From Chryseobacterium sp. JV274 (GTDB lineage Bacteria > Bacteroidota > Bacteroidia > Flavobacteriales > Weeksellaceae), in the NCBI RefSeq assembly GCF_903969135.1, contig NZ_LR824569.1, positions 4,299,001 through 4,363,000 of the forward strand: a stretch of DNA of 64,000 bases. The letters run 5' to 3'. Of this stretch, positions 1-64,000 are shown piece by piece; position 1 is the first letter of the stretch; each line of letters starts with the position of its first letter. The notes under the pieces are model-generated. The model had not been told where the DNA came from. It worked only from the letters and a program-made list of their open reading frames with translations, and did not search any database. The position numbers and the translations under genes are program-made.

Positions 1-1850
1 GTGTTTTCTATATTTTTATCAAAACCTTTTCCGTTGTCTTCAATCGTGATCATAAAATTTTCGCCGGATTGTGAGCATTGAAGTAAGATGCTGCTGGCTT
101 CTGCATGTTTTATGGCATTGGCCAATAATTCCTGTACAATCCTGTAAATATTAAGCTGAATATTTAAAGGCAGTTTTTTACTAATATCTATAGCCTGAAA
201 ATCAATTTCGAGGTTTTTTCTGCTGTAAAATTCACACAAATCATGTATGGCTGTTTCCAAACCAAAATTAAGCAATGATTCAGGCATTAAATTTCTGGCT
301 ACATGCCGGAGCTCACTCACGGAGTTGTCCAGCTGGCCTAAGATTTTATAAAATTCCTGATCCTTTTCAGGGTGAAGATGAGTGGAAGACCATGTAGAAA
401 AATTGATTTTAACCCCCGCAAGCATTCCGCCCAAACCATCATGAAGATCTCTTGCAATACGCTCTCTTTCTCTTTCTTCCCCATCAAGAATAGCTTTGGT
501 AAGGGATAATTCTTCCTTTTGTTTAATGTCTTCTATTTTCTGCTTGTTTATTTTTTTATTTTTTCTGAAAATGATAAAAAGAAAGCCCAGAAGGCTTAGT
601 GCCAGCAATAAAACAAGACCCATTCCCCATAAATAAGAGTTCTTCTTACTTACCTCAAGATCCTTTTGATTTTTTTCAGCATTTAAATTCGCTATTTTTC
701 TTTCCTTTTCAGCGGTATTGAACTTGGATTCGAGTTTGTTGATTTCAAGCTTTACATTCTCGGTATTCAGGCTGTCATTAAGTTTAGAATATTTTTGTTC
801 CCATAGAAGTGCTTCTTTGGTATTTCCTGTTTCCTCATTGAGTAAAGAAAGTTGCTTATAAAAAGTTTTTCTGTTGTTAAGATCAATAGCTAAGGACTTT
901 TCCGTTAAAACATCCTCTAAAGTAATCTTAGCTTCCTTATATCTTTTAAGTTTCTTTAAAATATCATACTTGTTGAAATAAAACATCTGAGCCAGAAGAT
1001 TCTGATTGAATTTTTTTGCATAAAAAATCCCTTTTTCTATCACCGGGAGTGCTTCTTCATTTTTTTGCCGCGTAATATAGAAAAGTGTTTTACTGTAATA
1101 ATAGAATGCATTGGATGAAGACTCCGGATAAGGACGGATGAGTTGTTCTGCTTTATGTAAGAACTTTTCAGCTTCATCTCCATTGGCCTGATAGCAGAAA
1201 TTGTTGGCAGAGTTGAGGTACGTGAAAAATAATTCAGCAGACTGCGGATATTGTTTCTCAAGAATTTTCAATGCTTTATTATTGTAATCTTCCGCCTTTT
1301 TAAACTGTGCATTATAAGTAAGGATCACCGCAAGCTGAGTGTATAAAAAACCTAAATTCCTGCTGTTTTCATATTTTTTTACCAGCGGAATACTTTTTTC
1401 AAGAATAATCTTGACCAGCGGAATGTATCCTTCTTTATCTTTTTGGGTTACCCCATAGCTGTACCAGGCCAGTGCCTGAAAAAAATCGGATTCTTCACTT
1501 TTAAATTTAGATAAAGATTTGATAGCCTGCTGATAAGAAATACCCGCTTTCCTTTTGTTCCTTTCCATGTTATACTGCCCCTCGTAATAATAATATTTTG
1601 CTGAAAAGTAAGGGGTGCTTCGAGCCAGTATTTTTCCATTTGCAAGATATTTTTTACTCAAAACAGAATCACTGTTTCTATAATAATTTGATAAAAGGAA
1701 AGAAGCCGTTGCTTTTGAAGTATCGGGAAAATTTCCCCTTGCAATGCTTTGTAAGCTGTCTATATAAGATTTCTCATTAAGTGGAATGATTTGCTGGGAT
1801 TGCAATGTAAAAAATAAGAATAGGCTTAATAGGGCAAGTAATCTCTTCAT
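1..1850 (-). CDS. TPR-containing sensor histidine kinase (NarL/DesK type), C-terminus cut off by window edge
   Basis: Reading back from the ATG at 1848-1850 gives an open frame to position 1, with no stop reached. It starts with a hydrophobic signal peptide (MKRLLALLSLFLFF), followed by a long helical region resembling tetratricopeptide repeats, one membrane segment (about 550-640) and a coiled coil. The HisKA_3 dimerisation box ERERIARDLHDGLGG lies near 430-480, with the phospho-acceptor His in LHDG. The ATPase N-box (RIVQELLANAIKH, near 100-150) and G1 box (IEDNGKGFD, near 20-50) follow. This is the usual Bacteroidetes design in which a periplasmic TPR sensor signals to a NarL-type response regulator; the partner and the last residues lie beyond the window. 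It ends a minus-strand unit facing away from the lipoprotein at 2048. The ligand cannot be inferred. Confidence 0.9.
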   Translation of the reverse strand, partial: MKRLLALLSLFLFFTLQSQQIIPLNEKSYIDSLQSIARGNFPDTSKATASFLLSNYYRNSDSVLSKKYLANGKILARSTPYFSAKYYYYEGQYNMERNKRKAGISYQQAIKSLSKFKSEESDFFQALAWYSYGVTQKDKEGYIPLVKIILEKSIPLVKKYENSRNLGFLYTQLAVILTYNAQFKKAEDYNNKALKILEKQYPQSAELFFTYLNSANNFCYQANGDEAEKFLHKAEQLIRPYPESSSNAFYYYSKTLFYITRQKNEEALPVIEKGIFYAKKFNQNLLAQMFYFNKYDILKKLKRYKEAKITLEDVLTEKSLAIDLNNRKTFYKQLSLLNEETGNTKEALLWEQKYSKLNDSLNTENVKLEINKLESKFNTAEKERKIANLNAEKNQKDLEVSKKNSYLWGMGLVLLLALSLLGFLFIIFRKNKKINKQKIEDIKQKEELSLTKAILDGEERERERIARDLHDGLGGMLAGVKINFSTWSSTHLHPEKDQEFYKILGQLDNSVSELRHVARNLMPESLLNFGLETAIHDLCEFYSRKNLEIDFQAIDISKKLPLNIQLNIYRIVQELLANAIKHAEASSILLQCSQSGENFMITIEDNGKGFDKNIEN

Positions 1851-1956
1851 TATGGATCAATTCTGAAAAATATTTTTTTAAACGCTCAATTTAATTAAAA
1901 ATTTTAGCATAAAAAATACCTGAATTTAGGTAGAAAAAATTACTGATTTTTCAGGA

Positions 1957-1987
1957 TTGATAGACATAAGTGATGCTCATAGCTTTG
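1957..1987 (+). promoter_or_regulatory. Bacteroidetes-type promoter for the lipoprotein gene at 2048
   Basis: TTG at 1957-1959 and TAGCTTTG at 1980-1987 are separated by 20 bp, matching the TTG-N(17-23)-TAnnTTTG pattern used by the primary sigma factor of this phylum. The predicted leader is about 55 nt. Confidence 0.65.
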
Positions 1988-2047
1988 CAATCAAATCATG
2001 AATCATAGAATATTTAATATAGTAACTAAAATTTAAACAAAAAGATT

Positions 2048-2467
2048 ATGAAAAAAATGAGAATGAATCAGCTGTTAAGAGGCGCATTTGTTGCAGTAAT
2101 AGCAGTAATGCTTATTGGATTTACAGCTTCATGCAGTAATGATGATGATGACAACAATGTGAATGGAGCAGGGAAAAGTCATAAAGTGGTTTTTAAAGCA
2201 ATCGCTTCATCTGGAAGTAATATTGATGTAGCGGTGTACGGAATTGACGGTAACCCTACTACAGCATCAAGTCTGAGCGGATCAACATGGAGCAGCCCTG
2301 AAGTAACATCAGAATCAGGAGCATACAGTGCCAATGTTGCAGTAAACGCTATCGGACTAGACGGTTCTGCTACCTTGAAGGTTCAGATCTGGGTAGACGG
2401 AGAACTGAAGAAAGAAGGAACTTCCAGCGGACAGTATTTATCAGCTTCTGCAAGCTATACATTTTAA
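2048..2467 (+). CDS. Putative surface lipoprotein with acidic export signal
   Basis: This is a 139-aa protein with a lipoprotein signal peptide: positive start, hydrophobic stretch at residues 12-26, and lipobox FTASC with Cys29. The residues right after the Cys are SNDDDD. A run of acidic residues at this place acts in Flavobacteriia as a surface-export signal, so the protein probably sits on the outer face of the outer membrane. The mature part (about residues 42-139) is Ser/Gly-rich and predicted beta. Its last third, with VQIWVDGELKKEGTSSGQY, resembles the MmpS-type beta-sandwich pattern (VDG...SGQY), which I treat only as a fold hint. The gene stands alone with its own promoter and a strong terminator. 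Function unknown. Confidence 0.8.
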   Translation: MKKMRMNQLLRGAFVAVIAVMLIGFTASCSNDDDDNNVNGAGKSHKVVFKAIASSGSNIDVAVYGIDGNPTTASSLSGSTWSSPEVTSESGAYSANVAVNAIGLDGSATLKVQIWVDGELKKEGTSSGQYLSASASYTF

Positions 2468-2487
2468 TATCAAATTTTTAGGACATA

Positions 2488-2521
2488 AAACAGGCGCTGA
2501 GATTCATCTCAGCGCCTGTTT
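2488..2521. terminator. Bidirectional intrinsic terminator
   Basis: A perfect 15-bp stem (2488-2502 with 2507-2521) closes a TTCA loop and is flanked by T-rich sequence on the plus side and A-rich sequence on the other. It separates the convergent lipoprotein gene and tyrS. Confidence 0.9.
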
Positions 2522-2544
2522 TTATTTTTATATGGTATTTAAGA

Positions 2545-3840
2545 TTAGCCTACCTTAACAATAAAGTAGCTTTTCTTACCTTTTTGGAGCAATAGGAATT
2601 TACCGTCAATAAGATCAGCTTCATTGGCTGTAAAAGTGTCATTCACTTTTTGCTTGTTGACAGAGATCGCATTTCCTTTAATTTCTCTTTGAGCTTCACT
2701 CTTAGACTTTAAGAATCCTGATTTTTCAGAAAGAAGATCGATAATATTCACTCCTAAAACATCAGTTTTTGCAATTTCTTTCTGAGGAACTCCATCAAAA
2801 ACTTCAAGGAATATTTCCTCATCAAGGCTTACCAGATCTTCAGCTGTGGAACGCCCGAAAAGAATTTCAGAAGCTTTCAGTGCTTTTTCATATTCTTCTC
2901 TTCCATGTACCCAAACAGTAACCTCTTCAGCCAGTCTCTTTTGTAGTTTTCTTTCGTGTGCCGCTGTTTTATGTTCTTCAATTAAAGCTTCAATTTCTTC
3001 TTTTCCTAAGAAAGTATAGAACTTGATGAATCTTTCAGCATCATCATCAGTAGCATTCAGCCAGAACTGGTAGAATTTGTAAGGAGACGTTTTCTTTTTA
3101 TCCAGCCAATAGTTTTCTCCACTTTCAGACTTCCCGAATTTAGAACCATCCGCTTTAGTAATCAAAGGAACTGTTAATGCAAACGCTTCACCCTGAGCTT
3201 TTCTACGGATCAATTCTGTTCCTGTAGTGATATTTCCCCACTGGTCAGAACCTCCCATCTGTAGCTTTACATTGTTGTTTTGGTATAGGTGAAGGAAATC
3301 ATATCCCTGAATTAGCTGGTACGTAAATTCTGTAAAACTCATTCCGTCAACACCTGCATCTCCTGAAAGTCTTTTCTTTACAGAATCTTTAGCCATCATA
3401 TAGTTGACTGTGATGTTTTTTCCTACATTTTTAGCAAAATCAAGGAAAGAAATATTCTTCATCCAGTCATAGTTGTTCACCAATTCAGCTTTATTGGGTC
3501 CATTTCCATCAAAATTTAAGAATTTTGAAAGCTGGTTTTTTAAACAATCAACGTAGTGTAAAAGAGTTTCTTCATCCAGAAGATTTCTTTCGGCCGATTT
3601 CCCGGAAGGGTCACCAATCATACCTGTAGCGCCTCCTACCAAAGCAATCGGTTTGTGGCCATGCTGCTGGAAGTGAGCTAAAATTTTTATCTGGATAAGA
3701 CTTCCGATATGTAAAGAATCGGCAGTAGGATCAAAACCAATATATGCAGTAGTTACCTCTTTATTCAGTTGTTCATCGGTTCCTGGCATCATATCGGCAA
3801 ACAGACCACGCCATTTCAGTTCTTCTATAAAGGAATTCAT
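2545..3840 (-). CDS. tyrS: Tyrosyl-tRNA synthetase
   Basis: This 431-aa cytoplasmic enzyme attaches tyrosine to its tRNA in two ATP-dependent steps. The class I signature HIGS is at residues 44-47 (after GFDPTADSL), the tyrosine pocket motif QGYDFLHLY and GGSDQWGN follow, and the KMSKS loop appears as KFGKS near residue 235. The C-terminal 70 residues form an S4-type RNA-binding domain ([20 protein letters not shown]). The length is normal for bacterial TyrRS. The start at 3840 follows a TATCTTTG -7 element (3876-3869) by about 28 nt, although no good -33 TTG is seen. The gene is monocistronic: it ends at the bidirectional terminator and is divergent from the sigma factor at 4028. Confidence 0.98.
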
Positions 3841-3990
3841 TGATTGTTAACTTTAAAATTTTAAGAAGCAAAGATAGTAAATTCAGAAGGAAGAGAAAAA
3901 AGGAGAAACAGCAAATAAGCAAATTGATAAAAACCTGAAAATGCTTTGGTGGTAACTTTGGAAGCAAAGGTAGATTCACTGTTTTCCCTT

Positions 3991-4021
3991 TTGCAATTAT
4001 GCCCCAAATACGCTATATTTG
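3991..4021 (+). promoter_or_regulatory. Promoter of the ECF sigma factor gene, predicting a leaderless transcript
   Basis: TTG at 3991-3993 and TATATTTG at 4014-4021 are 20 bp apart, an excellent match to the Bacteroidetes consensus. Transcription should start near 4025-4027, and the ATG is at 4028, so the mRNA would have almost no 5' leader. This also argues against the in-frame TTG at 4019 as start. Confidence 0.7.
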
Positions 4022-4027
4022 TTATTA

Positions 4028-4588
4028 ATGAACGACGAACAGCTATTCCTGCTCATACAAAAGGCCAAGGATAAAGACCAGAAGGCCCAGACTAAACTCA
4101 TCAATGTTTTTTGGGTGGATGTTTTCTCTTTTGTAATGAAAAAGGTAAGGGATGAAAACGATGCCGATGAAATTACCGTAAATGTTTTTTCAAAAGTATT
4201 GTCGAAACTGGATATGTTTGATCCTCATTTTCAGTTTAAAACCTGGATATTGACCATTGCCCAGAATACCGTTATCGATTTCTGGAGAAAAAAGAACCGT
4301 GAGAATGAAGATGCTGTTGAAAATCTTGATGAGGTTAAAAACCAATATGCAAAATCTCCGGAAGAACTTCTGATTTCTGAAGAAGAACAGAAGAAAATCA
4401 TCAAAACCATAGAATCCCTGGATGCCAACTATCAGGATATTATCAAGTTGAGGTTTTTTGAAGAAAAAAGCATCAAAGAAATTGCTGAAGAGCTGGGGAT
4501 TTCCGTTGCCAATACCAAAGTACGGGTAATGCGTGCTAAAAAAGTCTTAGCTGAGCTCTTGAAGAATAATGAGTTTGATGATAATTAA
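4028..4588 (+). CDS. ECF-family RNA polymerase sigma factor
   Basis: The product is 186 aa when started at the ATG at 4028 (MNDEQLFLLIQKAKD). Region sigma-2 is visible around residues 20-90 (FVMKKVRDENDADEITVNVF, then FKTWILTIAQNTVIDFWRKK), and region sigma-4 around 120-180 (LDANYQDIIKLRFFEEKSIKEIAEELGISVANTKVRVMRAKK), a helix-turn-helix for the -35 region. An acidic linker joins the two. Length and layout fit a small ECF sigma factor. No anti-sigma gene or FecR-like partner lies next to it: downstream is a repeat and then an oppositely oriented secreted protein. Its control is therefore not apparent from the neighbourhood. Confidence 0.92.
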   Translation: MNDEQLFLLIQKAKDKDQKAQTKLINVFWVDVFSFVMKKVRDENDADEITVNVFSKVLSKLDMFDPHFQFKTWILTIAQNTVIDFWRKKNRENEDAVENLDEVKNQYAKSPEELLISEEEQKKIIKTIESLDANYQDIIKLRFFEEKSIKEIAEELGISVANTKVRVMRAKKVLAELLKNNEFDDN

Positions 4589-4605
4589 GTTCAATAATAC
4601 TATTC

Positions 4606-4667
4606 AATAGAAGCGGGCTTTAGCCCGTTTACTGAAAAAAAAAAATTCAAAATCGGCTTTAGCCAAA
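4606..4667 (+). repeat. Dispersed intergenic repeat with two GGCTTTAGCC hairpins, copy 1
   Basis: Two short hairpins sharing the core GGCTTTAGCC (4614-4627 and 4655-4664) are joined by an A-rich spacer. A diverged copy with the same order and spacing lies at 53416-53471. The first hairpin followed by T and A runs may also terminate the sigma factor transcript. Confidence 0.6.
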
Positions 4668-4688
4668 ATATAAATCTTATAATTTAGT

Positions 4689-5321
4689 TTAAAAATAAAC
4701 TTCTTCTTTTGTTTTAGGAAGAATTATTTTTTGTTGTTTTTCCTGATTTCTGTTTTGAAGATTGATCTTGAGTCCTTTTTTAATATAAGTTTCCTTTAAG
4801 GATTTACCATATTCAGCTGTATTTTCAACTTCTTTTGAATAGTTCAGCTGCCCCGTTGAAAGGTTGAAATCTATATCTTTCCAGTAATCTCCCGGCCTTC
4901 CTGAAGTGGAGGATGTTCCTATTAATTCAAAATGCCCGTTTTGAAATCTATATTTATCTGTGACATCCCACTTCCAGCTGCTTCCGCCATTTTGAGAAAT
5001 AACCAGAATTCCTTTTTCTATTTTAGTTTCTCTATAAGGATCACCCATCATACCTCCACCATTGCTTTCCATAACAGCGTTTCTCGATTTTTCCAGGACA
5101 GTCCATGCTCCTCCAACTTTCTTTAGGATCTGAATTTCGCGGATGTTTCCCATGTCAGTTGTATCCTTTGTATTGTAAATAATTACTTTTTCAGGAATTT
5201 TATCACCATCAAGATCTCCGTCTACCGTTTCAAGAAGAGTAGAACCTGCTGGCTGAAATTGTTTTTGAGCAAGACAGAATGTTCCGGCTGCCATACATAA
5301 AATAAAGACTATTTTTCTCAT
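4689..5321 (-). CDS. Secreted protein of unknown function
   Basis: A 210-aa protein with a type I signal peptide (MRKIVFILCMAAGTFCLAQ, cleavage near residue 18). The start of the mature part has TVDGDLDGDKIPEKVIIYNT, a pattern typical of short Ca-binding-like DGDxDGD loops at the beginning of periplasmic proteins that report on element content. Further on it has a Gly-rich stretch (NGGGMMGD), a GGSSWKWDVTDKYRFQNGHFELIG segment and a basic C-terminus. The ordering DGDLDG, then NGGSS..W, then RFQNG.FELIG is common to uncharacterised Bacteroidetes secreted proteins, but I know no function. It is single, divergent from lipA, with no operon partner. Most likely periplasmic or secreted. Confidence 0.8.
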   Translation of the reverse strand: MRKIVFILCMAAGTFCLAQKQFQPAGSTLLETVDGDLDGDKIPEKVIIYNTKDTTDMGNIREIQILKKVGGAWTVLEKSRNAVMESNGGGMMGDPYRETKIEKGILVISQNGGSSWKWDVTDKYRFQNGHFELIGTSSTSGRPGDYWKDIDFNLSTGQLNYSKEVENTAEYGKSLKETYIKKGLKINLQNRNQEKQQKIILPKTKEEVYF

Positions 5322-5386
5322 AAGGAATTTTGAAAACTTAAATGTACAATGAAATTTTGAATTATCAGTTTCATCAATATCTCTGG

Positions 5387-5419
5387 TTGATGGTTTCCAT
5401 TAAAAAATCCTTAACTTTG
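5387..5419 (+). promoter_or_regulatory. Promoter of lipA
   Basis: TTG at 5387-5389 and TAACTTTG at 5412-5419, spacer 22 bp, fit the Bacteroidetes consensus. The leader to the ATG at 5436 would be about 13 nt. Confidence 0.65.
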
Positions 5420-5435
5420 AACTTCAATTTTAGAA

Positions 5436-6302
5436 ATGGAAAATTCAGTTCAAGACACTACCGTTCAAAAACCAAAATGGATCCGCGTAAAACTTCCTAC
5501 CGGAAAGAATTACAGAGAGCTGAGAACTTTGGTTGATAAATATAAATTAAATACCATTTGCCAAAGCGGAAGCTGCCCGAACATGGGAGAATGTTGGGGT
5601 GAAGGTACAGCAACTTTCATGATTTTAGGAAATATCTGTACGAGAAGCTGTGGATTCTGTGGCGTAAAAACAGGAAAACCGCTTGATGTAAATTGGGATG
5701 AACCTGAAAAAGTAGCAAGATCTATCAAATTAATGAAGATCAAACATGCCGTTCTTACTTCTGTAGACCGCGATGATCTGAAAGATATGGGATCTATTCT
5801 TTGGGGAGAAACAGTGAATGCTGTAAGAAGAATCTCTCCGGGAACAACGATGGAAACTCTGATTCCGGATTTCCAGGGTATTACAAAACATCTGGACAGA
5901 CTGGTAGAAGTAGCTCCGGAAGTAATCTCTCACAACATGGAAACGGTAAAACGTCTGACCAGAGAGGTGAGAATCCAGGCAAAATATGAAAGAAGCCTTG
6001 AAGTATTAAGATATCTGAAAGAAGCCGGACAAAGAAGAACCAAAACAGGGGTAATGCTTGGATTAGGTGAAACTAAAGATGAGGTTTTCCAAACGATAGA
6101 GGATATCAGAAATGCGAATGTAGATGTTATTACTCTTGGACAGTATTTGCAACCGACTAAAAAGCATCTTCCTGTAAAAAAATTCATCACTCCTGAAGAA
6201 TTTGATGAGTTCGGAGATTTTGCAAGAAGTTTAGGTTTCAGACACGTTGAAAGCTCTCCTCTTGTAAGAAGTTCTTACCACGCAGAAAAACATATTCATT
6301 AA
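5436..6302 (+). CDS. lipA: Lipoyl synthase
   Basis: This 288-aa radical-SAM enzyme inserts two sulfur atoms into protein-bound octanoyl groups to make the lipoyl cofactor of 2-oxoacid dehydrogenases and the glycine cleavage system. Both iron-sulfur sites are visible: the auxiliary cluster motif C-x4-C-x5-C as [12 protein letters not shown] near residues 43-54, and the radical-SAM motif CxxxCxxC as CTRSCGFC near residues 69-76. The C-terminal R-S-S-Y-H-A segment is the conserved LipA end that ligates the auxiliary cluster through Ser. An extra upstream in-frame start was not needed because the ATG at 5436 sits directly behind a good promoter. The gene is single and ends in a hairpin terminator. 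Confidence 0.98.
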
Positions 6303-6307
6303 AATAT

Positions 6308-6331
6308 AAACCGTTCAGCAATGAACGGTTT
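6308..6331 (+). terminator. Terminator of lipA
   Basis: A 10-bp stem (6308-6317 with 6322-6331) with GCAA tetraloop is followed by a T-rich run. The same loop and the same downstream words recur behind the peptidase gene that ends at 28017. Confidence 0.85.
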
Positions 6332-6338
6332 TTGTTTT

Positions 6339-6481
6339 TTTAGGTAGCAGAGATTAGATTGTAGGGATTAGGGATTAGGGATTAGGGAGTGAAAGGGCTT
6401 CCATTTGTAATAACGATTTTCATAATTCCCTTCCTCCTGAGGGGTGGCGAAAATTCAAAGAATTTTTGACGGGGTGGTTTA
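6339..6481. repeat. Composite intergenic repeat, copy 1
   Basis: It consists of TTAGGTAGCAG, then a tandem GGGATTA heptamer array (about 6360-6388), a unique spacer, and an element of about 57 bp (6425-6481) that contains GGGGTGGCGAAAATTC and TTTTTGACGGGGTGGT. The 57-bp element is repeated at 10852-10907 and 28136-28182, and the whole composite at 28053-28182. AATTC..GAATT and the flanking GGGGTGG words form an internal imperfect inverted repeat. Confidence 0.75.
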
Positions 6482-6520
6482 GTTGTTACCTTCAATGGCT
6501 TACATTGCATCATTTACGTC

Positions 6521-7420
6521 CTACTTATTACAAGACGTTTCCTTTGTAATCACTCCAATCCGGCCATTGATTTCAATCGGTTTAAAATGTTTCTTTTTAA
6601 ATTCGGAAGGTGTTTCGCCTGTATGTTGTTTGAATAGTTTATTAAAGTAAGAAAGACTTTCAAAACCTACCTGAAAGCAAACTTCAGTCACAGAATAATC
6701 TTTCAACAGGAATATTTTAGCCTGATTGATTCTATAGTTATTAACAAAATCGGTAAAGGTCATGTTGGTCTGCTTTTTAAAATAACGGCAGAACGCAGGC
6801 GTGCTTAGACTTACAATTTTTGCAATTTCATTGACATTAGGTTTCTTGTCGTAATTTTCGTGGATATAGTCGTAAATGGTTCCCATCCGGATTTTATCAT
6901 TCAGAAACCACTTGATTCTGGTATCTTCCTTGTTGAGTTCCTTTACTTCTGTTGAATCAGCGAGGATCTGTAGAATTTCAATTAATCCTACCAGAGATTC
7001 AAAAGAGTTTTTATCTTTAATGATCTGTAGTTTTTCAACTACTGTATTTTTTGTTTCCCCGGAAAATGATAATCCAAGATATGACCGTTCTAAAAGAATT
7101 TTGATATTCTCAAATTCAGGAACAGGAAGAATAATATCCTGAAGGAAGTTTTCCCGCATCTGCAGCACAAGTTGTTGGCATTCAGTCTGAATACCATAGT
7201 CAAAATTAAGATGGGGAACATTAGATCCAATCAATAAAAGATCACTGTCTGTAAAGGCCGAAATATCTCTTCCTACATGCCGGATTCCGTTCACGGCTTC
7301 TACATAGACCAATTCGATTTCAGGATGATAATGCCAGAAAAAACAGTTTTTCAGGGAAGGGGCAAATAGTTTGAAAGATTTCCCTTTTTCAAATTCAATA
7401 ATTTCTTTCTGGATTTTCAT
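6521..7420 (-). CDS. AraC-family transcriptional regulator
   Basis: A 299-aa regulator with an N-terminal cupin-like sensing domain (residues 1-160; FFWHYHPEIELVYVE is the typical His-rich beta strand) and a C-terminal double helix-turn-helix (about 190-290). The latter contains ANEIAKIVSLSTPAFCRYFKKQ-like and VTEVCFQVGFESLSYFNKLFKQHTGETPSEFK-like helices; the second is the AraC/XylS signature. It is transcribed away from an MFS exporter at 7603, with 182 bp between the starts, so control of that transporter is the natural guess. The effector is likely a small organic molecule but cannot be read from the sequence. Confidence 0.93.
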   Translation of the reverse strand: MKIQKEIIEFEKGKSFKLFAPSLKNCFFWHYHPEIELVYVEAVNGIRHVGRDISAFTDSDLLLIGSNVPHLNFDYGIQTECQQLVLQMRENFLQDIILPVPEFENIKILLERSYLGLSFSGETKNTVVEKLQIIKDKNSFESLVGLIEILQILADSTEVKELNKEDTRIKWFLNDKIRMGTIYDYIHENYDKKPNVNEIAKIVSLSTPAFCRYFKKQTNMTFTDFVNNYRINQAKIFLLKDYSVTEVCFQVGFESLSYFNKLFKQHTGETPSEFKKKHFKPIEINGRIGVITKETSCNK

Positions 7421-7602
7421 CTTGTTCTCATTTGATTGTTTCTGAATATAAAATTAAATAAAAAGGTTAATATGGAGCAAATTTTTATCATTCGAAGAGG
7501 TGTGAAATTCAAACTTTCTTTCGATTTTTGCACTTTCAAAATGAAGACGCTCAGGTATTTTTAATTTGAAAGAAAATAATTCAGAAAAAAGATTTAGATA
7601 CA

Positions 7603-8805
7603 ATGAAGATTGATAAAAGAATAATCCCCCTGGCCATCGGTGGTTTGGGGATAGGAACTACAGAATTTACCGTAATGGGGCTGTTGCCGGATATTGCAAA
7701 AACATTACAGATTACGATCCCGCAGGCCGGACATTTAATTTCTGCTTATGCTATGGGAGTGGTCATCGGAGCTCCGATTCTGATCGGGTACTCGGTGAAA
7801 TTTCCCCCTAAGAAAGTTTTGATCGCTTTTATGATCCTTTTTACCCTATTTAATGGACTTTCTGCAATTGCTCCAGGATATAACAGTATGCTGGTTATCC
7901 GTTTTCTGTCTGGACTTCCTCATGGAGCATTCTTCGGAGTAGGAACGGTAGTCGCTTCAAGAATGGCAGGAAAAGGGAAAGAAGCATTTTATATATCGAT
8001 GATGTTTACGGGGCTCACGGTCGCCAACCTGGCCATGGTTCCTCTGGTCACCTACATCGGACATACATTCCATTGGAGACTGTACTTTGCTATTGTAGCA
8101 GTTATTGGTCTTTTTGCCATATTATTTTTGAAACTGTGGCTTCCTGCAATGGAATCCAATCAAAATACCCATTTCATGGAAGAGCTGAAATTCCTTAAAA
8201 ATAAACAATCCTGGCTGGTCCTTGCCATTACAGCGATTGGATTTGGAGGTCTTTTCACATGGTTAAGTTATATTACACCTTTAATGACTGTTGTTGCAGG
8301 AATCAAAAGCAGCCAAATGGCCTATGTCATGGTTCTTGCCGGAGCCGGAATGGTAGTTGGAAACCTGGTAGGAGGGATCGTTTCAGATAAATTGGGACCT
8401 GAAAAAACATGTGCCCTTCTGATCTTCCTGATGATGATTTCTCTGGGAGGAGTATTTTTCCTTGCTGAGCATCAGAATATCGCTCTTATACTGACCTTTA
8501 TGTGTGGCGCTTTATCGATGTCTATTGCATCGCCTATCAATATTATGATGATGAAAGCTGCTCCAAAAAGCGAAATGATGGCCGCTGCTTTTATGCAGGC
8601 AGGTTTTAATATTGCCAATGCAATGGGAGCTTTTTTTGGGGGAATTCCTCTGGAATACGGTTATTCATTCAACTATCCATCACTGGTAGGAGTAGGAATG
8701 ACTTTTATTGGGGTGATTATAAGTGTAAGGTATATGTATCTGTACGGTTCAAAGGCTCAAAATGAAGAGGAAGTTGCCGCAGAATGTGTATCTTGTGATA
8801 AATAA
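7603..8805 (+). CDS. MFS transporter of the DHA1/arabinose-efflux type
   Basis: A 400-aa inner-membrane protein with twelve hydrophobic segments in two halves separated by a polar loop near residues 185-205 (MESNQNTHFMEELKFLKNKQ). The conserved sequence after TM1, GTTEFTVMGLLPDIA, is characteristic of AraJ/YdhP-like DHA1 exporters. A Gly-rich motif C-like segment (GVVIGAPIL) lies in TM2, and ARFLSG/RFLSGLPHGAFFG in TM4. Expected to be a proton-driven exporter of sugars or drugs. It is divergent from the AraC regulator at 7420 and ends in a strong hairpin. Substrate unknown. Confidence 0.92.
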   Translation: MKIDKRIIPLAIGGLGIGTTEFTVMGLLPDIAKTLQITIPQAGHLISAYAMGVVIGAPILIGYSVKFPPKKVLIAFMILFTLFNGLSAIAPGYNSMLVIRFLSGLPHGAFFGVGTVVASRMAGKGKEAFYISMMFTGLTVANLAMVPLVTYIGHTFHWRLYFAIVAVIGLFAILFLKLWLPAMESNQNTHFMEELKFLKNKQSWLVLAITAIGFGGLFTWLSYITPLMTVVAGIKSSQMAYVMVLAGAGMVVGNLVGGIVSDKLGPEKTCALLIFLMMISLGGVFFLAEHQNIALILTFMCGALSMSIASPINIMMMKAAPKSEMMAAAFMQAGFNIANAMGAFFGGIPLEYGYSFNYPSLVGVGMTFIGVIISVRYMYLYGSKAQNEEEVAAECVSCDK

Positions 8806-8829
8806 GATTATTCTTTCTTATGAAATAAA

Positions 8830-8864
8830 AAAAGAGCCTGTTTCTGATTGAAACAGGCTCTTTT
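8830..8864. terminator. Bidirectional terminator
   Basis: A perfect 15-bp stem (8830-8844 with 8850-8864) with TGATT loop separates the convergent MFS gene and the SpoIIAA-like gene. Confidence 0.9.
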
Positions 8865-8878
8865 GTATAAAATGAGTT

Positions 8879-9259
8879 TTATGCCTCTACCTCATCTCCA
8901 TTTTTGCACCAGTAGAGGGCATTGTATAAATTTTCTTTGGGAAAAGATTTAAACTCTCCCGGCATCAGAACACTGAAAATACTGGTAAAATCACGTATAC
9001 CTTCTTTGTCAGTCACAATGGCCGACCGGTTCCAGTTGGTAAGATTTTTCAATCCTAACAACAGATCTTCAAGCCATGCTCCCATGGTAAAATTATCCAG
9101 ATCGGTATCCAAATACAATAAGTAATTCAACTCACCGAATTGCTCTACCTTCTCTTTTACGCGCGGAATTACCAGTCTTTCAAAATCCTCTTTCGTTACT
9201 TCTCCCGTTGCATTAAATGCTGCAACATTTTCCGGGGCTTCTGGAATAATTGTTATCAT
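8879..9259 (-). CDS. SpoIIAA-like (STAS/SEC14-fold) protein
   Basis: A 126-aa cytoplasmic protein without signal or membrane segments. The pattern of an N-terminal beta strand (NVAAFNATGEVTKEDFERLVIPRV), a central LNYLLYLDTDLDNFTMGAWLEDLLLGL, a strand with AIVTDKEGIRDFTSIF and a final FPKENLYNALYWCKN fits the SpoIIAA-like family, whose members have the STAS fold. These proteins are often expressed under stress in Bacteroidetes, but no enzymatic role is established. It is a single gene, convergent with the MFS transporter and divergent from the oxidoreductase at 9375. Confidence 0.82.
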   Translation of the reverse strand: MITIIPEAPENVAAFNATGEVTKEDFERLVIPRVKEKVEQFGELNYLLYLDTDLDNFTMGAWLEDLLLGLKNLTNWNRSAIVTDKEGIRDFTSIFSVLMPGEFKSFPKENLYNALYWCKNGDEVEA

Positions 9260-9374
9260 AATAAATATTTTATGGTGGTTTGAGTTTTAAAGAACAACAA
9301 TAATTACACCATAATTTGATGAAAAATTGTTAAAAAAGGTATAAATATTGTTACTTTCAGTGTAAAATATTAAT

Positions 9375-10580
9375 ATGGATCTCAAATCAAATGAACCTTT
9401 CTGGCTTTTAAAAAACGGACTGTTAGCTTCTTATCCTTCTTTAAAATCAAATGAAGAATGTGATGTTCTTGTTTTGGGAGGTGGTATTACAGGAAGTCTG
9501 ATTGCCCATCAGATGATAGAAAACGGATATAATACAATCCTTATTGATAAAAGAGAGCTTTGCAATGGAAGCACTTCTGCTACGACTTCAATGCTGCAGT
9601 ACGAAATAGATGTTCCTCTTTATGAACTGATAGAAAAAATAGGCATAAAAGGAGCTGTTTTAAGTTATAAAGCCTGTAGTGATGCTATTGATACATTGGA
9701 AAAACTTTCAAAAATGATTAAATCCAATGCAGGTTTTAAAAGAAAGAAATCTCTGTATTTTGCTTCAAAAAAGAAAGATGCAGAATGGCTGAAGAAAGAA
9801 TATGAAGTGAGAAAAGAAAACGGATTTGAAGTGCAGTGGCTTGATGCAGAACAGATTCTTGAAAAATTTGAATTTAAAAATACTTACGGCGGTATTTTAT
9901 CCAGGCAGGGAGCAAGTATTGACGCTTTTCAGTTTGCTCATGAACTTTTCATGCATAATGTAAAGAAAGGATTGAAGATATTTGATAAAACTGAAATGAT
10001 AAAAGTGGAGGAGCATAAAGGTTTTAACCTGGTTACGGTAAACAGTGGATATCAGATCAAAGCAAAAAAAATCATTTACTGCATTGGTTATGAAAGTAAA
10101 AATTTACTGAAAGAAAACTTTGTGAATCTGAAAAGTACTTATGCTGTGGTTTCTGAAATAGACAAAGACAAGTTTAAAAATATAAGCAGTACATTGGTCT
10201 GGAATACTGATGATCCTTACCTCTACATGCGGACTACCGATGACGGAAGAATTCTTATCGGTGGGGGAGACGAAGACTTTTATGACGCTGAAAAACGGGA
10301 CACTCTCCTTAATAAAAAAGAAAAAGAGATTCTTAAAAATCTGAAGAAAATAAAGCCTGATTACCATTTTTACCCTGATTTTGTATGGGCAGGAACTTTT
10401 GGAGAAACTAAAGATGGTCTGCCTTATATCGGAGAACATAAAAAACTGAGAAACTCCTATTTTGTATTAGGTTTTGGAGGAAACGGAATCACTTTTTCAG
10501 TAACGGGAATGGAGATGGCTTCTCTATTTATGAAAAATAAAAAACATCCGCTGTCAAGATATTTTAAGTTTGGGAGGTGA
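9375..10580 (+). CDS. FAD-dependent oxidoreductase (DAO family)
   Basis: A 401-aa flavoprotein. The dinucleotide-binding fold is near residues 27-60, with VLVLGGGITGSLIAHQM (GxGxxG variant) ending in an acidic strand (LIDKRE) that binds the ADP ribose. The DAO pattern continues with GSTSATTSML, a substrate domain (about 80-330) and the C-terminal FAD contact GLPYIGEHKKLRNSYFVLGFGGNGITFSV. Such enzymes oxidise amines or amino acids, often glycine- or sarcosine-like. No Rieske domain is attached, unlike the closest long members of the family. The gene is single; the substrate is not readable. Confidence 0.88.
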   Translation: MDLKSNEPFWLLKNGLLASYPSLKSNEECDVLVLGGGITGSLIAHQMIENGYNTILIDKRELCNGSTSATTSMLQYEIDVPLYELIEKIGIKGAVLSYKACSDAIDTLEKLSKMIKSNAGFKRKKSLYFASKKKDAEWLKKEYEVRKENGFEVQWLDAEQILEKFEFKNTYGGILSRQGASIDAFQFAHELFMHNVKKGLKIFDKTEMIKVEEHKGFNLVTVNSGYQIKAKKIIYCIGYESKNLLKENFVNLKSTYAVVSEIDKDKFKNISSTLVWNTDDPYLYMRTTDDGRILIGGGDEDFYDAEKRDTLLNKKEKEILKNLKKIKPDYHFYPDFVWAGTFGETKDGLPYIGEHKKLRNSYFVLGFGGNGITFSVTGMEMASLFMKNKKHPLSRYFKFGR

Positions 10581-10717
10581 TACTGGAGTTTTTGAACCAC
10601 AAAAGTCACAAAAGTCTTTAAGCACTTAAGTTATTTTAAGCTACTGCTAAATGTTTAAGGAGTGCACTTAAGTTTCTGAAAACCTTCGATTTTTAATCTA
10701 TCCATAAAAACTGTTTA

Positions 10718-10783
10718 GATTCCTACGGAATGACACAATTGGAACAGCTGTTTATTTATGCAGGTTGTCATTCCGTAGGAATC
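10718..10783. repeat. Perfect 18-bp inverted repeat
   Basis: Arms 10718-10735 and 10766-10783 are exact reverse complements (core ATTCCTACGGAATGACA) around a 30-bp loop. A degenerate copy lies at 53493-53556. It looks like a small dispersed palindromic element. Confidence 0.75.
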
Positions 10784-10851
10784 CTGGTTAAATTACTTGA
10801 AAAAATGTAATAAATAGATACTCCAACAAATACTCCAATTGCAGACGCTTA

Positions 10852-10907
10852 ATTCCCATCCTCTGGAGGGTGGCGAAAATTCAAAGAATTTTTGACGGGG
10901 TGGTTTA
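10852..10907. repeat. Composite-repeat core element, copy 2
   Basis: Nearly identical to 6425-6481 (ATTCCC..CCT, GGTGGCGAAAATTC, TTTTTGACGGGGTGG), but here without the terminator and heptamer part. Confidence 0.8.
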
Positions 10908-10925
10908 CATGTATTAATAACATAA

Positions 10926-10948
10926 AAAAGCGGGTAAAACCCGCTTTT
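10926..10948 (-). terminator. Terminator of the VWA gene
   Basis: A 10-bp GC-rich stem (10926-10935 with 10939-10948) with a T run on the minus strand directly after the stop codon at 10952. Confidence 0.85.
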
Positions 10949-10951
10949 AAA

Positions 10952-12121
10952 CTACAAACTATACCCGTTCTTTTTTGCCAGTTCAACAATAGAACTCTCA
11001 ATTGCTTTTCCCAGGTCATCAGAATCATCAGTGCCTCGTTTTTTCATTTCTCCGTCAATAAAGGTCTGGCGCTTTTTGGAAAGCTCTTCAATTTCTTTCT
11101 GAATTTTATCACGAGCGGCAGACTTTGCCGTGATCGTTTTTTGAATTTCTTCCTTGCTTTTTCCTTTCAGCTCGGCAGGAAGTTCACTTTCTTTTACATT
11201 GGCAATAAATCCGGCATCCTTTTCGGCCTTATCCACCAAATCCCAGTGATCATTTTTGTAAGCATTCTTTTTAGATTTGGCAACGGCCCTTTCCACTAAG
11301 TTGGATGCTGACTGTGATTCAGCGTTTTTATCCTGCGTGATCTGCTTTAGTCTGTATTCCGAACCGTGGTTTCCATAATAGATGTAAGTATCGTTCAGCT
11401 TTGCATTGCATTCGGAAATTTTGATATCGTAAGGCGTTTCAATATAGATTACTTTTCTGTCACTGTCGATATTGAAATATTTTCCACCTCCCAAAGACGC
11501 GCCGTTTTGCCAGAATGTCTGGATTCCTTCTTCCCGGCTTCCGCAGAAAATAGTGTTGGTGTAAATGTTTTTATCCTTTGCTTTTGAAACAACATCCTTA
11601 TAATTTATTTTTCCCTGATTGAATGCTTCATTCCCTGCAATATAAATCAGTTTCATACTTTTATCATTGCTGTCCCAGTTCAGGTTGGCAGAAGCATCAC
11701 GGATAACAGCACCGCAATATTCACTGCCGCCATTGGTTTTTAAGGCAAATAGTTTTTCGGAAATAAGATCAAGATCCTGAGTAAGAGGAGCAATCTGGCG
11801 GATATAATTTTCATCGCGGATTCCGTCGTTGCCATATTCATACAGGGCAATTTCAATCTGGGGCGCTTTTCCGTTGTACTTTAAAGTGGTCAAAGTATTC
11901 ACAATATTCCACAGTCTGGATTTTGCCTGATCAATCAATCCGTCCATACTATTGGAAGTGTCCAGTAAAAGAGCGACCTGAATTTTATTGTCCTTTACAA
12001 TTGAGCTGGACGGAATCAATGTTACTGGTACATTACTTTGTATAGAGCGGTTCTCCGGAATATTGCCAGAGCTTAAAAAAGCTGTACCCGCTGCAAGTGC
12101 TAAGATTTTTAAAGTTGTCAT
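10952..12121 (-). CDS. Secreted von Willebrand factor A domain protein
   Basis: A 389-aa protein with an N-terminal signal sequence (MTTLKILALAAGTAFLSSG). The VWA domain covers about residues 45-240 and carries an intact MIDAS motif DTSNSMDG (DxSxS), followed by a conserved Thr-containing loop and a strand with LIYIAGNEAF. The C-terminal third is Lys/Glu-rich and helical (residues 270-380). VWA domains bind metal and partner proteins; no enzymatic domain is seen. It starts 18 bp after the MuiA-like gene on the same strand, so the two are one operon driven from the promoter with direct repeats at 13768-13832. Probably periplasmic, with a role in the envelope module described for this block. 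Confidence 0.88.
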   Translation of the reverse strand: MTTLKILALAAGTAFLSSGNIPENRSIQSNVPVTLIPSSSIVKDNKIQVALLLDTSNSMDGLIDQAKSRLWNIVNTLTTLKYNGKAPQIEIALYEYGNDGIRDENYIRQIAPLTQDLDLISEKLFALKTNGGSEYCGAVIRDASANLNWDSNDKSMKLIYIAGNEAFNQGKINYKDVVSKAKDKNIYTNTIFCGSREEGIQTFWQNGASLGGGKYFNIDSDRKVIYIETPYDIKISECNAKLNDTYIYYGNHGSEYRLKQITQDKNAESQSASNLVERAVAKSKKNAYKNDHWDLVDKAEKDAGFIANVKESELPAELKGKSKEEIQKTITAKSAARDKIQKEIEELSKKRQTFIDGEMKKRGTDDSDDLGKAIESSIVELAKKNGYSL

Positions 12122-12139
12122 ATTATTATTTATTATTGG

Positions 12140-13741
12140 TTATCTGCTGTAATATTGGATCTGCATCTCTTTAGGATATTTTACTTCATAAGAGAATGTA
12201 ATCTTCTCAGAATTGCCTGAACCTATGTTTTTGTTCCACAGGATACTTCCCGTTTTATCATCAAGGTTTCCTCCACCCAAATCCAATGTTTTGACCAGAA
12301 TCTTAGAATTTTCACTGATTGGGAGCTGGTCAAGAACTTCCAGTTCAATATTTTCTTTCGTATTATTTCTGATACTTATCTGGTAAGACTCTGTTTCCCA
12401 TTTGTTAGAATTCATTGCCTTTTGAGAAGTTTTATCTTCAAGCTTAATTCTTTTTACTGTAATTCTTTCATCTGTTCCCAGAGAAATCGGGAATTCGTCT
12501 TTCACATAATTGCTGGTAATATTGGTTTTCCCGATATAATTATCATCAAAGTAAATATTGGCTTCTCCATTGATGAGGTTAAGATTCTGCCAGTTCTTTA
12601 TAAAAGCCATCAGGAATACCTGATTATTAAGTTTAGGAACGGTGTGGTATTTATAAGTGGCATCAATTTGTTTTTTATCCAGAATGACATACTGTTCTTT
12701 TTCCTGGCTTACTATGGTCTGATTGTAATTAAGCTCATAGATCACATTCATCTGGCTGTCAGAAACTGAAGCTACAGGAATCTGACTTGGCTTTGCAGCA
12801 ATATCTTCTCTCATTTGATAGACATTAGCTGCTGAAGTTTCCTTTTTAGATTTATAAGCTGCCACTTCCATCTGAGAATTGTATGGTGTATATTCAGCTA
12901 CGTACAGCGGAGATAAAATAGGTCTGTCCTGGTTGTATGAAGGTCTGTAAGTAGAGACAAACAACTTTACATTTTTCCAGTCCTGTCCGGTCTTCTGATA
13001 AATTTTACCTTTATAAACCATTTCAAGAGGTTTCTTGACAGACTCAGCACGCAAATCATAAGAAGGAATCCATCCGGCATCAGAAACAATATAGCTTATC
13101 CCAAGATTCAGATTGGTTTCGTTATCTGCAAGAATTTCAAGCAATAGCTCTCTGCGGTTGGTATTTTTATGCGTTTGCTCCTCGGCAGACTGCTTGTTGA
13201 GTTTTGCGATACTTTCATCCAGAACCGTTTTCTGTTCGTCCAGAAGAAATACCTGGCTATCGATTTCCAGCATTCGTTTTCTATAAAATTCCGTAAGCTT
13301 AATAAGCTGTTCCTGCGGAGTAGATTTATCATTGGTGGAGACTTTTAAATTGTCATTAATGATCCGTTGCTCTCCCATCAGGTTTTTGATTTGAATATTC
13401 AGCAGGCTCACCTGTCTTTGAAGCTTTTTTGTCTCTGTTTCAAGTTTCTTTTCATTGTCTGATAATTCATCATTCTTCAAAAAATTATTTTGAGGCGTTA
13501 TGGAAAGGAGTGTAGTATTTTTTTCAAGATTGATTTTATACGTATTTTCATCCAGATTATTGGGAAGATTGACAATTCTTATGGTATTTCTACCTTTCTG
13601 AAGACTCACATTGGTACTTCCGAAAACTTTTGCTCCCTGAAGAAATACAGTGGCCTGCTTTACTTCAATTTCTTTTTTTATTTCCTGTGCTTTACTAAAG
13701 GCAGCCAAAAATATGATTAATAGTAAAAAATAGCGTTTCAT
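12140..13741 (-). CDS. MuiA-like protein (DUF4140/DUF4139)
   Basis: A 533-aa secreted protein with signal peptide MKRYFLLLIIFLAAFSKAQ. The N-terminal DUF4140-like domain (about residues 22-120: EVKQATVFLQGAKVFGSTNVSL, NTIRIVNLP) is followed by a coiled coil (95-180) and the DUF4139 domain (about 200-533: LGISYIVSDAGWIPSYDLRA, GQDWKNVKLFVSTYRP, ending in ITFSYEVKYPKEMQI). This is the usual layout of the mucoidy-inhibitor A family, whose biochemical role is unknown. First gene of an operon with the VWA protein. Its upstream region has a weak -7 box and a pair of 9-bp repeats at 21-bp spacing, pointing to control by a LytTR-type regulator. Confidence 0.9.
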   Translation of the reverse strand: MKRYFLLLIIFLAAFSKAQEIKKEIEVKQATVFLQGAKVFGSTNVSLQKGRNTIRIVNLPNNLDENTYKINLEKNTTLLSITPQNNFLKNDELSDNEKKLETETKKLQRQVSLLNIQIKNLMGEQRIINDNLKVSTNDKSTPQEQLIKLTEFYRKRMLEIDSQVFLLDEQKTVLDESIAKLNKQSAEEQTHKNTNRRELLLEILADNETNLNLGISYIVSDAGWIPSYDLRAESVKKPLEMVYKGKIYQKTGQDWKNVKLFVSTYRPSYNQDRPILSPLYVAEYTPYNSQMEVAAYKSKKETSAANVYQMREDIAAKPSQIPVASVSDSQMNVIYELNYNQTIVSQEKEQYVILDKKQIDATYKYHTVPKLNNQVFLMAFIKNWQNLNLINGEANIYFDDNYIGKTNITSNYVKDEFPISLGTDERITVKRIKLEDKTSQKAMNSNKWETESYQISIRNNTKENIELEVLDQLPISENSKILVKTLDLGGGNLDDKTGSILWNKNIGSGNSEKITFSYEVKYPKEMQIQYYSR

Positions 13742-13767
13742 CGTTTATTATTTTGAATTTCTAGAAG

Positions 13768-13832
13768 TAAAATTATCTCTATTTAAGGCTGAAAATTGGG
13801 AAACTTGGTGAAGGGGTAATTTGACTTGGTGA
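13768..13832 (-). promoter_or_regulatory. LytTR-type direct-repeat operator and weak promoter, copy A (MuiA-VWA operon)
   Basis: On the plus strand ACTTGGTGA occurs at 13803-13811 and 13824-13832, start-to-start distance 21 bp (12-bp spacer). Read on the minus strand, the proximal repeat is followed after 27 bp by TAATTTTA (13775-13768), one base off TAnnTTTG, while the -33 position has TTT instead of TTG. A poor core promoter behind a repeat pair is what an activator-dependent promoter looks like. Confidence 0.75.
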
Positions 13833-13938
13833 GTATGCCATAGAGAAAAAAGAGGTTGTTTCAAAATTGTCATTCTGACGAAGGAAGAATCTCTTTTACA
13901 ATAAATTCGATTCCGTTCGAAACGACAGAAAACAAAAA

Positions 13939-13960
13939 AAGCTACCCTTTGGGGCAGCCT
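13939..13960 (-). terminator. Terminator of the first SIMPL gene
   Basis: On the minus strand a 9-bp stem with two G-U pairs (13960-13952 with 13947-13939) is followed by a run of T. Confidence 0.65.
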
Positions 13961-13976
13961 TATTTAATTTATTATT

Positions 13977-14657
13977 TTAAAGAATCTCGTATCTTGTCTT
14001 GATACTGTATTTCAGCTTGATGTTTTCAATATTATCAAAAGAATAGTCTACCGGAGCATCAGACATTTCCATCTGTACACTGTTTACTCTGCCTTTATAA
14101 GCTGCCGGCATGATCATATCGCTGGTATAGTCTTCTATTTCTACGATTTCAAGAGCATTTCCGGTTTTTTTGCCCATACTTTCCAGTAAATAATCTGCTT
14201 TTTCTTTAGCGGCTTTCAAAGCATTGATCTTTACTGCTTTTCTGAAATCTGCAATTTTAGTACTCTTTACCTCTGCGATGTTCAGGCTGCTTACCCATTT
14301 TTGATTCAGGTCTTCAAAAATTTTATTCAGACTTGATTTTGTGCCGGCTTTAAACTGATAACTTTTAGTAAACTTGGCTGTTTTAGAATAAATATTCTGG
14401 TACATTGATTTGAACTTGATGTCCTCGTTCTTTACTCCTGCATTTTTTAAAGTTTCAAATAACTTCTTCTCATTATCTGCCAGATCATTTTTGTTATCTG
14501 CTTTTATTCCGATGCTGAAGATGATTTCATCCGGTTCTACTTCCATTTCGGCAACACCTGTAACTTCAATTGCGTTTTTCTTTACTTCTTGTGTCTGAGC
14601 GTTTACAAAGCTTCCAAGAGTTAAAATTCCGATTAATAAAAAATGTTTCAATTTCAT
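13977..14657 (-). CDS. SIMPL-domain periplasmic protein
   Basis: A 226-aa protein with signal peptide MKLKHFLLIGILTLGSFVNAQ and one SIMPL (DUF541) domain over residues 28-225. The typical opening IEVTGVAEMEVEPDEIIFSIGI and later ALKAAKEKADYLLESMGKKTG and YSIKTRYEI are visible. The family includes the E. coli oxidative-stress protein YggE and the mammalian SIMPL protein; biochemical activity is unclear. It has its own promoter with the shared repeat pair (14691-14755) and its own terminator, so it is a separate unit of the same putative regulon as its neighbours. A second, more divergent SIMPL-like protein lies just upstream at 14771. Confidence 0.9.
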   Translation of the reverse strand: MKLKHFLLIGILTLGSFVNAQTQEVKKNAIEVTGVAEMEVEPDEIIFSIGIKADNKNDLADNEKKLFETLKNAGVKNEDIKFKSMYQNIYSKTAKFTKSYQFKAGTKSSLNKIFEDLNQKWVSSLNIAEVKSTKIADFRKAVKINALKAAKEKADYLLESMGKKTGNALEIVEIEDYTSDMIMPAAYKGRVNSVQMEMSDAPVDYSFDNIENIKLKYSIKTRYEIL

Positions 14658-14690
14658 AATTTCCTGTTTTTAAATTTTTAATTACTGATG

Positions 14691-14755
14691 TAAAATTACG
14701 CCGATCAGAAACCGGAATTCGGGAGACTTGGTGAAATGGAGCTTTCACTTGGTGA
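14691..14755 (-). promoter_or_regulatory. LytTR-type direct-repeat operator and weak promoter, copy B (SIMPL gene)
   Basis: ACTTGGTGA lies at 14726-14734 and 14747-14755, again 21 bp apart. On the minus strand TAATTTTA (14698-14691) follows the proximal repeat by exactly 27 bp, as in copy A. The spacers differ in sequence between copies, so the repeats and the -7 box are what is conserved. Confidence 0.78.
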
Positions 14756-14770
14756 GACTTCAGAAATGAA

Positions 14771-15688
14771 TTACTTCTCTTTATTTTTCTTCAGATCATA
14801 TTTTACGTTGAGGTTCATAATATACTGTATACCCACTTCAGGATCAGAGTTGTTAATAACCTTATCAAAGCCGGTATAATCTGTTCCGTCATAGTAAAAG
14901 GTCTTTGATTTCCTTTCTTCTTTTTTTACATATCTGCTGTCATATCCATAGGTGACGCTGGCGCTTTCAAGAGCGGTATAATTTTGATATTGATTTTTGG
15001 GAAAAATATAAGTAAAACCTGAACTGGCTGTAGGTTTGCCGATAATTTCCTTTTTAAATAAACTAAAGTAGTTTTCCTTCTTTTTATCGAAAACAGCATA
15101 TGCTTCTTTGAGAAGATTTTCCTGGATTTTATCAATATCATTGTTGATGTAATCCACTTTAATAATATCATAGATCTGAAAATCCGAAGCTTCAGAGATC
15201 AGTTTTTCAATCATTGAATGTTTGTTTACCGTAATAATGATATTTTTCTTGGTTTCGAACCCATCCATTTTCTGAATGGTTACCTGAGTGTCTTTATTAA
15301 TGTCATAATCATAGATTTTTGTCTGCGAGATAAAATCCACAAAAATATCATCGTTTTTGATGCCCATTGATGATATCCTTTTTATAAAACCATTGATTCT
15401 CCTGTTGATATTTTCGATGGCAATTTTAGGTGTGGCAGCTTCTTCATTCAAACCCAGAGTAAGTTTATATTGGTCTGCAGTCTTATTCATCAATACTTTT
15501 ACACTAACAACCAAGGTGGAATCATTGGCGAAATAACTATTAGTATTGTTGAAGTCAGGGAGGTTTTTTAGGGCGGAATAATCGTTGTTATTTTTGTCTC
15601 TGTAAATTTGGTTTCCTCCCACCTGCGCTTTTGAAAAGCTTAAAAAAGAAGTCATGATGAGAAAAAATGCTACTGTTTGTTTTTTCAT
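14771..15688 (-). CDS. Second, SIMPL-like secreted protein
   Basis: Started at the ATG at 15686-15688, the product is 305 aa with a clear signal peptide (MKKQTVAFFLIMTSFLSFSKAQ). A start 16 codons earlier is possible in frame but would lie upstream of the promoter found at 15716-15744. The body has a SIMPL-like pattern (VSVKVLMNKTADQYKLTLGLNEEAATPKIAIENI, later an IKNDDIFVDFISQTKIYDY segment and a long charged C-terminus), more divergent than the neighbour at 13977. It is longer than typical family members. Own promoter with repeat pair C, divergent from the sensor kinase at 15823. Probably periplasmic; function unknown. Confidence 0.82.
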   Translation of the reverse strand: MKKQTVAFFLIMTSFLSFSKAQVGGNQIYRDKNNNDYSALKNLPDFNNTNSYFANDSTLVVSVKVLMNKTADQYKLTLGLNEEAATPKIAIENINRRINGFIKRISSMGIKNDDIFVDFISQTKIYDYDINKDTQVTIQKMDGFETKKNIIITVNKHSMIEKLISEASDFQIYDIIKVDYINNDIDKIQENLLKEAYAVFDKKKENYFSLFKKEIIGKPTASSGFTYIFPKNQYQNYTALESASVTYGYDSRYVKKEERKSKTFYYDGTDYTGFDKVINNSDPEVGIQYIMNLNVKYDLKKNKEK

Positions 15689-15715
15689 GATTTTTAAATT
15701 TGAATTATTTTGCCC

Positions 15716-15781
15716 CAAACTTAGTCTTACGGTCACGGTGTCAATGACTAAACTTGGTGAAAGGGTATTTTCGCTTGGTGA
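15716..15781 (-). promoter_or_regulatory. LytTR-type direct-repeat operator and promoter, copy C (second SIMPL gene, next to the kinase promoter)
   Basis: ACTTGGTGA at 15752-15760 and GCTTGGTGA at 15773-15781 are 21 bp apart. On the minus strand they are followed by TTG (15744-15742) and TAAGTTTG (15723-15716) with an 18-bp spacer; repeat-to-TA distance is 28 bp against 27 in copies A and B. The distal repeat ends 7 bp before the -33 box of the divergent kinase promoter, so the same site could serve both. Confidence 0.8.
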
Positions 15782-15788
15782 ATAGTTT

Positions 15789-15818
15789 TTGAGTACACTA
15801 TATATATGTATATCTTTG
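15789..15818 (+). promoter_or_regulatory. Promoter of the sensor kinase gene
   Basis: TTG 15789-15791 and TATCTTTG 15811-15818, spacer 19 bp. The ATG at 15823 lies only 4 nt past the -7 box, so the transcript is predicted to be leaderless or to start translation at the next ATG (15829). Confidence 0.7.
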
Positions 15819-15822
15819 TTTT

Positions 15823-17616
15823 ATGAAAATGTTTACACTTCTTACAATCTTTTTACTGATGCTTTGGGGAAATACTATGTCTTCCCAGAACACTAATAAT
15901 AGCAGTGCTGCTGTGGAAGAAGTGCAGGTAGAGACGAAGAAGCTGAAAAAAGCAATGGATACTAAAAATGAACCTGCCCAGGCAGATTCATATTATAATA
16001 TTGGCGAAACATTTTTTAATAGTGGAAATTTTCCGAAAAGTGAAGAGTATTACACCAAAGCGAAAAATCTGTATGAAAAACTCAATGACAAGCCAAATAT
16101 TGAAAAAGCAACCCGCAGATTGGCCCAGTCACAGGAAAAACAGAATAAAATAACGCCTGCTATCAGTAACTATGGCAGAGCGGCACAAATGAATTATAGT
16201 GAAAAAAGTAAGGCCGTCAATTCTAATGACGTTACAAGACTTTCTTCTCCTACGCCGGAGCTTAGGGCAGAAGCTATTCAGAATAATATCAACCTGAGTA
16301 AAAAAGAAAACGAACAGGGTGATCTTGCGGAAAGCTACAGTCAGTTAGCTGATGTCAATCTTAAACAGAAAGATGTTTCCAGTGCGGAAGAAAATCTTAA
16401 TACAGCGTATAAAATCTCTAAAAAAGAAGCTCCGCAGCAAGCATTGGCCATCAATCAGAAACTTGCAGATCTTTATGTTGAAAACAAGAACTTTGAAAAA
16501 GCTATTGAAGCCAAAAAGAAGGTGTTGAAAGAAGATTTTGTAAAAGAAAACTCGCAGGAAAAAGTCAATCAGATTCAGGAACTTGCGGATATTTATATTA
16601 AGAAAAATGATCCTAAAGAAGCGGTAGATCTTTTGAAAAATGCCTATGGAATTGCTTTGGATAAAGGCCATACATTAGAAGCGCAGAAGAGCGTAAAAAA
16701 GCTGGACAGTCTGTACGCTATTTCAGGAAATATTGATGCCTCCGTTCAATTGTACAGAGACTTTTTAGGAAAACTTCCAAACCTGGTTTCCAAGGACAGA
16801 AGCCTGGTAGACAATAAAATTCTGGAAGATACCGAGCAGCGGATTTCTCAGCTGGAAAAAGAAAGAGAATTGAAAGATGAGCTTATCCGCAAGAAAAATG
16901 TATTCAATTATAGTCTGATCGGAGCTTTAATTCTGTTGACGGGATTGATTATTTTTATTTTCAGAACACTGAAAAAAGTTCAGACAAAAAATAAAAAGAT
17001 TGCTCTTCAGTCGTTGCGCAGAGAGATGAACCCGCATTTTATCTTTAACAGTTTGAATAGTGTTAACCACTTTATTGCAACCAATAATGAACTGGAAGCC
17101 AACCAGTATCTGACAAAATTCTCCAAGCTGATGCGTGGCGTGATGGAAAATTCTACCGAAGATTTTATTCCTTTCCAACAGGAGCTTGACCTTCTCCAGA
17201 ATTATCTTGCTTTAGAAAAAACACGTTTTGCAGATAAGTTTGATTATGAAATTGAAGTAGATGAAAGTTTGAATATGCAAAACCTCCAGATTCCGGGAAT
17301 GCTGATACAGCCGTTTCTGGAAAATGCAATATGGCACGGACTCCGTTACAGAACAGAAAAAGGATTTTTAAAATTAAACTTTGAAAAGAGTGAATCGCAT
17401 CTGAAGATTCTTATCGAAGACAACGGAATAGGCATTGAAGAAAGCAAAAAGCAGAAAACCCAGCATCAAAAAACAAGAGAGGGCAGAGGAATGAAAAATA
17501 CACTGGAAAGAATTCAGCTTCTGAATGATTTGTACAAAAAAGATATTACCTGCTCTGTAAAGGACAAGGAAAATGATACCGGAGTTTTAGTCACTATAAA
17601 AATTAATATGCACTAA
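15823..17616 (+). CDS. TPR sensor kinase of the LytS/His_kinase family
   Basis: A 597-aa membrane kinase. It has a signal peptide (residues 1-21), a periplasmic region with several tetratricopeptide-like repeats (about 45-310; e.g. ADSYYNIGETFFNSGNFPKSEEYY), a coiled coil (330-358), one membrane segment (361-381), and then a His_kinase domain with MNPHFIFNSLNS (phospho-acceptor His405) and an HATPase domain with PFLENAIWHG (497-506) and DNGIGI (533-538). This class pairs with LytTR response regulators. One such regulator is encoded at 19052, after two small membrane protein genes on the same strand. It is divergent from the second SIMPL gene and lies beside operator C. Confidence 0.93.
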   Translation: MKMFTLLTIFLLMLWGNTMSSQNTNNSSAAVEEVQVETKKLKKAMDTKNEPAQADSYYNIGETFFNSGNFPKSEEYYTKAKNLYEKLNDKPNIEKATRRLAQSQEKQNKITPAISNYGRAAQMNYSEKSKAVNSNDVTRLSSPTPELRAEAIQNNINLSKKENEQGDLAESYSQLADVNLKQKDVSSAEENLNTAYKISKKEAPQQALAINQKLADLYVENKNFEKAIEAKKKVLKEDFVKENSQEKVNQIQELADIYIKKNDPKEAVDLLKNAYGIALDKGHTLEAQKSVKKLDSLYAISGNIDASVQLYRDFLGKLPNLVSKDRSLVDNKILEDTEQRISQLEKERELKDELIRKKNVFNYSLIGALILLTGLIIFIFRTLKKVQTKNKKIALQSLRREMNPHFIFNSLNSVNHFIATNNELEANQYLTKFSKLMRGVMENSTEDFIPFQQELDLLQNYLALEKTRFADKFDYEIEVDESLNMQNLQIPGMLIQPFLENAIWHGLRYRTEKGFLKLNFEKSESHLKILIEDNGIGIEESKKQKTQHQKTREGRGMKNTLERIQLLNDLYKKDITCSVKDKENDTGVLVTIKINMH

Positions 17617-17832
17617 TCTGAATTCAGGTTAGTGTATTTTGTTTGTGAATCAGTCATTTACTTACTATATTTTTTTAATTTAATAGGATGTTACTTTTTA
17701 TCAAAGTGCCAGAAACACTCGAAAATTGCACTTTTCTAATACCTTTTACCTTCTATCTGCCACCCGTCACCCAAAAAACCTGTAACCATTTTGAGAAAGT
17801 TATTGTCTTAATAGATAAAAACTTAACCCAAA

Positions 17833-18525
17833 ATGGAAACTAACCGTCAAACAGCCAGACTCGCAGGATTTTTTTATCTTATTGTTATCGTAACCGGACT
17901 TTTCAGCCTAATGTACGTTCCGTCTAAGCTGATCGTCTGGGAGAATCCTGCATTGACTTTTCAAAATATTTCTTCTTCAGCACAGTTATTCAGATTAAGT
18001 ATAGCAAGCAGCATTACCTGTTATATCGCTTTTACTTTACTTCCTTTGGTCTTGTATAAACTATTGAAAGCTGTAGATGATCGTTATGCAAAACTGATGG
18101 TTATTCTTGCTCTTATCAGTATTCCTATTTCCTTTATCAATCTCCAAAGCAAATTTTCTGTTCTTACTATTATTGAAGGCGCTGACTATCTGAAAATATT
18201 TGATCTACAGCAGCTGCAGGCCCAGATGATGCTCTTGCTGAGCAGTTATAACAAGGGACTTTTAATTGCGCAGATCTTTTGGGGATTGTGGCTTTTTCCT
18301 TTTGGATATTTGGTATATAAGTCCGGTTTTTTACCAAAAGTTTTAGGAATCTTCTTAATGTTGGGCTGCTTTGGATATGTGATCAACGTTTTTGGAAGAA
18401 CTGCAATTCCTCATTTTTCAGACAATTCAATATCTGGTTATGTCACATTACCGGCAACAGTAGGAGAGATAGGAATCTGTCTGTGGTTGCTGTTGGTTGG
18501 GATACGAAATAAAAAAATAGATTAA
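17833..18525 (+). CDS. DUF4386 family membrane protein
   Basis: A 230-aa polytopic membrane protein with about six hydrophobic segments. The opening NRQTARLAGFFYLIVIVTGLFSLMYVPSKL and the later LIAQIFWGLWLFPFGYLVYKSGFLPKVLGIFLMLGCFGY are the hallmark sequences of DUF4386. The function of the family is unknown. It ends 12 bp before the next membrane protein gene, so the two are cotranscribed. Both lie between the LytS-type kinase and its likely LytTR partner, which suggests, but does not prove, a part in signal perception or output of that system. Confidence 0.9.
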   Translation: METNRQTARLAGFFYLIVIVTGLFSLMYVPSKLIVWENPALTFQNISSSAQLFRLSIASSITCYIAFTLLPLVLYKLLKAVDDRYAKLMVILALISIPISFINLQSKFSVLTIIEGADYLKIFDLQQLQAQMMLLLSSYNKGLLIAQIFWGLWLFPFGYLVYKSGFLPKVLGIFLMLGCFGYVINVFGRTAIPHFSDNSISGYVTLPATVGEIGICLWLLLVGIRNKKID

Positions 18526-18537
18526 AAAATCATAACC

Positions 18538-18954
18538 ATGAACAATTCTACAAAATTTGAAGATGTGCAGATCAATGTGAAAATCATATTGGCCGGTCTT
18601 TGGACTTCGGTTACTCTGTGCTATCTGTACGGTGATTATTTCGAGCTTTATACTCCGGGGAAAACCCGTGGTCTGGTGGAGGGAACCAATTTATTAGATT
18701 CCCCATCTAAATTACTTCTTGCTTCAGTCATTTTGGCTATTCCCGCGGTAATGGTGTTTCTTTCTCTGATATTAAAACCGGTAGTGAACAGAATGCTCAA
18801 CATCATCTTTGGTACATTTTTTACTTTGGTAATGCTGTTTATTGGTATTATTTCTTTCTCGGATTGGTATTTGTTTTATGTTTTTCTTGCCATGGTAGAA
18901 TGCATTATTACGATATTGATCGTAAAGCACGCATGGTGCTGGAAGAAAGTATAA
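18538..18954 (+). CDS. DUF6326-like small membrane protein
   Basis: A 138-aa protein with four membrane segments (about residues 15-33, 57-79, 88-108 and 112-131). The sequence KIILAGLWTSVTLCYLYGDYFELYTPG near the start matches what I recall of DUF6326. Function unknown. It begins 12 bp after the DUF4386 gene and ends about 100 bp before the LytTR regulator, so it belongs to the same gene group. Confidence 0.82.
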   Translation: MNNSTKFEDVQINVKIILAGLWTSVTLCYLYGDYFELYTPGKTRGLVEGTNLLDSPSKLLLASVILAIPAVMVFLSLILKPVVNRMLNIIFGTFFTLVMLFIGIISFSDWYLFYVFLAMVECIITILIVKHAWCWKKV

Positions 18955-19051
18955 CCTTTATCCACACATGGTTTGGGTAAGATTGTAAGGTTAATTAAAT
19001 ATTCCTAATTTGCATCTGGAATCTATTACCTGCCACCTAATATCTTACGTA

Positions 19052-19786
19052 ATGAAAATAAAAGCCGTAATTGTAGACGATGAACTTATAGCAAGAGAAG
19101 TTTTACGAAGTTATCTTACCAAATACTGTCCGCAGGTGGAAATTCTTGGTGAAGCTGAAAATATTAAAGAAGCCGTGCCATTGATTGCTGAAAAGCAGCC
19201 TCAGTTGGTATTTCTGGATGTAGAAATGCCTTTCGGAAATGCCTTTGATGTATTGGAAGCTACCAAGGAATTTTCCTATGAAACCATTTTCATTACTGCA
19301 TTTTCACAATATTCATTACAGGCTTTAAACAAATCAGCAAGTTATTATATTTTAAAACCTATTGATATTCAGGAGCTGATTCTTGCGGTGAATAAAGTAG
19401 TAGAAAGCCTTGAGAAAAAAGAAGAGCTCAACCGTAATAAGATTCTGCTTGAAAACCTGAAATTAAAACCTGAAAAACAGCAGTTAATTCTTCCAACCCT
19501 GCAAGGATTCGATGTTGTAAAGACTGAAGATATTATGAGACTTCAGGCTGATGGAAACTTTACGCAGGTCTATCTCACTGACGGCTCCAAAAAAATGGTG
19601 TGTCGCTTTTTAAAACATTTCGATGACTTGCTGGAAAGCCCGTTTGTGAGAGTTCATCGTTCCCATATTATCAATACAGGGTTTGTGAAATCCTACCATA
19701 AAAGCGGAACCGTAATGCTGTCTGATGATACTGAAATTGAGGTTTCAGGAAGCTTTAAAGATAATTTTCTGAAAGTATTTTCATAG
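19052..19786 (+). CDS. LytTR-family response regulator
   Basis: From the ATG at 19052 the product is 244 aa; an earlier TTG at 19010 adds 14 residues without family similarity and is unlikely. The receiver domain (residues 1-120) has Asp9/Asp10 in VIVDDE, the phospho-acceptor Asp56 in LVFLDVEMP, Thr in FITAFS and Lys in YYILKPID. The LytTR DNA-binding domain (about 145-244) has EDIMRLQADGNFTQVYLTDG and FVRVHRSHIINTGFVKSYHKSG. LytTR proteins bind pairs of about 9-bp direct repeats two helical turns apart, and such pairs are found at 13803-13832, 14726-14755 and 15752-15781. It is the likely partner of the kinase at 15823. Confidence 0.95.
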   Translation: MKIKAVIVDDELIAREVLRSYLTKYCPQVEILGEAENIKEAVPLIAEKQPQLVFLDVEMPFGNAFDVLEATKEFSYETIFITAFSQYSLQALNKSASYYILKPIDIQELILAVNKVVESLEKKEELNRNKILLENLKLKPEKQQLILPTLQGFDVVKTEDIMRLQADGNFTQVYLTDGSKKMVCRFLKHFDDLLESPFVRVHRSHIINTGFVKSYHKSGTVMLSDDTEIEVSGSFKDNFLKVFS

Positions 19787-19792
19787 AATTTA

Positions 19793-19825
19793 TTGTTCCT
19801 TAACAGCTTTAAGGCATTATTTTTG
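19793..19825 (+). promoter_or_regulatory. Promoter of the lipocalin gene
   Basis: TTG 19793-19795 and TATTTTTG 19818-19825, spacer 22 bp, starting right behind the stop of the LytTR gene. Leader to the ATG at 19861 about 31 nt. Confidence 0.6.
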
Positions 19826-19860
19826 ACGTTTTTATAAGAACCACACAAAATATTCCGATC

Positions 19861-20403
19861 ATGAAAACCATTCATAAAATTATACTTCCCGTTTCGTTGG
19901 GAGCATTGGGGCTTGTTATTTTCAACTCATATTCTGTAAGGATTCCCAGAGGTGCCTCTGCGGTAAAGAATTTTGATTTTAATAAATACCTTGGCAGATG
20001 GTATGAGATTGCCCGTTTTGATTACAGGTTCGAAAAAAATATGGATAATGTCACTGCAGAATATACAGAGAATCCGGATGGAACAGTTCAGGTTAGAAAT
20101 AAAGGGTACGATTACGTTAAAAAAGTATGGAATGAATCTATAGGGGAAGCAAAATTTGTAAAAGATCCGAAAGAAGCCCGTCTGAAAGTTTCATTTTTTA
20201 AACCAATCTGGGCCGGTTATAACGTTATAGATATTGATGAAGGCTATCAATATGCTCTGGTGGCAGGAAGCAGCTTAAAATATTTATGGATGCTTTCCCG
20301 TACTCCTAACATTCCTGAAAGTATCCGCCAGCGTTTCCTTCAGAAAGCAAGAAAAATTGGCTATAATACCGATGAGCTGATCTGGGTAAAACATAATCAG
20401 TAA
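19861..20403 (+). CDS. Lipocalin family protein (Blc-like)
   Basis: A 180-aa protein with an N-terminal hydrophobic segment (residues 5-23) and no lipobox cysteine, unlike the E. coli lipoprotein Blc. The lipocalin signature FDFNKYLGRWYEIARFDYRFEK (GxW) is at residues 37-58, followed by the eight-strand pattern (TAEYTENPDGTVQVRNKGYD, LKVSFFKPIWAGYNVIDID, YALVAGSSLKYLWMLSRTP). Bacterial lipocalins bind lysophospholipids or fatty acids at the envelope and are often stress-induced. It has its own promoter and terminator, downstream of the LytTR regulator. Confidence 0.92.
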   Translation: MKTIHKIILPVSLGALGLVIFNSYSVRIPRGASAVKNFDFNKYLGRWYEIARFDYRFEKNMDNVTAEYTENPDGTVQVRNKGYDYVKKVWNESIGEAKFVKDPKEARLKVSFFKPIWAGYNVIDIDEGYQYALVAGSSLKYLWMLSRTPNIPESIRQRFLQKARKIGYNTDELIWVKHNQ

Positions 20404-20408
20404 AAATA

Positions 20409-20440
20409 AAAGGGCAAAATGATGTGCAAATTTGCCCTTT
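20409..20440. terminator. Terminator between lipocalin and DUF7832-like gene
   Basis: A 10-bp stem AAAGGGCAAA (20409-20418) with 20431-20440, followed by a T-rich run; it serves both convergent genes. Confidence 0.8.
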
Positions 20441-20446
20441 CATTTT

Positions 20447-20920
20447 TTAGTTTTTAATATATTCTTTCCATTCCTCAAAGCGGTGATCAATAACCTGTTT
20501 CATCAGATCATAGTTTTCGTAGGTATCCTCAATGTGGTAGAAGGTTTCGTATTCGTAATCGTTTTCCTCAGCTTTAGCATCAAAAATATTAACGTAATCA
20601 TCAGCAAATGAGCTGTATCTGTTTCCGAAATCTGTTTCATCGGCATAGTAATCCTTTGCAAAAAGATTTCCCAGTTCATTCAGGTCATATTCAGAAAATT
20701 TCCCGTCGCAGGACTCCATAATAAATTCTGCACCTGTGATTTCTCTGCGTTTTAATTTTTCAATTTCCTCTTCACCATCTTCTTTCAGTTCATCAGAAAT
20801 CAGATCATTCTGAATGCACCAGTTCAGGAACATTCCTGTATGTGTTGCTCCGTTTTTCTGAGGAAGCTCCTCAGGAAAATCACCACCATAATGCCATGAA
20901 GCATCATCATATTTCGACAT
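20447..20920 (-). CDS. Small acidic cytoplasmic protein (DUF7832-like)
   Basis: A 157-aa very acidic protein with no signal peptide. The start KYDDASWHYGGDFPEELPQKNGATHTGMFLNWCIQNDLIS is characteristic of a family I recall as DUF7832. Its members occur in scattered bacteria, often near polymorphic toxin or immunity genes, and have no known activity. Here the neighbours are housekeeping genes. A TATTTTTG box lies on the minus strand at 20959-20952, about 32 nt before the ATG, but no -33 TTG fits. The family name is from memory. Confidence 0.72.
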   Translation of the reverse strand: MSKYDDASWHYGGDFPEELPQKNGATHTGMFLNWCIQNDLISDELKEDGEEEIEKLKRREITGAEFIMESCDGKFSEYDLNELGNLFAKDYYADETDFGNRYSSFADDYVNIFDAKAEENDYEYETFYHIEDTYENYDLMKQVIDHRFEEWKEYIKN

Positions 20921-21035
20921 AATTCTTATTGTAGTTTTAAATAAATTTTGTCAAAAATAGAAAAAATCAATTTATATTGCTGCAGCCACAGAATTTTCCG
21001 TCATTTGCATAGAATTTTTTTCAACAAAAAAACAT

Positions 21036-22286
21036 ATGGAAAAAGCTGTTCTGATTACCATTGGTGATGAAATCCTTTCTGGAAACACGGTAGATACCAA
21101 TTCTAATTTTATTGCTGCTGAACTTAAAAACATAGGAATAAAAGTTACTCAGATTCTTACAATCTCAGACGAAATTGAAACCATTAAAGAGGCTTTGAAT
21201 GTTGCTTTTGGAGCAGGCGACTTAGTGATTACAACAGGAGGACTCGGGCCTACCAGAGACGACAAAACCAAAAAGGCACTTGCGGAGTATTTCAATGATG
21301 AAATTGCCCTGGATGAGGTGACATTCAATCATCTTAAAGGGTATATGGAGAGAAGGGGAAGGGCAGATATTCTCGAAAGAAATAAGGAACAGGCTTTTGT
21401 CCCAACCAAATCTATTGTGTTTCAGAATCATTACGGAACAGCGCCCTGCATGATGATGGAGCTGGAAGGTAAACTGTGCTACAGCCTTCCTGGTGTTCCT
21501 TACGAGGTAAAACCGCTTATCAAAGATCAGATTATTCCCTATTTACAGGAAAGATTCAGCCTTCATTATATCCATACCAGGATTGTTTCCGTAGTGGGAA
21601 TTCCCGAGAGTATCCTTGCAGACACCATTGAAGACTGGGAACTGGCACTTCCGGAAAATATTGCACTGTCTTACCTTCCGGTGGGAACGCGTGTAAAGCT
21701 TCGTCTGACAGCTTCCGGTGATAATGAGGAACAGCTGAAACAGATAACGGAAGAAGAAATTCAGAAACTACTTCCTTTGGTAGAAGGTCACGTAATCGCT
21801 GTATCGGAGGATAAAATCGAAAATATTCTGGCAGAAATGCTTACCGAAAGAAATCTGACGATTTCCACAGCAGAAAGCTGTACCGGAGGTGAACTGGCAA
21901 AAATGATCACTTCAGTTTCCGGCAGTTCAAAATATTTCCTTGGCGGAATGGTGGCTTATGCCACAGAGAAAAAGATTAAAATTTTAAATGTTTCTAAAGC
22001 AACCGTAGACCAGTTTACTGTGGTAAGTGAAGAGGTAGCTCAGGAAATGGCAAAAGGCTGTCAGGAATTATTTGAAACCCATATTTCTCTTTCTACGACA
22101 GGTGTGGCAGGCCCGGGAAAAGGAGAAGACGGTAAAGATATCGGAACGGTTTATTATACGATAAGGATTAATGACAAAGCAGAAACATTTACATTATACA
22201 TGCCTCATCTGGAAAGAGTAGACTTCATGAATTTCGTTTCCCAAAAGGTGATTCAGGATCTTGTAAGCTTACTTATAAACAGTTAG
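21036..22286 (+). CDS. cinA: CinA-family protein (nicotinamide-nucleotide amidase)
   Basis: A 416-aa two-domain cytoplasmic protein. Residues 1-170 form the MoCF-like COG1058 domain (ITIGDEILSGNTVDTNSNFIA, VITTGGLGPTRDDKTKKALAE), linked in family members to ADP-ribose or NAD-derivative pyrophosphatase activity. Residues 255-410 form the PncC-type amidase domain (TISTAESCTGGELAKMITSVSGSS, VVSEEVAQEMAKG, STTGVAGPGKGEDGKDIGTVY), which deamidates nicotinamide mononucleotide in pyridine-nucleotide recycling. The length is normal for the full family. Single gene, 87 bp before the three-domain polysaccharide protein. Confidence 0.95.
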   Translation: MEKAVLITIGDEILSGNTVDTNSNFIAAELKNIGIKVTQILTISDEIETIKEALNVAFGAGDLVITTGGLGPTRDDKTKKALAEYFNDEIALDEVTFNHLKGYMERRGRADILERNKEQAFVPTKSIVFQNHYGTAPCMMMELEGKLCYSLPGVPYEVKPLIKDQIIPYLQERFSLHYIHTRIVSVVGIPESILADTIEDWELALPENIALSYLPVGTRVKLRLTASGDNEEQLKQITEEEIQKLLPLVEGHVIAVSEDKIENILAEMLTERNLTISTAESCTGGELAKMITSVSGSSKYFLGGMVAYATEKKIKILNVSKATVDQFTVVSEEVAQEMAKGCQELFETHISLSTTGVAGPGKGEDGKDIGTVYYTIRINDKAETFTLYMPHLERVDFMNFVSQKVIQDLVSLLINS

Positions 22287-22373
22287 ATACATTTCTGCTT
22301 TTTAATTTTTTTTTAATTAATTTTAGTAGAGTTTTTCACACTTTTTGAGACCCATTCAATAAATTTCAAAATT

Positions 22374-25300
22374 GTGGAAGATTCCAAACAGATTTTTCAG
22401 ACCAACAGCAGGAAACGCTGGAAAAGTGTACAGTGGGGAAGCCGTATTTTTATCTTTGTAGGAATACTGCTTTTGCTTGCTTTGGGGCTGATGATGACCC
22501 TGGACAGAAGTCCTAAAATTCCTTTTAAAGAAGATTATAAAGCTGTAATTACGGCCAATAAACCCTATCTTCAGGAGAATAAAATTTCCAAAGAATATAA
22601 AGGTTTCAGAAGCTTTATCTCGGAAAAAACAATCCATACCAACCTCGATAAAATTCAGAAAGCGAGAGCAGAAAGATATAAAAATCAGAACAGAAACTGG
22701 GCTCAGTTTCCAGGCGGAATCCGGTCTGCATTCTATGTAGCATGGGATCCTCAGTCTCTGATGTCTCTGAAACGAAATATCAGACACGTTAATCTGGTTT
22801 TTCCGGAATGGTTTTTCCTTGATCCTAAAACAGGTGATCTGAAAACCAATGTGGATCCGGAAGGGTACAAAGTGATTAAAAGAACGGGAGTTGCTGCAAT
22901 GCCAATGTTGAGCAACAACTCTGATCAGGAATTTCATTCAGAAGGAATTGTAAAAGTTCTTAATGATCCTCAGAAAAGATCACATTTGATTCAAAAACTT
23001 ACCCAGCAATGTAAAAAATACCATTTCAAAGGCATTAATATTGACTTTGAGGATATGAATCTGGATTCTGATGAAAATCTGATTGCTTTTATGAAAGAGC
23101 TTTCAGAAACTTTCAAAAAGAACCAGCTGCTGGTGACTATGGATATCATGACAGACAATGATGATTACAACATCCCGAGATTGAATCCCTATGTAGATTA
23201 CTTTGTATTGATGGCTTACGATGAATATTCTGCAGGAAGTGATGCAGGGCCGGTTTCCTCTCAAAAATGGATCGAAGAACAGACAGGAAAAATCGTAAAA
23301 CAAACCTCTCCACAAAAAATCATTCTGGGCTTGGGAGCTTATGGCTATGATTGGAGTTCCAATAAAGATGATAATACCTCTGTAACCTATATGCAGGCAA
23401 TTACCAAAGCCAGCGCCAGTAAAGCAGTAATTGATTTTAATGACAATACTTTTAATTTAAATTATTCCTATACTGATTCTAAAAACCTCACCCACACGGT
23501 GTTTTTCAATGATGCGGCTTCTATTTTCAATACGATGCGTTTCTCCTCAGAATATCCATTGGCAGGAACAGCACTCTGGAGACTGGGAAGTGAGGACAGC
23601 AGAGTCTGGAATTTCTATGATAAAGATCTTACGTTTGCCGGCCTTTCCAAGCTGAATTTAAAAAACCTTGAAAATGTAAAAGGGCAGACCATGGTGGATT
23701 ATATTGGTGATGGAGAAGTATTGGATGTTCTGAATACGCCTCATGACGGAAAAATTGCTCTTGAAATTGACCCGAAAGAAAAAATAATCACGGATGAAAA
23801 TTATATTACCTATCCAAGCTCTTATGAGGTAAAAAAATATGGAAGTGCCCCACAAAAAGAATTGGTGCTTACTTTTGATGACGGTCCGGACGAAACATAT
23901 ACTCCGCAGATATTAGATGTACTGTCCAAATATCATGTTCCGGCAGCATTCTTTTTAGTAGGATTAAATGCAGAAAAGAACCTTCCACTCGTTAAGAGAA
24001 TTTACAGAGAAGGACACGAGATAGGAAATCACACATTTACCCACGAGAATGTAGCGAAAGTAAGTCCGGAAAGAGCTTTGCTGGAACTGAAACTAACAAG
24101 ATTGCTGATAGAATGCGTGACAGGACATAGTACAATTCTGTTCAGAGCTCCGTATAATGCAGACTCTGAGCCTACTACTTCGGAAGAAATTATTCCGGTA
24201 GCACTGGCAAGACAGCAAAACTATCTGGATATCGGGGAAAATATAGATCCTGAAGACTGGCAGCCGGGAATAAAAGCAGATGAGATTGTAAAACGTGTGA
24301 TGGCAGGGCTCAAACTACAGAGAGGAAATATCATCCTTCTTCATGATGCGGGCGGAGACACCAGAGAAGAAACAGTGAAAGCTTTAAAAATCCTGATCCC
24401 TACACTTCAGAAACAGGGCTATCATTTTACCAACCTTACCAGTATTCTGCATAAAACCAGAAGTGAACTGATGCCTGAAGTTCCGAAAACGAAGTCATAT
24501 TATATCATGCAGCTCAACCTTGTCTTGGCCACTGTAATTTATGGAATAAGTCATTTTCTGGTTGCATTATTTACCATTTTCATTGTATTGGGTTTGATCA
24601 GACTATTGCTGATGGTATACTGGGCTTTTAAAGAACGAAAAAAAGAAAAAAAACTGGGTGGGTTTCCGGTTTTGGAATCTTATCCGAAAGTTTCTATTAT
24701 TGTGCCTGCTTATAATGAAGAAGTGAATATTGTTTCTTCCCTGCAGAATCTGCTGAAGCAGACCTATCCAAATTTTAACATTATTATGGTAGATGACGGA
24801 AGTAAGGATTCTACTTATGAAAAGGTATTAGAAGCATTCCCTGGGCATCCGAAAATGAAAATTTTAACCAAAACAAATGGCGGAAAAGCAACGGCCCTGA
24901 ACTTCGGAATATCACAGACAGATGCAGAATACGTAGTCTGCATTGATGCAGACACCAAACTGCAGCAGGATGCCGTAAAATATCTGGTTGCAAGATTTTT
25001 GAACTCAAATCCGGAAGAGAAAATTGCAGCCGTAGCAGGAAATGTGAAAGTTGGAAACAGAGTCAATTGGCTTACCAGATGGCAGGCTATAGAATATACA
25101 ACAAGTCAGAATTTTGACAGGCTTGCATATGCGAATATCAATGCGATTACCGTAATTCCGGGTGCTATCGGGGCATTCAGAAGAGCTGTGATCCTTGAGG
25201 CCGGAGGTTATTCATCCGACACTTTAGCAGAAGATTGTGATATTACCGTGAAAATTTTAAAAGCAGGGTATACCGTCGCCAATGAAAACAGAGCGGTTGC

Positions 25301-25772
25301 TGTTACGGAAGCTCCGGAGACTGCGAGCCAGTTTTTGAAACAGCGTTTCCGCTGGACTTACGGAATCATGCAGATGTTCTGGAAACAGAGACAGACTTTC
25401 CTTAACCCCAAATATAAAGGATTGGGACTTTGGGCAATGCCGAATATTTTATTATTCCAATATATTATTCCATTTTTCTCACCGCTGGCAGATGTGATTA
25501 TGTTCTTTGGAATTTTGTCCGGTAACGGAGATAAAATATTTACCTATTATCTGATCTTCCTTTTGGTGGATGCTTCCTTAGCTTTAGTGGCATTCATTAT
25601 GCAGCGTGAAAAACTGATCAATCTGCTGTATATTATTCCGCAGAGATTCGGATATAGATGGCTGATGTATATTGTTTTGTTTAAAAGTTTAAGAAAGGCA
25701 TTGAAAGGCGAAATGCAGTCCTGGGGATTCCTGAAAAGAACCGGAAATGTAAAAGAGATAGCAACTTCTTAA
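22374..25772 (+). CDS. Three-domain GH18-like hydrolase / polysaccharide deacetylase / family 2 glycosyltransferase
   Basis: A 1132-aa protein starting at a GTG. One membrane segment (about residues 25-43) is followed by a GH18-like domain (about 115-430) with GINIDFED at 220-227, where Glu226 is in the position of the catalytic acid. Next comes a CE4 deacetylase domain (about 480-700) with LTFDDGPDE near 500, HTFTH near 551 for metal binding, FRAPYN and ILLHDAGG. Two membrane segments follow (about 710-750), then a GT2 synthase domain (about 770-1000) with SIIVPAYNEE, MVDDGS, DAD, AEDCD and QRFRW, and finally more membrane segments. The set of activities (polymerise, deacetylate, cleave an N-acetylhexosamine polymer) parallels separate Pga/Ica proteins. 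A single-chain machine for an exopolysaccharide is inferred. Confidence 0.92.
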   Translation: MEDSKQIFQTNSRKRWKSVQWGSRIFIFVGILLLLALGLMMTLDRSPKIPFKEDYKAVITANKPYLQENKISKEYKGFRSFISEKTIHTNLDKIQKARAERYKNQNRNWAQFPGGIRSAFYVAWDPQSLMSLKRNIRHVNLVFPEWFFLDPKTGDLKTNVDPEGYKVIKRTGVAAMPMLSNNSDQEFHSEGIVKVLNDPQKRSHLIQKLTQQCKKYHFKGINIDFEDMNLDSDENLIAFMKELSETFKKNQLLVTMDIMTDNDDYNIPRLNPYVDYFVLMAYDEYSAGSDAGPVSSQKWIEEQTGKIVKQTSPQKIILGLGAYGYDWSSNKDDNTSVTYMQAITKASASKAVIDFNDNTFNLNYSYTDSKNLTHTVFFNDAASIFNTMRFSSEYPLAGTALWRLGSEDSRVWNFYDKDLTFAGLSKLNLKNLENVKGQTMVDYIGDGEVLDVLNTPHDGKIALEIDPKEKIITDENYITYPSSYEVKKYGSAPQKELVLTFDDGPDETYTPQILDVLSKYHVPAAFFLVGLNAEKNLPLVKRIYREGHEIGNHTFTHENVAKVSPERALLELKLTRLLIECVTGHSTILFRAPYNADSEPTTSEEIIPVALARQQNYLDIGENIDPEDWQPGIKADEIVKRVMAGLKLQRGNIILLHDAGGDTREETVKALKILIPTLQKQGYHFTNLTSILHKTRSELMPEVPKTKSYYIMQLNLVLATVIYGISHFLVALFTIFIVLGLIRLLLMVYWAFKERKKEKKLGGFPVLESYPKVSIIVPAYNEEVNIVSSLQNLLKQTYPNFNIIMVDDGSKDSTYEKVLEAFPGHPKMKILTKTNGGKATALNFGISQTDAEYVVCIDADTKLQQDAVKYLVARFLNSNPEEKIAAVAGNVKVGNRVNWLTRWQAIEYTTSQNFDRLAYANINAITVIPGAIGAFRRAVILEAGGYSSDTLAEDCDITVKILKAGYTVANENRAVAVTEAPETASQFLKQRFRWTYGIMQMFWKQRQTFLNPKYKGLGLWAMPNILLFQYIIPFFSPLADVIMFFGILSGNGDKIFTYYLIFLLVDASLALVAFIMQREKLINLLYIIPQRFGYRWLMYIVLFKSLRKALKGEMQSWGFLKRTGNVKEIATS

Positions 25773-25797
25773 GAAGCCGGGAAGCCGGAAGAATGAG

Positions 25798-25833
25798 GCT
25801 GGAAGTTATTGTATGATTTTCATAACTTCCAGC
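25798..25833. terminator. Hairpin after the GH18/CE4/GT2 gene
   Basis: Stem GCTGGAAGTTAT (25798-25809) with 25822-25833, embedded in low-complexity GGAAGC/GCTTCC words. It may terminate transcription but has no long T run, so it may equally be a small intergenic palindrome. Confidence 0.5.
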
Positions 25834-25959
25834 TTCCTTCTCCCAGCTTCCATCTTTTATAAATTTTTATAATGCTGTAATGTTATTTGTTTAAATTTGT
25901 TTTCATAAAAAGTAACAAATACGAAATAAATCATACCTATTCTAAAAATTGTTATCATA

Positions 25960-28017
25960 ATGAAAAAAATAACGCTTTCTTTGTTTTTAATAGCAGGGAT
26001 TTGTACTCAGACTACCATGAGCGCACAAGCTAAAACTGCTAAAGTAGCAGTGAACAATACAGACAAAGGTTTAGACCTTAGCTTGATGGACACTTCGGTG
26101 CGTCCTCAGGATGATTTTTACAACTATGTGAGTGGAACCTGGATGAAAACTGCCAAAATTCCATCTGATAAACCAACTTGGGGAAGCTTCAACAAACTGG
26201 CTGAGGACACGGATAACAATTCCATGACAATCCTGAACTCTCTTCTGAAAGATAAATTTGCTGACGGAAGTGAAGGTAAAAAAATCCAGGATCTCTATGC
26301 TACTTACATGAACATGGAGAAGAGAAATGCAGACGGAATCAAACCTATCCAGGAAAATCTGAATAAGATTGATGCTATTAAAAACATGGCTGATCTTCAG
26401 AACTACCTTACTTCTGTAACGAAAGAAGGAGAAAATGTTTTTTACGGATGGGGAGTAGATGCAGACCTTAAAGATTCTAAAATGAACGCGGTTTATTTAG
26501 GAAATGCTTCTTTAGGTTTAGGAAGAGATTACTATCAGAAAGTAAACGAAAAAAATACAGAAGCAATTGCTGAATATCAGAAATATGTAGCTTCAATGCT
26601 AAAAGAATTAGGGTACAAAAATGCTGATGAAGCAGCAAAAGGTATCGTAAATTATGAAAAAAGCATCGCACAGACTTATCTGACAAACGAGCAGAGCCGT
26701 GATAACACACTTCAGTACAATCCTAAGACGATGGCTGAACTTTCTGCTCTGGTAAAAAATGTAGATCTTCCAGGATATCTTAAAAAAGTTGGAGTAAATT
26801 CTGACAAAGTAATTATCAGTGAATTAGGATTCTATAAAAACTTCGATAAATTAGTGAATGCTCAGAATCTTTCTGTAATCAAAGATTATCTGAAATTCCA
26901 CATGATCCACGGAAGTGCTTCTTACTTAAGTGAAAACTTAGGGAACATGAAATTTGCTTTCTATGGTAAATATCTTAGAGGACAGCAGGAACAAAGAGCT
27001 CTTAACAAAAGAGGTTTTGAATTGATCAACGGTTCTTTAGGAGAAGCTTTCGGAAAATTATATGTTGAGAAATATTTCCCTGCTGAAGCTAAAGCTCAGA
27101 TGGTAGAATTGATCGATTATTTAAAGAAAAGTTTCGCAGTTCATATCAACAACTTAGCTTGGATGTCTTCTACAACTAAGGAAAAAGCAATGCAGAAACT
27201 GAATAAGTTTACGGTAAAAGTTGCTTATCCGGACAAATGGAAAGACTATTCAAAATTAAATATCCTTTCTGAAGCAAATGGTGGAAACCTGTATAAAAAC
27301 CTTCAGAACATTGGAGAATGGCAGTACAATAAAGATTTAGCTAAAATCGGTAAGCCAGTGGATAAAACAGAATGGGGAATGACTCCACAGACTGTAAATG
27401 CATATTACAACCCGGTAAACAACGAGATTGTATTCCCTGCTGCTATCCTTCAGCCGCCATTCTTTAACCCTAAAGCTGATGCTGCTGTAAACTTCGGAGG
27501 TATTGGTGCCGTTATTGGTCACGAAATGAGCCACGGATTTGATGATTCAGGAGCACAGTTCGATGCTGATGGTAACTTAGTAGACTGGTGGACTCCGGAA
27601 GATAAAGCGAACTTTGAAAAGGCAACAAAAGCTCTTGCTTCTCAGTATGACAAATACGAGCCTGTAAAAGGAACTTTTGTAAATGGTACTTTCACAAACG
27701 GTGAAAATATCGCTGACTTAGGAGGAGTGAATATCGCTTATGATGCTCTTCAAATGTATTTAAAAGACAAAGGAAACCCAGGAAAAATTAGTGGATTCTC
27801 TCAGGATCAGAGATTCTTCCTAAGCTGGGCAACGGTTTGGAGAACATTATCTAGTGAGAAATATATGGTAAATCAGGTGAAAACTGATCCGCACTCTCCG
27901 GGATACTTCAGAAGTTTTGGTCCGCTTATCAACGTTGATGCCTTCTATAAAGCATTCGACGTGAAAAAAGGAGACAAATTATACAAAACTCCGGAAGAAA
28001 GAATCAAAATCTGGTAA
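25960..28017 (+). CDS. M13 family zinc metallopeptidase, secreted form
   Basis: A 685-aa neprilysin/PepO-type endopeptidase. It has a Sec signal peptide (residues 1-25, ending MSAQA) and the M13 N-terminal domain opening with DTSVRPQDDFYNYVSGTW (about 50-67). The catalytic C-terminal domain carries the zinc site HEMSH near residue 520 (VIGHEMSHGFDDSG), the third ligand in ENIADLGG, and the conserved end PHSPGYFRSFGPLIN...RIKIW. The substrate-positioning NAYYNP motif is also present. It cleaves short peptides outside the cytoplasm. A close paralogue follows at 28357 in the same direction but behind a terminator and a repeat, so the two appear separately transcribed. Confidence 0.96.
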   Translation: MKKITLSLFLIAGICTQTTMSAQAKTAKVAVNNTDKGLDLSLMDTSVRPQDDFYNYVSGTWMKTAKIPSDKPTWGSFNKLAEDTDNNSMTILNSLLKDKFADGSEGKKIQDLYATYMNMEKRNADGIKPIQENLNKIDAIKNMADLQNYLTSVTKEGENVFYGWGVDADLKDSKMNAVYLGNASLGLGRDYYQKVNEKNTEAIAEYQKYVASMLKELGYKNADEAAKGIVNYEKSIAQTYLTNEQSRDNTLQYNPKTMAELSALVKNVDLPGYLKKVGVNSDKVIISELGFYKNFDKLVNAQNLSVIKDYLKFHMIHGSASYLSENLGNMKFAFYGKYLRGQQEQRALNKRGFELINGSLGEAFGKLYVEKYFPAEAKAQMVELIDYLKKSFAVHINNLAWMSSTTKEKAMQKLNKFTVKVAYPDKWKDYSKLNILSEANGGNLYKNLQNIGEWQYNKDLAKIGKPVDKTEWGMTPQTVNAYYNPVNNEIVFPAAILQPPFFNPKADAAVNFGGIGAVIGHEMSHGFDDSGAQFDADGNLVDWWTPEDKANFEKATKALASQYDKYEPVKGTFVNGTFTNGENIADLGGVNIAYDALQMYLKDKGNPGKISGFSQDQRFFLSWATVWRTLSSEKYMVNQVKTDPHSPGYFRSFGPLINVDAFYKAFDVKKGDKLYKTPEERIKIW

Positions 28018-28024
28018 AAATAAC

Positions 28025-28046
28025 AACCGCTCAGCAATGGGCGGTT
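28025..28046 (+). terminator. Terminator of the first M13 gene
   Basis: A 9-bp stem (28025-28033 with 28038-28046, one G-U) around GCAA, then a T-rich run. It is nearly the same as the lipA terminator. Confidence 0.8.
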
Positions 28047-28052
28047 TTGTTT

Positions 28053-28182
28053 TTTAGGTAGCAGGTGAATAGGGTTTAGGGATTAGGGAATCGGATGAGT
28101 TATATTTGTCGTAGTATCTTCCATCATTCCCATCCTTTGGAGGGGTGTCAAAAATTCCTTGAATTTTTGACGGGGTGGTCTA
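28053..28182. repeat. Composite intergenic repeat, copy 3
   Basis: Right after the terminator comes TTAGGTAGCAG, then TTTAGGGATTAGGGA words and, at 28136-28182, the element with GGGGTGTCAAAAATTC and TTTTTGACGGGGTGG. The order and spacing match copy 1 behind lipA. Together with the terminator it fills most of the 339-bp gap between the two M13 genes; the rest (28183-28356) is AT-rich with TATATTTG and TAAGTTTG boxes at 28317-28333. Confidence 0.75.
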
Positions 28183-28356
28183 CAACAATGTCATTTTCCA
28201 CCCACATTTCAAAAGAACACCCAAAAACTTCAAACCTTAAACTCAAAACTTTAAATTTTTAACCTTAAATCTCTATTCAGATATAAATATCACTCATCAC
28301 ATATCATTAAAGTTTGTATATTTGATAAGTTTGTGTAAAATCAAAAATAATCTTTA

Positions 28357-30453
28357 ATGAAAAAGCTAAATATTGGAATACTTGCCCTTTCAGGTATTGT
28401 ATTTCTTAATTCGTGTGGTGCAGCAAAGACTGCAGGGACAGAGAATAAAACAGAAGCTGCAGCAAAAGTGGCTGAACCGGTAAAAGAAGAAGCAAAAGAA
28501 GAGGGAATCAATTTATCGTATATGGATACCAGTGTCCGTCCACAGGATGACTTTTTTAGCTATGTAAACGGAAATTGGGTGAAAACTACTCAGATTCCTT
28601 CTGATAAAGCAAACTGGGGTTCTTTCAATGCTTTGAGAGAAAACGTAGATGATGCTTCATTAGATATATTAAACAAAATCCTTACAGAATCATATCCGGC
28701 CGGATCAGAAGGACAGAAAATCCAGAATTTGTATGCCTCTTTTATGGATACCAATAAGAGAAATGCAGAAGGACTCGCTCCTATCAAAGCTGATCTTGCC
28801 AAAGTAGATGCCATTAAAAGCCTTAATGATCTTCAGAAATACCTGTTGGATGCTACAAAATTGGGAGACAACTCTTTCTATGGATGGAGAGTAGGTGCTG
28901 ATATGAAGAACTCCAATATGAATGCAGTATATCTTGGCGGTCCGGATTTAGGTTTGGGAAGAGATTATTATCAGAAAGTAAACGAGGCCAATACCAAAAC
29001 ACTGGCAGAATATCAGGCATACGTTGGAAAGCTATTCGGAGTTTTAGGATATAAAAATTCTCCACAGGCTGCACAGAATGTGGTAGATTTTGAAAAACAG
29101 CTTGCTAATTATCTATTGACTCTTGAGCAAAACAGAGATGCCAATTTAAGATACAACCCTAAAAATGTATCAGAATTGTCTGGTCTGGTTAAAAATGTTG
29201 ACCTTGCAAAATATCTTAAGGATGCCGGAGTAAATACAGACAGAGTAATCATTGGTGAACTGAAGTACTACCAGAATATGGATCAGTTTGTAACGCAGAA
29301 AAACCTTCCTTTACTGAAAGACTATCTGAAATATCATATCATCAATGGAAATGCAAGCAACCTGAATGACAGCCTGGAGCAGATCAGATTTGACTTCTAT
29401 GCTAAATATTTGCAGGGTCAGAAAGAACAGCGCCCAATGAACAAAAGAGGACTTACTCTTGTAAATGGTGTTCTTGGAGAAGCTTTCGGAAAATTATATG
29501 TTGACAAATATTTCACTCCTGAAGCTAAAAAGCAGATGGAAACGTATATTGATTACCTTTTAAAATCATTCAAAACACATATCGCCAATATAGACTGGAT
29601 GTCTCCTGAAACCAAAGTGAAAGCTCAGGAAAAACTATCCAAGTTTACCGTGAAAATTGCTTACCCTGATAAATGGAAAGATTATACACAGTTAAAAGTA
29701 GAATCTCCAAAAGAGGGAGCAACATTATATTCTAACCTTCAGAATGTAGCAGCATGGCAGTATCAGAGAAGTTTAGATAAAGTAGGAAAACCTGTGGACA
29801 AAACAGAATGGGGAATGTCTCCACAAACGGTAAATGCATACTACAGTGGATCAAACAACGAAATTGTTTTCCCTGCAGCTATTCTTCAACCGCCTTTCTA
29901 CAATCCTAAAGCTGATGCAGCAGTGAATTTCGGAGGTATTGGTGCCGTTATCGGTCACGAAATTTCTCACGGATTTGACGACAGCGGTTCCCGTTTCGAT
30001 GGAGATGGTAACCTTAATAACTGGTGGAGTGATGCAGACCGTAAAAACTTTGATGCAAAAGTAGGTCAGCTGGCAGCTCAGTACAGCGCTTATGAGCCTG
30101 TAAAAGGAAGTTTCGTAAACGGTAAATTTACAAGCGGTGAAAACATCGGTGACTTAGGTGGAGTAGCGGTGGCTTATGACGCGCTGCAGATGTATTTAAA
30201 AGATAAAGGAAATCCAGGTAAGATCAGCGGGTTCACTCAGGATCAGAGATTCTTTATGAGCTGGGCAACCGTCTGGAGAACAAAAGCTACCGATCAGTAT
30301 ATGATCAATCAGGTGAAAACAGACCCGCACTCTCCGGGAATGTTCAGAGCTTTCGGGCCACTGGTAAACCAGGATTCATTCATCAAAGCATTTGATATCA
30401 AACCGGGAGACAAATTATATAAAGCTCCTCAGGACAGAATAAAAATCTGGTAA
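28357..30453 (+). CDS. M13 family zinc metallopeptidase, lipoprotein form
   Basis: A 698-aa paralogue of the preceding gene. Here the N-terminus is a lipoprotein signal (MKKLNIGILALSGIVFLNSC, Cys20) followed by an Ala/Glu/Lys-rich linker (21-50), so this copy should be membrane-anchored. The M13 body begins with DTSVRPQDDFFSYVNGNW, with the zinc motif HEISH near residue 534 (VIGHEISHGFDDSG), GENIGDLGG and the C-terminal PHSPGMFRAFGPLVN...RIKIW. All catalytic elements are intact. The pair arose by tandem duplication; the different export signals suggest one soluble and one anchored enzyme. Confidence 0.96.
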   Translation: MKKLNIGILALSGIVFLNSCGAAKTAGTENKTEAAAKVAEPVKEEAKEEGINLSYMDTSVRPQDDFFSYVNGNWVKTTQIPSDKANWGSFNALRENVDDASLDILNKILTESYPAGSEGQKIQNLYASFMDTNKRNAEGLAPIKADLAKVDAIKSLNDLQKYLLDATKLGDNSFYGWRVGADMKNSNMNAVYLGGPDLGLGRDYYQKVNEANTKTLAEYQAYVGKLFGVLGYKNSPQAAQNVVDFEKQLANYLLTLEQNRDANLRYNPKNVSELSGLVKNVDLAKYLKDAGVNTDRVIIGELKYYQNMDQFVTQKNLPLLKDYLKYHIINGNASNLNDSLEQIRFDFYAKYLQGQKEQRPMNKRGLTLVNGVLGEAFGKLYVDKYFTPEAKKQMETYIDYLLKSFKTHIANIDWMSPETKVKAQEKLSKFTVKIAYPDKWKDYTQLKVESPKEGATLYSNLQNVAAWQYQRSLDKVGKPVDKTEWGMSPQTVNAYYSGSNNEIVFPAAILQPPFYNPKADAAVNFGGIGAVIGHEISHGFDDSGSRFDGDGNLNNWWSDADRKNFDAKVGQLAAQYSAYEPVKGSFVNGKFTSGENIGDLGGVAVAYDALQMYLKDKGNPGKISGFTQDQRFFMSWATVWRTKATDQYMINQVKTDPHSPGMFRAFGPLVNQDSFIKAFDIKPGDKLYKAPQDRIKIW

Positions 30454-30479
30454 TTTTACCTTAAATTGTTAGAAAAGAA

Positions 30480-30512
30480 AGAATCCGTCTCACATTGGTT
30501 GGGGCGGATTCT
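30480..30512. terminator. Bidirectional terminator
   Basis: GAATCCG (30481-30487) pairs with CGGATTC (30505-30511), extended by G-U pairs, and is flanked by A- and T-rich runs. It lies between the convergent M13 gene and the gene at 30517. Confidence 0.75.
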
Positions 30513-30516
30513 CTTT

Positions 30517-31563
30517 TTAATATTCTTTCTTATAATTCCGGAGAACAAATTTTATTCCTGTTTCTATAATATCTCCCATTGTTTTACAATACTTGAAATT
30601 GATATCATAAGTGAGTTTTTGTAAAGCAGTCTTTAGTTCTGTAACATTGGCTTCCGGTGCAATATTATCTTTTTTCATAATAGAAATGAGCTCATCGAAT
30701 CTGTTTTGGCTGCTCGTCACTCTTTTTACGATTTGTGAACGGACCTCCTTACGGTATTGCTCTATAGAACTGGGCTTCAGTTTTTCCAGTACCATATTCA
30801 CCATTTGACTGTTTTCTTTGAAATACTGTGGAAGATAAACTTTCAGATTTCCCTCATAAGACTGCTGGTCAAAATCAATGGGGCGGATTCTGTAAATGAC
30901 CTGGTCAAAATCATGTATGGGAATCACAACATAATTATAAGACCTCATATCACCAAGAAGCCCAATAAGACAGCGCTCATTGAATTTCACAAATTCCTTG
31001 GAAATCTGTGCCTTTTCCAATTCCGTACAGTTGAACATATGCTTCTGAATAAAAACATCCCCTGGAATTCCCAAAATATGCTCTTCAATCAAAGTGTTTT
31101 TATACACCAGAAAATTAATTCGGTTGGGAGAAAGCAGGTCTTCAAGTTCCAGTCCGAATATTCGGGAAGCATCCGCCTGTTTAATATAAAAATAAGTATA
31201 ATTATCGTTAAGGATATTTCTCACCCGAACCCGGAAAGGTTTAGAATTTCCGAAAGTACAAAAGTCAATGGTATCCACTTTCAGATAAGGTAAAGTAGCG
31301 ATGTCTCCATCAGAATGAAGAAGGGTATAAATCTTATTTAAATTAGCCTCTATTTCTTTAAACTCAAATTCAGGATATAATACCCCAAGCCACAAAGTAT
31401 CTTTTCCGTCTTTATCCAGAATACTCACGCTGTCACTGAACCTTAGAAGATCTTCATACAAAAACTTAATCTTAGTAGTTCTGTTATATTTTTCCAGGTA
31501 TTGCTGTAATGCTTCTGAAGCTGGAAATATCGGTTTTCTAAACGCTATTTTTACATCTTTCAT
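30517..31563 (-). CDS. Unrecognised cytoplasmic protein
   Basis: A 348-aa soluble protein without signal peptide, membrane segment or motif I recognise. The sequence is well mixed and codon use is like core neighbours, so it is a real gene. Visible are a central segment with HNCTELEKAQISKEF-like helices after a Gly-rich turn (GIPGDVFIQKHMFN), a stretch IPIHDFDQVIYRIRPIDFDQQSYEG reminiscent of kinase-like DFD loops, and a helical, basic C-terminus (about 250-348). The HDFDQ and DFDQQSY elements might point to a degenerate protein-kinase-like or HipA-like fold, but this is weak. It is divergent from tssB, so a role with the secretion genes is possible, not shown. Confidence 0.75.
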   Translation of the reverse strand: MKDVKIAFRKPIFPASEALQQYLEKYNRTTKIKFLYEDLLRFSDSVSILDKDGKDTLWLGVLYPEFEFKEIEANLNKIYTLLHSDGDIATLPYLKVDTIDFCTFGNSKPFRVRVRNILNDNYTYFYIKQADASRIFGLELEDLLSPNRINFLVYKNTLIEEHILGIPGDVFIQKHMFNCTELEKAQISKEFVKFNERCLIGLLGDMRSYNYVVIPIHDFDQVIYRIRPIDFDQQSYEGNLKVYLPQYFKENSQMVNMVLEKLKPSSIEQYRKEVRSQIVKRVTSSQNRFDELISIMKKDNIAPEANVTELKTALQKLTYDINFKYCKTMGDIIETGIKFVLRNYKKEY

Positions 31564-31916
31564 ACACTGTTCACTTTGATTAAATATAAAGAATATTTTT
31601 TGTGTAATAACTGGGAATCCTTATTTTAACATTCATTGGATGCTTTTGTATAAGAATAAAGTGAACAAAAATTTTATTTATTTTTTCTTGAATTTTTTTA
31701 TTTATTTTTTCATAGCTTAGTGATATCGTAATATGGTGATTTTATGTTGAATAAATGTAGATAAAATTAGATGATTCAAGAAAAATCTTAGTAAAGTTTT
31801 TTATGTTACAGTTTTTTTTTAAATTTAAACACTGGATTGGTAATTTATTTGATTCATCTGTAAATTACTCAAAGACAGATCCAAACCAAAATAAGAAATC
31901 TCAAAATAACAATAAT
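31564..31916. other. AT-rich region upstream of tssB
   Basis: About 350 bp with long T runs (31670-31710) and no clear promoter; TAGCTTAG near 31715 is the nearest to a -7 box. The tssB frame is open back to 31803, but the extra 38 residues look like random AT-rich sequence, so I treat it as leader. Confidence 0.5.
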
Positions 31917-32363
31917 ATGGCAATGTTTAATTATGGTGTTGGCGGAAACGAAGTAAAAGTAGACGCTAATGAAGCTATTCAGGAAATACAGGAAAATAAA
32001 TCACTGATAGTAAGCCAACTTACAACAGAAGAGTCTTATACACCTGAAATCGTAACAGGATTAAAAACAGTGGAAGACGTTTTCAAACATTTTCAGCCTT
32101 CAATATCGGTACAACACGAAACAGAAGACGGAGGAGTGGTAGAAGAAGAATTCCGTTTTCAAAACCTTGGAGACTTTACCCCTAAAAGCCTTACTCAGAA
32201 GTCAGATTATCTGCAGCAGCTGAGCATGGAGCAGGAGCAGTACAATAAAATCGTACGTCAGCTGAAAACAAACAAAATTCTACGCAATATGCTGGAGAAC
32301 GATCAGACAAGAGCAGCGTTCATAGAAGTATTGAAAGAAGTGGCACAAGAACTTGAAAAATAA
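31917..32363 (+). CDS. tssB: T6SS contractile sheath small subunit TssB (Bacteroidetes type)
   Basis: With the ATG at 31917 the product is 148 aa, beginning MAMFNYGVGGNEVKVDANEA, the opening expected of subtype-iii sheath small subunits. An upstream in-frame ATG (31803) would add 38 low-complexity residues. The protein has the TssB layout: a beta-rich N-terminal half ending in EDVFKHFQPSISVQHETEDG and FRFQNLGDFTPKSLTQKSDYL (the conserved F-x-x-L-x-D-F-x-P motif), then a helical C-terminus that packs on TssC. TssB and TssC form the tubular sheath that contracts to fire the T6SS needle. The tssC start follows by 20 bp. Confidence 0.93.
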   Translation: MAMFNYGVGGNEVKVDANEAIQEIQENKSLIVSQLTTEESYTPEIVTGLKTVEDVFKHFQPSISVQHETEDGGVVEEEFRFQNLGDFTPKSLTQKSDYLQQLSMEQEQYNKIVRQLKTNKILRNMLENDQTRAAFIEVLKEVAQELEK

Positions 32364-32383
32364 TTAAAGACTTACATTAAATC

Positions 32384-33745
32384 ATGGATAGCAAATTACA
32401 GGCACAAGAAAGCCAGCAGCAGGGTCAGCAGCAGCACTCGGGACAACCGAAAGGCAACCCGCTTGCAGAGCTCAATAAAATGGGAGGATTTGGCTTTGTT
32501 GAATCCGTTGTAGACGGTATTGCCAATATGAACCCAACAAGAAAGGCAAGAAAAGAAATCTTCCTGAATGACAGCAATAAAGCAGATGAAAGAAAAGAAC
32601 TTCTTCAGAAGATCAATCTTTGGGTAAACCTTTTAGAAGGTAGCGAATCTGCAGATAAAATGGCTGATACGTGCAAAACTAAAGCACAACAGGCCGACCA
32701 AAACTTAAAGACAAACTTAAAAAATACACTGGATACTGTTCGTCTGTTGGAAACCAATTACAGAACAGTAGCTCAATTCTACAAAAACACAGAATTGGAT
32801 AAAGTGGACAACGTAAGTATTGTAAACGCAAGCATCGAACAGGTTTCAGATTTGGATAATCCTTTGTTCATTGATGCAATCTCAGAAGAATTTAAAAATT
32901 ACTATGACCGTCTTGACCTTAGAGATAACTACTCAATCCTTGCAATACCAGGATATTTAGGATCCAACAAGGTAATCGAGAAATGGGCAAAAATCTGTAA
33001 CGAAAACAAAGTAATGATGGTTACAGACTTTGCTAACCTTGATAAGCCGGATGACGTGGTAGACTTATTCCACTCAGCCAATCTTACAGGAGGAGAACTT
33101 CACAGAAGTAACGTTATTATGACGTGTAACTGGCTGGTAGGACGTGGTAAAGCTGAAGAAGTAGGGGAAGAAGAAAATGTAGAACTTCCACCTTCCACTT
33201 CATTAGCAGGAAAAATCCATAAAACCCTGATGTCTCAGGTTGCAGCAGGTAAAAAACATGGTAATATCAACGAAGTAGACGCTGTAAAATTTGAATTGAA
33301 GAAAAGTGAAATTTCTCAGTTGGAAAAAATGGGTCTTGTACCAATGGTAAACGAATACGGAAAAATTATGGCCTTCTCTGCGAAGACATTATTTACAGGA
33401 GACAATATCGGTCTTCAGACGTATTCCGTAGTTCGTGTATTCGACTACGTAACCAAAGTACTTCTGGACTTCCTGAACAGAAGAGCTTTTGAAAACTGGA
33501 ATGCTAAAAACGAGGACGATTTGAGAAGACAGATCGTAACCTTCCTTGATAACATTAAAGGGCCGGACAAATTGATCGAAAAATTCAAAATTGTTCGTTT
33601 CGAGCAGGATAGAGTAAACAAAGACAGAGTGTGGCTGGATATCCGTATGACCCCTTATTTCCCTACGAAGAGTTTCGTTATTAAACTTGACGGACACAAA
33701 GGAGATGATGGCAACGAATGGGATGCAGAATATACTCAGGAGTAA
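32384..33745 (+). CDS. tssC: T6SS contractile sheath large subunit TssC (Bacteroidetes type)
   Basis: A 453-aa protein, the large sheath subunit of subtype-iii T6SS. After a Gln-rich start (residues 1-30) it has GFVESVVDGIANMNPTRKARKEIFL, the typical entry to this family, a middle domain with NPLFIDAISEEFKNYYDRLDLRDNYSILAIPGYLGSN, and the C-terminal region with YDYVTKVLLDFLNRRAFENW and WLDIRMTPYFPTKSFVIKLDG, which carries the sheath handshake strands. Length is normal. Translationally close to tssB. No other T6SS component (Hcp, VgrG, ClpV, baseplate or membrane complex) is found in this window. A hairpin follows directly. Confidence 0.95.
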   Translation: MDSKLQAQESQQQGQQQHSGQPKGNPLAELNKMGGFGFVESVVDGIANMNPTRKARKEIFLNDSNKADERKELLQKINLWVNLLEGSESADKMADTCKTKAQQADQNLKTNLKNTLDTVRLLETNYRTVAQFYKNTELDKVDNVSIVNASIEQVSDLDNPLFIDAISEEFKNYYDRLDLRDNYSILAIPGYLGSNKVIEKWAKICNENKVMMVTDFANLDKPDDVVDLFHSANLTGGELHRSNVIMTCNWLVGRGKAEEVGEEENVELPPSTSLAGKIHKTLMSQVAAGKKHGNINEVDAVKFELKKSEISQLEKMGLVPMVNEYGKIMAFSAKTLFTGDNIGLQTYSVVRVFDYVTKVLLDFLNRRAFENWNAKNEDDLRRQIVTFLDNIKGPDKLIEKFKIVRFEQDRVNKDRVWLDIRMTPYFPTKSFVIKLDGHKGDDGNEWDAEYTQE

Positions 33746-33767
33746 CATCAACGTACTTTATATAACA

Positions 33768-33795
33768 AAAACCGATGCAATTTTACATCGGTTTT
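33768..33795 (+). terminator. Terminator of tssBC
   Basis: A 10-bp stem (33768-33777 with 33786-33795) with an 8-nt loop runs into eight T. It lies 22 bp after the tssC stop and 16 bp before the next ATG. Confidence 0.85.
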
Positions 33796-33811
33796 TTTTC
33801 AACCAACACCT

Positions 33812-34282
33812 ATGAAATTTAATATGAATAAGAAACTTATTATTAGCTTACCCGCTATATTGATGGTGCTTTTGATAAGCTGTGAGAAAAAATACCAAAG
33901 TCCCGGACAATACGAGAATGATCTTTTTGCAGATGAACATCAGGAAGGGAAGGCATATATCATGAGTAAGGATGAATGTTTTGATGGCAGTGAGCTGGTA
34001 ATTGCAAGTTCAGAAGTAAAACTGGCAGACAGTTCAAAAGGCCGTGGAAAATCATTCTTCCTTTACAAAGTAAGATCTGGGAAAGTATTAAAAACAGTAA
34101 GAGATTCTACTGTAGAAATGCCGATGCTTTTTTTATCTCAATACAAACTAAAGATAAAAAATACTGATTCTATGTATGTTTATCTGAAAAAACTGGAAGG
34201 ATACCGTTTTTTAAAGAAAGACAGAAACCTTAATTATCAGTGGTTAAAAGCGGCTCCTGTTTACAATGTAGATAAGAAATAA
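33812..34282 (+). CDS. Lipoprotein next to tssBC
   Basis: A 156-aa lipoprotein; MNKKLIISLPAILMVLLISC gives a lipobox with Cys24 (or Cys20 if the ATG at 33824 is used). The mature part has a YQSPGQYENDLFADEHQEGKAYIMSKDECF stretch and a predicted beta-rich body, ending in basic residues. I do not recognise a family. Position right behind tssC suggests the lipoprotein (TssQ-like) component of subtype-iii systems as one candidate, but I cannot confirm it by motif. A terminator precedes it, so it may have its own weak promoter or depend on readthrough. Confidence 0.75.
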   Translation: MKFNMNKKLIISLPAILMVLLISCEKKYQSPGQYENDLFADEHQEGKAYIMSKDECFDGSELVIASSEVKLADSSKGRGKSFFLYKVRSGKVLKTVRDSTVEMPMLFLSQYKLKIKNTDSMYVYLKKLEGYRFLKKDRNLNYQWLKAAPVYNVDKK

Positions 34283-34359
34283 CTTTGAATCCGATAATTT
34301 TTTATATCACGATATAATGATTTTTTGTATTTTTGTTTTTGAACAAACACAAAAACAAA

Positions 34360-34485
34360 ATGAAAAAAAATGTTATCCTAATTGATGATATTATCCATCA
34401 TCGTTTCTTACAATTTGATCCGAAAATCAATACTTGTCTAAATAACTGTCAGCTAAAAGTTAGTAATACATTATATTACCCATGA
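34360..34485 (+). CDS. Small 41-residue ORF coupled to the effector-like gene
   Basis: ATG at 34360, stop TGA at 34483-34485 overlapping the ATG of the next gene as ATGA. The peptide MKKNVILIDDIIHHRFLQFD and the rest contain two Cys and two His residues and no signal sequence. Codon use is plausible. The strict ATGA overlap, as at the downstream gene junctions of this cluster, supports real translation and coupling. It may be a small chaperone- or adaptor-like partner or simply a leader ORF. Upstream, a TATTTTTG box at 34328-34335 lacks a -33 TTG at proper distance. Confidence 0.5.
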   Translation: MKKNVILIDDIIHHRFLQFDPKINTCLNNCQLKVSNTLYYP

Positions 34486-34934
34486 CAGGAACTATTATCG
34501 GGAATCAAAATCCAATGGTGGGAAAAGCCTATCCTTACGAAATACAACCTTCCGGCCTCTCGTTCGGGTTGAAAGGCGAATATGAATGGCATCTTTATAA
34601 GAAACAGAAAAACGGAATCTGGAAAGATATTACCTCCCAACCTAAAAAAGGTGAAAAGGTAACGTACAGATTTGGAGAAATAGGCTTGGGAATAGAATTT
34701 CAAATGAAAGTCTACGAAACTAAAAAAGGTATTTTCCCGGGGCTTCCTGCTACCAAAGAATTGGCTGCCACTTTCATACTGATTCCTACCAGTAACAAGG
34801 TTCCAAAAATAGATAAAGTAATTCTTTTCAACAGAGGAGGAAAAGATGTTAATAAAGCCAGCTATCGTGATACTCTTATTGCCCAGGCTCACTGCATTGC
34901 AATGTTCAATAAGGAAATAGAATTTCACCTTTGA
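34482..34934 (+). CDS. N-terminal part of effector-like protein, Ig-like domain
   Basis: A 150-codon ORF up to the in-frame TGA. The sequence MTGTIIGNQNPMVGKAYPYE and what follows (EYEWHLYKKQKNGIWKDITS, KKGEKVTYRFGEIGLGIEFQMKVYE) have the pattern of Ig-like beta domains common at the start of large flavobacterial toxin-like proteins next to secretion genes. No signal peptide is present, which fits delivery by a T6SS or similar machine instead of Sec. It overlaps the stop of the 41-residue ORF by ATGA. If the TGA is real and not bypassed, this is the only part made from the normal start. Confidence 0.7.
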   Translation: MTGTIIGNQNPMVGKAYPYEIQPSGLSFGLKGEYEWHLYKKQKNGIWKDITSQPKKGEKVTYRFGEIGLGIEFQMKVYETKKGIFPGLPATKELAATFILIPTSNKVPKIDKVILFNRGGKDVNKASYRDTLIAQAHCIAMFNKEIEFHL

Positions 34935-35051
34935 GAAGATGATGCTCCGGGCAAAGGCCATGATCCCAATATTAATAAAAACAACCGTCATACAAGAAGT
35001 TACAAGGCTCTTGTCAATGAAAAAGGGATTGCGGAAGTACCAATCCCCCTG

Positions 35052-37271
35052 ATGTCTGATGAAAAAATTCTTCGTCAGGTAGCCAATCAGTTTATGATGA
35101 AAGGTGACAAGAATGAAGGAGCTAATCATGAATACTATGTTACGGCAACTTACTCCGGGAAAATTCAGGGAGCCAGCCAGGTGAATGTAGATGTAGCCAA
35201 TCCGGATTATAAAGGACAGCCTCAAAATCAGCCCAAGCCACAACCTAAGCCTCAAAATCAAAATCAACCTCAGCAACACACGCCAAAATTCACGCCTGGA
35301 CAAGGAGGTGGTCCCAAACAGCCCGATCCTAAAGGGAATATCATAGAAGCTGTTTTCATTGATGATACTGGAAAAGAGCTTTCCAAAGTAGCTGTAGGAG
35401 ATAAAGTGAGGGTAAGAATTCACTCCAAAAATATGGTTGGAAAACACATCCAGTATGTGGTCTGGGAATATGACACTACTTCCAACGATGAAGTCTACAG
35501 AAGCGGAAATATTAAAATTCCTGCCGATGTATGTGATACTTCAGGATTTATCATTAGCAAAGATATTTTTGAAAAAGGAATCGGCTCTCCTATCGGCGAT
35601 CCAGATGCAGATAAACAAAATTATTTTATAGAAATTATCTCCAAAGATCTTTCCGCAGAATCTCAGAAATTTGGGGTAAATTCGGAGGGCTTGATGGAAG
35701 TGGAGAAGGTGAAGAGTGCGGCGGGGGTGCAGAAACAAAACAAAAACCAGACTGGAGAAAAATGTTTTTGTAATAGAGATTTTGAAGAAAAAGATGTAAA
35801 GCAACTTGTTAAGTTACTAAAAGGAACTGAAACAATTTGGGAAGGACAAGCATTAAAAGGAGGTAAAAGAACTCCTTGCAATATCAGTGACAAGTCTTTT
35901 GCCACCCTTACAAAAGGATTAAACTCTGCATTCAAAAAGTATAATATTAATACCTGTATTCAAAAGATCCATTTCCTCGCCCAAGCTTGTGAAGAGACTG
36001 GTACCTTTGCCCTATCAGAAGAAACTAAAAGTGATTACTTATCAAGTCAAAGTATTTATAAAGGTCGCGGATTACTACAACTAACTGGTGTTAGAACAGA
36101 TGAGAAAGATTTAACAACTTTATTTAATAAACCTGGGCCTTATAAGGATTATGCTGATTATAAAAATGATCAAAATATTGTAAAAAATCCGAGTATTCTT
36201 GCTAACAATGCAGATTATTGTATTGATAGTGGGGCTTGGATTTGGAGCGTTAATAAAAAAATGACCAGTAATCCTAAATCTGATGCAATAACCAAATGGG
36301 GTAAAGAAACTTTAGGAAAATCTCTGAATGAGTTAGCATTATATGGTGATAAATATTTAGAATTAATTTCTGTTTTATTAAATGGACGTAATTCAGAAAC
36401 AGAAATGCCAAATGGATGGCAAATAAGAAAAAATAATTACGATCTATTAAAGACAGGTTTTTTCATATATAACAAATTTCATGGAAATACTTCTCCTTCT
36501 GCACCTGTTAATGCTAAAGATATTGTCACATATCATATATTTGCTAATGGAGATATCGAAAAACATATTCCTAAAAATATAAAATTAGAAAACCAATACC
36601 TATACCAATATATTTATCATGACAAGAATAATAAGGAGCATGTTATATGTAAAGCAGAATGGCATATAACGCAGGAAAAATTAAATGGACAAAAACCAGG
36701 AATAAAACCAACACACAGCAAAATACTTTCAGATATTCCAGTATCGGATGGACAAACTAAAAGAAGAGTAAAATATCAAAATGGTGATATTGCCGAATAT
36801 GGGACAAATGAAGGAAAATCATTTTGGGTTCTTTATAAAGTAACTGGAAGAAAAATAGAACTAGTTAAAATGCCTGATTCTTTAAATTATAATAATTCAG
36901 GAATTTCAATTAAATACTCTTTTACCAATACTAAAAGGAGATACACAGAGCCTGGGCACCTTGCTGTATTTATAGGTGTCTTAGCAGAATGTGGATATTC
37001 TGATGTTCAAACAACAGGAAGCTGTTTTAGTGAAGCATCTTGTTTTCCAAGTGTTGAACATGTAAATGGGAAAAGCATTGACACATTATATTTAGATGAC
37101 ATTAGGGAACAGAAATTAATTAATGCTTTTCATAAATTTGGTATCACTAAGCAATTAAGAGGTAGCAAAAAGAAAGCTTTCACTCATACTACTGACGGTA
37201 AAAAATTACATAACAGTCACTTACATTCAGGAATTATCGCTCCTGGTAAAATAAAAATTATAAAAGAATGA
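35052..37271 (+). CDS. C-terminal part of effector-like protein: GH19-type lytic domain plus metallopeptidase-like domain
   Basis: A 739-codon ORF from an internal Met. Counting from that Met: rest of the N-terminal region (1-52), a Pro/Gln linker (53-95), a second Ig-like domain (about 97-205), a GH19-like chitinase/lysozyme domain (about 240-480) with HFLAQACEETG at 307-317 holding the candidate catalytic Glu, and the hallmark YKGRGLLQLTG at 336-346. A linker module follows (DIVTYHIFANGDIEKHIPKN, 490-510), then a C-terminal domain (about 615-739) with H670-VNGKSI-D677 and H723-L-H725, the H-x6-D ... HxH zinc pattern of M15/LAS-type peptidoglycan peptidases. Both domains would attack peptidoglycan. 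The stop overlaps the next gene's ATG. Confidence 0.85.
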   Translation: MSDEKILRQVANQFMMKGDKNEGANHEYYVTATYSGKIQGASQVNVDVANPDYKGQPQNQPKPQPKPQNQNQPQQHTPKFTPGQGGGPKQPDPKGNIIEAVFIDDTGKELSKVAVGDKVRVRIHSKNMVGKHIQYVVWEYDTTSNDEVYRSGNIKIPADVCDTSGFIISKDIFEKGIGSPIGDPDADKQNYFIEIISKDLSAESQKFGVNSEGLMEVEKVKSAAGVQKQNKNQTGEKCFCNRDFEEKDVKQLVKLLKGTETIWEGQALKGGKRTPCNISDKSFATLTKGLNSAFKKYNINTCIQKIHFLAQACEETGTFALSEETKSDYLSSQSIYKGRGLLQLTGVRTDEKDLTTLFNKPGPYKDYADYKNDQNIVKNPSILANNADYCIDSGAWIWSVNKKMTSNPKSDAITKWGKETLGKSLNELALYGDKYLELISVLLNGRNSETEMPNGWQIRKNNYDLLKTGFFIYNKFHGNTSPSAPVNAKDIVTYHIFANGDIEKHIPKNIKLENQYLYQYIYHDKNNKEHVICKAEWHITQEKLNGQKPGIKPTHSKILSDIPVSDGQTKRRVKYQNGDIAEYGTNEGKSFWVLYKVTGRKIELVKMPDSLNYNNSGISIKYSFTNTKRRYTEPGHLAVFIGVLAECGYSDVQTTGSCFSEASCFPSVEHVNGKSIDTLYLDDIREQKLINAFHKFGITKQLRGSKKKAFTHTTDGKKLHNSHLHSGIIAPGKIKIIKE

Positions 37272-37942
37272 AAAATAATATAATTTTCTTATTATCTCTA
37301 ATTATTATAAGCTGCAAAAAAAGCAACACTATTCAGGATAATAATTCTCAACTAACATTAGGTAAAACTGATACAACTTTTCAATTTAAACCGATAGGTT
37401 TAGAGTCTATAAAAGTTTATTCCTTTCCAAAAGAATGGAAAGTTAATACATATATGGAAGAAAATGTATCACTTAACAAAGATGATATCACTCCTCAGAC
37501 TAAACTTGAAAAAATTGATTATTTTAATACAATCAAGGGAACAAAAAATGAATACACGAATCCAAATTATTTCAATTTCATTAAGCAAGACAGCATATTA
37601 AAGATCTCAAAAATAGATTCTTTATTTATTACTGATTCTACAAATTTACATGATGGTAGAAAATTATTAGCATTTAAAACTGTAGCAACTTTAGATAGTG
37701 ATGAATACGAATTCCCTGTAAAGATTTTTAAAGTAGATGTTGCTATTTTTAAAGGTAAGAATGTCCTTAAGAGTGAAAATATCTTTTCTGAAATTGATTA
37801 TCCATACGCAACAAAACAAAATATATGTTATTTAGATAAAAATGGAAATTTAGAGTGTAAAAAATTTAGTATTGAAGAAGACAAAGTTTATTTTGAAGGA
37901 TCCCATAAAAAAAATTTAAAAAAAATATTTAATATCAAATGA
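37268..37942 (+). CDS. Lipoprotein, candidate immunity protein 1
   Basis: A 224-aa lipoprotein with signal MKNNIIFLLSLIIISCKK (Cys16). Its ATG overlaps the effector stop (ATGA at 37268-37271), so the two are translationally coupled. The mature part is polar and predicted beta-rich (e.g. GLESIKVYSFPKEWKVNTYMEENVSL and YDEYEFPVKIFKVDVAIFKGK-like strands); no family recognised. Small periplasm-facing lipoproteins placed directly behind peptidoglycan-degrading toxins are the common form of immunity protein, and that role is inferred here from position and export signal. AT content is higher than in core genes. Confidence 0.8.
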   Translation: MKNNIIFLLSLIIISCKKSNTIQDNNSQLTLGKTDTTFQFKPIGLESIKVYSFPKEWKVNTYMEENVSLNKDDITPQTKLEKIDYFNTIKGTKNEYTNPNYFNFIKQDSILKISKIDSLFITDSTNLHDGRKLLAFKTVATLDSDEYEFPVKIFKVDVAIFKGKNVLKSENIFSEIDYPYATKQNICYLDKNGNLECKKFSIEEDKVYFEGSHKKNLKKIFNIK

Positions 37943-38550
37943 CAACCATAAAAAAAGTATATAGTTACTTCGCTTTGTTATTGACAATATTGATAAGTAT
38001 TTGTTGTAAACAAGCAGTGGATACTTCATCAAAAAACATCGCACACAATGAAAATTATTTTATTGGAGATTCTATTCTTGCAAGTGCAAACTATTTCAAT
38101 TCTCTAAAGAACGGAAAAGGGTATTTAGTATTAAAAAAACAAAATGAAGAATATTTGAAAAAATACTCTTTAACTGAAAACAATGAGCTTTATTTGCCGC
38201 TAGAGAATAATATTTCAATTAAACTTATAAAAGAAAAGCTAGAAGGTAAAAATACAATAAAAGTAAACCTCTTTACTTTTATCAACAATAAAAAAACTGA
38301 CTCAATACAATTTTACAGAAATATTCCTCAGTCGGAATTAGGTATGTATAATTGTTTATCATATTTTAACTCTAAAACAGGGAAAATATGGCAAATCAAA
38401 TATTTTCACTCAGACAATAATAAAGGTCTTAATATAATTTCCTATACAGAGAGAAATATATCTTCTGATGGTTCTATTAAATCGGATTCGATACAATATT
38501 TAGATGAATCTTTGGATCTGAAATTAGATGAGCTTAATTTATATTATTAA
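37939..38550 (+). CDS. Lipoprotein, candidate immunity protein 2
   Basis: A 203-aa lipoprotein; the start MTTIKKVYSYFALLLTILIS is followed by ICC with the lipid-bearing Cys at 22 or 23. Its ATG overlaps the previous stop (ATGA at 37939-37942). The body (GDSILASANYFNSLKNGKGYLVLKK, IWQIKYFHSD) is unlike its neighbour, so it is not a duplicate. Two different lipoproteins behind a toxin with two lytic domains fit one immunity protein per domain, which is inference. No known family. Confidence 0.78.
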   Translation: MTTIKKVYSYFALLLTILISICCKQAVDTSSKNIAHNENYFIGDSILASANYFNSLKNGKGYLVLKKQNEEYLKKYSLTENNELYLPLENNISIKLIKEKLEGKNTIKVNLFTFINNKKTDSIQFYRNIPQSELGMYNCLSYFNSKTGKIWQIKYFHSDNNKGLNIISYTERNISSDGSIKSDSIQYLDESLDLKLDELNLYY

Positions 38551-38762
38551 ATATTTTTAATAGTATAAAACATAAAAAGAAACTTTGATAAAACAAATAT
38601 AAAATCATAGTTTTTTGTACACTGCACAGTACGATCAAATGTGAAATAAACTCTCAAGCTATTTTAATTATAATTTACCTTATTTAGAATATATGATTTG
38701 GCACAGAGACGATTTTGATAAGATTGGGACCCTATAATAGGGGTGTAAAATAACCACAAATA

Positions 38763-39890
38763 ATGAAAAACATTTCTTTAGCTCTTATATATTCACTGCT
38801 ACTATCTTGCACCGGACAACTTCACTTGCAGAATATCAAAGAAATAATTTCATTAAAAGACGCACCTTATAATATTACAGATGAAGGAGACGGCACAAAA
38901 TCAAACTGTGGTGACCTGTCTCCTGAATTTATCAATAAAGCGAAAAAAGTATTAGAGCAAAGAAAATTTCAATTTCCTGACGAAAATACATTTAGTCAAA
39001 AAATTTTGGATATATTTTCTTTCAATTTAAAAGATTATAAAAATTCCATAATTGCTTTACGTCCAGCAATGTTTCCAGAGGTAGTTATTAAAGAAAATAA
39101 ATTTATTTTCATTCAGGATGCCGATGCTGAAGAACCAGAGTTTATAAATCCTGACTTATTATATCATTTTAATTCTTACGTATTTTATAATACTCCCGTA
39201 TCTTATGTTTGGCTGCAAACAAACAATTCAAATCTTTTATACGATTTAGTTGTTTACTATGGATACAATAAGGATAAAAAGCTTGTAGAATCAGTATTTA
39301 AAAAATTCGATTTTAATAGCCTTTCCGATATGGAACAGTTAATTTTTATAGATTCTGGTGGCTATAAAAAATTGAAAAAACAAATATTTGACGACATAGA
39401 AACCATTATTTACAAAGGTAAAGTTGAAGACTTTTCTTATGCTAAAGAGGGTAATAGTTATTTAAGAATAGGTGATATTATAAGTAAAATATCATCATCT
39501 CCAAAAGAATATTTTGAACCTGAAAAAACAATATCTTATTTATTTGAGAGAGAATTAAGAGTTGGAATACAAGGTGATATTGAAAGCTATTTAAATAAAA
39601 ATCCAAAATATAAATCAAATCTGGAAAAAAACAATTTTTATGATTTAGCTACTTTAAAAAGTTATGTAAAATATATCTACCAAAAAGAAAACAATACCAA
39701 TTTTATCATTCAAGATTCTGACGGCTATACTAATTTAAGAAAGGATAAAAATTCGTCTTCTCAAATTCTCCAAAAGATAAATACAGGTGAAAAAATTGAA
39801 GTTTTAGATCAAAATGGTGATTGGTGGTTAGTAGTTTCTAAAGAAGGTAAAAAGGGATATGTTCACAAAAGCAGAATAAAAGCAGAATAA
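38763..39890 (+). CDS. Lipoprotein with C-terminal SH3 domain
   Basis: A 375-aa protein with a lipoprotein-like signal (MKNISLALIYSLLLSCTGQ, Cys16). Residues about 20-290 form a helical domain I do not recognise (containing IRPAMFPEVVIKENKFIF-like and DMEQLIFIDSGGYKKLKKQ segments). Residues 310-375 are a bacterial SH3 domain (DGYTNLRKDKNSSSQILQKI, WWLVVSKEGKKGYVHKSRI), often binding peptidoglycan or peptide stems. A lipoprotein with SH3 could guard cell wall against the lytic effector upstream, but this is a guess from context. It lies 212 bp after the immunity candidates, AT-rich, with no clear promoter. Confidence 0.78.
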   Translation: MKNISLALIYSLLLSCTGQLHLQNIKEIISLKDAPYNITDEGDGTKSNCGDLSPEFINKAKKVLEQRKFQFPDENTFSQKILDIFSFNLKDYKNSIIALRPAMFPEVVIKENKFIFIQDADAEEPEFINPDLLYHFNSYVFYNTPVSYVWLQTNNSNLLYDLVVYYGYNKDKKLVESVFKKFDFNSLSDMEQLIFIDSGGYKKLKKQIFDDIETIIYKGKVEDFSYAKEGNSYLRIGDIISKISSSPKEYFEPEKTISYLFERELRVGIQGDIESYLNKNPKYKSNLEKNNFYDLATLKSYVKYIYQKENNTNFIIQDSDGYTNLRKDKNSSSQILQKINTGEKIEVLDQNGDWWLVVSKEGKKGYVHKSRIKAE

Positions 39891-39906
39891 ATAACTTAAC
39901 CAAATA

Positions 39907-40758
39907 ATGAAAAACTTTACTACTTTACTACTTCTTATATTCTTATTCTACAATTGCAAAGGCCAGGATAAGGATGAAAAAAAGAAAATAGATACAAAAG
40001 TTTACATTGCCAACTGTAAAGGTGAATATTCTACAAAAGAAAAATTAACTAAAAAAGATAAAGGATGGTCTCTCAATAATAGTGATATTGAAAAAATCAT
40101 GAATTTATCAGTTCCTCTTACCGAAGAAGAATGGCATTTTTCATATCCAATTACACCATGTAATATTAATATAAAAGGTTATTCATATAAAGGAAAAAAA
40201 TATGACTTACAGATTAATGGAGGTTCATACATTTCTTTTTTTGATGGAAAAAAAACACAAATCTTAGGATGTGAACTACCGGAATGTAAAAAGTATTTTC
40301 TCAAATCTAAAGAAAATATGGAAGAAGAAGATCTATCCTCTTCTTCTAATTCAGAATCTACACAAACTAAAAATTATAGAGTTAACTTTAATAAAAGTGA
40401 TAAAAATGATATCGTTTTTATAGAAAAAAATATAAATGACTATACTTTAAAAGCACAAACTGATAATAAAGTATTTTTTACCAAAAATATTAGCTGTGAT
40501 TTTATAGAAATAGATACTAATACAAAAAACAAACAAGCTTTCAATTTAATTTTAGGTTACACTGATCAATATCAAAACACATCTCGGAAAATTGTTATAC
40601 CAGTATTTTTCAAAAATAATGATTTACTTATTGAAAAATTATTTATTGCAACTTTGGGAACGAGTGCGAAAACAGGTAAGGAAGAATGGATGCAAAAAGA
40701 GATTTCTGAAAAAACATCCCTTAAACAACTTGATTTGGATAAAATCCTATTAGAATAA
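39907..40758 (+). CDS. Lipoprotein of unknown function
   Basis: A 283-aa lipoprotein with signal MKNFTTLLLLIFLFYNCKGQ (Cys17). Its N-terminus resembles that of the lipoprotein at 41403 (both LLLLIF.FY.CKGQ followed by a Lys/Glu/Asp-rich stretch and DTK.Y), so the two share a duplicated 5' part. The middle has a Ser-rich linker (about residues 143-160) between two predicted beta domains. It starts 16 bp after the SH3 lipoprotein, with high AT content. Probably part of the accessory immunity-like array; no family recognised. Confidence 0.75.
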   Translation: MKNFTTLLLLIFLFYNCKGQDKDEKKKIDTKVYIANCKGEYSTKEKLTKKDKGWSLNNSDIEKIMNLSVPLTEEEWHFSYPITPCNINIKGYSYKGKKYDLQINGGSYISFFDGKKTQILGCELPECKKYFLKSKENMEEEDLSSSSNSESTQTKNYRVNFNKSDKNDIVFIEKNINDYTLKAQTDNKVFFTKNISCDFIEIDTNTKNKQAFNLILGYTDQYQNTSRKIVIPVFFKNNDLLIEKLFIATLGTSAKTGKEEWMQKEISEKTSLKQLDLDKILLE

Positions 40759-41381
40759 ATGAAAAAAATAATTCTATTATCCTTACTTTTCTTTATTAAC
40801 TGCAAAGAGGATAATGCAAAAGCTATTGATAGTATAGAATAACAATATGAAACATTATACTTTGATGATGATAATGTTGGGGACAAAGCGGAAGTTAGGG
40901 CGAAACAAAATGCAGAACTCTCAAGTTTTATTTTATCCATCTATTTATCTTCTTTGAACAAAACGGTTGAAATCCCCATTATAAATAATAGTATTCTATA
41001 TAACAATGCTGAATCAGATTATTATTTAAGTGATCCTATTATTAAAAATAAAATCATTATCATTCGAGTAGATTATGCCGATCAAATTACAAAACCAAAT
41101 ATTTCCGGAGAAAGAATCTGATTGAAAAAATAAAATTTAGGTTTGATCCTAAAAACAAAAAAATACAAGTTATTGGGTATGATCTAAGTTATACAAAAGC
41201 TCAAAAGAATTATTCAAAATCATTTAATTTTATTACAGGTAAGTTTTATTCTTCATCATACTTTGATGGTAAAAAAGAAGAGACATCTGGTTGGGCTTCA
41301 GAACTTCAAAACATATATATAGAAAATTGGAATAGTGATTTTATCGGTAAACTTTTACTATATGGAAATGAAATTGAATAA
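40759..41381 (+). pseudogene. Broken lipoprotein gene
   Basis: The ATG at 40759 directly follows the previous stop and begins a lipoprotein signal (MKKIILLSLLFFINCKED, Cys15). The frame is broken twice: an in-frame TAA at 40840-40842 and a frameshift close to 41110-41120. Between them the frame reads sensibly (NVGDKAEVRAKQNAELSSF, VEIPIINNSILYNN), and after the shift it continues (KNLIEKIKFRFDPKNKKIQV) to the TAA at 41379-41381. Reconstructed length is about 207 codons, like the intact neighbours. Confidence 0.75.
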
Positions 41382-41402
41382 AATTTTATAAAAAAAAGGA
41401 CA

Positions 41403-42062
41403 ATGATGAAACCCTTTTTAATTTTATTACTTCTTATTTTTTTCTTTTACGACTGTAAAGGTCAAAAAGAGAAAAATGATAACATAAATTTTCTAGATAC
41501 AAAATACCAAACAACTGGTTTTTTTATTCCAGATATCTCCAATCCTTATCCAACATACACTTATTCGGATAAAAAAATGGGTGTTTTCAGTGTTGACTTT
41601 ATTGGAAAAAAAGACATAGAACAATATTTCTGGAACCCCAACAATTCAAAAGGTTTTTTTTCAAAGTCCATCAATAAAGAAAATGATTCTCAAGATTCAA
41701 AATTGATAAAAAACTATATTAAAGAAAACGATTATTATATAGTTGCTTCTTATCTACCAAATAAATTCATCTCTTATACAGGAGGGAAAGATGGAGAATT
41801 TGAACCAAAGCAAAATGCAAAAACAACTTTCTATTTATATGAAAACAATAAATGGAAAAAAATAGGAGAAATAGAGCCTTCAAAGATTCCAGAAGATATT
41901 TTAGCATTTGAAACAAACCTTATTCAGAAAGAGCTTTTTAAAAATCTTAAAAGCAACTCATCAACTTATGATGGTACTCATTCTACTTCAGTAAAAACAG
42001 AGCCTACAACAACAGGTATGGCTTCTATTTCATATAAATTTGATATAAAAAAAATAATGTAA
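41403..42062 (+). CDS. Lipoprotein of unknown function, relative of the one at 39907
   Basis: A 219-aa lipoprotein; MMKPFLILLLLIFFFYDCKG gives Cys18. The export region closely resembles that of the gene at 39907, while the rest differs. The mature part contains GFFIPDISNPYPTYTYSDKKMG and a Ser/Thr-rich C-terminal tail (about residues 185-205). It is intact though flanked by broken genes on both sides. No family recognised; presumably an accessory immunity-like or orphan surface lipoprotein. Confidence 0.75.
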   Translation: MMKPFLILLLLIFFFYDCKGQKEKNDNINFLDTKYQTTGFFIPDISNPYPTYTYSDKKMGVFSVDFIGKKDIEQYFWNPNNSKGFFSKSINKENDSQDSKLIKNYIKENDYYIVASYLPNKFISYTGGKDGEFEPKQNAKTTFYLYENNKWKKIGEIEPSKIPEDILAFETNLIQKELFKNLKSNSSTYDGTHSTSVKTEPTTTGMASISYKFDIKKIM

Positions 42063-42112
42063 TCTTATCATTAAATACATATAAAGAGTCAAATCTTTGT
42101 GAAGGCAAATAG

Positions 42113-42272
42113 GTATCGAAAAAGGCAATCAATTAGAAATATATTATAATGGTGATCAATTAAATTGTGTAGGTATTGATCCGAAATTTATAATTAAAAA
42201 AGATAAAACTCAATTTTATATAAAAGGAGTTGGAGGAGAATCTACTAATAATGAATGGATATTGATGCAATA
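42113..42272 (+). pseudogene. Fragment of a degraded protein gene
   Basis: From about 42113 the frame GIEKGNQLEIYYNGDQLNCV continues through KFIIKKDKTQFYIKGVGGES to the TAA at 42270-42272. There is no start codon or export signal before it, so it looks like the 3' remnant of another gene in this array. Confidence 0.55.
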
Positions 42273-42301
42273 AGTCAATTTTTACCCTATTTATAAACCA
42301 A

Positions 42302-42509
42302 ATGATGAAAAAAAAATTGATTTTAGTTATTCGCACTTCTCCCATACTCTTGTAAACAGTCTAAAGAAGAAAAACAAACGAATGATGAAATTCATTCGGA
42401 AAATATTGCCAGTAATTTATTTAAAGGTAAATGGCATCTCATTAATAAAGAAAACAATAAATATTATTATTGCTTTCATATTTCAAAAAATTCTGGAGCA
42501 TCTGTTTAA
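42302..42509 (+). pseudogene. Truncated, frameshifted lipoprotein gene
   Basis: Translation from the ATGs at 42302 and 42305 gives MMKKKLILVI and then hits a stop. In the +1 frame the lipobox LFALLPYSCKQSKEEKQ and a short mature part (NLFKGKWHLINKENNKYYY) continue to the TAA at 42507-42509. A one-base indel near 42325-42332 explains both halves. The mature part is short, so the 3' end also seems lost. Confidence 0.65.
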
Positions 42510-42631
42510 ACTCTTTCTAAAAATTTTAAACAGGTCTAAAAAATAAAATAAACCTATCTTTGCAGCATTGAAAATAATGTTAAAGAGAAAGAGAAAATCA
42601 TCTCTTCAATGATTTAAAACAAGATTGGTTT

Positions 42632-43666
42632 TTGGAAAAAAATAAAACAGCCTCAGAATTTCTATACGTTGGCAACAAAATCCTGGAATGGTATAGAAAT
42701 AATGCAAGAGATTTACCTTTCAGACAGACAAAGGATCCGTATAAAATCTGGATCTGTGAAATCGTATTTCAGCAGACAAGGATCAATCAGGGATTGAATC
42801 ATTATAATAATTTCATTAAAAGATTTCCCGATGTAAAAACGTTGGCGCAAGCTGAGGAAAATGAAGTTTTATTATATTGGAAAGGATTGGGCTATTATTC
42901 AAGGGCCATCAATATTCATAAAGCTGCCCAACAGATCATGGATGATTACCAGGGTGTCTTTCCTCATCAATATGAAGAAATTCTAAAATTAAAAGGAGTA
43001 GGGAAATATACCGCTGCAGCTGTGTCAAGTATCTGTTTCTGTGGAAAAATGCCTGCTGTTGACGGGAATTTCTACCGTGTTCTGAGCCGCCTTTTTGCTG
43101 ATGATTTTGATATTTCGAATTCCAGAGCTTTTACCTATTTCTCTGAGCTGGCTGCTTTGGTGATGCCGGAAAATGTTGGGGACTTTAATCAGGCGATGAT
43201 GGATATAGGTTCAGAGATCTGTAAACCCAAAAATCCACTTTGTGGAGAATGTCCCATCAATGAAGACTGTCTGGCATTTTCTATGCAAAAGACTTCAGAT
43301 TATCCTGTAAAAACAAAAAAAATAAAAGCCGAAGATCTTGCTTTGACTTATTATTTTGTCCACAGAAACAGCCAATTTTTGATCCGTCAGAGAACAGACG
43401 ATTTCATATGGAAAAAGTTATTTGAGTTTCCTGCAGCTATTTCATCGGATATGGAATCATTTATTACAGGTTCAAAAACGGTTGCTCATAAACTTACTCA
43501 TAAGAATTTAAGTATTGAAATATTGAATGTTGAGGTCACTTCACAAAAGATATGGAATGATTTTATAGCTGAAAATCAATACCTGATTACAGATGTTGAA
43601 GGCTCTCACGGAAAATCATTTCCCAAGCCTTTGGAAAATTACATTCAAAACTCTCTGAAAGACTGA
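42632..43666 (+). CDS. mutY: A/G-specific adenine glycosylase
   Basis: A 344-aa repair enzyme that removes adenine mispaired with 8-oxoguanine. The start is a TTG, because an upstream stop leaves no ATG before MEKNKTASEF. The helix-hairpin-helix LKGVGKYTAAAV near residue 117-128 is followed by the catalytic Asp in AVDGNFYRVLSRL. The iron-sulfur ligands are C-x6-C-x2-C-x5-C in ICKPKNPLCGECPINEDC (about 191-210). The C-terminal Nudix-like domain (about 230-344) senses 8-oxoG. A TATCTTTG box at 42555-42562 may be part of its promoter; an 11-codon uORF (42577-42612) lies in the leader. gldD follows after 44 bp. Confidence 0.97.
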   Translation: MEKNKTASEFLYVGNKILEWYRNNARDLPFRQTKDPYKIWICEIVFQQTRINQGLNHYNNFIKRFPDVKTLAQAEENEVLLYWKGLGYYSRAINIHKAAQQIMDDYQGVFPHQYEEILKLKGVGKYTAAAVSSICFCGKMPAVDGNFYRVLSRLFADDFDISNSRAFTYFSELAALVMPENVGDFNQAMMDIGSEICKPKNPLCGECPINEDCLAFSMQKTSDYPVKTKKIKAEDLALTYYFVHRNSQFLIRQRTDDFIWKKLFEFPAAISSDMESFITGSKTVAHKLTHKNLSIEILNVEVTSQKIWNDFIAENQYLITDVEGSHGKSFPKPLENYIQNSLKD

Positions 43667-43698
43667 AATTTGTCTTCCGAAATCTGAAATCTAATTTG

Positions 43699-43706
43699 TA
43701 CTTTTG
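43699..43706 (+). promoter_or_regulatory. -7 box directly before gldD
   Basis: TACTTTTG, matching TAnnTTTG, ends 4 nt before the gldD ATG at 43711. The nearest TTG (43670-43672) is 26 bp away, slightly too far. If used, the mRNA is leaderless. Confidence 0.45.
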
Positions 43707-43710
43707 CAAA

Positions 43711-44268
43711 ATGATTAAAAAAGTCATTTTTATTTTTGTATCACTGCTTTTAATTTCATGTGGAAAAGACCCTTCACCCAAACCTTATGGAGAACTGCGT
43801 CTTGAATATCCAACACCGAAATACCAAAAGTTTGAAAACGATTGTGCCTATACCTTTGAGTACTCGGACTTTGCTACTATTGCTCCTGCTAAAAAACCTT
43901 GCTGGTTCTATGTGAACTATCCTAAAATGAAGGCAAAGCTTTTCGTTACCTATTACCCGATACAAAATGACTTTGCAGACCATATCAAAGAAGCTGAAAA
44001 AATGGTATATGAGCATACCATCAAAGCCAGTTCTATAGATACGAAATCCTTTGAATACCCTGAAAAAAAAGTATACGGGAACTTCTATGAGCTGAAAGGG
44101 CAGAGTGCTTCCAACCTTCAGTTTTACATTACAGACAGTACGAAACACTTCGTTACTGCTTACTTATACTTTAATACGAGACCGAAACCGGATTCTCTTG
44201 CACCTGCAGTGAACTATATCAAAAACGATATGAAACACATGCTGGACTCTTTTGAATGGAAAAAATAA
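43711..44268 (+). CDS. gldD: Gliding motility lipoprotein GldD
   Basis: From the ATG at 43711 the product is 185 aa with a lipoprotein signal MIKKVIFIFVSLLLISCGKD (Cys17); the in-frame TTG or ATG-like start at 43696 adds five residues in front of a good signal and is unlikely. The mature sequence (PSPKPYGELRLEYPTPKYQ, AYTFEYSDFATIAP, PCWFYVNYPKMKAKLFVTYYPI) is that of GldD, needed for gliding and type IX secretion in Flavobacteriia. The mutY-gldD neighbourhood is the usual one. Non-gliding Chryseobacterium species keep gldD, so presence does not prove motility. Confidence 0.93.
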   Translation: MIKKVIFIFVSLLLISCGKDPSPKPYGELRLEYPTPKYQKFENDCAYTFEYSDFATIAPAKKPCWFYVNYPKMKAKLFVTYYPIQNDFADHIKEAEKMVYEHTIKASSIDTKSFEYPEKKVYGNFYELKGQSASNLQFYITDSTKHFVTAYLYFNTRPKPDSLAPAVNYIKNDMKHMLDSFEWKK

Positions 44269-44295
44269 TTACTTTTAATATACATTGAAAAATAT

Positions 44296-45219
44296 ATGAA
44301 ACTTTTAGTTGTAGGAAGTGTTGCATTTGATGCAATTGAAACACCATTTGGTAAAACGGATAAAATTTTAGGAGGTGCAGCCACTTATATCGGAATCACT
44401 TCATCAATTTTAGGCGTTAAATCCGGAATTGTTTCTGTAGTAGGAGGAGACTTTCCACAAGAACATCTTGATATGTTCACAGACAGAGATATAAATATCG
44501 AAGGAATTGAAATCGTAAAAGAAGGAAAAACATTCTTCTGGTCTGGAAAATACCACAATGATCTGAACACAAGAGATACTTTGGCTACAGAAGTAAATGT
44601 GCTGGAGAATTTTGATCCGAAAATCCCGGATTCAATGCAGGATGCCGAAATTTTGTTACTTGGAAACCTACACCCTGGAGTTCAGTTATCAGTACTTGAA
44701 AAAATGAACAACCGTCCGAAATTGGTTATCCTTGATACCATGAACTTCTGGATGGATTCTGCATGGGATATCTTAATGGATATGATTGCGAAAACAGACG
44801 TAATTACTATTAATGATGAAGAAGCAAGACAGCTTTCTGGAGAATATTCTTTAGTAAAAGCAGCTAAAAAGATTCATACAATGGGACCTGAGTATGTGAT
44901 CATCAAAAAAGGAGAGCACGGAGCTTTACTTTTCCATGACAATAAAGTATTTGCTATCCCGGCACTTCCGTTAGAAGATGTTTTCGATCCAACAGGAGCT
45001 GGAGATACTTTCGCAGGAGGTTTTGCAGCTTATCTTGCTAAAAAAGAGAAAATAGATTTCGAAACAATGAAATCGGCTCTTATCGTAGGATCTGCTATGG
45101 CTTCATTCACTGTAGAGAAGTTCGGAACAGAAAGAATAGAGGAAGTAAGCGAGGCAGATATGTTCAGCAGATTGAGACAATTCAAAGAATTAACGACTTT
45201 TGATGTTGAACTGCAGTAA
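44296..45219 (+). CDS. PfkB-family carbohydrate kinase
   Basis: A 307-aa cytoplasmic kinase of the ribokinase superfamily. The start VVGSVAFDAIETPFGKTDKILGGAATYIGI has the PfkB signature 1 Gly-rich pattern, and the C-terminal signature DPTGAGDTFAGGFAAYL (about residues 235-251) includes the catalytic Asp and anion hole. These enzymes phosphorylate sugars or nucleosides with ATP. The substrate cannot be read; the family member conserved in Flavobacteriia is annotated simply as sugar kinase. Located 27 bp after gldD, perhaps cotranscribed. Confidence 0.93.
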   Translation: MKLLVVGSVAFDAIETPFGKTDKILGGAATYIGITSSILGVKSGIVSVVGGDFPQEHLDMFTDRDINIEGIEIVKEGKTFFWSGKYHNDLNTRDTLATEVNVLENFDPKIPDSMQDAEILLLGNLHPGVQLSVLEKMNNRPKLVILDTMNFWMDSAWDILMDMIAKTDVITINDEEARQLSGEYSLVKAAKKIHTMGPEYVIIKKGEHGALLFHDNKVFAIPALPLEDVFDPTGAGDTFAGGFAAYLAKKEKIDFETMKSALIVGSAMASFTVEKFGTERIEEVSEADMFSRLRQFKELTTFDVELQ

Positions 45220-45253
45220 ATAAGTCTTTTTAAGAAATATTTATAATAAAAAA

Positions 45254-45285
45254 TTGAGTGAAATTCGTTAAGAATTCTAAATTTG
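45254..45285 (+). promoter_or_regulatory. Promoter of the SurA-like gene
   Basis: TTG 45254-45256 and TAAATTTG 45278-45285 with a 21-bp spacer; leader to the ATG at 45306 about 17 nt. Confidence 0.7.
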
Positions 45286-45305
45286 CAACTTGTTAAAATA
45301 GTAAA

Positions 45306-46673
45306 ATGACAAATAAACTAAAAATCACTTTTCTTCTTGGGATTTTCATCATGATATTCTCTTCAAATATGATGAATGCCCAGCTAAAACAAGGAGATTT
45401 GGTGGATGGTATTGCAGCTGTTATCGGAGATGAGATTGTTTTGGAATCTGATGTTCTTGAGCAAATGAATTATGGGAAACAGCAGGGAGCTGCCAACACA
45501 GACAAATGTGAGTTCCTGGAAAACCTTATCAGCAACAAGCTTCTTGTATATGAAGCAAAAAAAGATACCTTAATTGAAAACCGTTCTGCAGCAATCAAAG
45601 AACAGGCTAATGCAAAATACCGTCAGTTGCTTTCTCAATTTCCGGATGAAAAAACTTTGCTTACCGCTTATAAGTTCAGAAATGCTTATGAAATGAAAAA
45701 TGCTATCGAAAAGATAGATACTGACCAGTATTACGGACAGGCAAAATACCAGAGAGTTACTGAGAAGGCTGACGTAACTCCAAATGAGGTAACTGACTTT
45801 TATAATATGTATAAAACACAGCTGCCACAGATAAAAGATGAAGTTACTTTAGCTCAGATTATGATCTATCCTACATTAACGGAAGCACACAAACAAGACC
45901 TTATCAACAGATTGAAAAAAATCAAGCAGGATATTCTTGGAGGAGAAACTTTTGAGAGCCAGGCCAGAATTTATTCTGAAGATGAAGGATCAGCTGCTAA
46001 CGGAGGATTATATAAAAATATCAATAAAGGGCAGATGGTGAAGCCATTCGAGGCTGCTGCACTGAACCTTCAGGAAAATGATATCTCAGATCCTATTGAA
46101 TCAGAATTCGGATTCCACATTATCCAGTTGCTGAAAAGATCAGGTAAAGTGTATGATGCAAGACATATCTTGCTAAAAGGAGTACCTACTGATGATGAAC
46201 TTAAAACTGCAAAAGCAAAACTAGACAGTATCAGAGGTCTTATCGTGAGTGGTAAAATGACATTTAAAGATGCTGCTTTTAAATTCTCAGATGATAAAAG
46301 AACAAAATTCAACGCAGGGATAATTCCTGGAGCAGATGGTTCTGATAAAATTGAGAGAGAAAGTATTCCGGGAACAATCAGCTACGAATTAGCAGGATTG
46401 AACAAAGGAGATATCACTACAGCTTTTGAAGATGAAGAAAACAAGAGAAAGGAAATCAAAATCATCAAAGTGGAAGATGTGATTCCTTCTCACCAGATTA
46501 CACTGGAAACAGATTTCAGCAGAATCAAGCAGATGGCGCTGAATAAAAAGAAAAGTGAAATGGTTGAAAAGTTTGTCAACTCTAAGTTACCGACAACTTT
46601 TATCTCTATTGACGGACGTTACGACAGTTGTAGCTTTAAGTCAAACTGGAAGAAACAATCCATGACAAAATAA
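45306..46673 (+). CDS. SurA-like periplasmic peptidyl-prolyl isomerase
   Basis: A 455-aa secreted foldase. It has a signal peptide (residues 1-25), a SurA_N-type helical chaperone region opening with VDGIAAVIGDEIVLESDVLEQM, and two PpiC/parvulin domains (about 180-285 with SEDEGSAANGGLYKNINKGQMVKPFEAAAL, and 285-385 with ARHILLKG and KFSDDKRTKFNAGII). The C-terminus carries a helix and a short Cys-containing tail. Such proteins escort outer-membrane proteins through the periplasm. Good promoter and a strong terminator make it a single gene. Confidence 0.92.
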   Translation: MTNKLKITFLLGIFIMIFSSNMMNAQLKQGDLVDGIAAVIGDEIVLESDVLEQMNYGKQQGAANTDKCEFLENLISNKLLVYEAKKDTLIENRSAAIKEQANAKYRQLLSQFPDEKTLLTAYKFRNAYEMKNAIEKIDTDQYYGQAKYQRVTEKADVTPNEVTDFYNMYKTQLPQIKDEVTLAQIMIYPTLTEAHKQDLINRLKKIKQDILGGETFESQARIYSEDEGSAANGGLYKNINKGQMVKPFEAAALNLQENDISDPIESEFGFHIIQLLKRSGKVYDARHILLKGVPTDDELKTAKAKLDSIRGLIVSGKMTFKDAAFKFSDDKRTKFNAGIIPGADGSDKIERESIPGTISYELAGLNKGDITTAFEDEENKRKEIKIIKVEDVIPSHQITLETDFSRIKQMALNKKKSEMVEKFVNSKLPTTFISIDGRYDSCSFKSNWKKQSMTK

Positions 46674-46678
46674 AATCA

Positions 46679-46703
46679 AAACCTTCAGAACTTCTGAAGG
46701 TTT
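46679..46703 (+). terminator. Terminator of the SurA-like gene
   Basis: An 11-bp stem (AAACCTTCAGA, 46679-46689, with 46693-46703) and ACT loop followed by a T run. Confidence 0.88.
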
Positions 46704-46734
46704 TTTTTATTAATATATTTATAAAAATAAGAGT

Positions 46735-47232
46735 ATGGATTATACTTTTTATCTTAGAAAATTTCAATTGGCAACATCCGGAATTCCTGAAGAAATACTC
46801 TGTAATAATGGGTTGAAATTGTCTGTTGATATAGTTTTGGAATCTGTTGCACTTAAAGTCTACAATCCGGAATGGAATGGGGACCCTCAGTCACCTTTGG
46901 ATGCCGAGGGGCGGATTTTCTTTTCTGTTTGGTTAAATGATGAAACGATTCGTGAAAAAAAGATCTATTATAACATCCATGCCCTAAAACTAAGAACATT
47001 GAAAGCCTACAAAATATCCAGCAGAGATTTTGCTCAGAATTTCAGGAAAGAGTTTTTAGAATACCAGAAAGAATGGCCTAATGTGAGTGTAAATTATGGC
47101 CCTCTGACATTAATGCAAGGTTGGGTAGAGCTACAAGAAGATAGTATAGAGAAAGATATATGTGAGCTTGCTCAGCTTTTTTTGAAAATAACTCCAGTTA
47201 TTGACCGCATTTTGGAACTTTATAAAAGATGA
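46735..47232 (+). CDS. Unrecognised cytoplasmic protein
   Basis: A 165-aa protein without signal peptide or membrane segment. The first half is predicted beta (YTFYLRKFQLATSGIPEEI, RIFFSVWLND), the second half helical with a conserved-looking YGPLTLMQGWVELQEDS turn. Codon use is normal and the frame is free of stops, so it is a real gene. The mix of beta half and helix, single-copy setting and size recall immunity-like or MTH538-type small proteins, but I know no family. Its own terminator-separated position means it is not in an operon with the SurA-like gene. Confidence 0.72.
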   Translation: MDYTFYLRKFQLATSGIPEEILCNNGLKLSVDIVLESVALKVYNPEWNGDPQSPLDAEGRIFFSVWLNDETIREKKIYYNIHALKLRTLKAYKISSRDFAQNFRKEFLEYQKEWPNVSVNYGPLTLMQGWVELQEDSIEKDICELAQLFLKITPVIDRILELYKR

Positions 47233-47303
47233 TAATATGAGTTTTCTGTATATTTTTAGCGAACAGAAGACCCTTGGAATCGTTGTTTTTAGTATTTTTA
47301 CGC

Positions 47304-48293
47304 ATGAGCAATTTTATAGATTTTAACGCTGCAAAAAAACTTCATGATATGGAGGCTTCCCAAAATAGAATTTCACACCTTTTTAATATTAAATATCCCA
47401 TTATCCAGGCAGGTATGATCTGGCATTCCGGATGGAGACTCGCTTCTGCGGTTTCCAATTGTGGAGGATTGGGCTTAATTGGAGCAGGAAGTATGTATCC
47501 TGACATCCTGAGAGAAAATATCCAGAAATGCAAACAGGCTACAGATAAACCTTTCGGGGTAAATGTACCAATGTTATATCCTAATATTGAAGAGATCATT
47601 CAGATCATTCTTGAAGAAGGAGTCAAAATTGTATTCACATCAGCAGGTAACCCGAAGACTTATACAGAAACCCTGCAGAAAGAAGGAATAAAAGTAGCTC
47701 ACGTAGTTTCCTCCACCAAATTTGCTGTAAAGTGTGAAGATGCAGGAGTAGATGCTATCGTTGCAGAAGGTTTCGAAGCAGGAGGCCACAATGGAAGAGA
47801 TGAAACAACAACGTTCTGCCTTATTCCAAACGTTAAAAAACATATTTCTAAGCCGTTAATTGCTGCAGGAGGAATTGCTTTAGGGTCACAGATCAAAGCG
47901 GCAATGATTCTGGGGGCAGATGGTGTACAGATCGGATCCCGTTTTGCCGCTACTACAGAAGCCAGTGCTCATGAAAACTGGAAAAAGAAAATCACAGAAC
48001 TGCAGGAAGGAGATACCCATCTTACTTTGAAGGAACTGGCACCTGTAAGAATGGTTAAAAATAAATTTTTCAGTGAACTGGAAGGCATCTATCAGATCGG
48101 AAGAGATAAAGATGCATTAATTGCTTCATTAGGAAGAGCCAGAGCAAAACGCGGAATGTTTGAAGGAGATATGGAAGATGGAGAGTTGGAAATAGGTCAG
48201 GTTTCTGCCCTGATTGATGAAGTTCTCCCGGTGGAAACTGTTTTCAGTCACTTATTAAAAGAATTTGAAGAAACGAAAATGCCTGTATTTTAA
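47304..48293 (+). CDS. Nitronate monooxygenase-like FMN enzyme
   Basis: Started at the ATG at 47304, the product is 329 aa. An in-frame TTG at 47274 is more likely the -33 element of a weak promoter (TATTTTTA at 47293-47300). The NMO/2-nitropropane dioxygenase pattern is seen: KYPIIQAGMIWHSGWRLASAVSNCGGLGLIGAG near the start, ITKPFGVNVP-like TDKPFGVNVPMLYP, AEGFEAGGHNGRDETTT with the catalytic His, and GADGVQIGSRFAATTEASAH. The enzyme oxidises nitroalkanes with FMN; its physiological substrate in this phylum is not settled. Followed after 15 bp by an alpha/beta hydrolase gene. Confidence 0.9.
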   Translation: MSNFIDFNAAKKLHDMEASQNRISHLFNIKYPIIQAGMIWHSGWRLASAVSNCGGLGLIGAGSMYPDILRENIQKCKQATDKPFGVNVPMLYPNIEEIIQIILEEGVKIVFTSAGNPKTYTETLQKEGIKVAHVVSSTKFAVKCEDAGVDAIVAEGFEAGGHNGRDETTTFCLIPNVKKHISKPLIAAGGIALGSQIKAAMILGADGVQIGSRFAATTEASAHENWKKKITELQEGDTHLTLKELAPVRMVKNKFFSELEGIYQIGRDKDALIASLGRARAKRGMFEGDMEDGELEIGQVSALIDEVLPVETVFSHLLKEFEETKMPVF

Positions 48294-48308
48294 AATATAA
48301 TTGATTTA

Positions 48309-49079
48309 ATGGAAGGAAGAATAATTGATGTAAAGGGTAAAAAATTATATATAGAACACTATAATCCGTTTGAAGGCAGACCTACCATTGTTTTTCTGCA
48401 TGATTCACTCGGTTCAGTACAGCTTTGGAGAGACTTTCCAGCTAAATTATCTGAAGCTGCACAGTGCAATACTCTTGCTTACGACCGTTTAGGGTATGGA
48501 AAATCACATCCGATGCCTACTCATGAAAGACCGGTAAATTATATGGAGCTGGAAGCAGATCTCTTGAATGATTTATTGGTTGAAATGAATATTGATAACG
48601 CTATTCTTTTCGGGCACAGTGATGGAGGAACCATTGCTTTGATCACCGCTGCAAAATATCCGGAAAGAGTAAATGCCGTTGTTTGTGAAGCAGGACATAT
48701 ATTTGTGGAAGATGTAACGTTGAAAGGAGTTTATGATGCCTGGGAAGCCTACAAAACAATCAATCTTGCAGAACGTTTGCAGAAATATCACGGTGATAAA
48801 GTCGAAATGCTTTTCAGAGCATGGACAGAAACATGGACACGGGACGATTACAGAACCTGGAATATTGAACATCTCTTGAAGCATATCATTTGTCCATTGT
48901 TATTTATCCAGGGAGAAGCTGATGAATATGGCACATTGGATCAGGTAGAGAAAACTGTTACCCAGGTAAGTGGAATTGCTGAGAAATATATTATCCCAGC
49001 TACAGGGCATACACCACACAAAGAAGTTCCTGAACTAGTATTGGAAAGAGCAACAGAATTTATAAGTAAGTATTCTTAA
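48309..49079 (+). CDS. Alpha/beta hydrolase
   Basis: A 256-aa cytoplasmic hydrolase. The oxyanion segment IVFLHDSLGSVQLWRDFP is followed by the nucleophile elbow GHSDGG (Ser near residue 99), an acid in FIQGEADEYG and the catalytic His in PATGHTPH near residue 237. All three catalytic residues are present, so it should be an active esterase or related enzyme. It starts 15 bp after the nitronate monooxygenase-like gene, likely in one operon, and is followed by a terminator. Substrate unknown. Confidence 0.9.
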   Translation: MEGRIIDVKGKKLYIEHYNPFEGRPTIVFLHDSLGSVQLWRDFPAKLSEAAQCNTLAYDRLGYGKSHPMPTHERPVNYMELEADLLNDLLVEMNIDNAILFGHSDGGTIALITAAKYPERVNAVVCEAGHIFVEDVTLKGVYDAWEAYKTINLAERLQKYHGDKVEMLFRAWTETWTRDDYRTWNIEHLLKHIICPLLFIQGEADEYGTLDQVEKTVTQVSGIAEKYIIPATGHTPHKEVPELVLERATEFISKYS

Positions 49080-49107
49080 TCTGGAATTACGATAAACAAT
49101 ATGAATT

Positions 49108-49132
49108 AAGACACCTTTTTAACGGGTGTCTT
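49108..49132 (+). terminator. Terminator after the hydrolase gene
   Basis: AAGACACC (49108-49115) pairs with GGTGTCTT (49125-49132), then T run; it may also serve the convergent gene at 49154. Confidence 0.8.
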
Positions 49133-49153
49133 TTTATACTAAATGAATTCCGT

Positions 49154-49771
49154 TTACAGTAACTCCAGTTCAGCGGCAATGTTTTCCTTTGCCTGCACCT
49201 CATATTTTTCCTTAAAATACTCTGTTTTAAAGATACTTTCAAGTTCCAGAAAATGTCTGAGTACTTTTTTTCGTCCTGGCTTATAAAGAAAATCAGGGTA
49301 AATGGAATATTCTTTTCTGATATTTTGAGTATATTCCAAATAAGTTTTAAAATCTTTTCCCAACACAGAAAGATCAGCATCTAAAAGATAATTGGTATCC
49401 TTATGATCAGACTTCTGATGCGATTTTGTGGCAAGAATCTGCTGCGAAATGATAGTGATTTTGTCGTTATTTATATGAAGCTCACCAAGTCTTTTCTCAG
49501 CTCTAGCAGCACTTTTTTCCTCATTAGACTTGGAAGTGGCATCATAAATAATATCATGGTAGAATACTGAGAAAGCAATAGCTTTAAAATCTGAAATATT
49601 AACTTTCACCGCTTCAAGTTCATGAAACATATTTTCCAGATGAAAAAGATTGTGGTAATATCTGCCTTTTTCAGAATATCTGGTCTCAAGTTCGTTCCAC
49701 AGGCTGTTGATCAGCTGTTTGTTTTCGGTGAAAGGAGAACAAAGCGTTTCAAAATAATTTTTCAGATCCAT
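49154..49771 (-). CDS. HD-superfamily metal-dependent phosphohydrolase
   Basis: A 205-aa cytoplasmic protein. Metal-site candidates are H in YYHNLFHLENM (about residues 39-49), the HD pair in FYHDIIYDATSKSNEEKSA (about 70-88), H in ATKSHQKSDHKDT and D in LLDADLSVLG. This pattern is that of the predicted HD-fold hydrolase group COG4339, with no defined substrate. It lies 27 bp after the rhodanese gene on the same strand, so the two are probably cotranscribed. Confidence 0.85.
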   Translation of the reverse strand: MDLKNYFETLCSPFTENKQLINSLWNELETRYSEKGRYYHNLFHLENMFHELEAVKVNISDFKAIAFSVFYHDIIYDATSKSNEEKSAARAEKRLGELHINNDKITIISQQILATKSHQKSDHKDTNYLLDADLSVLGKDFKTYLEYTQNIRKEYSIYPDFLYKPGRKKVLRHFLELESIFKTEYFKEKYEVQAKENIAAELELL

Positions 49772-49798
49772 AGAAATAAGATATAAAAAAAGGAACTT

Positions 49799-50098
49799 TT
49801 AAAAAGTTCCCTGATTTGATTCCAGAACAGCCTTCAGCTCGGCCCAGCCTCCGCCGTTATAACCGTCCTTTAATCCTTGATTGTTAAGATAATCCAATGC
49901 CTTTCCGCTTCTGTTTCCGCTTCTGCAGAATAAGATCACCGGCTTTTCAATAGATAGAATCTCATCCTGTCTATCTTCTACTTCACCTAAAGGAATATTC
50001 TTAGCACCATCTATATTGCCGTCCATTTCAAGCTCCATTGGCTCACGAACGTCAATTAATTCATAGTTTCCGGATTGTATTACTTCTATTAAAGACAT
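49799..50098 (-). CDS. Single-domain rhodanese-like protein
   Basis: A 99-aa cytoplasmic rhodanese domain. LIDVREPMELEMDGNIDGAKNIPLGEV is the conserved N-terminal pattern (CH2A), and the active-site loop VILFCRSGNRSGKAL carries the persulfide Cys near residue 66. The C-terminal GYNGGGWAELK is also typical. Small rhodaneses move sulfane sulfur. Probably cotranscribed with the HD protein downstream; divergent from queG. Confidence 0.92.
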   Translation of the reverse strand: MSLIEVIQSGNYELIDVREPMELEMDGNIDGAKNIPLGEVEDRQDEILSIEKPVILFCRSGNRSGKALDYLNNQGLKDGYNGGGWAELKAVLESNQGTF

Positions 50099-50273
50099 AG
50101 TTGTTGGGTTTAAACATTAAATTAGAAACGAAATTACGTAATTTTTTTTTGAAAAAAATCCTAATTAAAACATAATTTTTCAGAAAAGAAGCAGGATAGG
50201 AACAGGAGTTCAGATGAACCTCCACAGAAATCAGAAGATTGATAAAATAATCTTAATTTTGCAGTGTGAAATT

Positions 50274-51212
50274 ATGAATGCAGGCGCTGAAAAATATTCC
50301 CAACTGATAAAGTCCAAGGCAAAAAGTTTTGGATTCCAGAGTTGTGGCATTTCTAAAGCTGATTTTTTGGAAGAAGATGCTCCCCATCTTGAAAAATGGC
50401 TGAAGAACAATTATAACGGCGAAATGAAGTACATGGAAAATCATTTCGACAAAAGACTTGATCCCCGGCTTTTGGTAGAGGGTTCCAAATCTGTTATTTC
50501 ACTTTCATACAATTACTTTCCCGAGGAAAAAATTTCAATATTAGAAAATTACAAGATCTCAAAATATGCTTATGCAGAAGATTATCATGAAGTAATCAAA
50601 GAAATCCTTCGTGAGATGGTTGCAGAGCTGCAGGAGGAAATAGGAGAGTTCGGATTTCGGGTTTTTGTAGATTCTGCACCCATTATGGAAAGAAGCTGGG
50701 CCCGAAAATCTGGAATCGGCTGGGTAGGAAAAAATGCAAACCTCATTACCAAACAGAACGGATCTTTTTACTTTCTGGCTGAAATTATCTGCGATTTGGA
50801 ACTGATTGCCGATCATGCCACTACAGACCATTGCGGAAGCTGCAGAAAATGTATTGATGCCTGTCCCACGGATGCTATTGTTTCGGAGAAAATTATTGAC
50901 GGAAGCCGTTGTATTTCTTATGCAACCATAGAACTCAAAAATGAAATTCCGGATTATTTTAAAGATAAAATGGAAGACTGGATGTTTGGCTGTGACATCT
51001 GCCAGGATGTTTGCCCATGGAACCGTTTTTCAGCCCCCAACAAACAAAGCCGTTTCAAACCCAATGAAGCCCTGAAAAACTTTAAAAAAGGAGAATGGAA
51101 AGAAATTACCCAGGAAATTTTCTCTGAAATCTTCAGGAAATCCCCCGTGAAAAGAACTAAATTTGCAGGCTTGAAGCGAAATATTGAGTTTTTACAGAAG
51201 TCTTCTGATTGA
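50274..51212 (+). CDS. queG: Epoxyqueuosine reductase
   Basis: From the ATG at 50274 the product is 312 aa ([21 protein letters not shown]); the ATG at 50214 would lie before a TAATTTTG -7 box (50254-50261) and adds residues without family similarity. The enzyme reduces epoxyqueuosine to queuosine in the wobble position of several tRNAs using cobalamin. The two 4Fe-4S motifs are [15 protein letters not shown] and [12 protein letters not shown] (about residues 184-255 in this start). The catalytic Asp in [24 protein letters not shown] and the conserved surrounding are intact. Confidence 0.95.
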
Positions 51213-51570
51213 TTTTTCCCTGAACTTTCGGTGACAATCCCTCCTTCGGAATTTTTTATAGTTCCAAACCAGAGCTGATAATCGACCATTCCTTAAATTT
51301 TTGGCTTTAAGGAGGTAAAGATTTGTATCAATAAGTTAATTGAAAACCGTTTCCTATAAAGAAAAAATGACTTTCAGGAGATCAGAATCTCACCGAAAAT
51401 CAACGTTTTTTTTGTATTCTTTTAGGAGCAGTTTTTACTCTTACTTTAAACCTTTTTTGGGATTTGATAGTTTTACGCATATTTGTGAATATTTCGTAAC
51501 TAAATATAGCTAATTTTTCGATTAAAACAAATACTTTTACTAAAAATTAAAGATTAAATTTTATTAAAAC
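51213..51570. other. 358-bp intergenic region
   Basis: AT-rich with no convincing ORF. It should hold the promoter of the DUF2459 gene; TAGTTTTA near 51468 and TACTTTTA near 51533 are the closest boxes, neither with a good -33 TTG. Nothing else seen. Confidence 0.5.
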
Positions 51571-52254
51571 ATGACTGTGAAAACTATATTAATGTATCTC
51601 CTGAAAGTGGTAGGAATTATTTTAGGAATTGTGGTGATTTATGTAATCCTGGGGTTACTGATTCCCTATATTCCGGTTTCGGCTAAAAATGATGGACAGA
51701 AAAAAGAAATTCCGATTTATATTTATACCAACGGAGTACATACTGATATAGTAATGCCTGTAAAAAATGATCTGCAGGACTGGAGCATGAAAATTCCTTT
51801 CGCCAATACAAAATCAAAAAAAACAGATTATCAGTATATCGGAATAGGCTGGGGAGACAAAGGATTCTATCTTGATACGCCTACATGGGCAGACCTGAAG
51901 TTTTCAACAGCTGTAAAAGCAGCATTCTGGCTTAGTGATTCCGCTATGCACTGTACTTATTATAATACAATGAAAGAAGGAGACGACTGTAAAATGATTA
52001 TGATCAGCAGAAACCAGTATGAGAATCTGGTAAAATTTGTAGAAGATAAATTTGACAGAGATCAGAACGGTAATTTCATGTTAATTCCTACAAATGCAGT
52101 GTATAGTGATAATGATGCCTTTTATGATGCCAAAGGAACCTACAGCTTTCTTTACACCTGCAATACATGGTCAAATAATGCTTTAAAGGCTGCAGGACAG
52201 AAAGCAGCACTTTGGACTCCATCAGATTTCGGAATTTTTCAGCACTATAAATAA
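51571..52254 (+). CDS. DUF2459 (TIGR02117) family membrane-anchored protein
   Basis: A 227-aa protein with one N-terminal membrane segment (about residues 8-34) and a periplasmic domain that has the family pattern: IYIYTNGVHTDIVMPVK near 50-65, YIGIGWGDKGFYLDTPTWADL near 90-110, and YSFLYTCNTWSNNALKAAG near 190-208. The conserved His, Asp and Cys/Asn positions make an enzymatic role plausible, but none is established. It ends 3 bp before an L,D-transpeptidase-like lipoprotein, so both belong to one operon, which suggests a task at the cell wall. Confidence 0.9.
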   Translation: MTVKTILMYLLKVVGIILGIVVIYVILGLLIPYIPVSAKNDGQKKEIPIYIYTNGVHTDIVMPVKNDLQDWSMKIPFANTKSKKTDYQYIGIGWGDKGFYLDTPTWADLKFSTAVKAAFWLSDSAMHCTYYNTMKEGDDCKMIMISRNQYENLVKFVEDKFDRDQNGNFMLIPTNAVYSDNDAFYDAKGTYSFLYTCNTWSNNALKAAGQKAALWTPSDFGIFQHYK

Positions 52255-52257
52255 TTC

Positions 52258-52905
52258 ATGAAGGGAATTTATCTGTTTTTCATCGCATTTTGGTTGTGTT
52301 CATGTTCTCAGGAGAAAAAAAGCAGTACCATACATACTGCTGAAATACCTGCTACTATTGAAAAGAAGCCTGCAGCAGACTTATCCGGGATAAAAATGAA
52401 AGCCGAAGAAGCGTTGAAGTTCTGTAATTCAAAGAACCTTAATAATGATTTCTGTATTCTTATTGATATGAGTCTCCATTCCGGAGTGAACCGGTTTTTT
52501 GTCTGGGATTTTAAAAATAATAAGATCTCCAAAAAATACCTGGTAGGCCATGGTTGTGGTTCCAATTCATGGAGTAAAGACGATTCTAAAGCAAATCCGG
52601 GATTCAGTAATGAAGATGGAAGCCACCTTTCCTCTTTAGGAAAATATAAGCTTGAAGGAAGAGGGTACAGCGACTGGGGAATTAATATCAAATACCTGAT
52701 GCACGGACTTGAGGAAACAAACGGCAATGCTTTAAAAAGATTTATTGTCTTTCATTCCTGGGACATGATGAGTGATGATGAAGTCTTTCCCAAAGGATCT
52801 CCCGAAGGATGGGGTTGTCCTACTGTTTCCAACAATGCTATGAAGGAAATTGATCCGATGATTCAGTACTCGAAGAAACCCGTTCTGATGTGGATATATA
52901 ATTAA
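52258..52905 (+). CDS. Murein L,D-transpeptidase-like lipoprotein (YkuD_2 family)
   Basis: A 215-aa lipoprotein: MKGIYLFFIAFWLCSCSQEK with Cys16. The catalytic domain (about residues 45-215) has FFVWDFKNNKISKKYLVGHG, RGYSDWGINIKYLMHG, the His in IVFHSWDMM and the nucleophile Cys in PEGWGCPTVSN near residue 189. This matches the catalytic-domain family of L,D-transpeptidases found in Bacteroidetes, which act on peptidoglycan stem peptides. It lies 3 bp after the DUF2459 gene and should be cotranscribed. Confidence 0.92.
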   Translation: MKGIYLFFIAFWLCSCSQEKKSSTIHTAEIPATIEKKPAADLSGIKMKAEEALKFCNSKNLNNDFCILIDMSLHSGVNRFFVWDFKNNKISKKYLVGHGCGSNSWSKDDSKANPGFSNEDGSHLSSLGKYKLEGRGYSDWGINIKYLMHGLEETNGNALKRFIVFHSWDMMSDDEVFPKGSPEGWGCPTVSNNAMKEIDPMIQYSKKPVLMWIYN

Positions 52906-52956
52906 ATCTTTGTTATACATTTGTTTCATAACAATCATGTAAATTGATTCCGTCTT

Positions 52957-53409
52957 ATGAAACATACGCTTTTCCGCGAACAACAGCTCAATTGTGATAT
53001 AGAAACCGCCTGGAAATTCTTTTCTTCAGCCAATAACCTTTCAGAAATTACCCCGAAAGATATGGGCTTTATTGTATTGACGGAAATGGATGACGATGAA
53101 ATCTATGAAGGAATGCTCATCGACTATTATGTTTCTCCATTGTTTGGTATTAAAATGAAATGGCAGACAGAAATCACCCACGTCGATTTTCAAAAAAGCT
53201 TTATTGATTTCCAGAAAAAAGGCCCATACAAACTATGGAACCACCATCATGAATTTATTCCCAATGAAGAAGGCGTACTGATGAGAGATGCCATAGATTA
53301 TGAACTTCCTATGGGATTTCTAGGCGAAATTGCTCACCGTCTTTTCGTTAAAAAGAAACTGGAACATATTTTTGATTACCGTTTCAGAGTGCTCAGTAAA
53401 TTGTTCTAG
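52957..53409 (+). CDS. SRPBCC-superfamily protein
   Basis: A 150-aa cytoplasmic protein with the START-like helix-grip pattern: a first strand HTLFREQQLNCDIETAWKFFSSANNLSEITP, a central IKMKWQTEITHVDFQKSFIDFQKKGPYKLWNHHHEF and a C-terminal long helix (FVKKKLEHIFDYRFRVLSK). This is typical of the ligand-binding SRPBCC family conserved in Bacteroidetes (cell division inhibitor-like annotation in some genomes). No catalytic residues are known. A TACATTTG box at 52916-52923 lies 33 nt before the ATG. Confidence 0.88.
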   Translation: MKHTLFREQQLNCDIETAWKFFSSANNLSEITPKDMGFIVLTEMDDDEIYEGMLIDYYVSPLFGIKMKWQTEITHVDFQKSFIDFQKKGPYKLWNHHHEFIPNEEGVLMRDAIDYELPMGFLGEIAHRLFVKKKLEHIFDYRFRVLSKLF

Positions 53410-53415
53410 CTATCA

Positions 53416-53471
53416 ATAGAAATGGGCTTAGCCTGTTAAAAATAAAAGCAAAATCAATTGGCTTTAGCCAA
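53416..53471 (+). repeat. Dispersed intergenic repeat with GGCTTTAGCC hairpins, copy 2
   Basis: GGGCTTAGCC (53424-53433) and TTGGCTTTAGCCAA (53458-53471) in the same order as at 4606-4667, with an A-rich spacer. Confidence 0.6.
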
Positions 53472-53492
53472 GATCTTTAATGATTTTATGTA

Positions 53493-53556
53493 AATTCCTA
53501 CGGAGTAACAGAGGCTATGAATAAATATAACGTTCTGTTTGTCATTCCGCAAGAAT
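53493..53556. repeat. Degenerate copy of the ATTCCTACGGAATGACA inverted repeat
   Basis: ATTCCTACGGAGTAACAG (53494-53511) and CTGTTTGTCATTCCGCAAGAAT (about 53535-53556) correspond to the arms of the perfect copy at 10718-10783, with mutations in both arms. Confidence 0.6.
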
Positions 53557-53691
53557 CTAAATTCCAATAATTGGAATCTATTCATCCATTGTTTAAGTTT
53601 TTTTAACAGTTCAATGATCGGATTTCCCAGTAGAAATCACTATTTTTGCACCATATCGTTTTTACTAAAAAACTAATGTGTTCTGGTTGAC

Positions 53692-54024
53692 ATGGCAGGT
53701 CTGAGGTCATTTATCTTATTTTATATCATGCTGGTTTTTACCCTTTTCAATTCGAATTGGGCAGAAAAATCATTGCAGAATATTCCTCATGTTCCCCATG
53801 TAACCAATATTTATCTTCTGGATGTGTACGAAGAGGCAGATATGAATACGCATGCATTGCCTGCAGCTGCCAAAATTGTAAAACATTCCGTCAAAAAAAG
53901 TGATCCCGCAATTGCGGATTTTTCAGGAATTTTAAAAGTTATTCCGAAAATCATCCTTCCGGAGATTGCTGTATCTACTATTTGTGGAGTTAAATCCTTT
54001 CTCCATCTCCTCCAGTTGTACTAG
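53692..54024 (+). CDS. Small membrane-associated protein upstream of the efflux operon
   Basis: A 110-aa protein with an N-terminal hydrophobic segment (about residues 5-20) and no lipobox. The rest is unremarkable: HVPHVTNIYLLDVYEEADMN, a basic middle and a hydrophobic end (about 85-109). Codon use is normal; a TATTTTTG box at 53641-53648 lies upstream. It ends 60 bp before the efflux adaptor gene in the same direction and may head that operon. No family recognised. It may be a small regulator, accessory protein or a poorly conserved orphan. Confidence 0.6.
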   Translation: MAGLRSFILFYIMLVFTLFNSNWAEKSLQNIPHVPHVTNIYLLDVYEEADMNTHALPAAAKIVKHSVKKSDPAIADFSGILKVIPKIILPEIAVSTICGVKSFLHLLQLY

Positions 54025-54084
54025 GTTTAAGTTATTGAATATCAAATTACTTTAACGAAAATTTTATAACTTAAACATTTAAAA

Positions 54085-55173
54085 ATGTATTTTAAAACTG
54101 TGATAATTTGCTTTATGGCAACATTATTCGCTGTGTCATGCAGTAAAGACAAGGAGAAAAATAATAAAAAAGACAAAGAAGTTCCCGTACTGGAAATCAA
54201 AGAAAAAGATACACTGGTAAGCAACCAGTTTGTCACCGATATCCAGGCTAAAAAAAATGTTGAAATGCGGTCCAGAATCGGAGGTATTATACAGCATATT
54301 TATGTAAACGAGGGACAGTTTGTACATCAGGGGCAGGCTTTATTTAAAATCAATGATGCCGAGCTGCAGATGGAACTTCTGAAAGCTAATGCGACATTAA
54401 AGCAGACTGAAGCTGATGTTCGTATAGCAGAAGTAGAACTGAAGCAGATTCAGAGTCTTCATGCTAAAAAATTTGTAGCCAACAATGAGTTGGAAATGGT
54501 GAAAGCAAAACTGTCCTCTGCCAAAGCAAAACATGCTTTTGCCGATGCAGAAAAGAGAACGGTTCTTCAGAAAATAAGCTTTACAAGGATAACGGCACCT
54601 TTTGATGGGGTAATTGACGTGATTCCTCATAAAGACGGAAGTCTGGTAGAAAATGGGACGTTATTGACTACGCTGTCTCAATTGAATGAAGTATATGCGT
54701 ATTTTTCCATTCCTGAAAATCTGTATTTTGAGCTTTTGGCCAACGATAAGATCGGAAGTCATCAAAAGATAGAGCTGACGCTGCCCAATGGAGTCAATTA
54801 TCAGTTCAACGGCGCTTTAAAAACCGCTGAAGGGGAAATCGACAGAGCCACGGGTTCCATTCGTTATAAAGTACTTTTCCCGAATCCGGACCGTCTGATC
54901 AAACACGGGACTTCCGGGAAACTTATTATTTCTGAACAACAGAATAATGCTATTCTTATTCCACAAAAATCTACCTTCTCCATCCAGGATAAGACGTATG
55001 TTTTTGTTGTGGATAAACAGAATAAAGTGAAAATGACCAGTATTAAGATCGGAACTACCTTAAGAGACTCTTATATGGTAGAAAGCGGTCTTAAAAAAGG
55101 AGATTTAATCATTTATGAAGGGACTCAGTCTTTGAAAGATGGTGATATCATCAAAATCAAAAAGAAGTATTAA
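54085..55173 (+). CDS. RND efflux periplasmic adaptor (membrane fusion lipoprotein)
   Basis: A 362-aa lipoprotein with signal MYFKTVIICFMATLFAVSC (Cys19). It has the HlyD/AcrA-type layout: a barrel-sandwich start (NVEMRSRIGGIIQHIYVNEGQFVHQGQALFKIND), a helical hairpin (about residues 95-150: LLKANATLKQTEADVRIAEVELKQ) and the return strand FTRITAPFDGVIDVIPHKDGSLV, then a beta-barrel and membrane-proximal domain. It bridges the inner-membrane pump (55202) and the outer-membrane channel (58305). The gene order adaptor, pump, channel is standard. Confidence 0.95.
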   Translation: MYFKTVIICFMATLFAVSCSKDKEKNNKKDKEVPVLEIKEKDTLVSNQFVTDIQAKKNVEMRSRIGGIIQHIYVNEGQFVHQGQALFKINDAELQMELLKANATLKQTEADVRIAEVELKQIQSLHAKKFVANNELEMVKAKLSSAKAKHAFADAEKRTVLQKISFTRITAPFDGVIDVIPHKDGSLVENGTLLTTLSQLNEVYAYFSIPENLYFELLANDKIGSHQKIELTLPNGVNYQFNGALKTAEGEIDRATGSIRYKVLFPNPDRLIKHGTSGKLIISEQQNNAILIPQKSTFSIQDKTYVFVVDKQNKVKMTSIKIGTTLRDSYMVESGLKKGDLIIYEGTQSLKDGDIIKIKKKY

Positions 55174-55201
55174 CCTTTCATAATCTTTAAATCTATTGAC
55201 T

Positions 55202-58200
55202 ATGGTAGAAATGTTTATAAGACGAAAGGTTCTTTCGTTGGTTATTTCCATATTATTTGTACTGCTGGGAATTATGGCATTGCTGAAGATGCCGATCACC
55301 CAGTTTCCGGACATCGTACCGCCCTCAGTAACCGTTACGGCAAAATATACAGGAGCTAATGCGGAAGTATCTGCCAATGCTGTAGCTCTTCCACTGGAAC
55401 GTGCTATCAATGGAGTGCCGGGAATGACATATATGTCTACGGTTACTTCCAATGACGGACTTACCCTTATTCAGGTGTTCTTTGAAGTGGGAATAGATCC
55501 TGATGTAGCAGCGGTAAACGTCCAGAACAGGGTGACAACCATTCTTGACGAACTTCCTGAAGAGGTAATCAGAGCCGGAGTTACCACTGAAAAAGAGGTA
55601 AACAGTATGCTGATGTACCTCAATATCACAAGTACAGATCCGAGCCAGGATGAACAGTTCATCTATAATTTTACGGATATTAATGTCCTTCAGGAATTGA
55701 AACGTATTGATGGAGTTGGCCGTGCCGAGATTATGGGGCAGAAAGAATATTCGATGAGAGTATGGCTGGATCCACAGAAAATGGCGGCTTACAATATTTC
55801 TGCGGATGAAGTGATCACTTCATTACAAAAACAGAATATTTCTGCAGCGCCCGGAAAAGTTGGAGAAACGTCAGGGAAGACTTCCAGTCAGCTTCAATAT
55901 GTGATCAAATATAAAGGGAAGTTTTTTGAGCCTAAACAATATGAAGAAGTTCCCATCAGATCTGATGTTGACGGAACAATTTTAAAGCTTAAAGACATTG
56001 CTAAAGTTGAATTCGGAGCGATGAACTACGGAATGGTTTCCAAAACAGACGGAAGACCATCCGCATCCATCATGATGAAACAACGTCCCGGTTCCAATGC
56101 TTCCGAGGTTATTGAAAGTGTAAAAGCAAAAATGGAAGAATTAAAAGTCACATCTTTCCCACCCGGAATGGAGTACAATATGGCGTATGATGTTTCCAGA
56201 TTCCTGGATGCTTCCATCAGTGCGGTACTGACAACTCTTATTGAAGCCTTTATTCTGGTAGGAATTGTGGTATTTATCTTCCTTCAGGACTGGCGTTCCA
56301 CCTTGATTCCTGTGTTGGCTGTTCCGGTAGCATTGGTAGGAACTTTTGCCTTCATGAATATGCTTGATTTCTCTGTTAACCTTTTAACATTGTTTGCATT
56401 GGTTCTTGCCATCGGAATTGTGGTTGATAATGCCATTGTCGTCGTTGAAGCCGTCCATGTGAAAATGGAAGAAGGAATGAATGCAATGGATGCAACCATC
56501 AGTGCAACCAAAGAAATTGCAGGAGCGGTAGTGGCTATTACCATCGTAATGTCAGCAGTATTTATTCCTGTAGCATTTCTTGATGGTCCGGTAGGAGTAT
56601 TCTATCGTCAGTTCTCACTGACATTGGCAATCAGTATTGTGATTTCCGGAGTGAATGCATTGACTCTTACGCCAGCGCTTTGTGCGATTATTTTAAAACC
56701 TCACAATCACGATAAGAAGAAAACAATCATTGACAGAGCTTTCCAGAGTTTCAATACAGGTTTTGAAAGGCTGACCAATGGATATGTAAGTATTCTATCA
56801 AAATTTGCGACGAGAACTACGGTTACTTTTGGACTGTTATTTTTATTCGTTGGATTGACTTTTGTGACCAGCAAATTCCTGCCAACCGGATTTATTCCAA
56901 TGGAAGATCAGGGAATGGTGTATGTAAGTGTCACTACTCCGCAGGGAGCAACGGTAGAAAGAACTGAAAAAGTGCTGGATGAAGTGACTGTTATTGCCAA
57001 GAAAATTAATGGAGTAGAAAACGTGACCACTCTTGCAGGGTACAGTATTGTAACGGAAATCGCAGGTTCATCCTACGGAATGGCGATGATCAATCTTAAA
57101 GACTGGAAAGAAAGAAATATTTCAGTGAACAATCTGATCACGGAGCTTTCTGATAAAACTAAAAGCATTGCAGATGCCCAGATTGAGATCTTTGCCCCGC
57201 CCACAGTTCCGGGATTCGGTAATACCAGTGGTTTTGAACTGCGTTTGCTGGACAGAACCGGAGGAACCATTGAGAACACAGATAAAATCACCAAGGACTT
57301 TGTTAAAAAACTAAATGAAGCTCCGGAGCTGCAGAACAGTTTTACCAGTTTTGATGCCACTTTCCCGCAATATATGATCAATGTGGATTATGATATGGCA
57401 GCGAAGAAAGGAGTTTCAGTAGACAATGCGATGTCCACATTACAGACCATGCTGGGATCCTATTATGCCACGAATTTTATCCGTTTCAGTCAGATGTATA
57501 AAGTGATGGTACAGGCAAGTCCGGAGCATCGGGATACCCCTGAAAGTATTCTGAATTTATATTTAAAGAATGATAAAGGTGAAATGATTCCCTTCTCTAC
57601 CTTCATCACCATTGAAAAAGTATACGGACCTGAAGTACTGACGAGATACAATATGTATATGTCTGCGATGATCAATGGAGAACCTGCGGACGGATACAGC
57701 TCCGGGGATGCTATTGCTGCTGTAGAACGTGTTGCCAAAGAGACACTGCCAAGAGGATTTGATGTTGAGTGGTCCGGAATGACAAGAGAAGAAATCTTAT
57801 CAGGAAACCAGACTGTTTATATTTTCGCGATCTGCCTTTTATTCGTCTATCTTTTACTGGCGGCACAATATGAAAGCTTCCTTCTTCCTATGCCGGTATT
57901 ATTAAGCCTTCCAACGGGAATCTTTGGTTCCTATATCGCATTGGTACTTATGGGATTGGATAATAATATTTATGCACAGGTAGCATTGGTGATGCTGATT
58001 GGACTTTTGGCTAAAAATGCTATCCTGATCGTAGAATTTGCGGTGGCAAGAAATAAACAGGGATACGATATCATTCCTGCAGCAATTGAAGGAGCCAGAC
58101 AGCGTCTGAGACCTATTCTGATGACCTCTTTTGCATTCGTAGCAGGGCTTATTCCATTATGTATTGCATCAGGAGCAGGAGCAATAGGTAACCGTTCCAT

Positions 58201-58324
58201 TGGTACAGCAGCAGCAGGAGGAATGCTGATAGGAACCATCTTCGGATTGGTAGTGATTCCGGGACTGTATATATTCTTTGCAAAACTTGAAAATAAGAAG
58301 AAAGATGAAAAGATTAAATCATAG
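55202..58324 (+). CDS. RND multidrug efflux permease (HAE1/AcrB type)
   Basis: A 1040-aa inner-membrane transporter started at the ATG at 55202 (the TTG at 55196 is not needed). Twelve membrane segments in two repeats surround two large periplasmic loops. MFIRRKVLSLVISILFVLLGIMALLKMPITQFPDIVPP is the canonical AcrB start. The proton-relay segment LFALVLAIGIVVDNAIVVVEAV in TM4 carries the paired Asp residues, and GIVVDNAI is typical of HAE1. It exports hydrophobic drugs, dyes or bile-like compounds using the proton gradient. Substrates not inferable. The 3' end overlaps the outer-membrane channel gene by 20 bp. Confidence 0.97.
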   Translation: MVEMFIRRKVLSLVISILFVLLGIMALLKMPITQFPDIVPPSVTVTAKYTGANAEVSANAVALPLERAINGVPGMTYMSTVTSNDGLTLIQVFFEVGIDPDVAAVNVQNRVTTILDELPEEVIRAGVTTEKEVNSMLMYLNITSTDPSQDEQFIYNFTDINVLQELKRIDGVGRAEIMGQKEYSMRVWLDPQKMAAYNISADEVITSLQKQNISAAPGKVGETSGKTSSQLQYVIKYKGKFFEPKQYEEVPIRSDVDGTILKLKDIAKVEFGAMNYGMVSKTDGRPSASIMMKQRPGSNASEVIESVKAKMEELKVTSFPPGMEYNMAYDVSRFLDASISAVLTTLIEAFILVGIVVFIFLQDWRSTLIPVLAVPVALVGTFAFMNMLDFSVNLLTLFALVLAIGIVVDNAIVVVEAVHVKMEEGMNAMDATISATKEIAGAVVAITIVMSAVFIPVAFLDGPVGVFYRQFSLTLAISIVISGVNALTLTPALCAIILKPHNHDKKKTIIDRAFQSFNTGFERLTNGYVSILSKFATRTTVTFGLLFLFVGLTFVTSKFLPTGFIPMEDQGMVYVSVTTPQGATVERTEKVLDEVTVIAKKINGVENVTTLAGYSIVTEIAGSSYGMAMINLKDWKERNISVNNLITELSDKTKSIADAQIEIFAPPTVPGFGNTSGFELRLLDRTGGTIENTDKITKDFVKKLNEAPELQNSFTSFDATFPQYMINVDYDMAAKKGVSVDNAMSTLQTMLGSYYATNFIRFSQMYKVMVQASPEHRDTPESILNLYLKNDKGEMIPFSTFITIEKVYGPEVLTRYNMYMSAMINGEPADGYSSGDAIAAVERVAKETLPRGFDVEWSGMTREEILSGNQTVYIFAICLLFVYLLLAAQYESFLLPMPVLLSLPTGIFGSYIALVLMGLDNNIYAQVALVMLIGLLAKNAILIVEFAVARNKQGYDIIPAAIEGARQRLRPILMTSFAFVAGLIPLCIASGAGAIGNRSIGTAAAGGMLIGTIFGLVVIPGLYIFFAKLENKKKDEKIKS

Positions 58325-59756
58325 AAATATAATATACGGAATTGCTTCACTAAGCCTGGTTTCATGTGCTGTTCCAAAAGTAACCGAATTGAAAAAAGCT
58401 CAGGAATTGCCAGAGGAAATTATCAAAGCTGATAACAATAAATCTCCGGATGAATTCCAGCAGATCAACTTAAAGGCTTATTTTACAGATCCGCAGCTGC
58501 TCGAACTTTTTGATAAAGTGGTTCAGGCCAATCCGGATTTCCAGATTGCGCAGCAAAGAGTGGAGATTGCCAACAGTTTCCTTCAAAGATCAAAAATGGA
58601 TTTACTGCCTTCCCTTGAAGTAGGAGTAGAGGCTTCCGGCAACCGGTATGGAAAATATACCATGGAAGGAGTCGGGAACTATGATACCAATCTTTCTCCC
58701 AATATTACGGAAGATCAGAAGATCAATAGAAATTTTACGCCTAATTACGGGCTTGGAGCAAGGAGCAGCTGGGAAATTGATGCGTGGGGCAAACTGAAAA
58801 ACAAAAAGATTGCTGCCCAGAAGAAATATCTGGCTTCCACAGAAGGGCTGAGACTGCTGCAGGTAGAACTTTTTACAGATATTGCCAATTTATATTATCA
58901 GCTGGTGGCTTTAGACAATCGTCTTGCTATTTACCAGAAGAATTACAACCTCCAGCAGAGAGCATTTGAAATTGTTCTGGCGCAGCGTGAAGTGGGAAAA
59001 GCTACAGAATTAGCTGTACAGCAGTTCAAAGCGCAGAATAACAACTGGCTGGCAGAGATTGAACACATAAGGGTAGAAATTGTTACTGTAGAACAGGCTA
59101 TTACTACACTCACGGGAAGTTATGGCGGAGATGTAAAACGCGGAAAAATATTGATGCCTACCAATATGGAAGTCTTAAATAAAACAATTAATGTAGAAGG
59201 AGTTATTCATTCCCGACCGGATGTAGCCGCAAACTATTATGTTTTAGAGGCTTCTCAGGCTGATGCAAAAGCTGCAAGGGCTGCATTTTATCCTAAAATT
59301 GATCTTGGAGCCGGCTTCGGACTGAATTCTTTCTCTATAGAGACATTTTTTAAACCAAGTTCACTGGCAGGGCAATTGTTGGGTGGATTGATGGTGCCTG
59401 TTTTTAATAAAGGACAACTGAAATATGAATTCAAGGTAGCGAATAAGGAGCAGGAAATTGCTTTTTTAAACTATCAGAAAAGTATTACGACTGCTTTTAA
59501 TGAGCTTCAGTCGATCCTGAAACAGACTAAGATCTATGAACGTGTTCTGAAACTGAAATCAGAGGAAGTAGGTTTTCTTGATCGTGGGGTGGAGGTTTCC
59601 AACGATCTCTATCTGACAGGATATGCCAATTATTTTGAACTGATCAACTCTCAGAAGAGCAAACTGACTGCTGAACTGGATTTATTACAGTTCCAGCACC
59701 AGAATACCAGAAATAACGTCCTGCTGTTTAAAGCGCTGGGTGGGAAACTGGATTAA
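58305..59756 (+). CDS. Outer-membrane efflux channel lipoprotein (TolC/NodT family)
   Basis: From the ATG at 58305 the product is 483 aa with lipobox signal MKRLNHRNIIYGIASLSLVSC (Cys21), as expected of NodT-type channels. An upstream in-frame start (58278) would put nine extra residues before the signal. The body has two TolC repeats with long helices, e.g. LLELFDKVVQANPDFQIAQQRVEIANS and the conserved RPDVAANYYVLEASQADAKAARAAFYPKIDLGAGFG. It forms the outer-membrane part of the tripartite pump with the two preceding genes, overlapping the permease by 20 bp. Confidence 0.94.
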   Translation: MKRLNHRNIIYGIASLSLVSCAVPKVTELKKAQELPEEIIKADNNKSPDEFQQINLKAYFTDPQLLELFDKVVQANPDFQIAQQRVEIANSFLQRSKMDLLPSLEVGVEASGNRYGKYTMEGVGNYDTNLSPNITEDQKINRNFTPNYGLGARSSWEIDAWGKLKNKKIAAQKKYLASTEGLRLLQVELFTDIANLYYQLVALDNRLAIYQKNYNLQQRAFEIVLAQREVGKATELAVQQFKAQNNNWLAEIEHIRVEIVTVEQAITTLTGSYGGDVKRGKILMPTNMEVLNKTINVEGVIHSRPDVAANYYVLEASQADAKAARAAFYPKIDLGAGFGLNSFSIETFFKPSSLAGQLLGGLMVPVFNKGQLKYEFKVANKEQEIAFLNYQKSITTAFNELQSILKQTKIYERVLKLKSEEVGFLDRGVEVSNDLYLTGYANYFELINSQKSKLTAELDLLQFQHQNTRNNVLLFKALGGKLD

Positions 59757-59778
59757 TTTTTACTTTTTTTTATGATGA

Positions 59779-59806
59779 AATAAGCTGTCCAAAAAGACAG
59801 CTTATT
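59779..59806 (+). terminator. Terminator of the efflux operon
   Basis: An 11-bp stem AATAAGCTGTC (59779-59789) with 59796-59806 and T-rich tail. Confidence 0.85.
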
Positions 59807-59934
59807 TTATATTTTTAAACTTTAACTATGTTCTGCGGGTTCCCGTAATGGTAATTAAAATAATTCAAGGATATTGCGTTAGAATCTAACTTTTTTATAA
59901 GTTGAGTTAACTTTTTTTTATATGTCCAAAAAAA

Positions 59935-59959
59935 GAGACTGTCTCATTGAGACAGTCCC
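59935..59959 (-). terminator. Terminator of the cold-shock-domain gene
   Basis: GAGACTGTCTC (59935-59945) pairs with 59949-59959 with one mismatch; on the minus strand a T run follows. Confidence 0.75.
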
Positions 59960-60017
59960 TTTCTATATTTCTTAAAACAAACCTGCTTTACAGGCAGAAT
60001 CATTTTATGTGTAAGTA

Positions 60018-60440
60018 TTATTTAACAATCTGGATTTCAACAGCTGAAAATCCTTTAGGAGACTTCTCTTTTTCGAAAGATACTTTGTTTCCTTTTTTTA
60101 CCGGCTCCACACAGTTGTTGTTGTGGAAGAAGATATTTTCTTTGTTATTATCTTCGGTGATGAAGCCATACCCTTTTTCACTAAGGAAAGTAACAATTCC
60201 AGTTTTTCTTGGATCTTCCTCAATAATAGGAGCTGCTCCCAATTGAATATCATCAAGGTTTACTTCCTGTCTTTGTTCAGGTGGAGTAGATGTTAATCTT
60301 CCGAATTCATCTACATACATGTAGACGTCCTCCGCTCCTTTGTTGTTGTTCGTCTTACGATCTTCGCGTCTTAGCGCCTTTTCTTTTTGCTTTTGAATTT
60401 TTTTCTTGAAATTTTCCTTTTTAGAAAAAGAATCTGCCAT
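60018..60440 (-). CDS. Cold-shock-domain protein with basic N-terminal extension
   Basis: A 140-aa protein. Residues 1-40 are Lys/Arg/Glu-rich, helical and likely RNA-contacting; 41-75 are a linker (YMYVDEFGRLTSTPPEQRQ). The cold-shock domain (about 77-140) has RNP1 as KGYGFIT and RNP2 as NIFFHN. It is longer than the common 65-70-aa Csp proteins. CSD proteins bind single-stranded nucleic acid and act as RNA chaperones. Single gene; no promoter match found in the 5' region. Confidence 0.92.
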   Translation of the reverse strand: MADSFSKKENFKKKIQKQKEKALRREDRKTNNNKGAEDVYMYVDEFGRLTSTPPEQRQEVNLDDIQLGAAPIIEEDPRKTGIVTFLSEKGYGFITEDNNKENIFFHNNNCVEPVKKGNKVSFEKEKSPKGFSAVEIQIVK

Positions 60441-61173
60441 AAATTATTTTTAGTATTTAGTTTCTATAAATTAATTGGTTCAATCTGGTCCGTTTTAGAC
60501 CTTATAAAGCCTGGCTATGTTTTCTGTTTTGGATAATCCCAATCATACAGAGCTTTAAAATTCCGACAAGTATTGTTCTTAGTAGAAGAATAAAAGTTTA
60601 AAATATGGCTGCTCAAAAAGCAAAGACTGAATAAAAAATATTCGGGTCGTTACAGAAAACAAAGTATAGACTTGGTTATTTAATGTACAAATATACAACA
60701 ATAAAATGAATTATCAGGTTTTAAATGATTGATTATCAGAAATGGTTTTACGGCAGATCTGCCGGGATACCTTTATAGTCTGAATGTAAGACGATAATGA
60801 GAGCCAGAACAAGGGCATAAAAAAATCCTCAGAAGACTGAGGATTATAAAAAAATATATTATAAAAATGAAGTGGTGTATAATACGGCTGGAAAAGCATC
60901 AAATGTTATGCCTAAAATTGATGCGTAATAGTGAATTATATAACTTTGTTTAATATGAAAGGGGTGTTTTGGGTCATATCTGGCTGGTAAATAGCATTCT
61001 ATTAAAAAATGTTGTTTATAAAAAAAATAAATGTTTCTGTCTTAGTTTACATTGAGAATCATAATATCAGCTGATAATCACTTTGCAGTTTTCTAAAATT
61101 CCCGAAAACTTCACCATGTTGAGACCATTTTTATTATTCATCTTTGTCTCATTAACATTTAAAAATAAAATCG
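60441..61173. other. 733-bp region without a clear gene
   Basis: AT-rich, no supported ORF (a 62-codon minus-strand frame at 60714-60902 has no family features and overlaps a hairpin). It holds a strong orphan hairpin at 60824-60845. Near 61052-61085 TTG and TCACTTTG (one base off the -7 consensus, spacer 23) could be the promoter of the SDR gene. Confidence 0.6.
60824..60845. terminator. Orphan terminator-like hairpin
   Basis: A perfect 9-bp stem AATCCTCAG (60824-60832) with CTGAGGATT (60837-60845) and AAGA loop lies between A- and T/A-rich runs but has no adjacent annotated gene on either strand. Confidence 0.65.
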
Positions 61174-61929
61174 ATGTCAACACAAAATGTAAAAGGAAAA
61201 GTTGTTTTAATTGCCGGAGGAGGTAAAAACCTTGGAGGACTTTTAAGTAGAGATTTTGCTGCGAAAGGAGCAAAACTGGCAATACATTATAACAGTGAAA
61301 GTTCAAAAGCAGATAGCGAAAAAACACTTGCTGAGGTACAGGCATTAGGAGCAGAAGCATTTTTGTTCCAGGGAGATCTTACCAAAGTAGACAATATTAC
61401 AAAATTCTTTGATGAAACAATTTCCCGTTTCGGAGGGATTGATATTGCAATCAATACCGTAGGAATGGTACTGAAAAAACCATTTTCAGAGACTACAGAA
61501 GCGGAATATGATACCATGTTCAATGTCAATTCAAAATCAGCTTACTTCTTTTTGCAGGAAGCAGGTAAAAAACTGAACGATCACGGGAAGATCTGTACCA
61601 TTGTTACTTCACTGCTGGCTGCTTACACAGGACTGTATTCTACTTATGCCGGAGCAAAGGCACCTGTAGAGCATTTTACAAGAGCTGCTTCTAAAGAATT
61701 CGGAGCAAGAGGAATTTCTGTAACTGCTGTAGCCCCTGGACCAATGGATACTCCTTTCTTCTATGGACAGGAAACAGATGATGCCGTTGCTTATCATAAA
61801 TCAGCATCAGCATTGGGAGGACTTACAAATATAAAAGATATCGCTCCGCTGGTAGAATTTCTGGTAACAGAAGGCTGGTGGATTACCGGGCAGACCATTT
61901 TTGCTAACGGAGGATATACCACAAGATAA
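61174..61929 (+). CDS. Short-chain dehydrogenase/reductase (SDR)
   Basis: A 251-aa NAD(P)-dependent enzyme. The cofactor-binding Gly motif is the slightly unusual GGGKNLGG (in VVLIAGGGKNLGGLLSRDFA), followed by NTVG and a catalytic Ser in VTSLLAAYTGLYSTY. Tyr and Lys are in YAGAKAPVEHF (YxxxK) near residues 159-163. The C-terminal WWITGQTIFANGGY is standard. The substrate is not deducible. It is single, after a 733-bp gap, with a strong terminator. Confidence 0.94.
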   Translation: MSTQNVKGKVVLIAGGGKNLGGLLSRDFAAKGAKLAIHYNSESSKADSEKTLAEVQALGAEAFLFQGDLTKVDNITKFFDETISRFGGIDIAINTVGMVLKKPFSETTEAEYDTMFNVNSKSAYFFLQEAGKKLNDHGKICTIVTSLLAAYTGLYSTYAGAKAPVEHFTRAASKEFGARGISVTAVAPGPMDTPFFYGQETDDAVAYHKSASALGGLTNIKDIAPLVEFLVTEGWWITGQTIFANGGYTTR

Positions 61930-61952
61930 TCTATCAGATAATCATAAAAAAG

Positions 61953-61983
61953 AAACTCACTGAAAACTGTTTTCAGTGAGTTT
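61953..61983. terminator. Bidirectional terminator between SDR and lgt
   Basis: A perfect 14-bp stem AAACTCACTGAAAA (61953-61966) with 61970-61983 and CTG loop, T run on both sides. Confidence 0.9.
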
Positions 61984-62007
61984 TTATTTTAGAAGAAAAT
62001 CAGAAAA

Positions 62008-62844
62008 TTAAGTGGTTTTTACCTTTCCTTTTTCCAATATACTTTTGATGATAAAGAATAAACCGAGAAGAATAAAAGGAATACTTAGCAGCTGTCCCAT
62101 ATTCAGAATCATTCCGTGCTCAAATTCTACCTGGTCTACCTTGATGAACTCAATCAGAATTCTCATAATGAAGATCAGCAGAATACTGATTCCGAAATAA
62201 AACCCTTTTCCGATTTTAAATATGTTTTTCTTATAAATAAAATACACAGAAAGGAAAATAATAAAATAAGAGATCGCTTCATAAAGTTGGGCAGGGTGTC
62301 TCGGAAGATTATCTACCTGATGGAAAATAAAAGCCCATGGAACGTCCGTAGGAACTCCTATGATCTCAGAATTCATAAGATTGGCAAGCCTTATAAAAGT
62401 ACCACCCAACGGAAGTACAATCGCTATAGCATCTAAAACCGTCATGAACGGGATAGAAAATTTTCTCGCATAGATGAGAAGCATGATCACCAATCCGATA
62501 CCACCACCATGGCTGGCAAGTCCTGCAAATCCTGTAAAGTGATAGGTTCCGTCTACTCCTTTCTGAATTGGCAGCAATATTTCAAGCGGATGCTGGGAAT
62601 AATAATCAAAATCATAAAAAAGACAGTGCCCCAGTCTGGCACCCACCAAAATTCCTATAAGTGCGTAAGAGAATAAAGCTTCATGAGCCTGCGAACTAAG
62701 GCCTTCTTTTTTATAAATACGTTTTAAAATATTTAAACATAAAACCAGTCCTGCAAGAAATAGCAGCCCGTAATATTTTAAAGGAAATCCTAAGATATTG
62801 ACGATTTCGGGATTCACATCCCAGTTGATATATAATAAATTCAT
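62008..62844 (-). CDS. lgt: Prolipoprotein diacylglyceryl transferase
   Basis: A 278-aa inner-membrane enzyme with about seven membrane segments that moves diacylglycerol from phosphatidylglycerol to the lipobox Cys of preproteins, the first step of lipoprotein maturation. Family hallmarks: YYGLLFLAG near residue 24, GARLGHCLFYD near 70, and the Lgt signature region GLASHGGGIGLVIMLL, with RLANLMNSEIIGVPTD near 150. TATCTTTG (62857-62850) lies just 5 nt before the ATG, predicting a leaderless mRNA, though a -33 TTG is lacking. It serves the many lipoproteins of this window. Confidence 0.96.
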   Translation of the reverse strand: MNLLYINWDVNPEIVNILGFPLKYYGLLFLAGLVLCLNILKRIYKKEGLSSQAHEALFSYALIGILVGARLGHCLFYDFDYYSQHPLEILLPIQKGVDGTYHFTGFAGLASHGGGIGLVIMLLIYARKFSIPFMTVLDAIAIVLPLGGTFIRLANLMNSEIIGVPTDVPWAFIFHQVDNLPRHPAQLYEAISYFIIFLSVYFIYKKNIFKIGKGFYFGISILLIFIMRILIEFIKVDQVEFEHGMILNMGQLLSIPFILLGLFFIIKSILEKGKVKTT

Positions 62845-63061
62845 TCCTGCAAAGATAAGAAAATAGGAATTTCTGAACTGAATGGAAGTATTTTACTGTT
62901 TTTCAATTTGATTTTCAGAATGCTAAGGGTTCGTTTGTACATCAGATAGAATTCTGTTTCTGAGCATACGAGATCTTTATCCGGGGTAAGAATGAACATA
63001 ATTTAAAATGATTCTTGATGAAACATTTGGTAACTTTAGGGGACCACCAAAATAAAAAGCT

Positions 63062-63757
63062 ATGCATCATCAGTTGGAGAAACATTATGTAAACAGGGTA
63101 GGCTGGCTTCGTGCAGCTGTATTGGGAGCGAATGACGGTTTGTTGTCCACCACAAGTATTGTCATTGGGGTTGCAGCCGCAGAACCAGACCGGCATATTA
63201 TTATTCTTGCGGCACTGGCAGGTATGATTGCCGGAGCGATGTCTATGGCAGCGGGGGAATATGTTTCCGTGAGTTCGCAGGAAGATACCGAGAAAGCAGA
63301 TTTACTTCGTGAAAAACGTGAGCTTGAAGAAATGCCTGAAATAGAACTTAGAGAGCTTGCCAAAGTGTATGAGAAACGAGGATGTACCAAAGAGACAGCA
63401 ATGCAGGTAGCAGTTGAACTTACGGAACACGATGCATTGGGAGCACATGCCCGTGATGAATTAGGTATTAATGAAATAACGCAGGCGAAACCATTGCAGG
63501 CAGCGATGGCTTCATTCAGTTCATTTGCTGTGGGAGCTTTATTGCCGTTTAGCGTTTCTCTTTTAGCACCACTTAAACAAATGGTGTATTTCCAATATGG
63601 ATTTTCAATTATATTTTTAATGCTTTTGGGAGCAATCTCTGCCAAAGCGGGAGGTTCCAGTATTAAAGTAGCCGTATTGAGGATCTGTTTCTGGGGAACT
63701 GTTGCAATGGGAATTACAGCATTTGTAGGGCACATTTTTGGAGTTAATGTAGCGTAA
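63062..63757 (+). CDS. VIT1/CCC1-family transporter
   Basis: A 231-aa membrane protein of the VIT family. The start LEKHYVNRVGWLRAAVLGANDGLLSTTSIVIGVAAA is characteristic, then GMIAGAMSMAAGEYVSVSSQEDTEKADL (second membrane segment running into the cytoplasmic metal-binding Glu-rich helices, about residues 75-140), and three C-terminal membrane segments. Eukaryotic relatives move iron or manganese into the vacuole. In bacteria, export of Fe or Mn is likely but not shown here. Single gene, oriented away from lgt. Confidence 0.93.
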   Translation: MHHQLEKHYVNRVGWLRAAVLGANDGLLSTTSIVIGVAAAEPDRHIIILAALAGMIAGAMSMAAGEYVSVSSQEDTEKADLLREKRELEEMPEIELRELAKVYEKRGCTKETAMQVAVELTEHDALGAHARDELGINEITQAKPLQAAMASFSSFAVGALLPFSVSLLAPLKQMVYFQYGFSIIFLMLLGAISAKAGGSSIKVAVLRICFWGTVAMGITAFVGHIFGVNVA

Positions 63758-63824
63758 AGTCTGTAAAAATTATTTACATTTTATATGCCTTAAAAAGTGT
63801 ATTTTACATCACAAATTCAGATAA

Positions 63825-64000
63825 ATGAAGAATATTTTTATTTTGTTTTTTGTGGTTGTTATTAATGCAACTGTTTGCGCTCAAAAAAATAGCTACACCT
63901 ATTTTATGAAGACCTGGAATTTCATAAAATATTATCATCCTGATGTTGCCAGCGGAAAAAAAGATGCCGACAGCCTGTTTTTGGAGACTATTGGGAGAGT
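63825..64000 (+). CDS. N-terminal part of a secreted S41-type peptidase-like protein, cut by window edge
   Basis: From the ATG at 63825 the frame stays open to the window end (58 codons). It begins with a signal peptide MKNIFILFFVVVINATVCAQ (cleavage near residue 19) and continues FMKTWNFIKYYHPDVASGKK, the W.F.KYYHP pattern seen at the start of many Bacteroidetes S41 (C-terminal processing-type) peptidases. The catalytic domain would lie outside the window, so the call rests on this short pattern. Confidence 0.65.
   Translation, partial: MKNIFILFFVVVINATVCAQKNSYTYFMKTWNFIKYYHPDVASGKKDADSLFLETIGR

Follow-up and report, generated by a model that had tools for sequence, protein, structure and literature searches.

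The three paired direct repeats found in Chryseobacterium sp. JV274 are most probably the binding sites of the LytTR regulator encoded at 19052-19786 of the window, i.e. the 64,000-nucleotide stretch of DNA that was analysed. Through these sites the regulator would control genes for MuiA, VWA and SIMPL proteins as well as the gene of its histidine kinase. Our estimate covers binding and control, and the sign of control is weighed separately. What connects the sites with the LytTR gene at 19052 is co-occurrence, gene neighbourhood and the known geometry of LytTR sites. The analysis yields a 32-bp operator together with a likely regulator and likely targets in two families, and it ties MuiA, SIMPL and VWA proteins into one predicted regulated module. 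The repeats recur before matching envelope-protein genes or the sensor-kinase gene in more than 100 related genomes, and they would constitute a small switch for envelope proteins whose signal and function are open to reporter study. Two-component systems of the LytTR type are already known and the locus adds a further example. Our searches of open-licence papers turned up no operator that had been mapped for a LytTR regulator of either Chryseobacterium or Flavobacterium.

Repeat pairs, promoters and genes of the locus

The repeats stand at 13803/13824, 14726/14747 and 15752/15773, in one orientation and with a start-to-start distance of 21 bp in all three pairs, precisely as a sequence-only reading of the window had claimed. 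The pattern is ACTTGGTGA-N12-ACTTGGTGA, and the second copy of the third pair reads GCTTGGTGA (one mismatch). Operator 1 (13803..13832, plus strand), which carries the conserved logo, lies 5' of the minus-strand MuiA-VWA genes, operator 2 (14726..14755, plus strand) 5' of the minus-strand SIMPL gene 1, and operator 3 (15752..15781, plus strand) between SIMPL gene 2 on the minus strand and the histidine kinase gene on the plus strand. When up to three mismatches were allowed, the window gave three pattern matches, whereas 100 shuffles averaged 0.06 and always stayed below three. The whole-genome scan that the reading had proposed returned three matches at up to two mismatches in 5.2 Mb, all of them at this locus. 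One additional match at exactly three mismatches is taken as noise since the reversed control pattern gives seven at three or fewer. A search of 13000-16500 against Rfam at E 0.1 returned no match, and an RNA element was therefore dropped as a candidate. The spacers do differ in sequence, as had been stated, yet they are not simply different: in all three pairs the first base is A and the last bases are TTT followed by G or C, and these bases are shared across the genus.

Each repeat pair is followed by a predicted promoter. On the minus strand, the -7 box TAATTTTA of the MuiA promoter (13768..13775) lies 27 bp from operator 1 and the same box of the SIMPL1 promoter (14691..14698) 27 bp from operator 2, both at conserved distances, and the -7 box TAAGTTTG of the SIMPL2 promoter (15716..15723) lies 28 bp from operator 3. 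Re-measurement thus reproduced the gaps of 27, 27 and 28 bp between proximal repeat and -7 box. Two of the core promoters, those with TAATTTTA boxes, are indeed poor: the stretch from operator to box contains no TTG. The sequence-only reading named a minus-strand gene behind each pair but overlooked a fourth promoter, that of the kinase gene at 15823. This predicted promoter, TTTG-N19-TATCTTTG (15788..15818, plus strand), begins 6 bp past operator 3 and leads into the kinase gene; from the third site to TATCTTTG the distance is 29 bp, and 19 bp separate TTTG from TATCTTTG. In Flavobacterium psychrophilum a TAnnTTTG box at -12 to -5 has been described in the accessible part of PMC9723704, and if that scale is applied here, the operator covers roughly -40 to -69. 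Only 4 bp separate the kinase start codon from its -7 box (window 15811-15825), an arrangement shared by many relatives. Of the 68 kinase loci examined, 53 have TAnnTTTG with an ATG or GTG 3-5 bp behind it; the histidine kinase message is therefore predicted to be leaderless. At operators away from the kinase gene, a conserved TAATTTTAC that is close to, and not identical with, TAnnTTTG occupies the -7 position.

The putative targets are all encoded on the minus strand. They comprise a MuiA-family protein (DUF4139/DUF4140; 12140..13741; TIGR02231 above cut-off, PF13598), a VWA-domain protein (second gene after MuiA; 10952..12121; Pfam PF00092) and the SIMPL-domain (DUF541) proteins 1 (13977..14657) and 2 (14771..15688), both matching PF04402. 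MuiA and SIMPL1 have a signal-peptide-like N terminus by eye, and for SIMPL2 the ATG that gives a signal-peptide-like N terminus was likewise picked by eye as the start. The histidine kinase (15823..17616, plus strand) consists of TPR repeats and a His_kinase domain (PF06580) that scores 77.4 bits against a cut-off of 25.2, as is characteristic of LytS-type kinases; a simple scan detected one hydrophobic segment above 1.6, near residues 359-386.

The candidate operator binder (19052..19786, plus strand) is a response regulator with a receiver domain (PF00072, 60 bits, cut-off 30.2) and a LytTR domain (PF04397, 44.2 bits, cut-off 22.6). Its residues 198-204, FVRVHRS, correspond to the LytTR motif FhRhHRS, and R200, V201, H202, R203 as well as D56 are invariant in 34 aligned regulator sequences that are 76-100% identical and were chosen from 120 listed plus the query. 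Since a sequence search of solved structures matched chiefly receiver domains, a fold search was run with a structure model of the regulator (mean pLDDT 78, pTM 0.59). Full-length ComE came first by E-value with a TM of 0.39, and comparison with the LytTR-DNA complex of AgrA (4xqj) gave a TM of 0.83 on the target and an rmsd of 1.7 over 97 columns. The genome encodes 21 LytTR genes. In a local check of 19 of the 20 other LytTR loci, phase 21 had 5 pairs and every other phase between 12 and 33 had 0-4, and a clear 21-bp motif did not emerge; a general rule of a local 21-bp repeat beside the LytTR genes of this genome is therefore not claimed. Between kinase and regulator lie a DUF4386 and a DUF6326 gene (window 17833-18954); many of the 80 loci described below lack these two genes or have others in their place.

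Form and placement of the operator in related loci

We compared 80 named loci, many of which belong to genomes that are also counted in the genus set of the following section. At up to two mismatches they contain 210 pairs with a 12-bp spacer, all in the same direction relative to the regulator gene. An 11-bp spacer was found in three pairs and spacers of 10, 13 or 14 bp in none. The logo of 153 non-redundant sites reads A(A/G)ACTTGGTGAA-N7-TTT(C/G)ACTTGGTGAA, with A at +9 in 95% of sites, T at +17 to +19 in 95-99% and C or G at +20, so the spacer is not free sequence. In gene direction the 32-bp operator reads TTCACCAAGT(G/C)AAA.

An operator is present within 260 bp 5' of nearly all SIMPL1 (76/77), MuiA (37/39) and SIMPL2 genes (22/24) of these loci. 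For VWA genes the count is 17 of 64; among the 47 without a near operator, 41 stand behind another same-strand gene and six do not.

The kinase gene is preceded by an operator as well. With ATG starts alone, an operator lies within 260 bp 5' of 68 of the 80 kinase genes. The other 12 genes were called too short; in the four of them that were read, an in-frame GTG occurs some 57 bp beyond an operator. We took the kinase start to be whichever in-frame ATG or GTG comes first behind the operator, by which the order of the two is given by construction while the clustering of distances is not: the operator lies 39-58 bp from the start in 76 of 80 loci, with 49 loci at 41-42 bp and 22 at 57 bp, and the remaining four have it at 11-15 bp. 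Fourteen of the 80 loci have one more operator in the interval from the nearest leftward gene to the kinase operator; six have no leftward ORF of at least 80 aa that starts within 300 bp of the kinase operator. The kinase operator is also kept in genome G053, where no divergent gene remains; in G150 there was none before the kinase gene at up to three mismatches. We infer from these arrangements that the kinase gene is under self-control. As the operator faces the kinase gene in the opposite sense to its orientation towards the target genes, this feedback may be of either sign.

Co-occurrence of operator and regulator within the genus

The genus set comprised 148 genomes, in which the pattern was sought at up to two mismatches and the regulator at E 1e-70. 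The pattern occurs in 140 and the regulator in 138 genomes, one of the latter partial. All 138 regulator-positive genomes have the pattern and eight of the ten regulator-negative ones do not (Fisher p 1e-11, with relatedness ignored). In the two genomes with the pattern and no regulator found, either a contig ends inside the kinase gene (G056) or the assembly is 73% complete (G123). At least two matches are present in 135 of the 140 pattern-positive genomes; the remaining five have one match each, near the regulator. The reversed control pattern matches 31 of the 148 genomes, mostly once, and a lone match with two mismatches accordingly proves little. These genomes are related and the counts are not counts of independent gains or losses.

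SIMPL1 was found in none of the eight genomes that lack both regulator and pattern, and MuiA gave either no match or one of 29-31% identity only, which indicates that the whole locus was lost. Such co-loss weakens the argument from the genus, and because regulator and SIMPL1 disappear together, their co-occurrence with the pattern cannot name the binder. Genomes in which the targets are separated from the kinase are more informative. SIMPL1-VWA and an operator lie 209 kb from the kinase operator in G053, VWA-SIMPL1-SIMPL2 and two operators 2.0 Mb from it in G142 (contig coordinates), and MuiA-VWA and an operator 18.6 kb from it in G079; in G150, MuiA and its operator are on a different contig from the regulator. 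For the proposed link, these separated loci and the second family described below are stronger evidence than co-occurrence within the genus.

Occurrence beyond the genus

Within the same family but outside the genus, the regulator was found in five of 128 genomes. The pattern at up to two mismatches matched 28 of these genomes and the reversed control nine. Four of the 28 matches resemble the extended consensus by eye, and all four genomes have the regulator. The fifth regulator-positive genome, G224, has a diverged pair, AATGGGTAA twice at the 21-bp phase, between its VWA and kinase genes.

The second family was represented by 299 genomes of one genus that appears to be Flavobacterium-like, and the pattern used there was designed on loci from that same genus. 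The regulator was found in 61, the pattern in 69 and the reversed control in four of the 299 genomes. Regulator and pattern occur together in 60, the regulator alone in one and the pattern alone in nine. The sole regulator genome without the pattern, G599, has a diverged 21-bp pair. Among 31 fetched loci, all score 20-23 of 24, whereas the highest score in 20 single-base shuffles of 9 kb was 17. In 20 of these loci the VWA start has an operator at a distance of 61-75 bp; in 22 an operator overlaps the called kinase start or is no more than 125 bp away from it. Each of the 31 shows one or both of these placements. For the sequence-only reading, absence of the repeats from relatives that have the LytTR gene would have broken the link; this did not happen, as 138/138 genomes of the genus and 31/31 loci of the second family carry the operator. 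In two genomes of two further families, whose regulators are 47-49% identical, operator scores of 23 and 20 were obtained.

Four of the nine pattern-only genomes (G552, G667, G787 and G810) were inspected, the set of pattern-only genomes outside that inspection being G584, G655, G675, G686 and G774. In three of the four the site is inside an ORF. G552 has an intergenic operator that scores 23 of 24 (L228:6001-6031) and no regulator ortholog at E 1e-80, and the 12 kb fetched from it contain no kinase or regulator match. The operator of G552 precedes genes of three exported-looking proteins.

Comparison with known LytTR systems

Two 9-bp direct repeats with a 12-bp spacer lie 5' of the predicted promoters, as in known LytTR sites, and judged from this layout the putative site would work like a LytTR activator site. 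The LytTR domain of AgrA contains the FhRhHRS motif, and a dimer binds two direct repeats just 5' of promoters, according to the portion of PMC4227749 that is accessible. Our system resembles AgrA of Staphylococcus aureus and its P2/P3 sites in the LytTR fold (4xqj), in this motif and in the paired direct repeats just upstream of promoters, which are known here from sequence alone. Unlike in the AgrA system, the kinase carries TPR repeats together with a single hydrophobic segment, and the half-site differs. AgrB was not among the 10 ORFs given to Pfam.

A likeness in the arrangement of the sites is also seen with the LRS HdrRM and BrsRM of Streptococcus mutans, for which the accessible text of PMC6193735 describes 9-bp direct repeats with a mostly 12-bp spacer, 4-11 bp upstream of -35, and regulators that control their own operon. 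Repeat length, spacer, promoter-proximal place and the predicted feedback on the own system are shared. However, LRS use a membrane inhibitor instead of a kinase (PMC6193735), whereas a histidine kinase is present here and many loci lack the intervening DUF4386 and DUF6326 genes. The half-sites differ too. Those of the LRS in Streptococcus mutans read e.g. ACCACTTAT, with ACCACTTAC given for other streptococci (PMC6193735), in contrast to the ACCAAGTGA-like half-sites here, and ACCAAGTGA shares only part of the LRS consensus. In gene direction (TTCACCAAGT), the repeats thus resemble the LytTR half-sites quoted from that source only in part. The sequence-only reading of a LytTR regulon is in our view supported, but it left unstated the kinase operator, the conserved spacer bases and this only partial likeness.

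The combination of a LytS-type kinase with a LytTR regulator is also known from BtsS/BtsR and YpdA/YpdB of E. coli, whose targets are transport proteins according to the accessible text of PMC5552118. BtsR is the best NCBIfam match of our regulator and remains below the cut-off (102 vs 246 bits). Unlike BtsS, a 7-transmembrane receptor by the title of PMC10653868, the kinase is not a multi-pass membrane sensor and has TPR repeats and one internal hydrophobic segment. In Flavobacterium johnsoniae, five lines that had coevolved with an antibiotic producer each had a mutation in one or the other gene of the LytTR/kinase pair FJOH_RS09515/FJOH_RS09520, as reported in the part of PMC10197871 that is accessible. 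That pair may or may not correspond to ours, and our argument makes no use of it. The TPR part of our kinase matches the FimS model of Porphyromonas gingivalis weakly, and with 24.8 bits, far below the cut-off of 600, the kinase is not FimS. The partner of FimS in Porphyromonas gingivalis is a LuxR-type regulator.

Proposed mechanism and alternatives

In the best reading of these data, a TPR-type histidine kinase and a LytTR regulator would control themselves and a private envelope regulon of VWA, MuiA and SIMPL proteins. The TPR part of the kinase, predicted to lie outside the inner membrane, may sense an envelope condition, and phosphate would pass to Asp56 of the regulator. A regulator dimer would bind both half-sites on one helix face just upstream of the -33 region and would recruit RNA polymerase to promoters with poor core elements. 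Activation by the regulator is predicted for the promoters of MuiA-VWA, SIMPL1 and SIMPL2; the regulator may also control the partner kinase gene at 15823, which would close a feedback loop. The system might even be an ancient envelope-sensing circuit of the Flavobacteriales, in which one operator, its sequence kept down to 47% regulator identity, fires the VWA, MuiA and SIMPL genes as well as the leaderless kinase gene in both directions and stays private despite a 2-Mb move of targets; we hold this wider reading tentatively, a little short of evenly balanced.

A different transcription factor, encoded elsewhere, might bind the repeats and control the regulon together with the kinase and regulator genes. 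Such a factor would produce an identical co-occurrence in the genus, given the joint loss of regulator and SIMPL1, and a helix-turn-helix dimer could read the second half-site, which is near a dyad (TTCAC-TTG-GTGAA) and has the C at +20 that belongs to this dyad in 66% of the 153 non-redundant sites. We nevertheless consider it distinctly improbable: among the annotated ORFs of the layouts examined, the LytTR gene is the only regulator that recurs next to operators in the two families alike, 229 of the 238 second-family genomes without the regulator lack the pattern, and 9-bp repeats with a 12-bp spacer just 5' of -35 are the LytTR geometry that the accessible text of PMC6193735 describes. That the repeats reflect chance or a dispersed repeat element has a negligible probability. 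The genome is AT-rich and yields scattered matches at two and three mismatches, for the reversed control too, but at up to two mismatches this is the sole locus of the genome, its phase is fixed and its distances nearly so, the sites are conserved across families, and the Rfam search was negative for 13000-16500 at E 0.1. Both readings were rejected on the shuffles, the genome scan, the phase and the conservation across families.

Repression of the targets or of the kinase gene by the bound regulator is compatible with the binding reading and concerns the sign of control only. It would suit the kinase promoter, which has good -33 and -7 elements (TTTG-N19-TATCTTTG), and the uniform direction of all 210 sites, which gives the operator the opposite orientation with respect to the kinase gene. 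We regard it as rather unlikely, since the sites lie upstream of the -33 region instead of covering it, both promoters with a TAATTTTA box have no TTG between operator and box, as for activated promoters, and repeats placed in this way serve activation in Streptococcus mutans according to the accessible part of PMC6193735. Binding by the LytTR regulator, with activation of the envelope-protein genes, is the reading that we prefer.

Further operator-preceded genes

In relatives, operators also precede genes of an amidohydrolase with a SnoaL domain, of a 461-aa VWA protein and of proteins without a Pfam match. In several species, a pair of genes encoding proteins of 191 aa and 377-383 aa stands behind an operator (L132:3695-5434, L109:5727-7463), and the pair in L132 has no Pfam match. 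This gene pair is likely a further member of the regulon.
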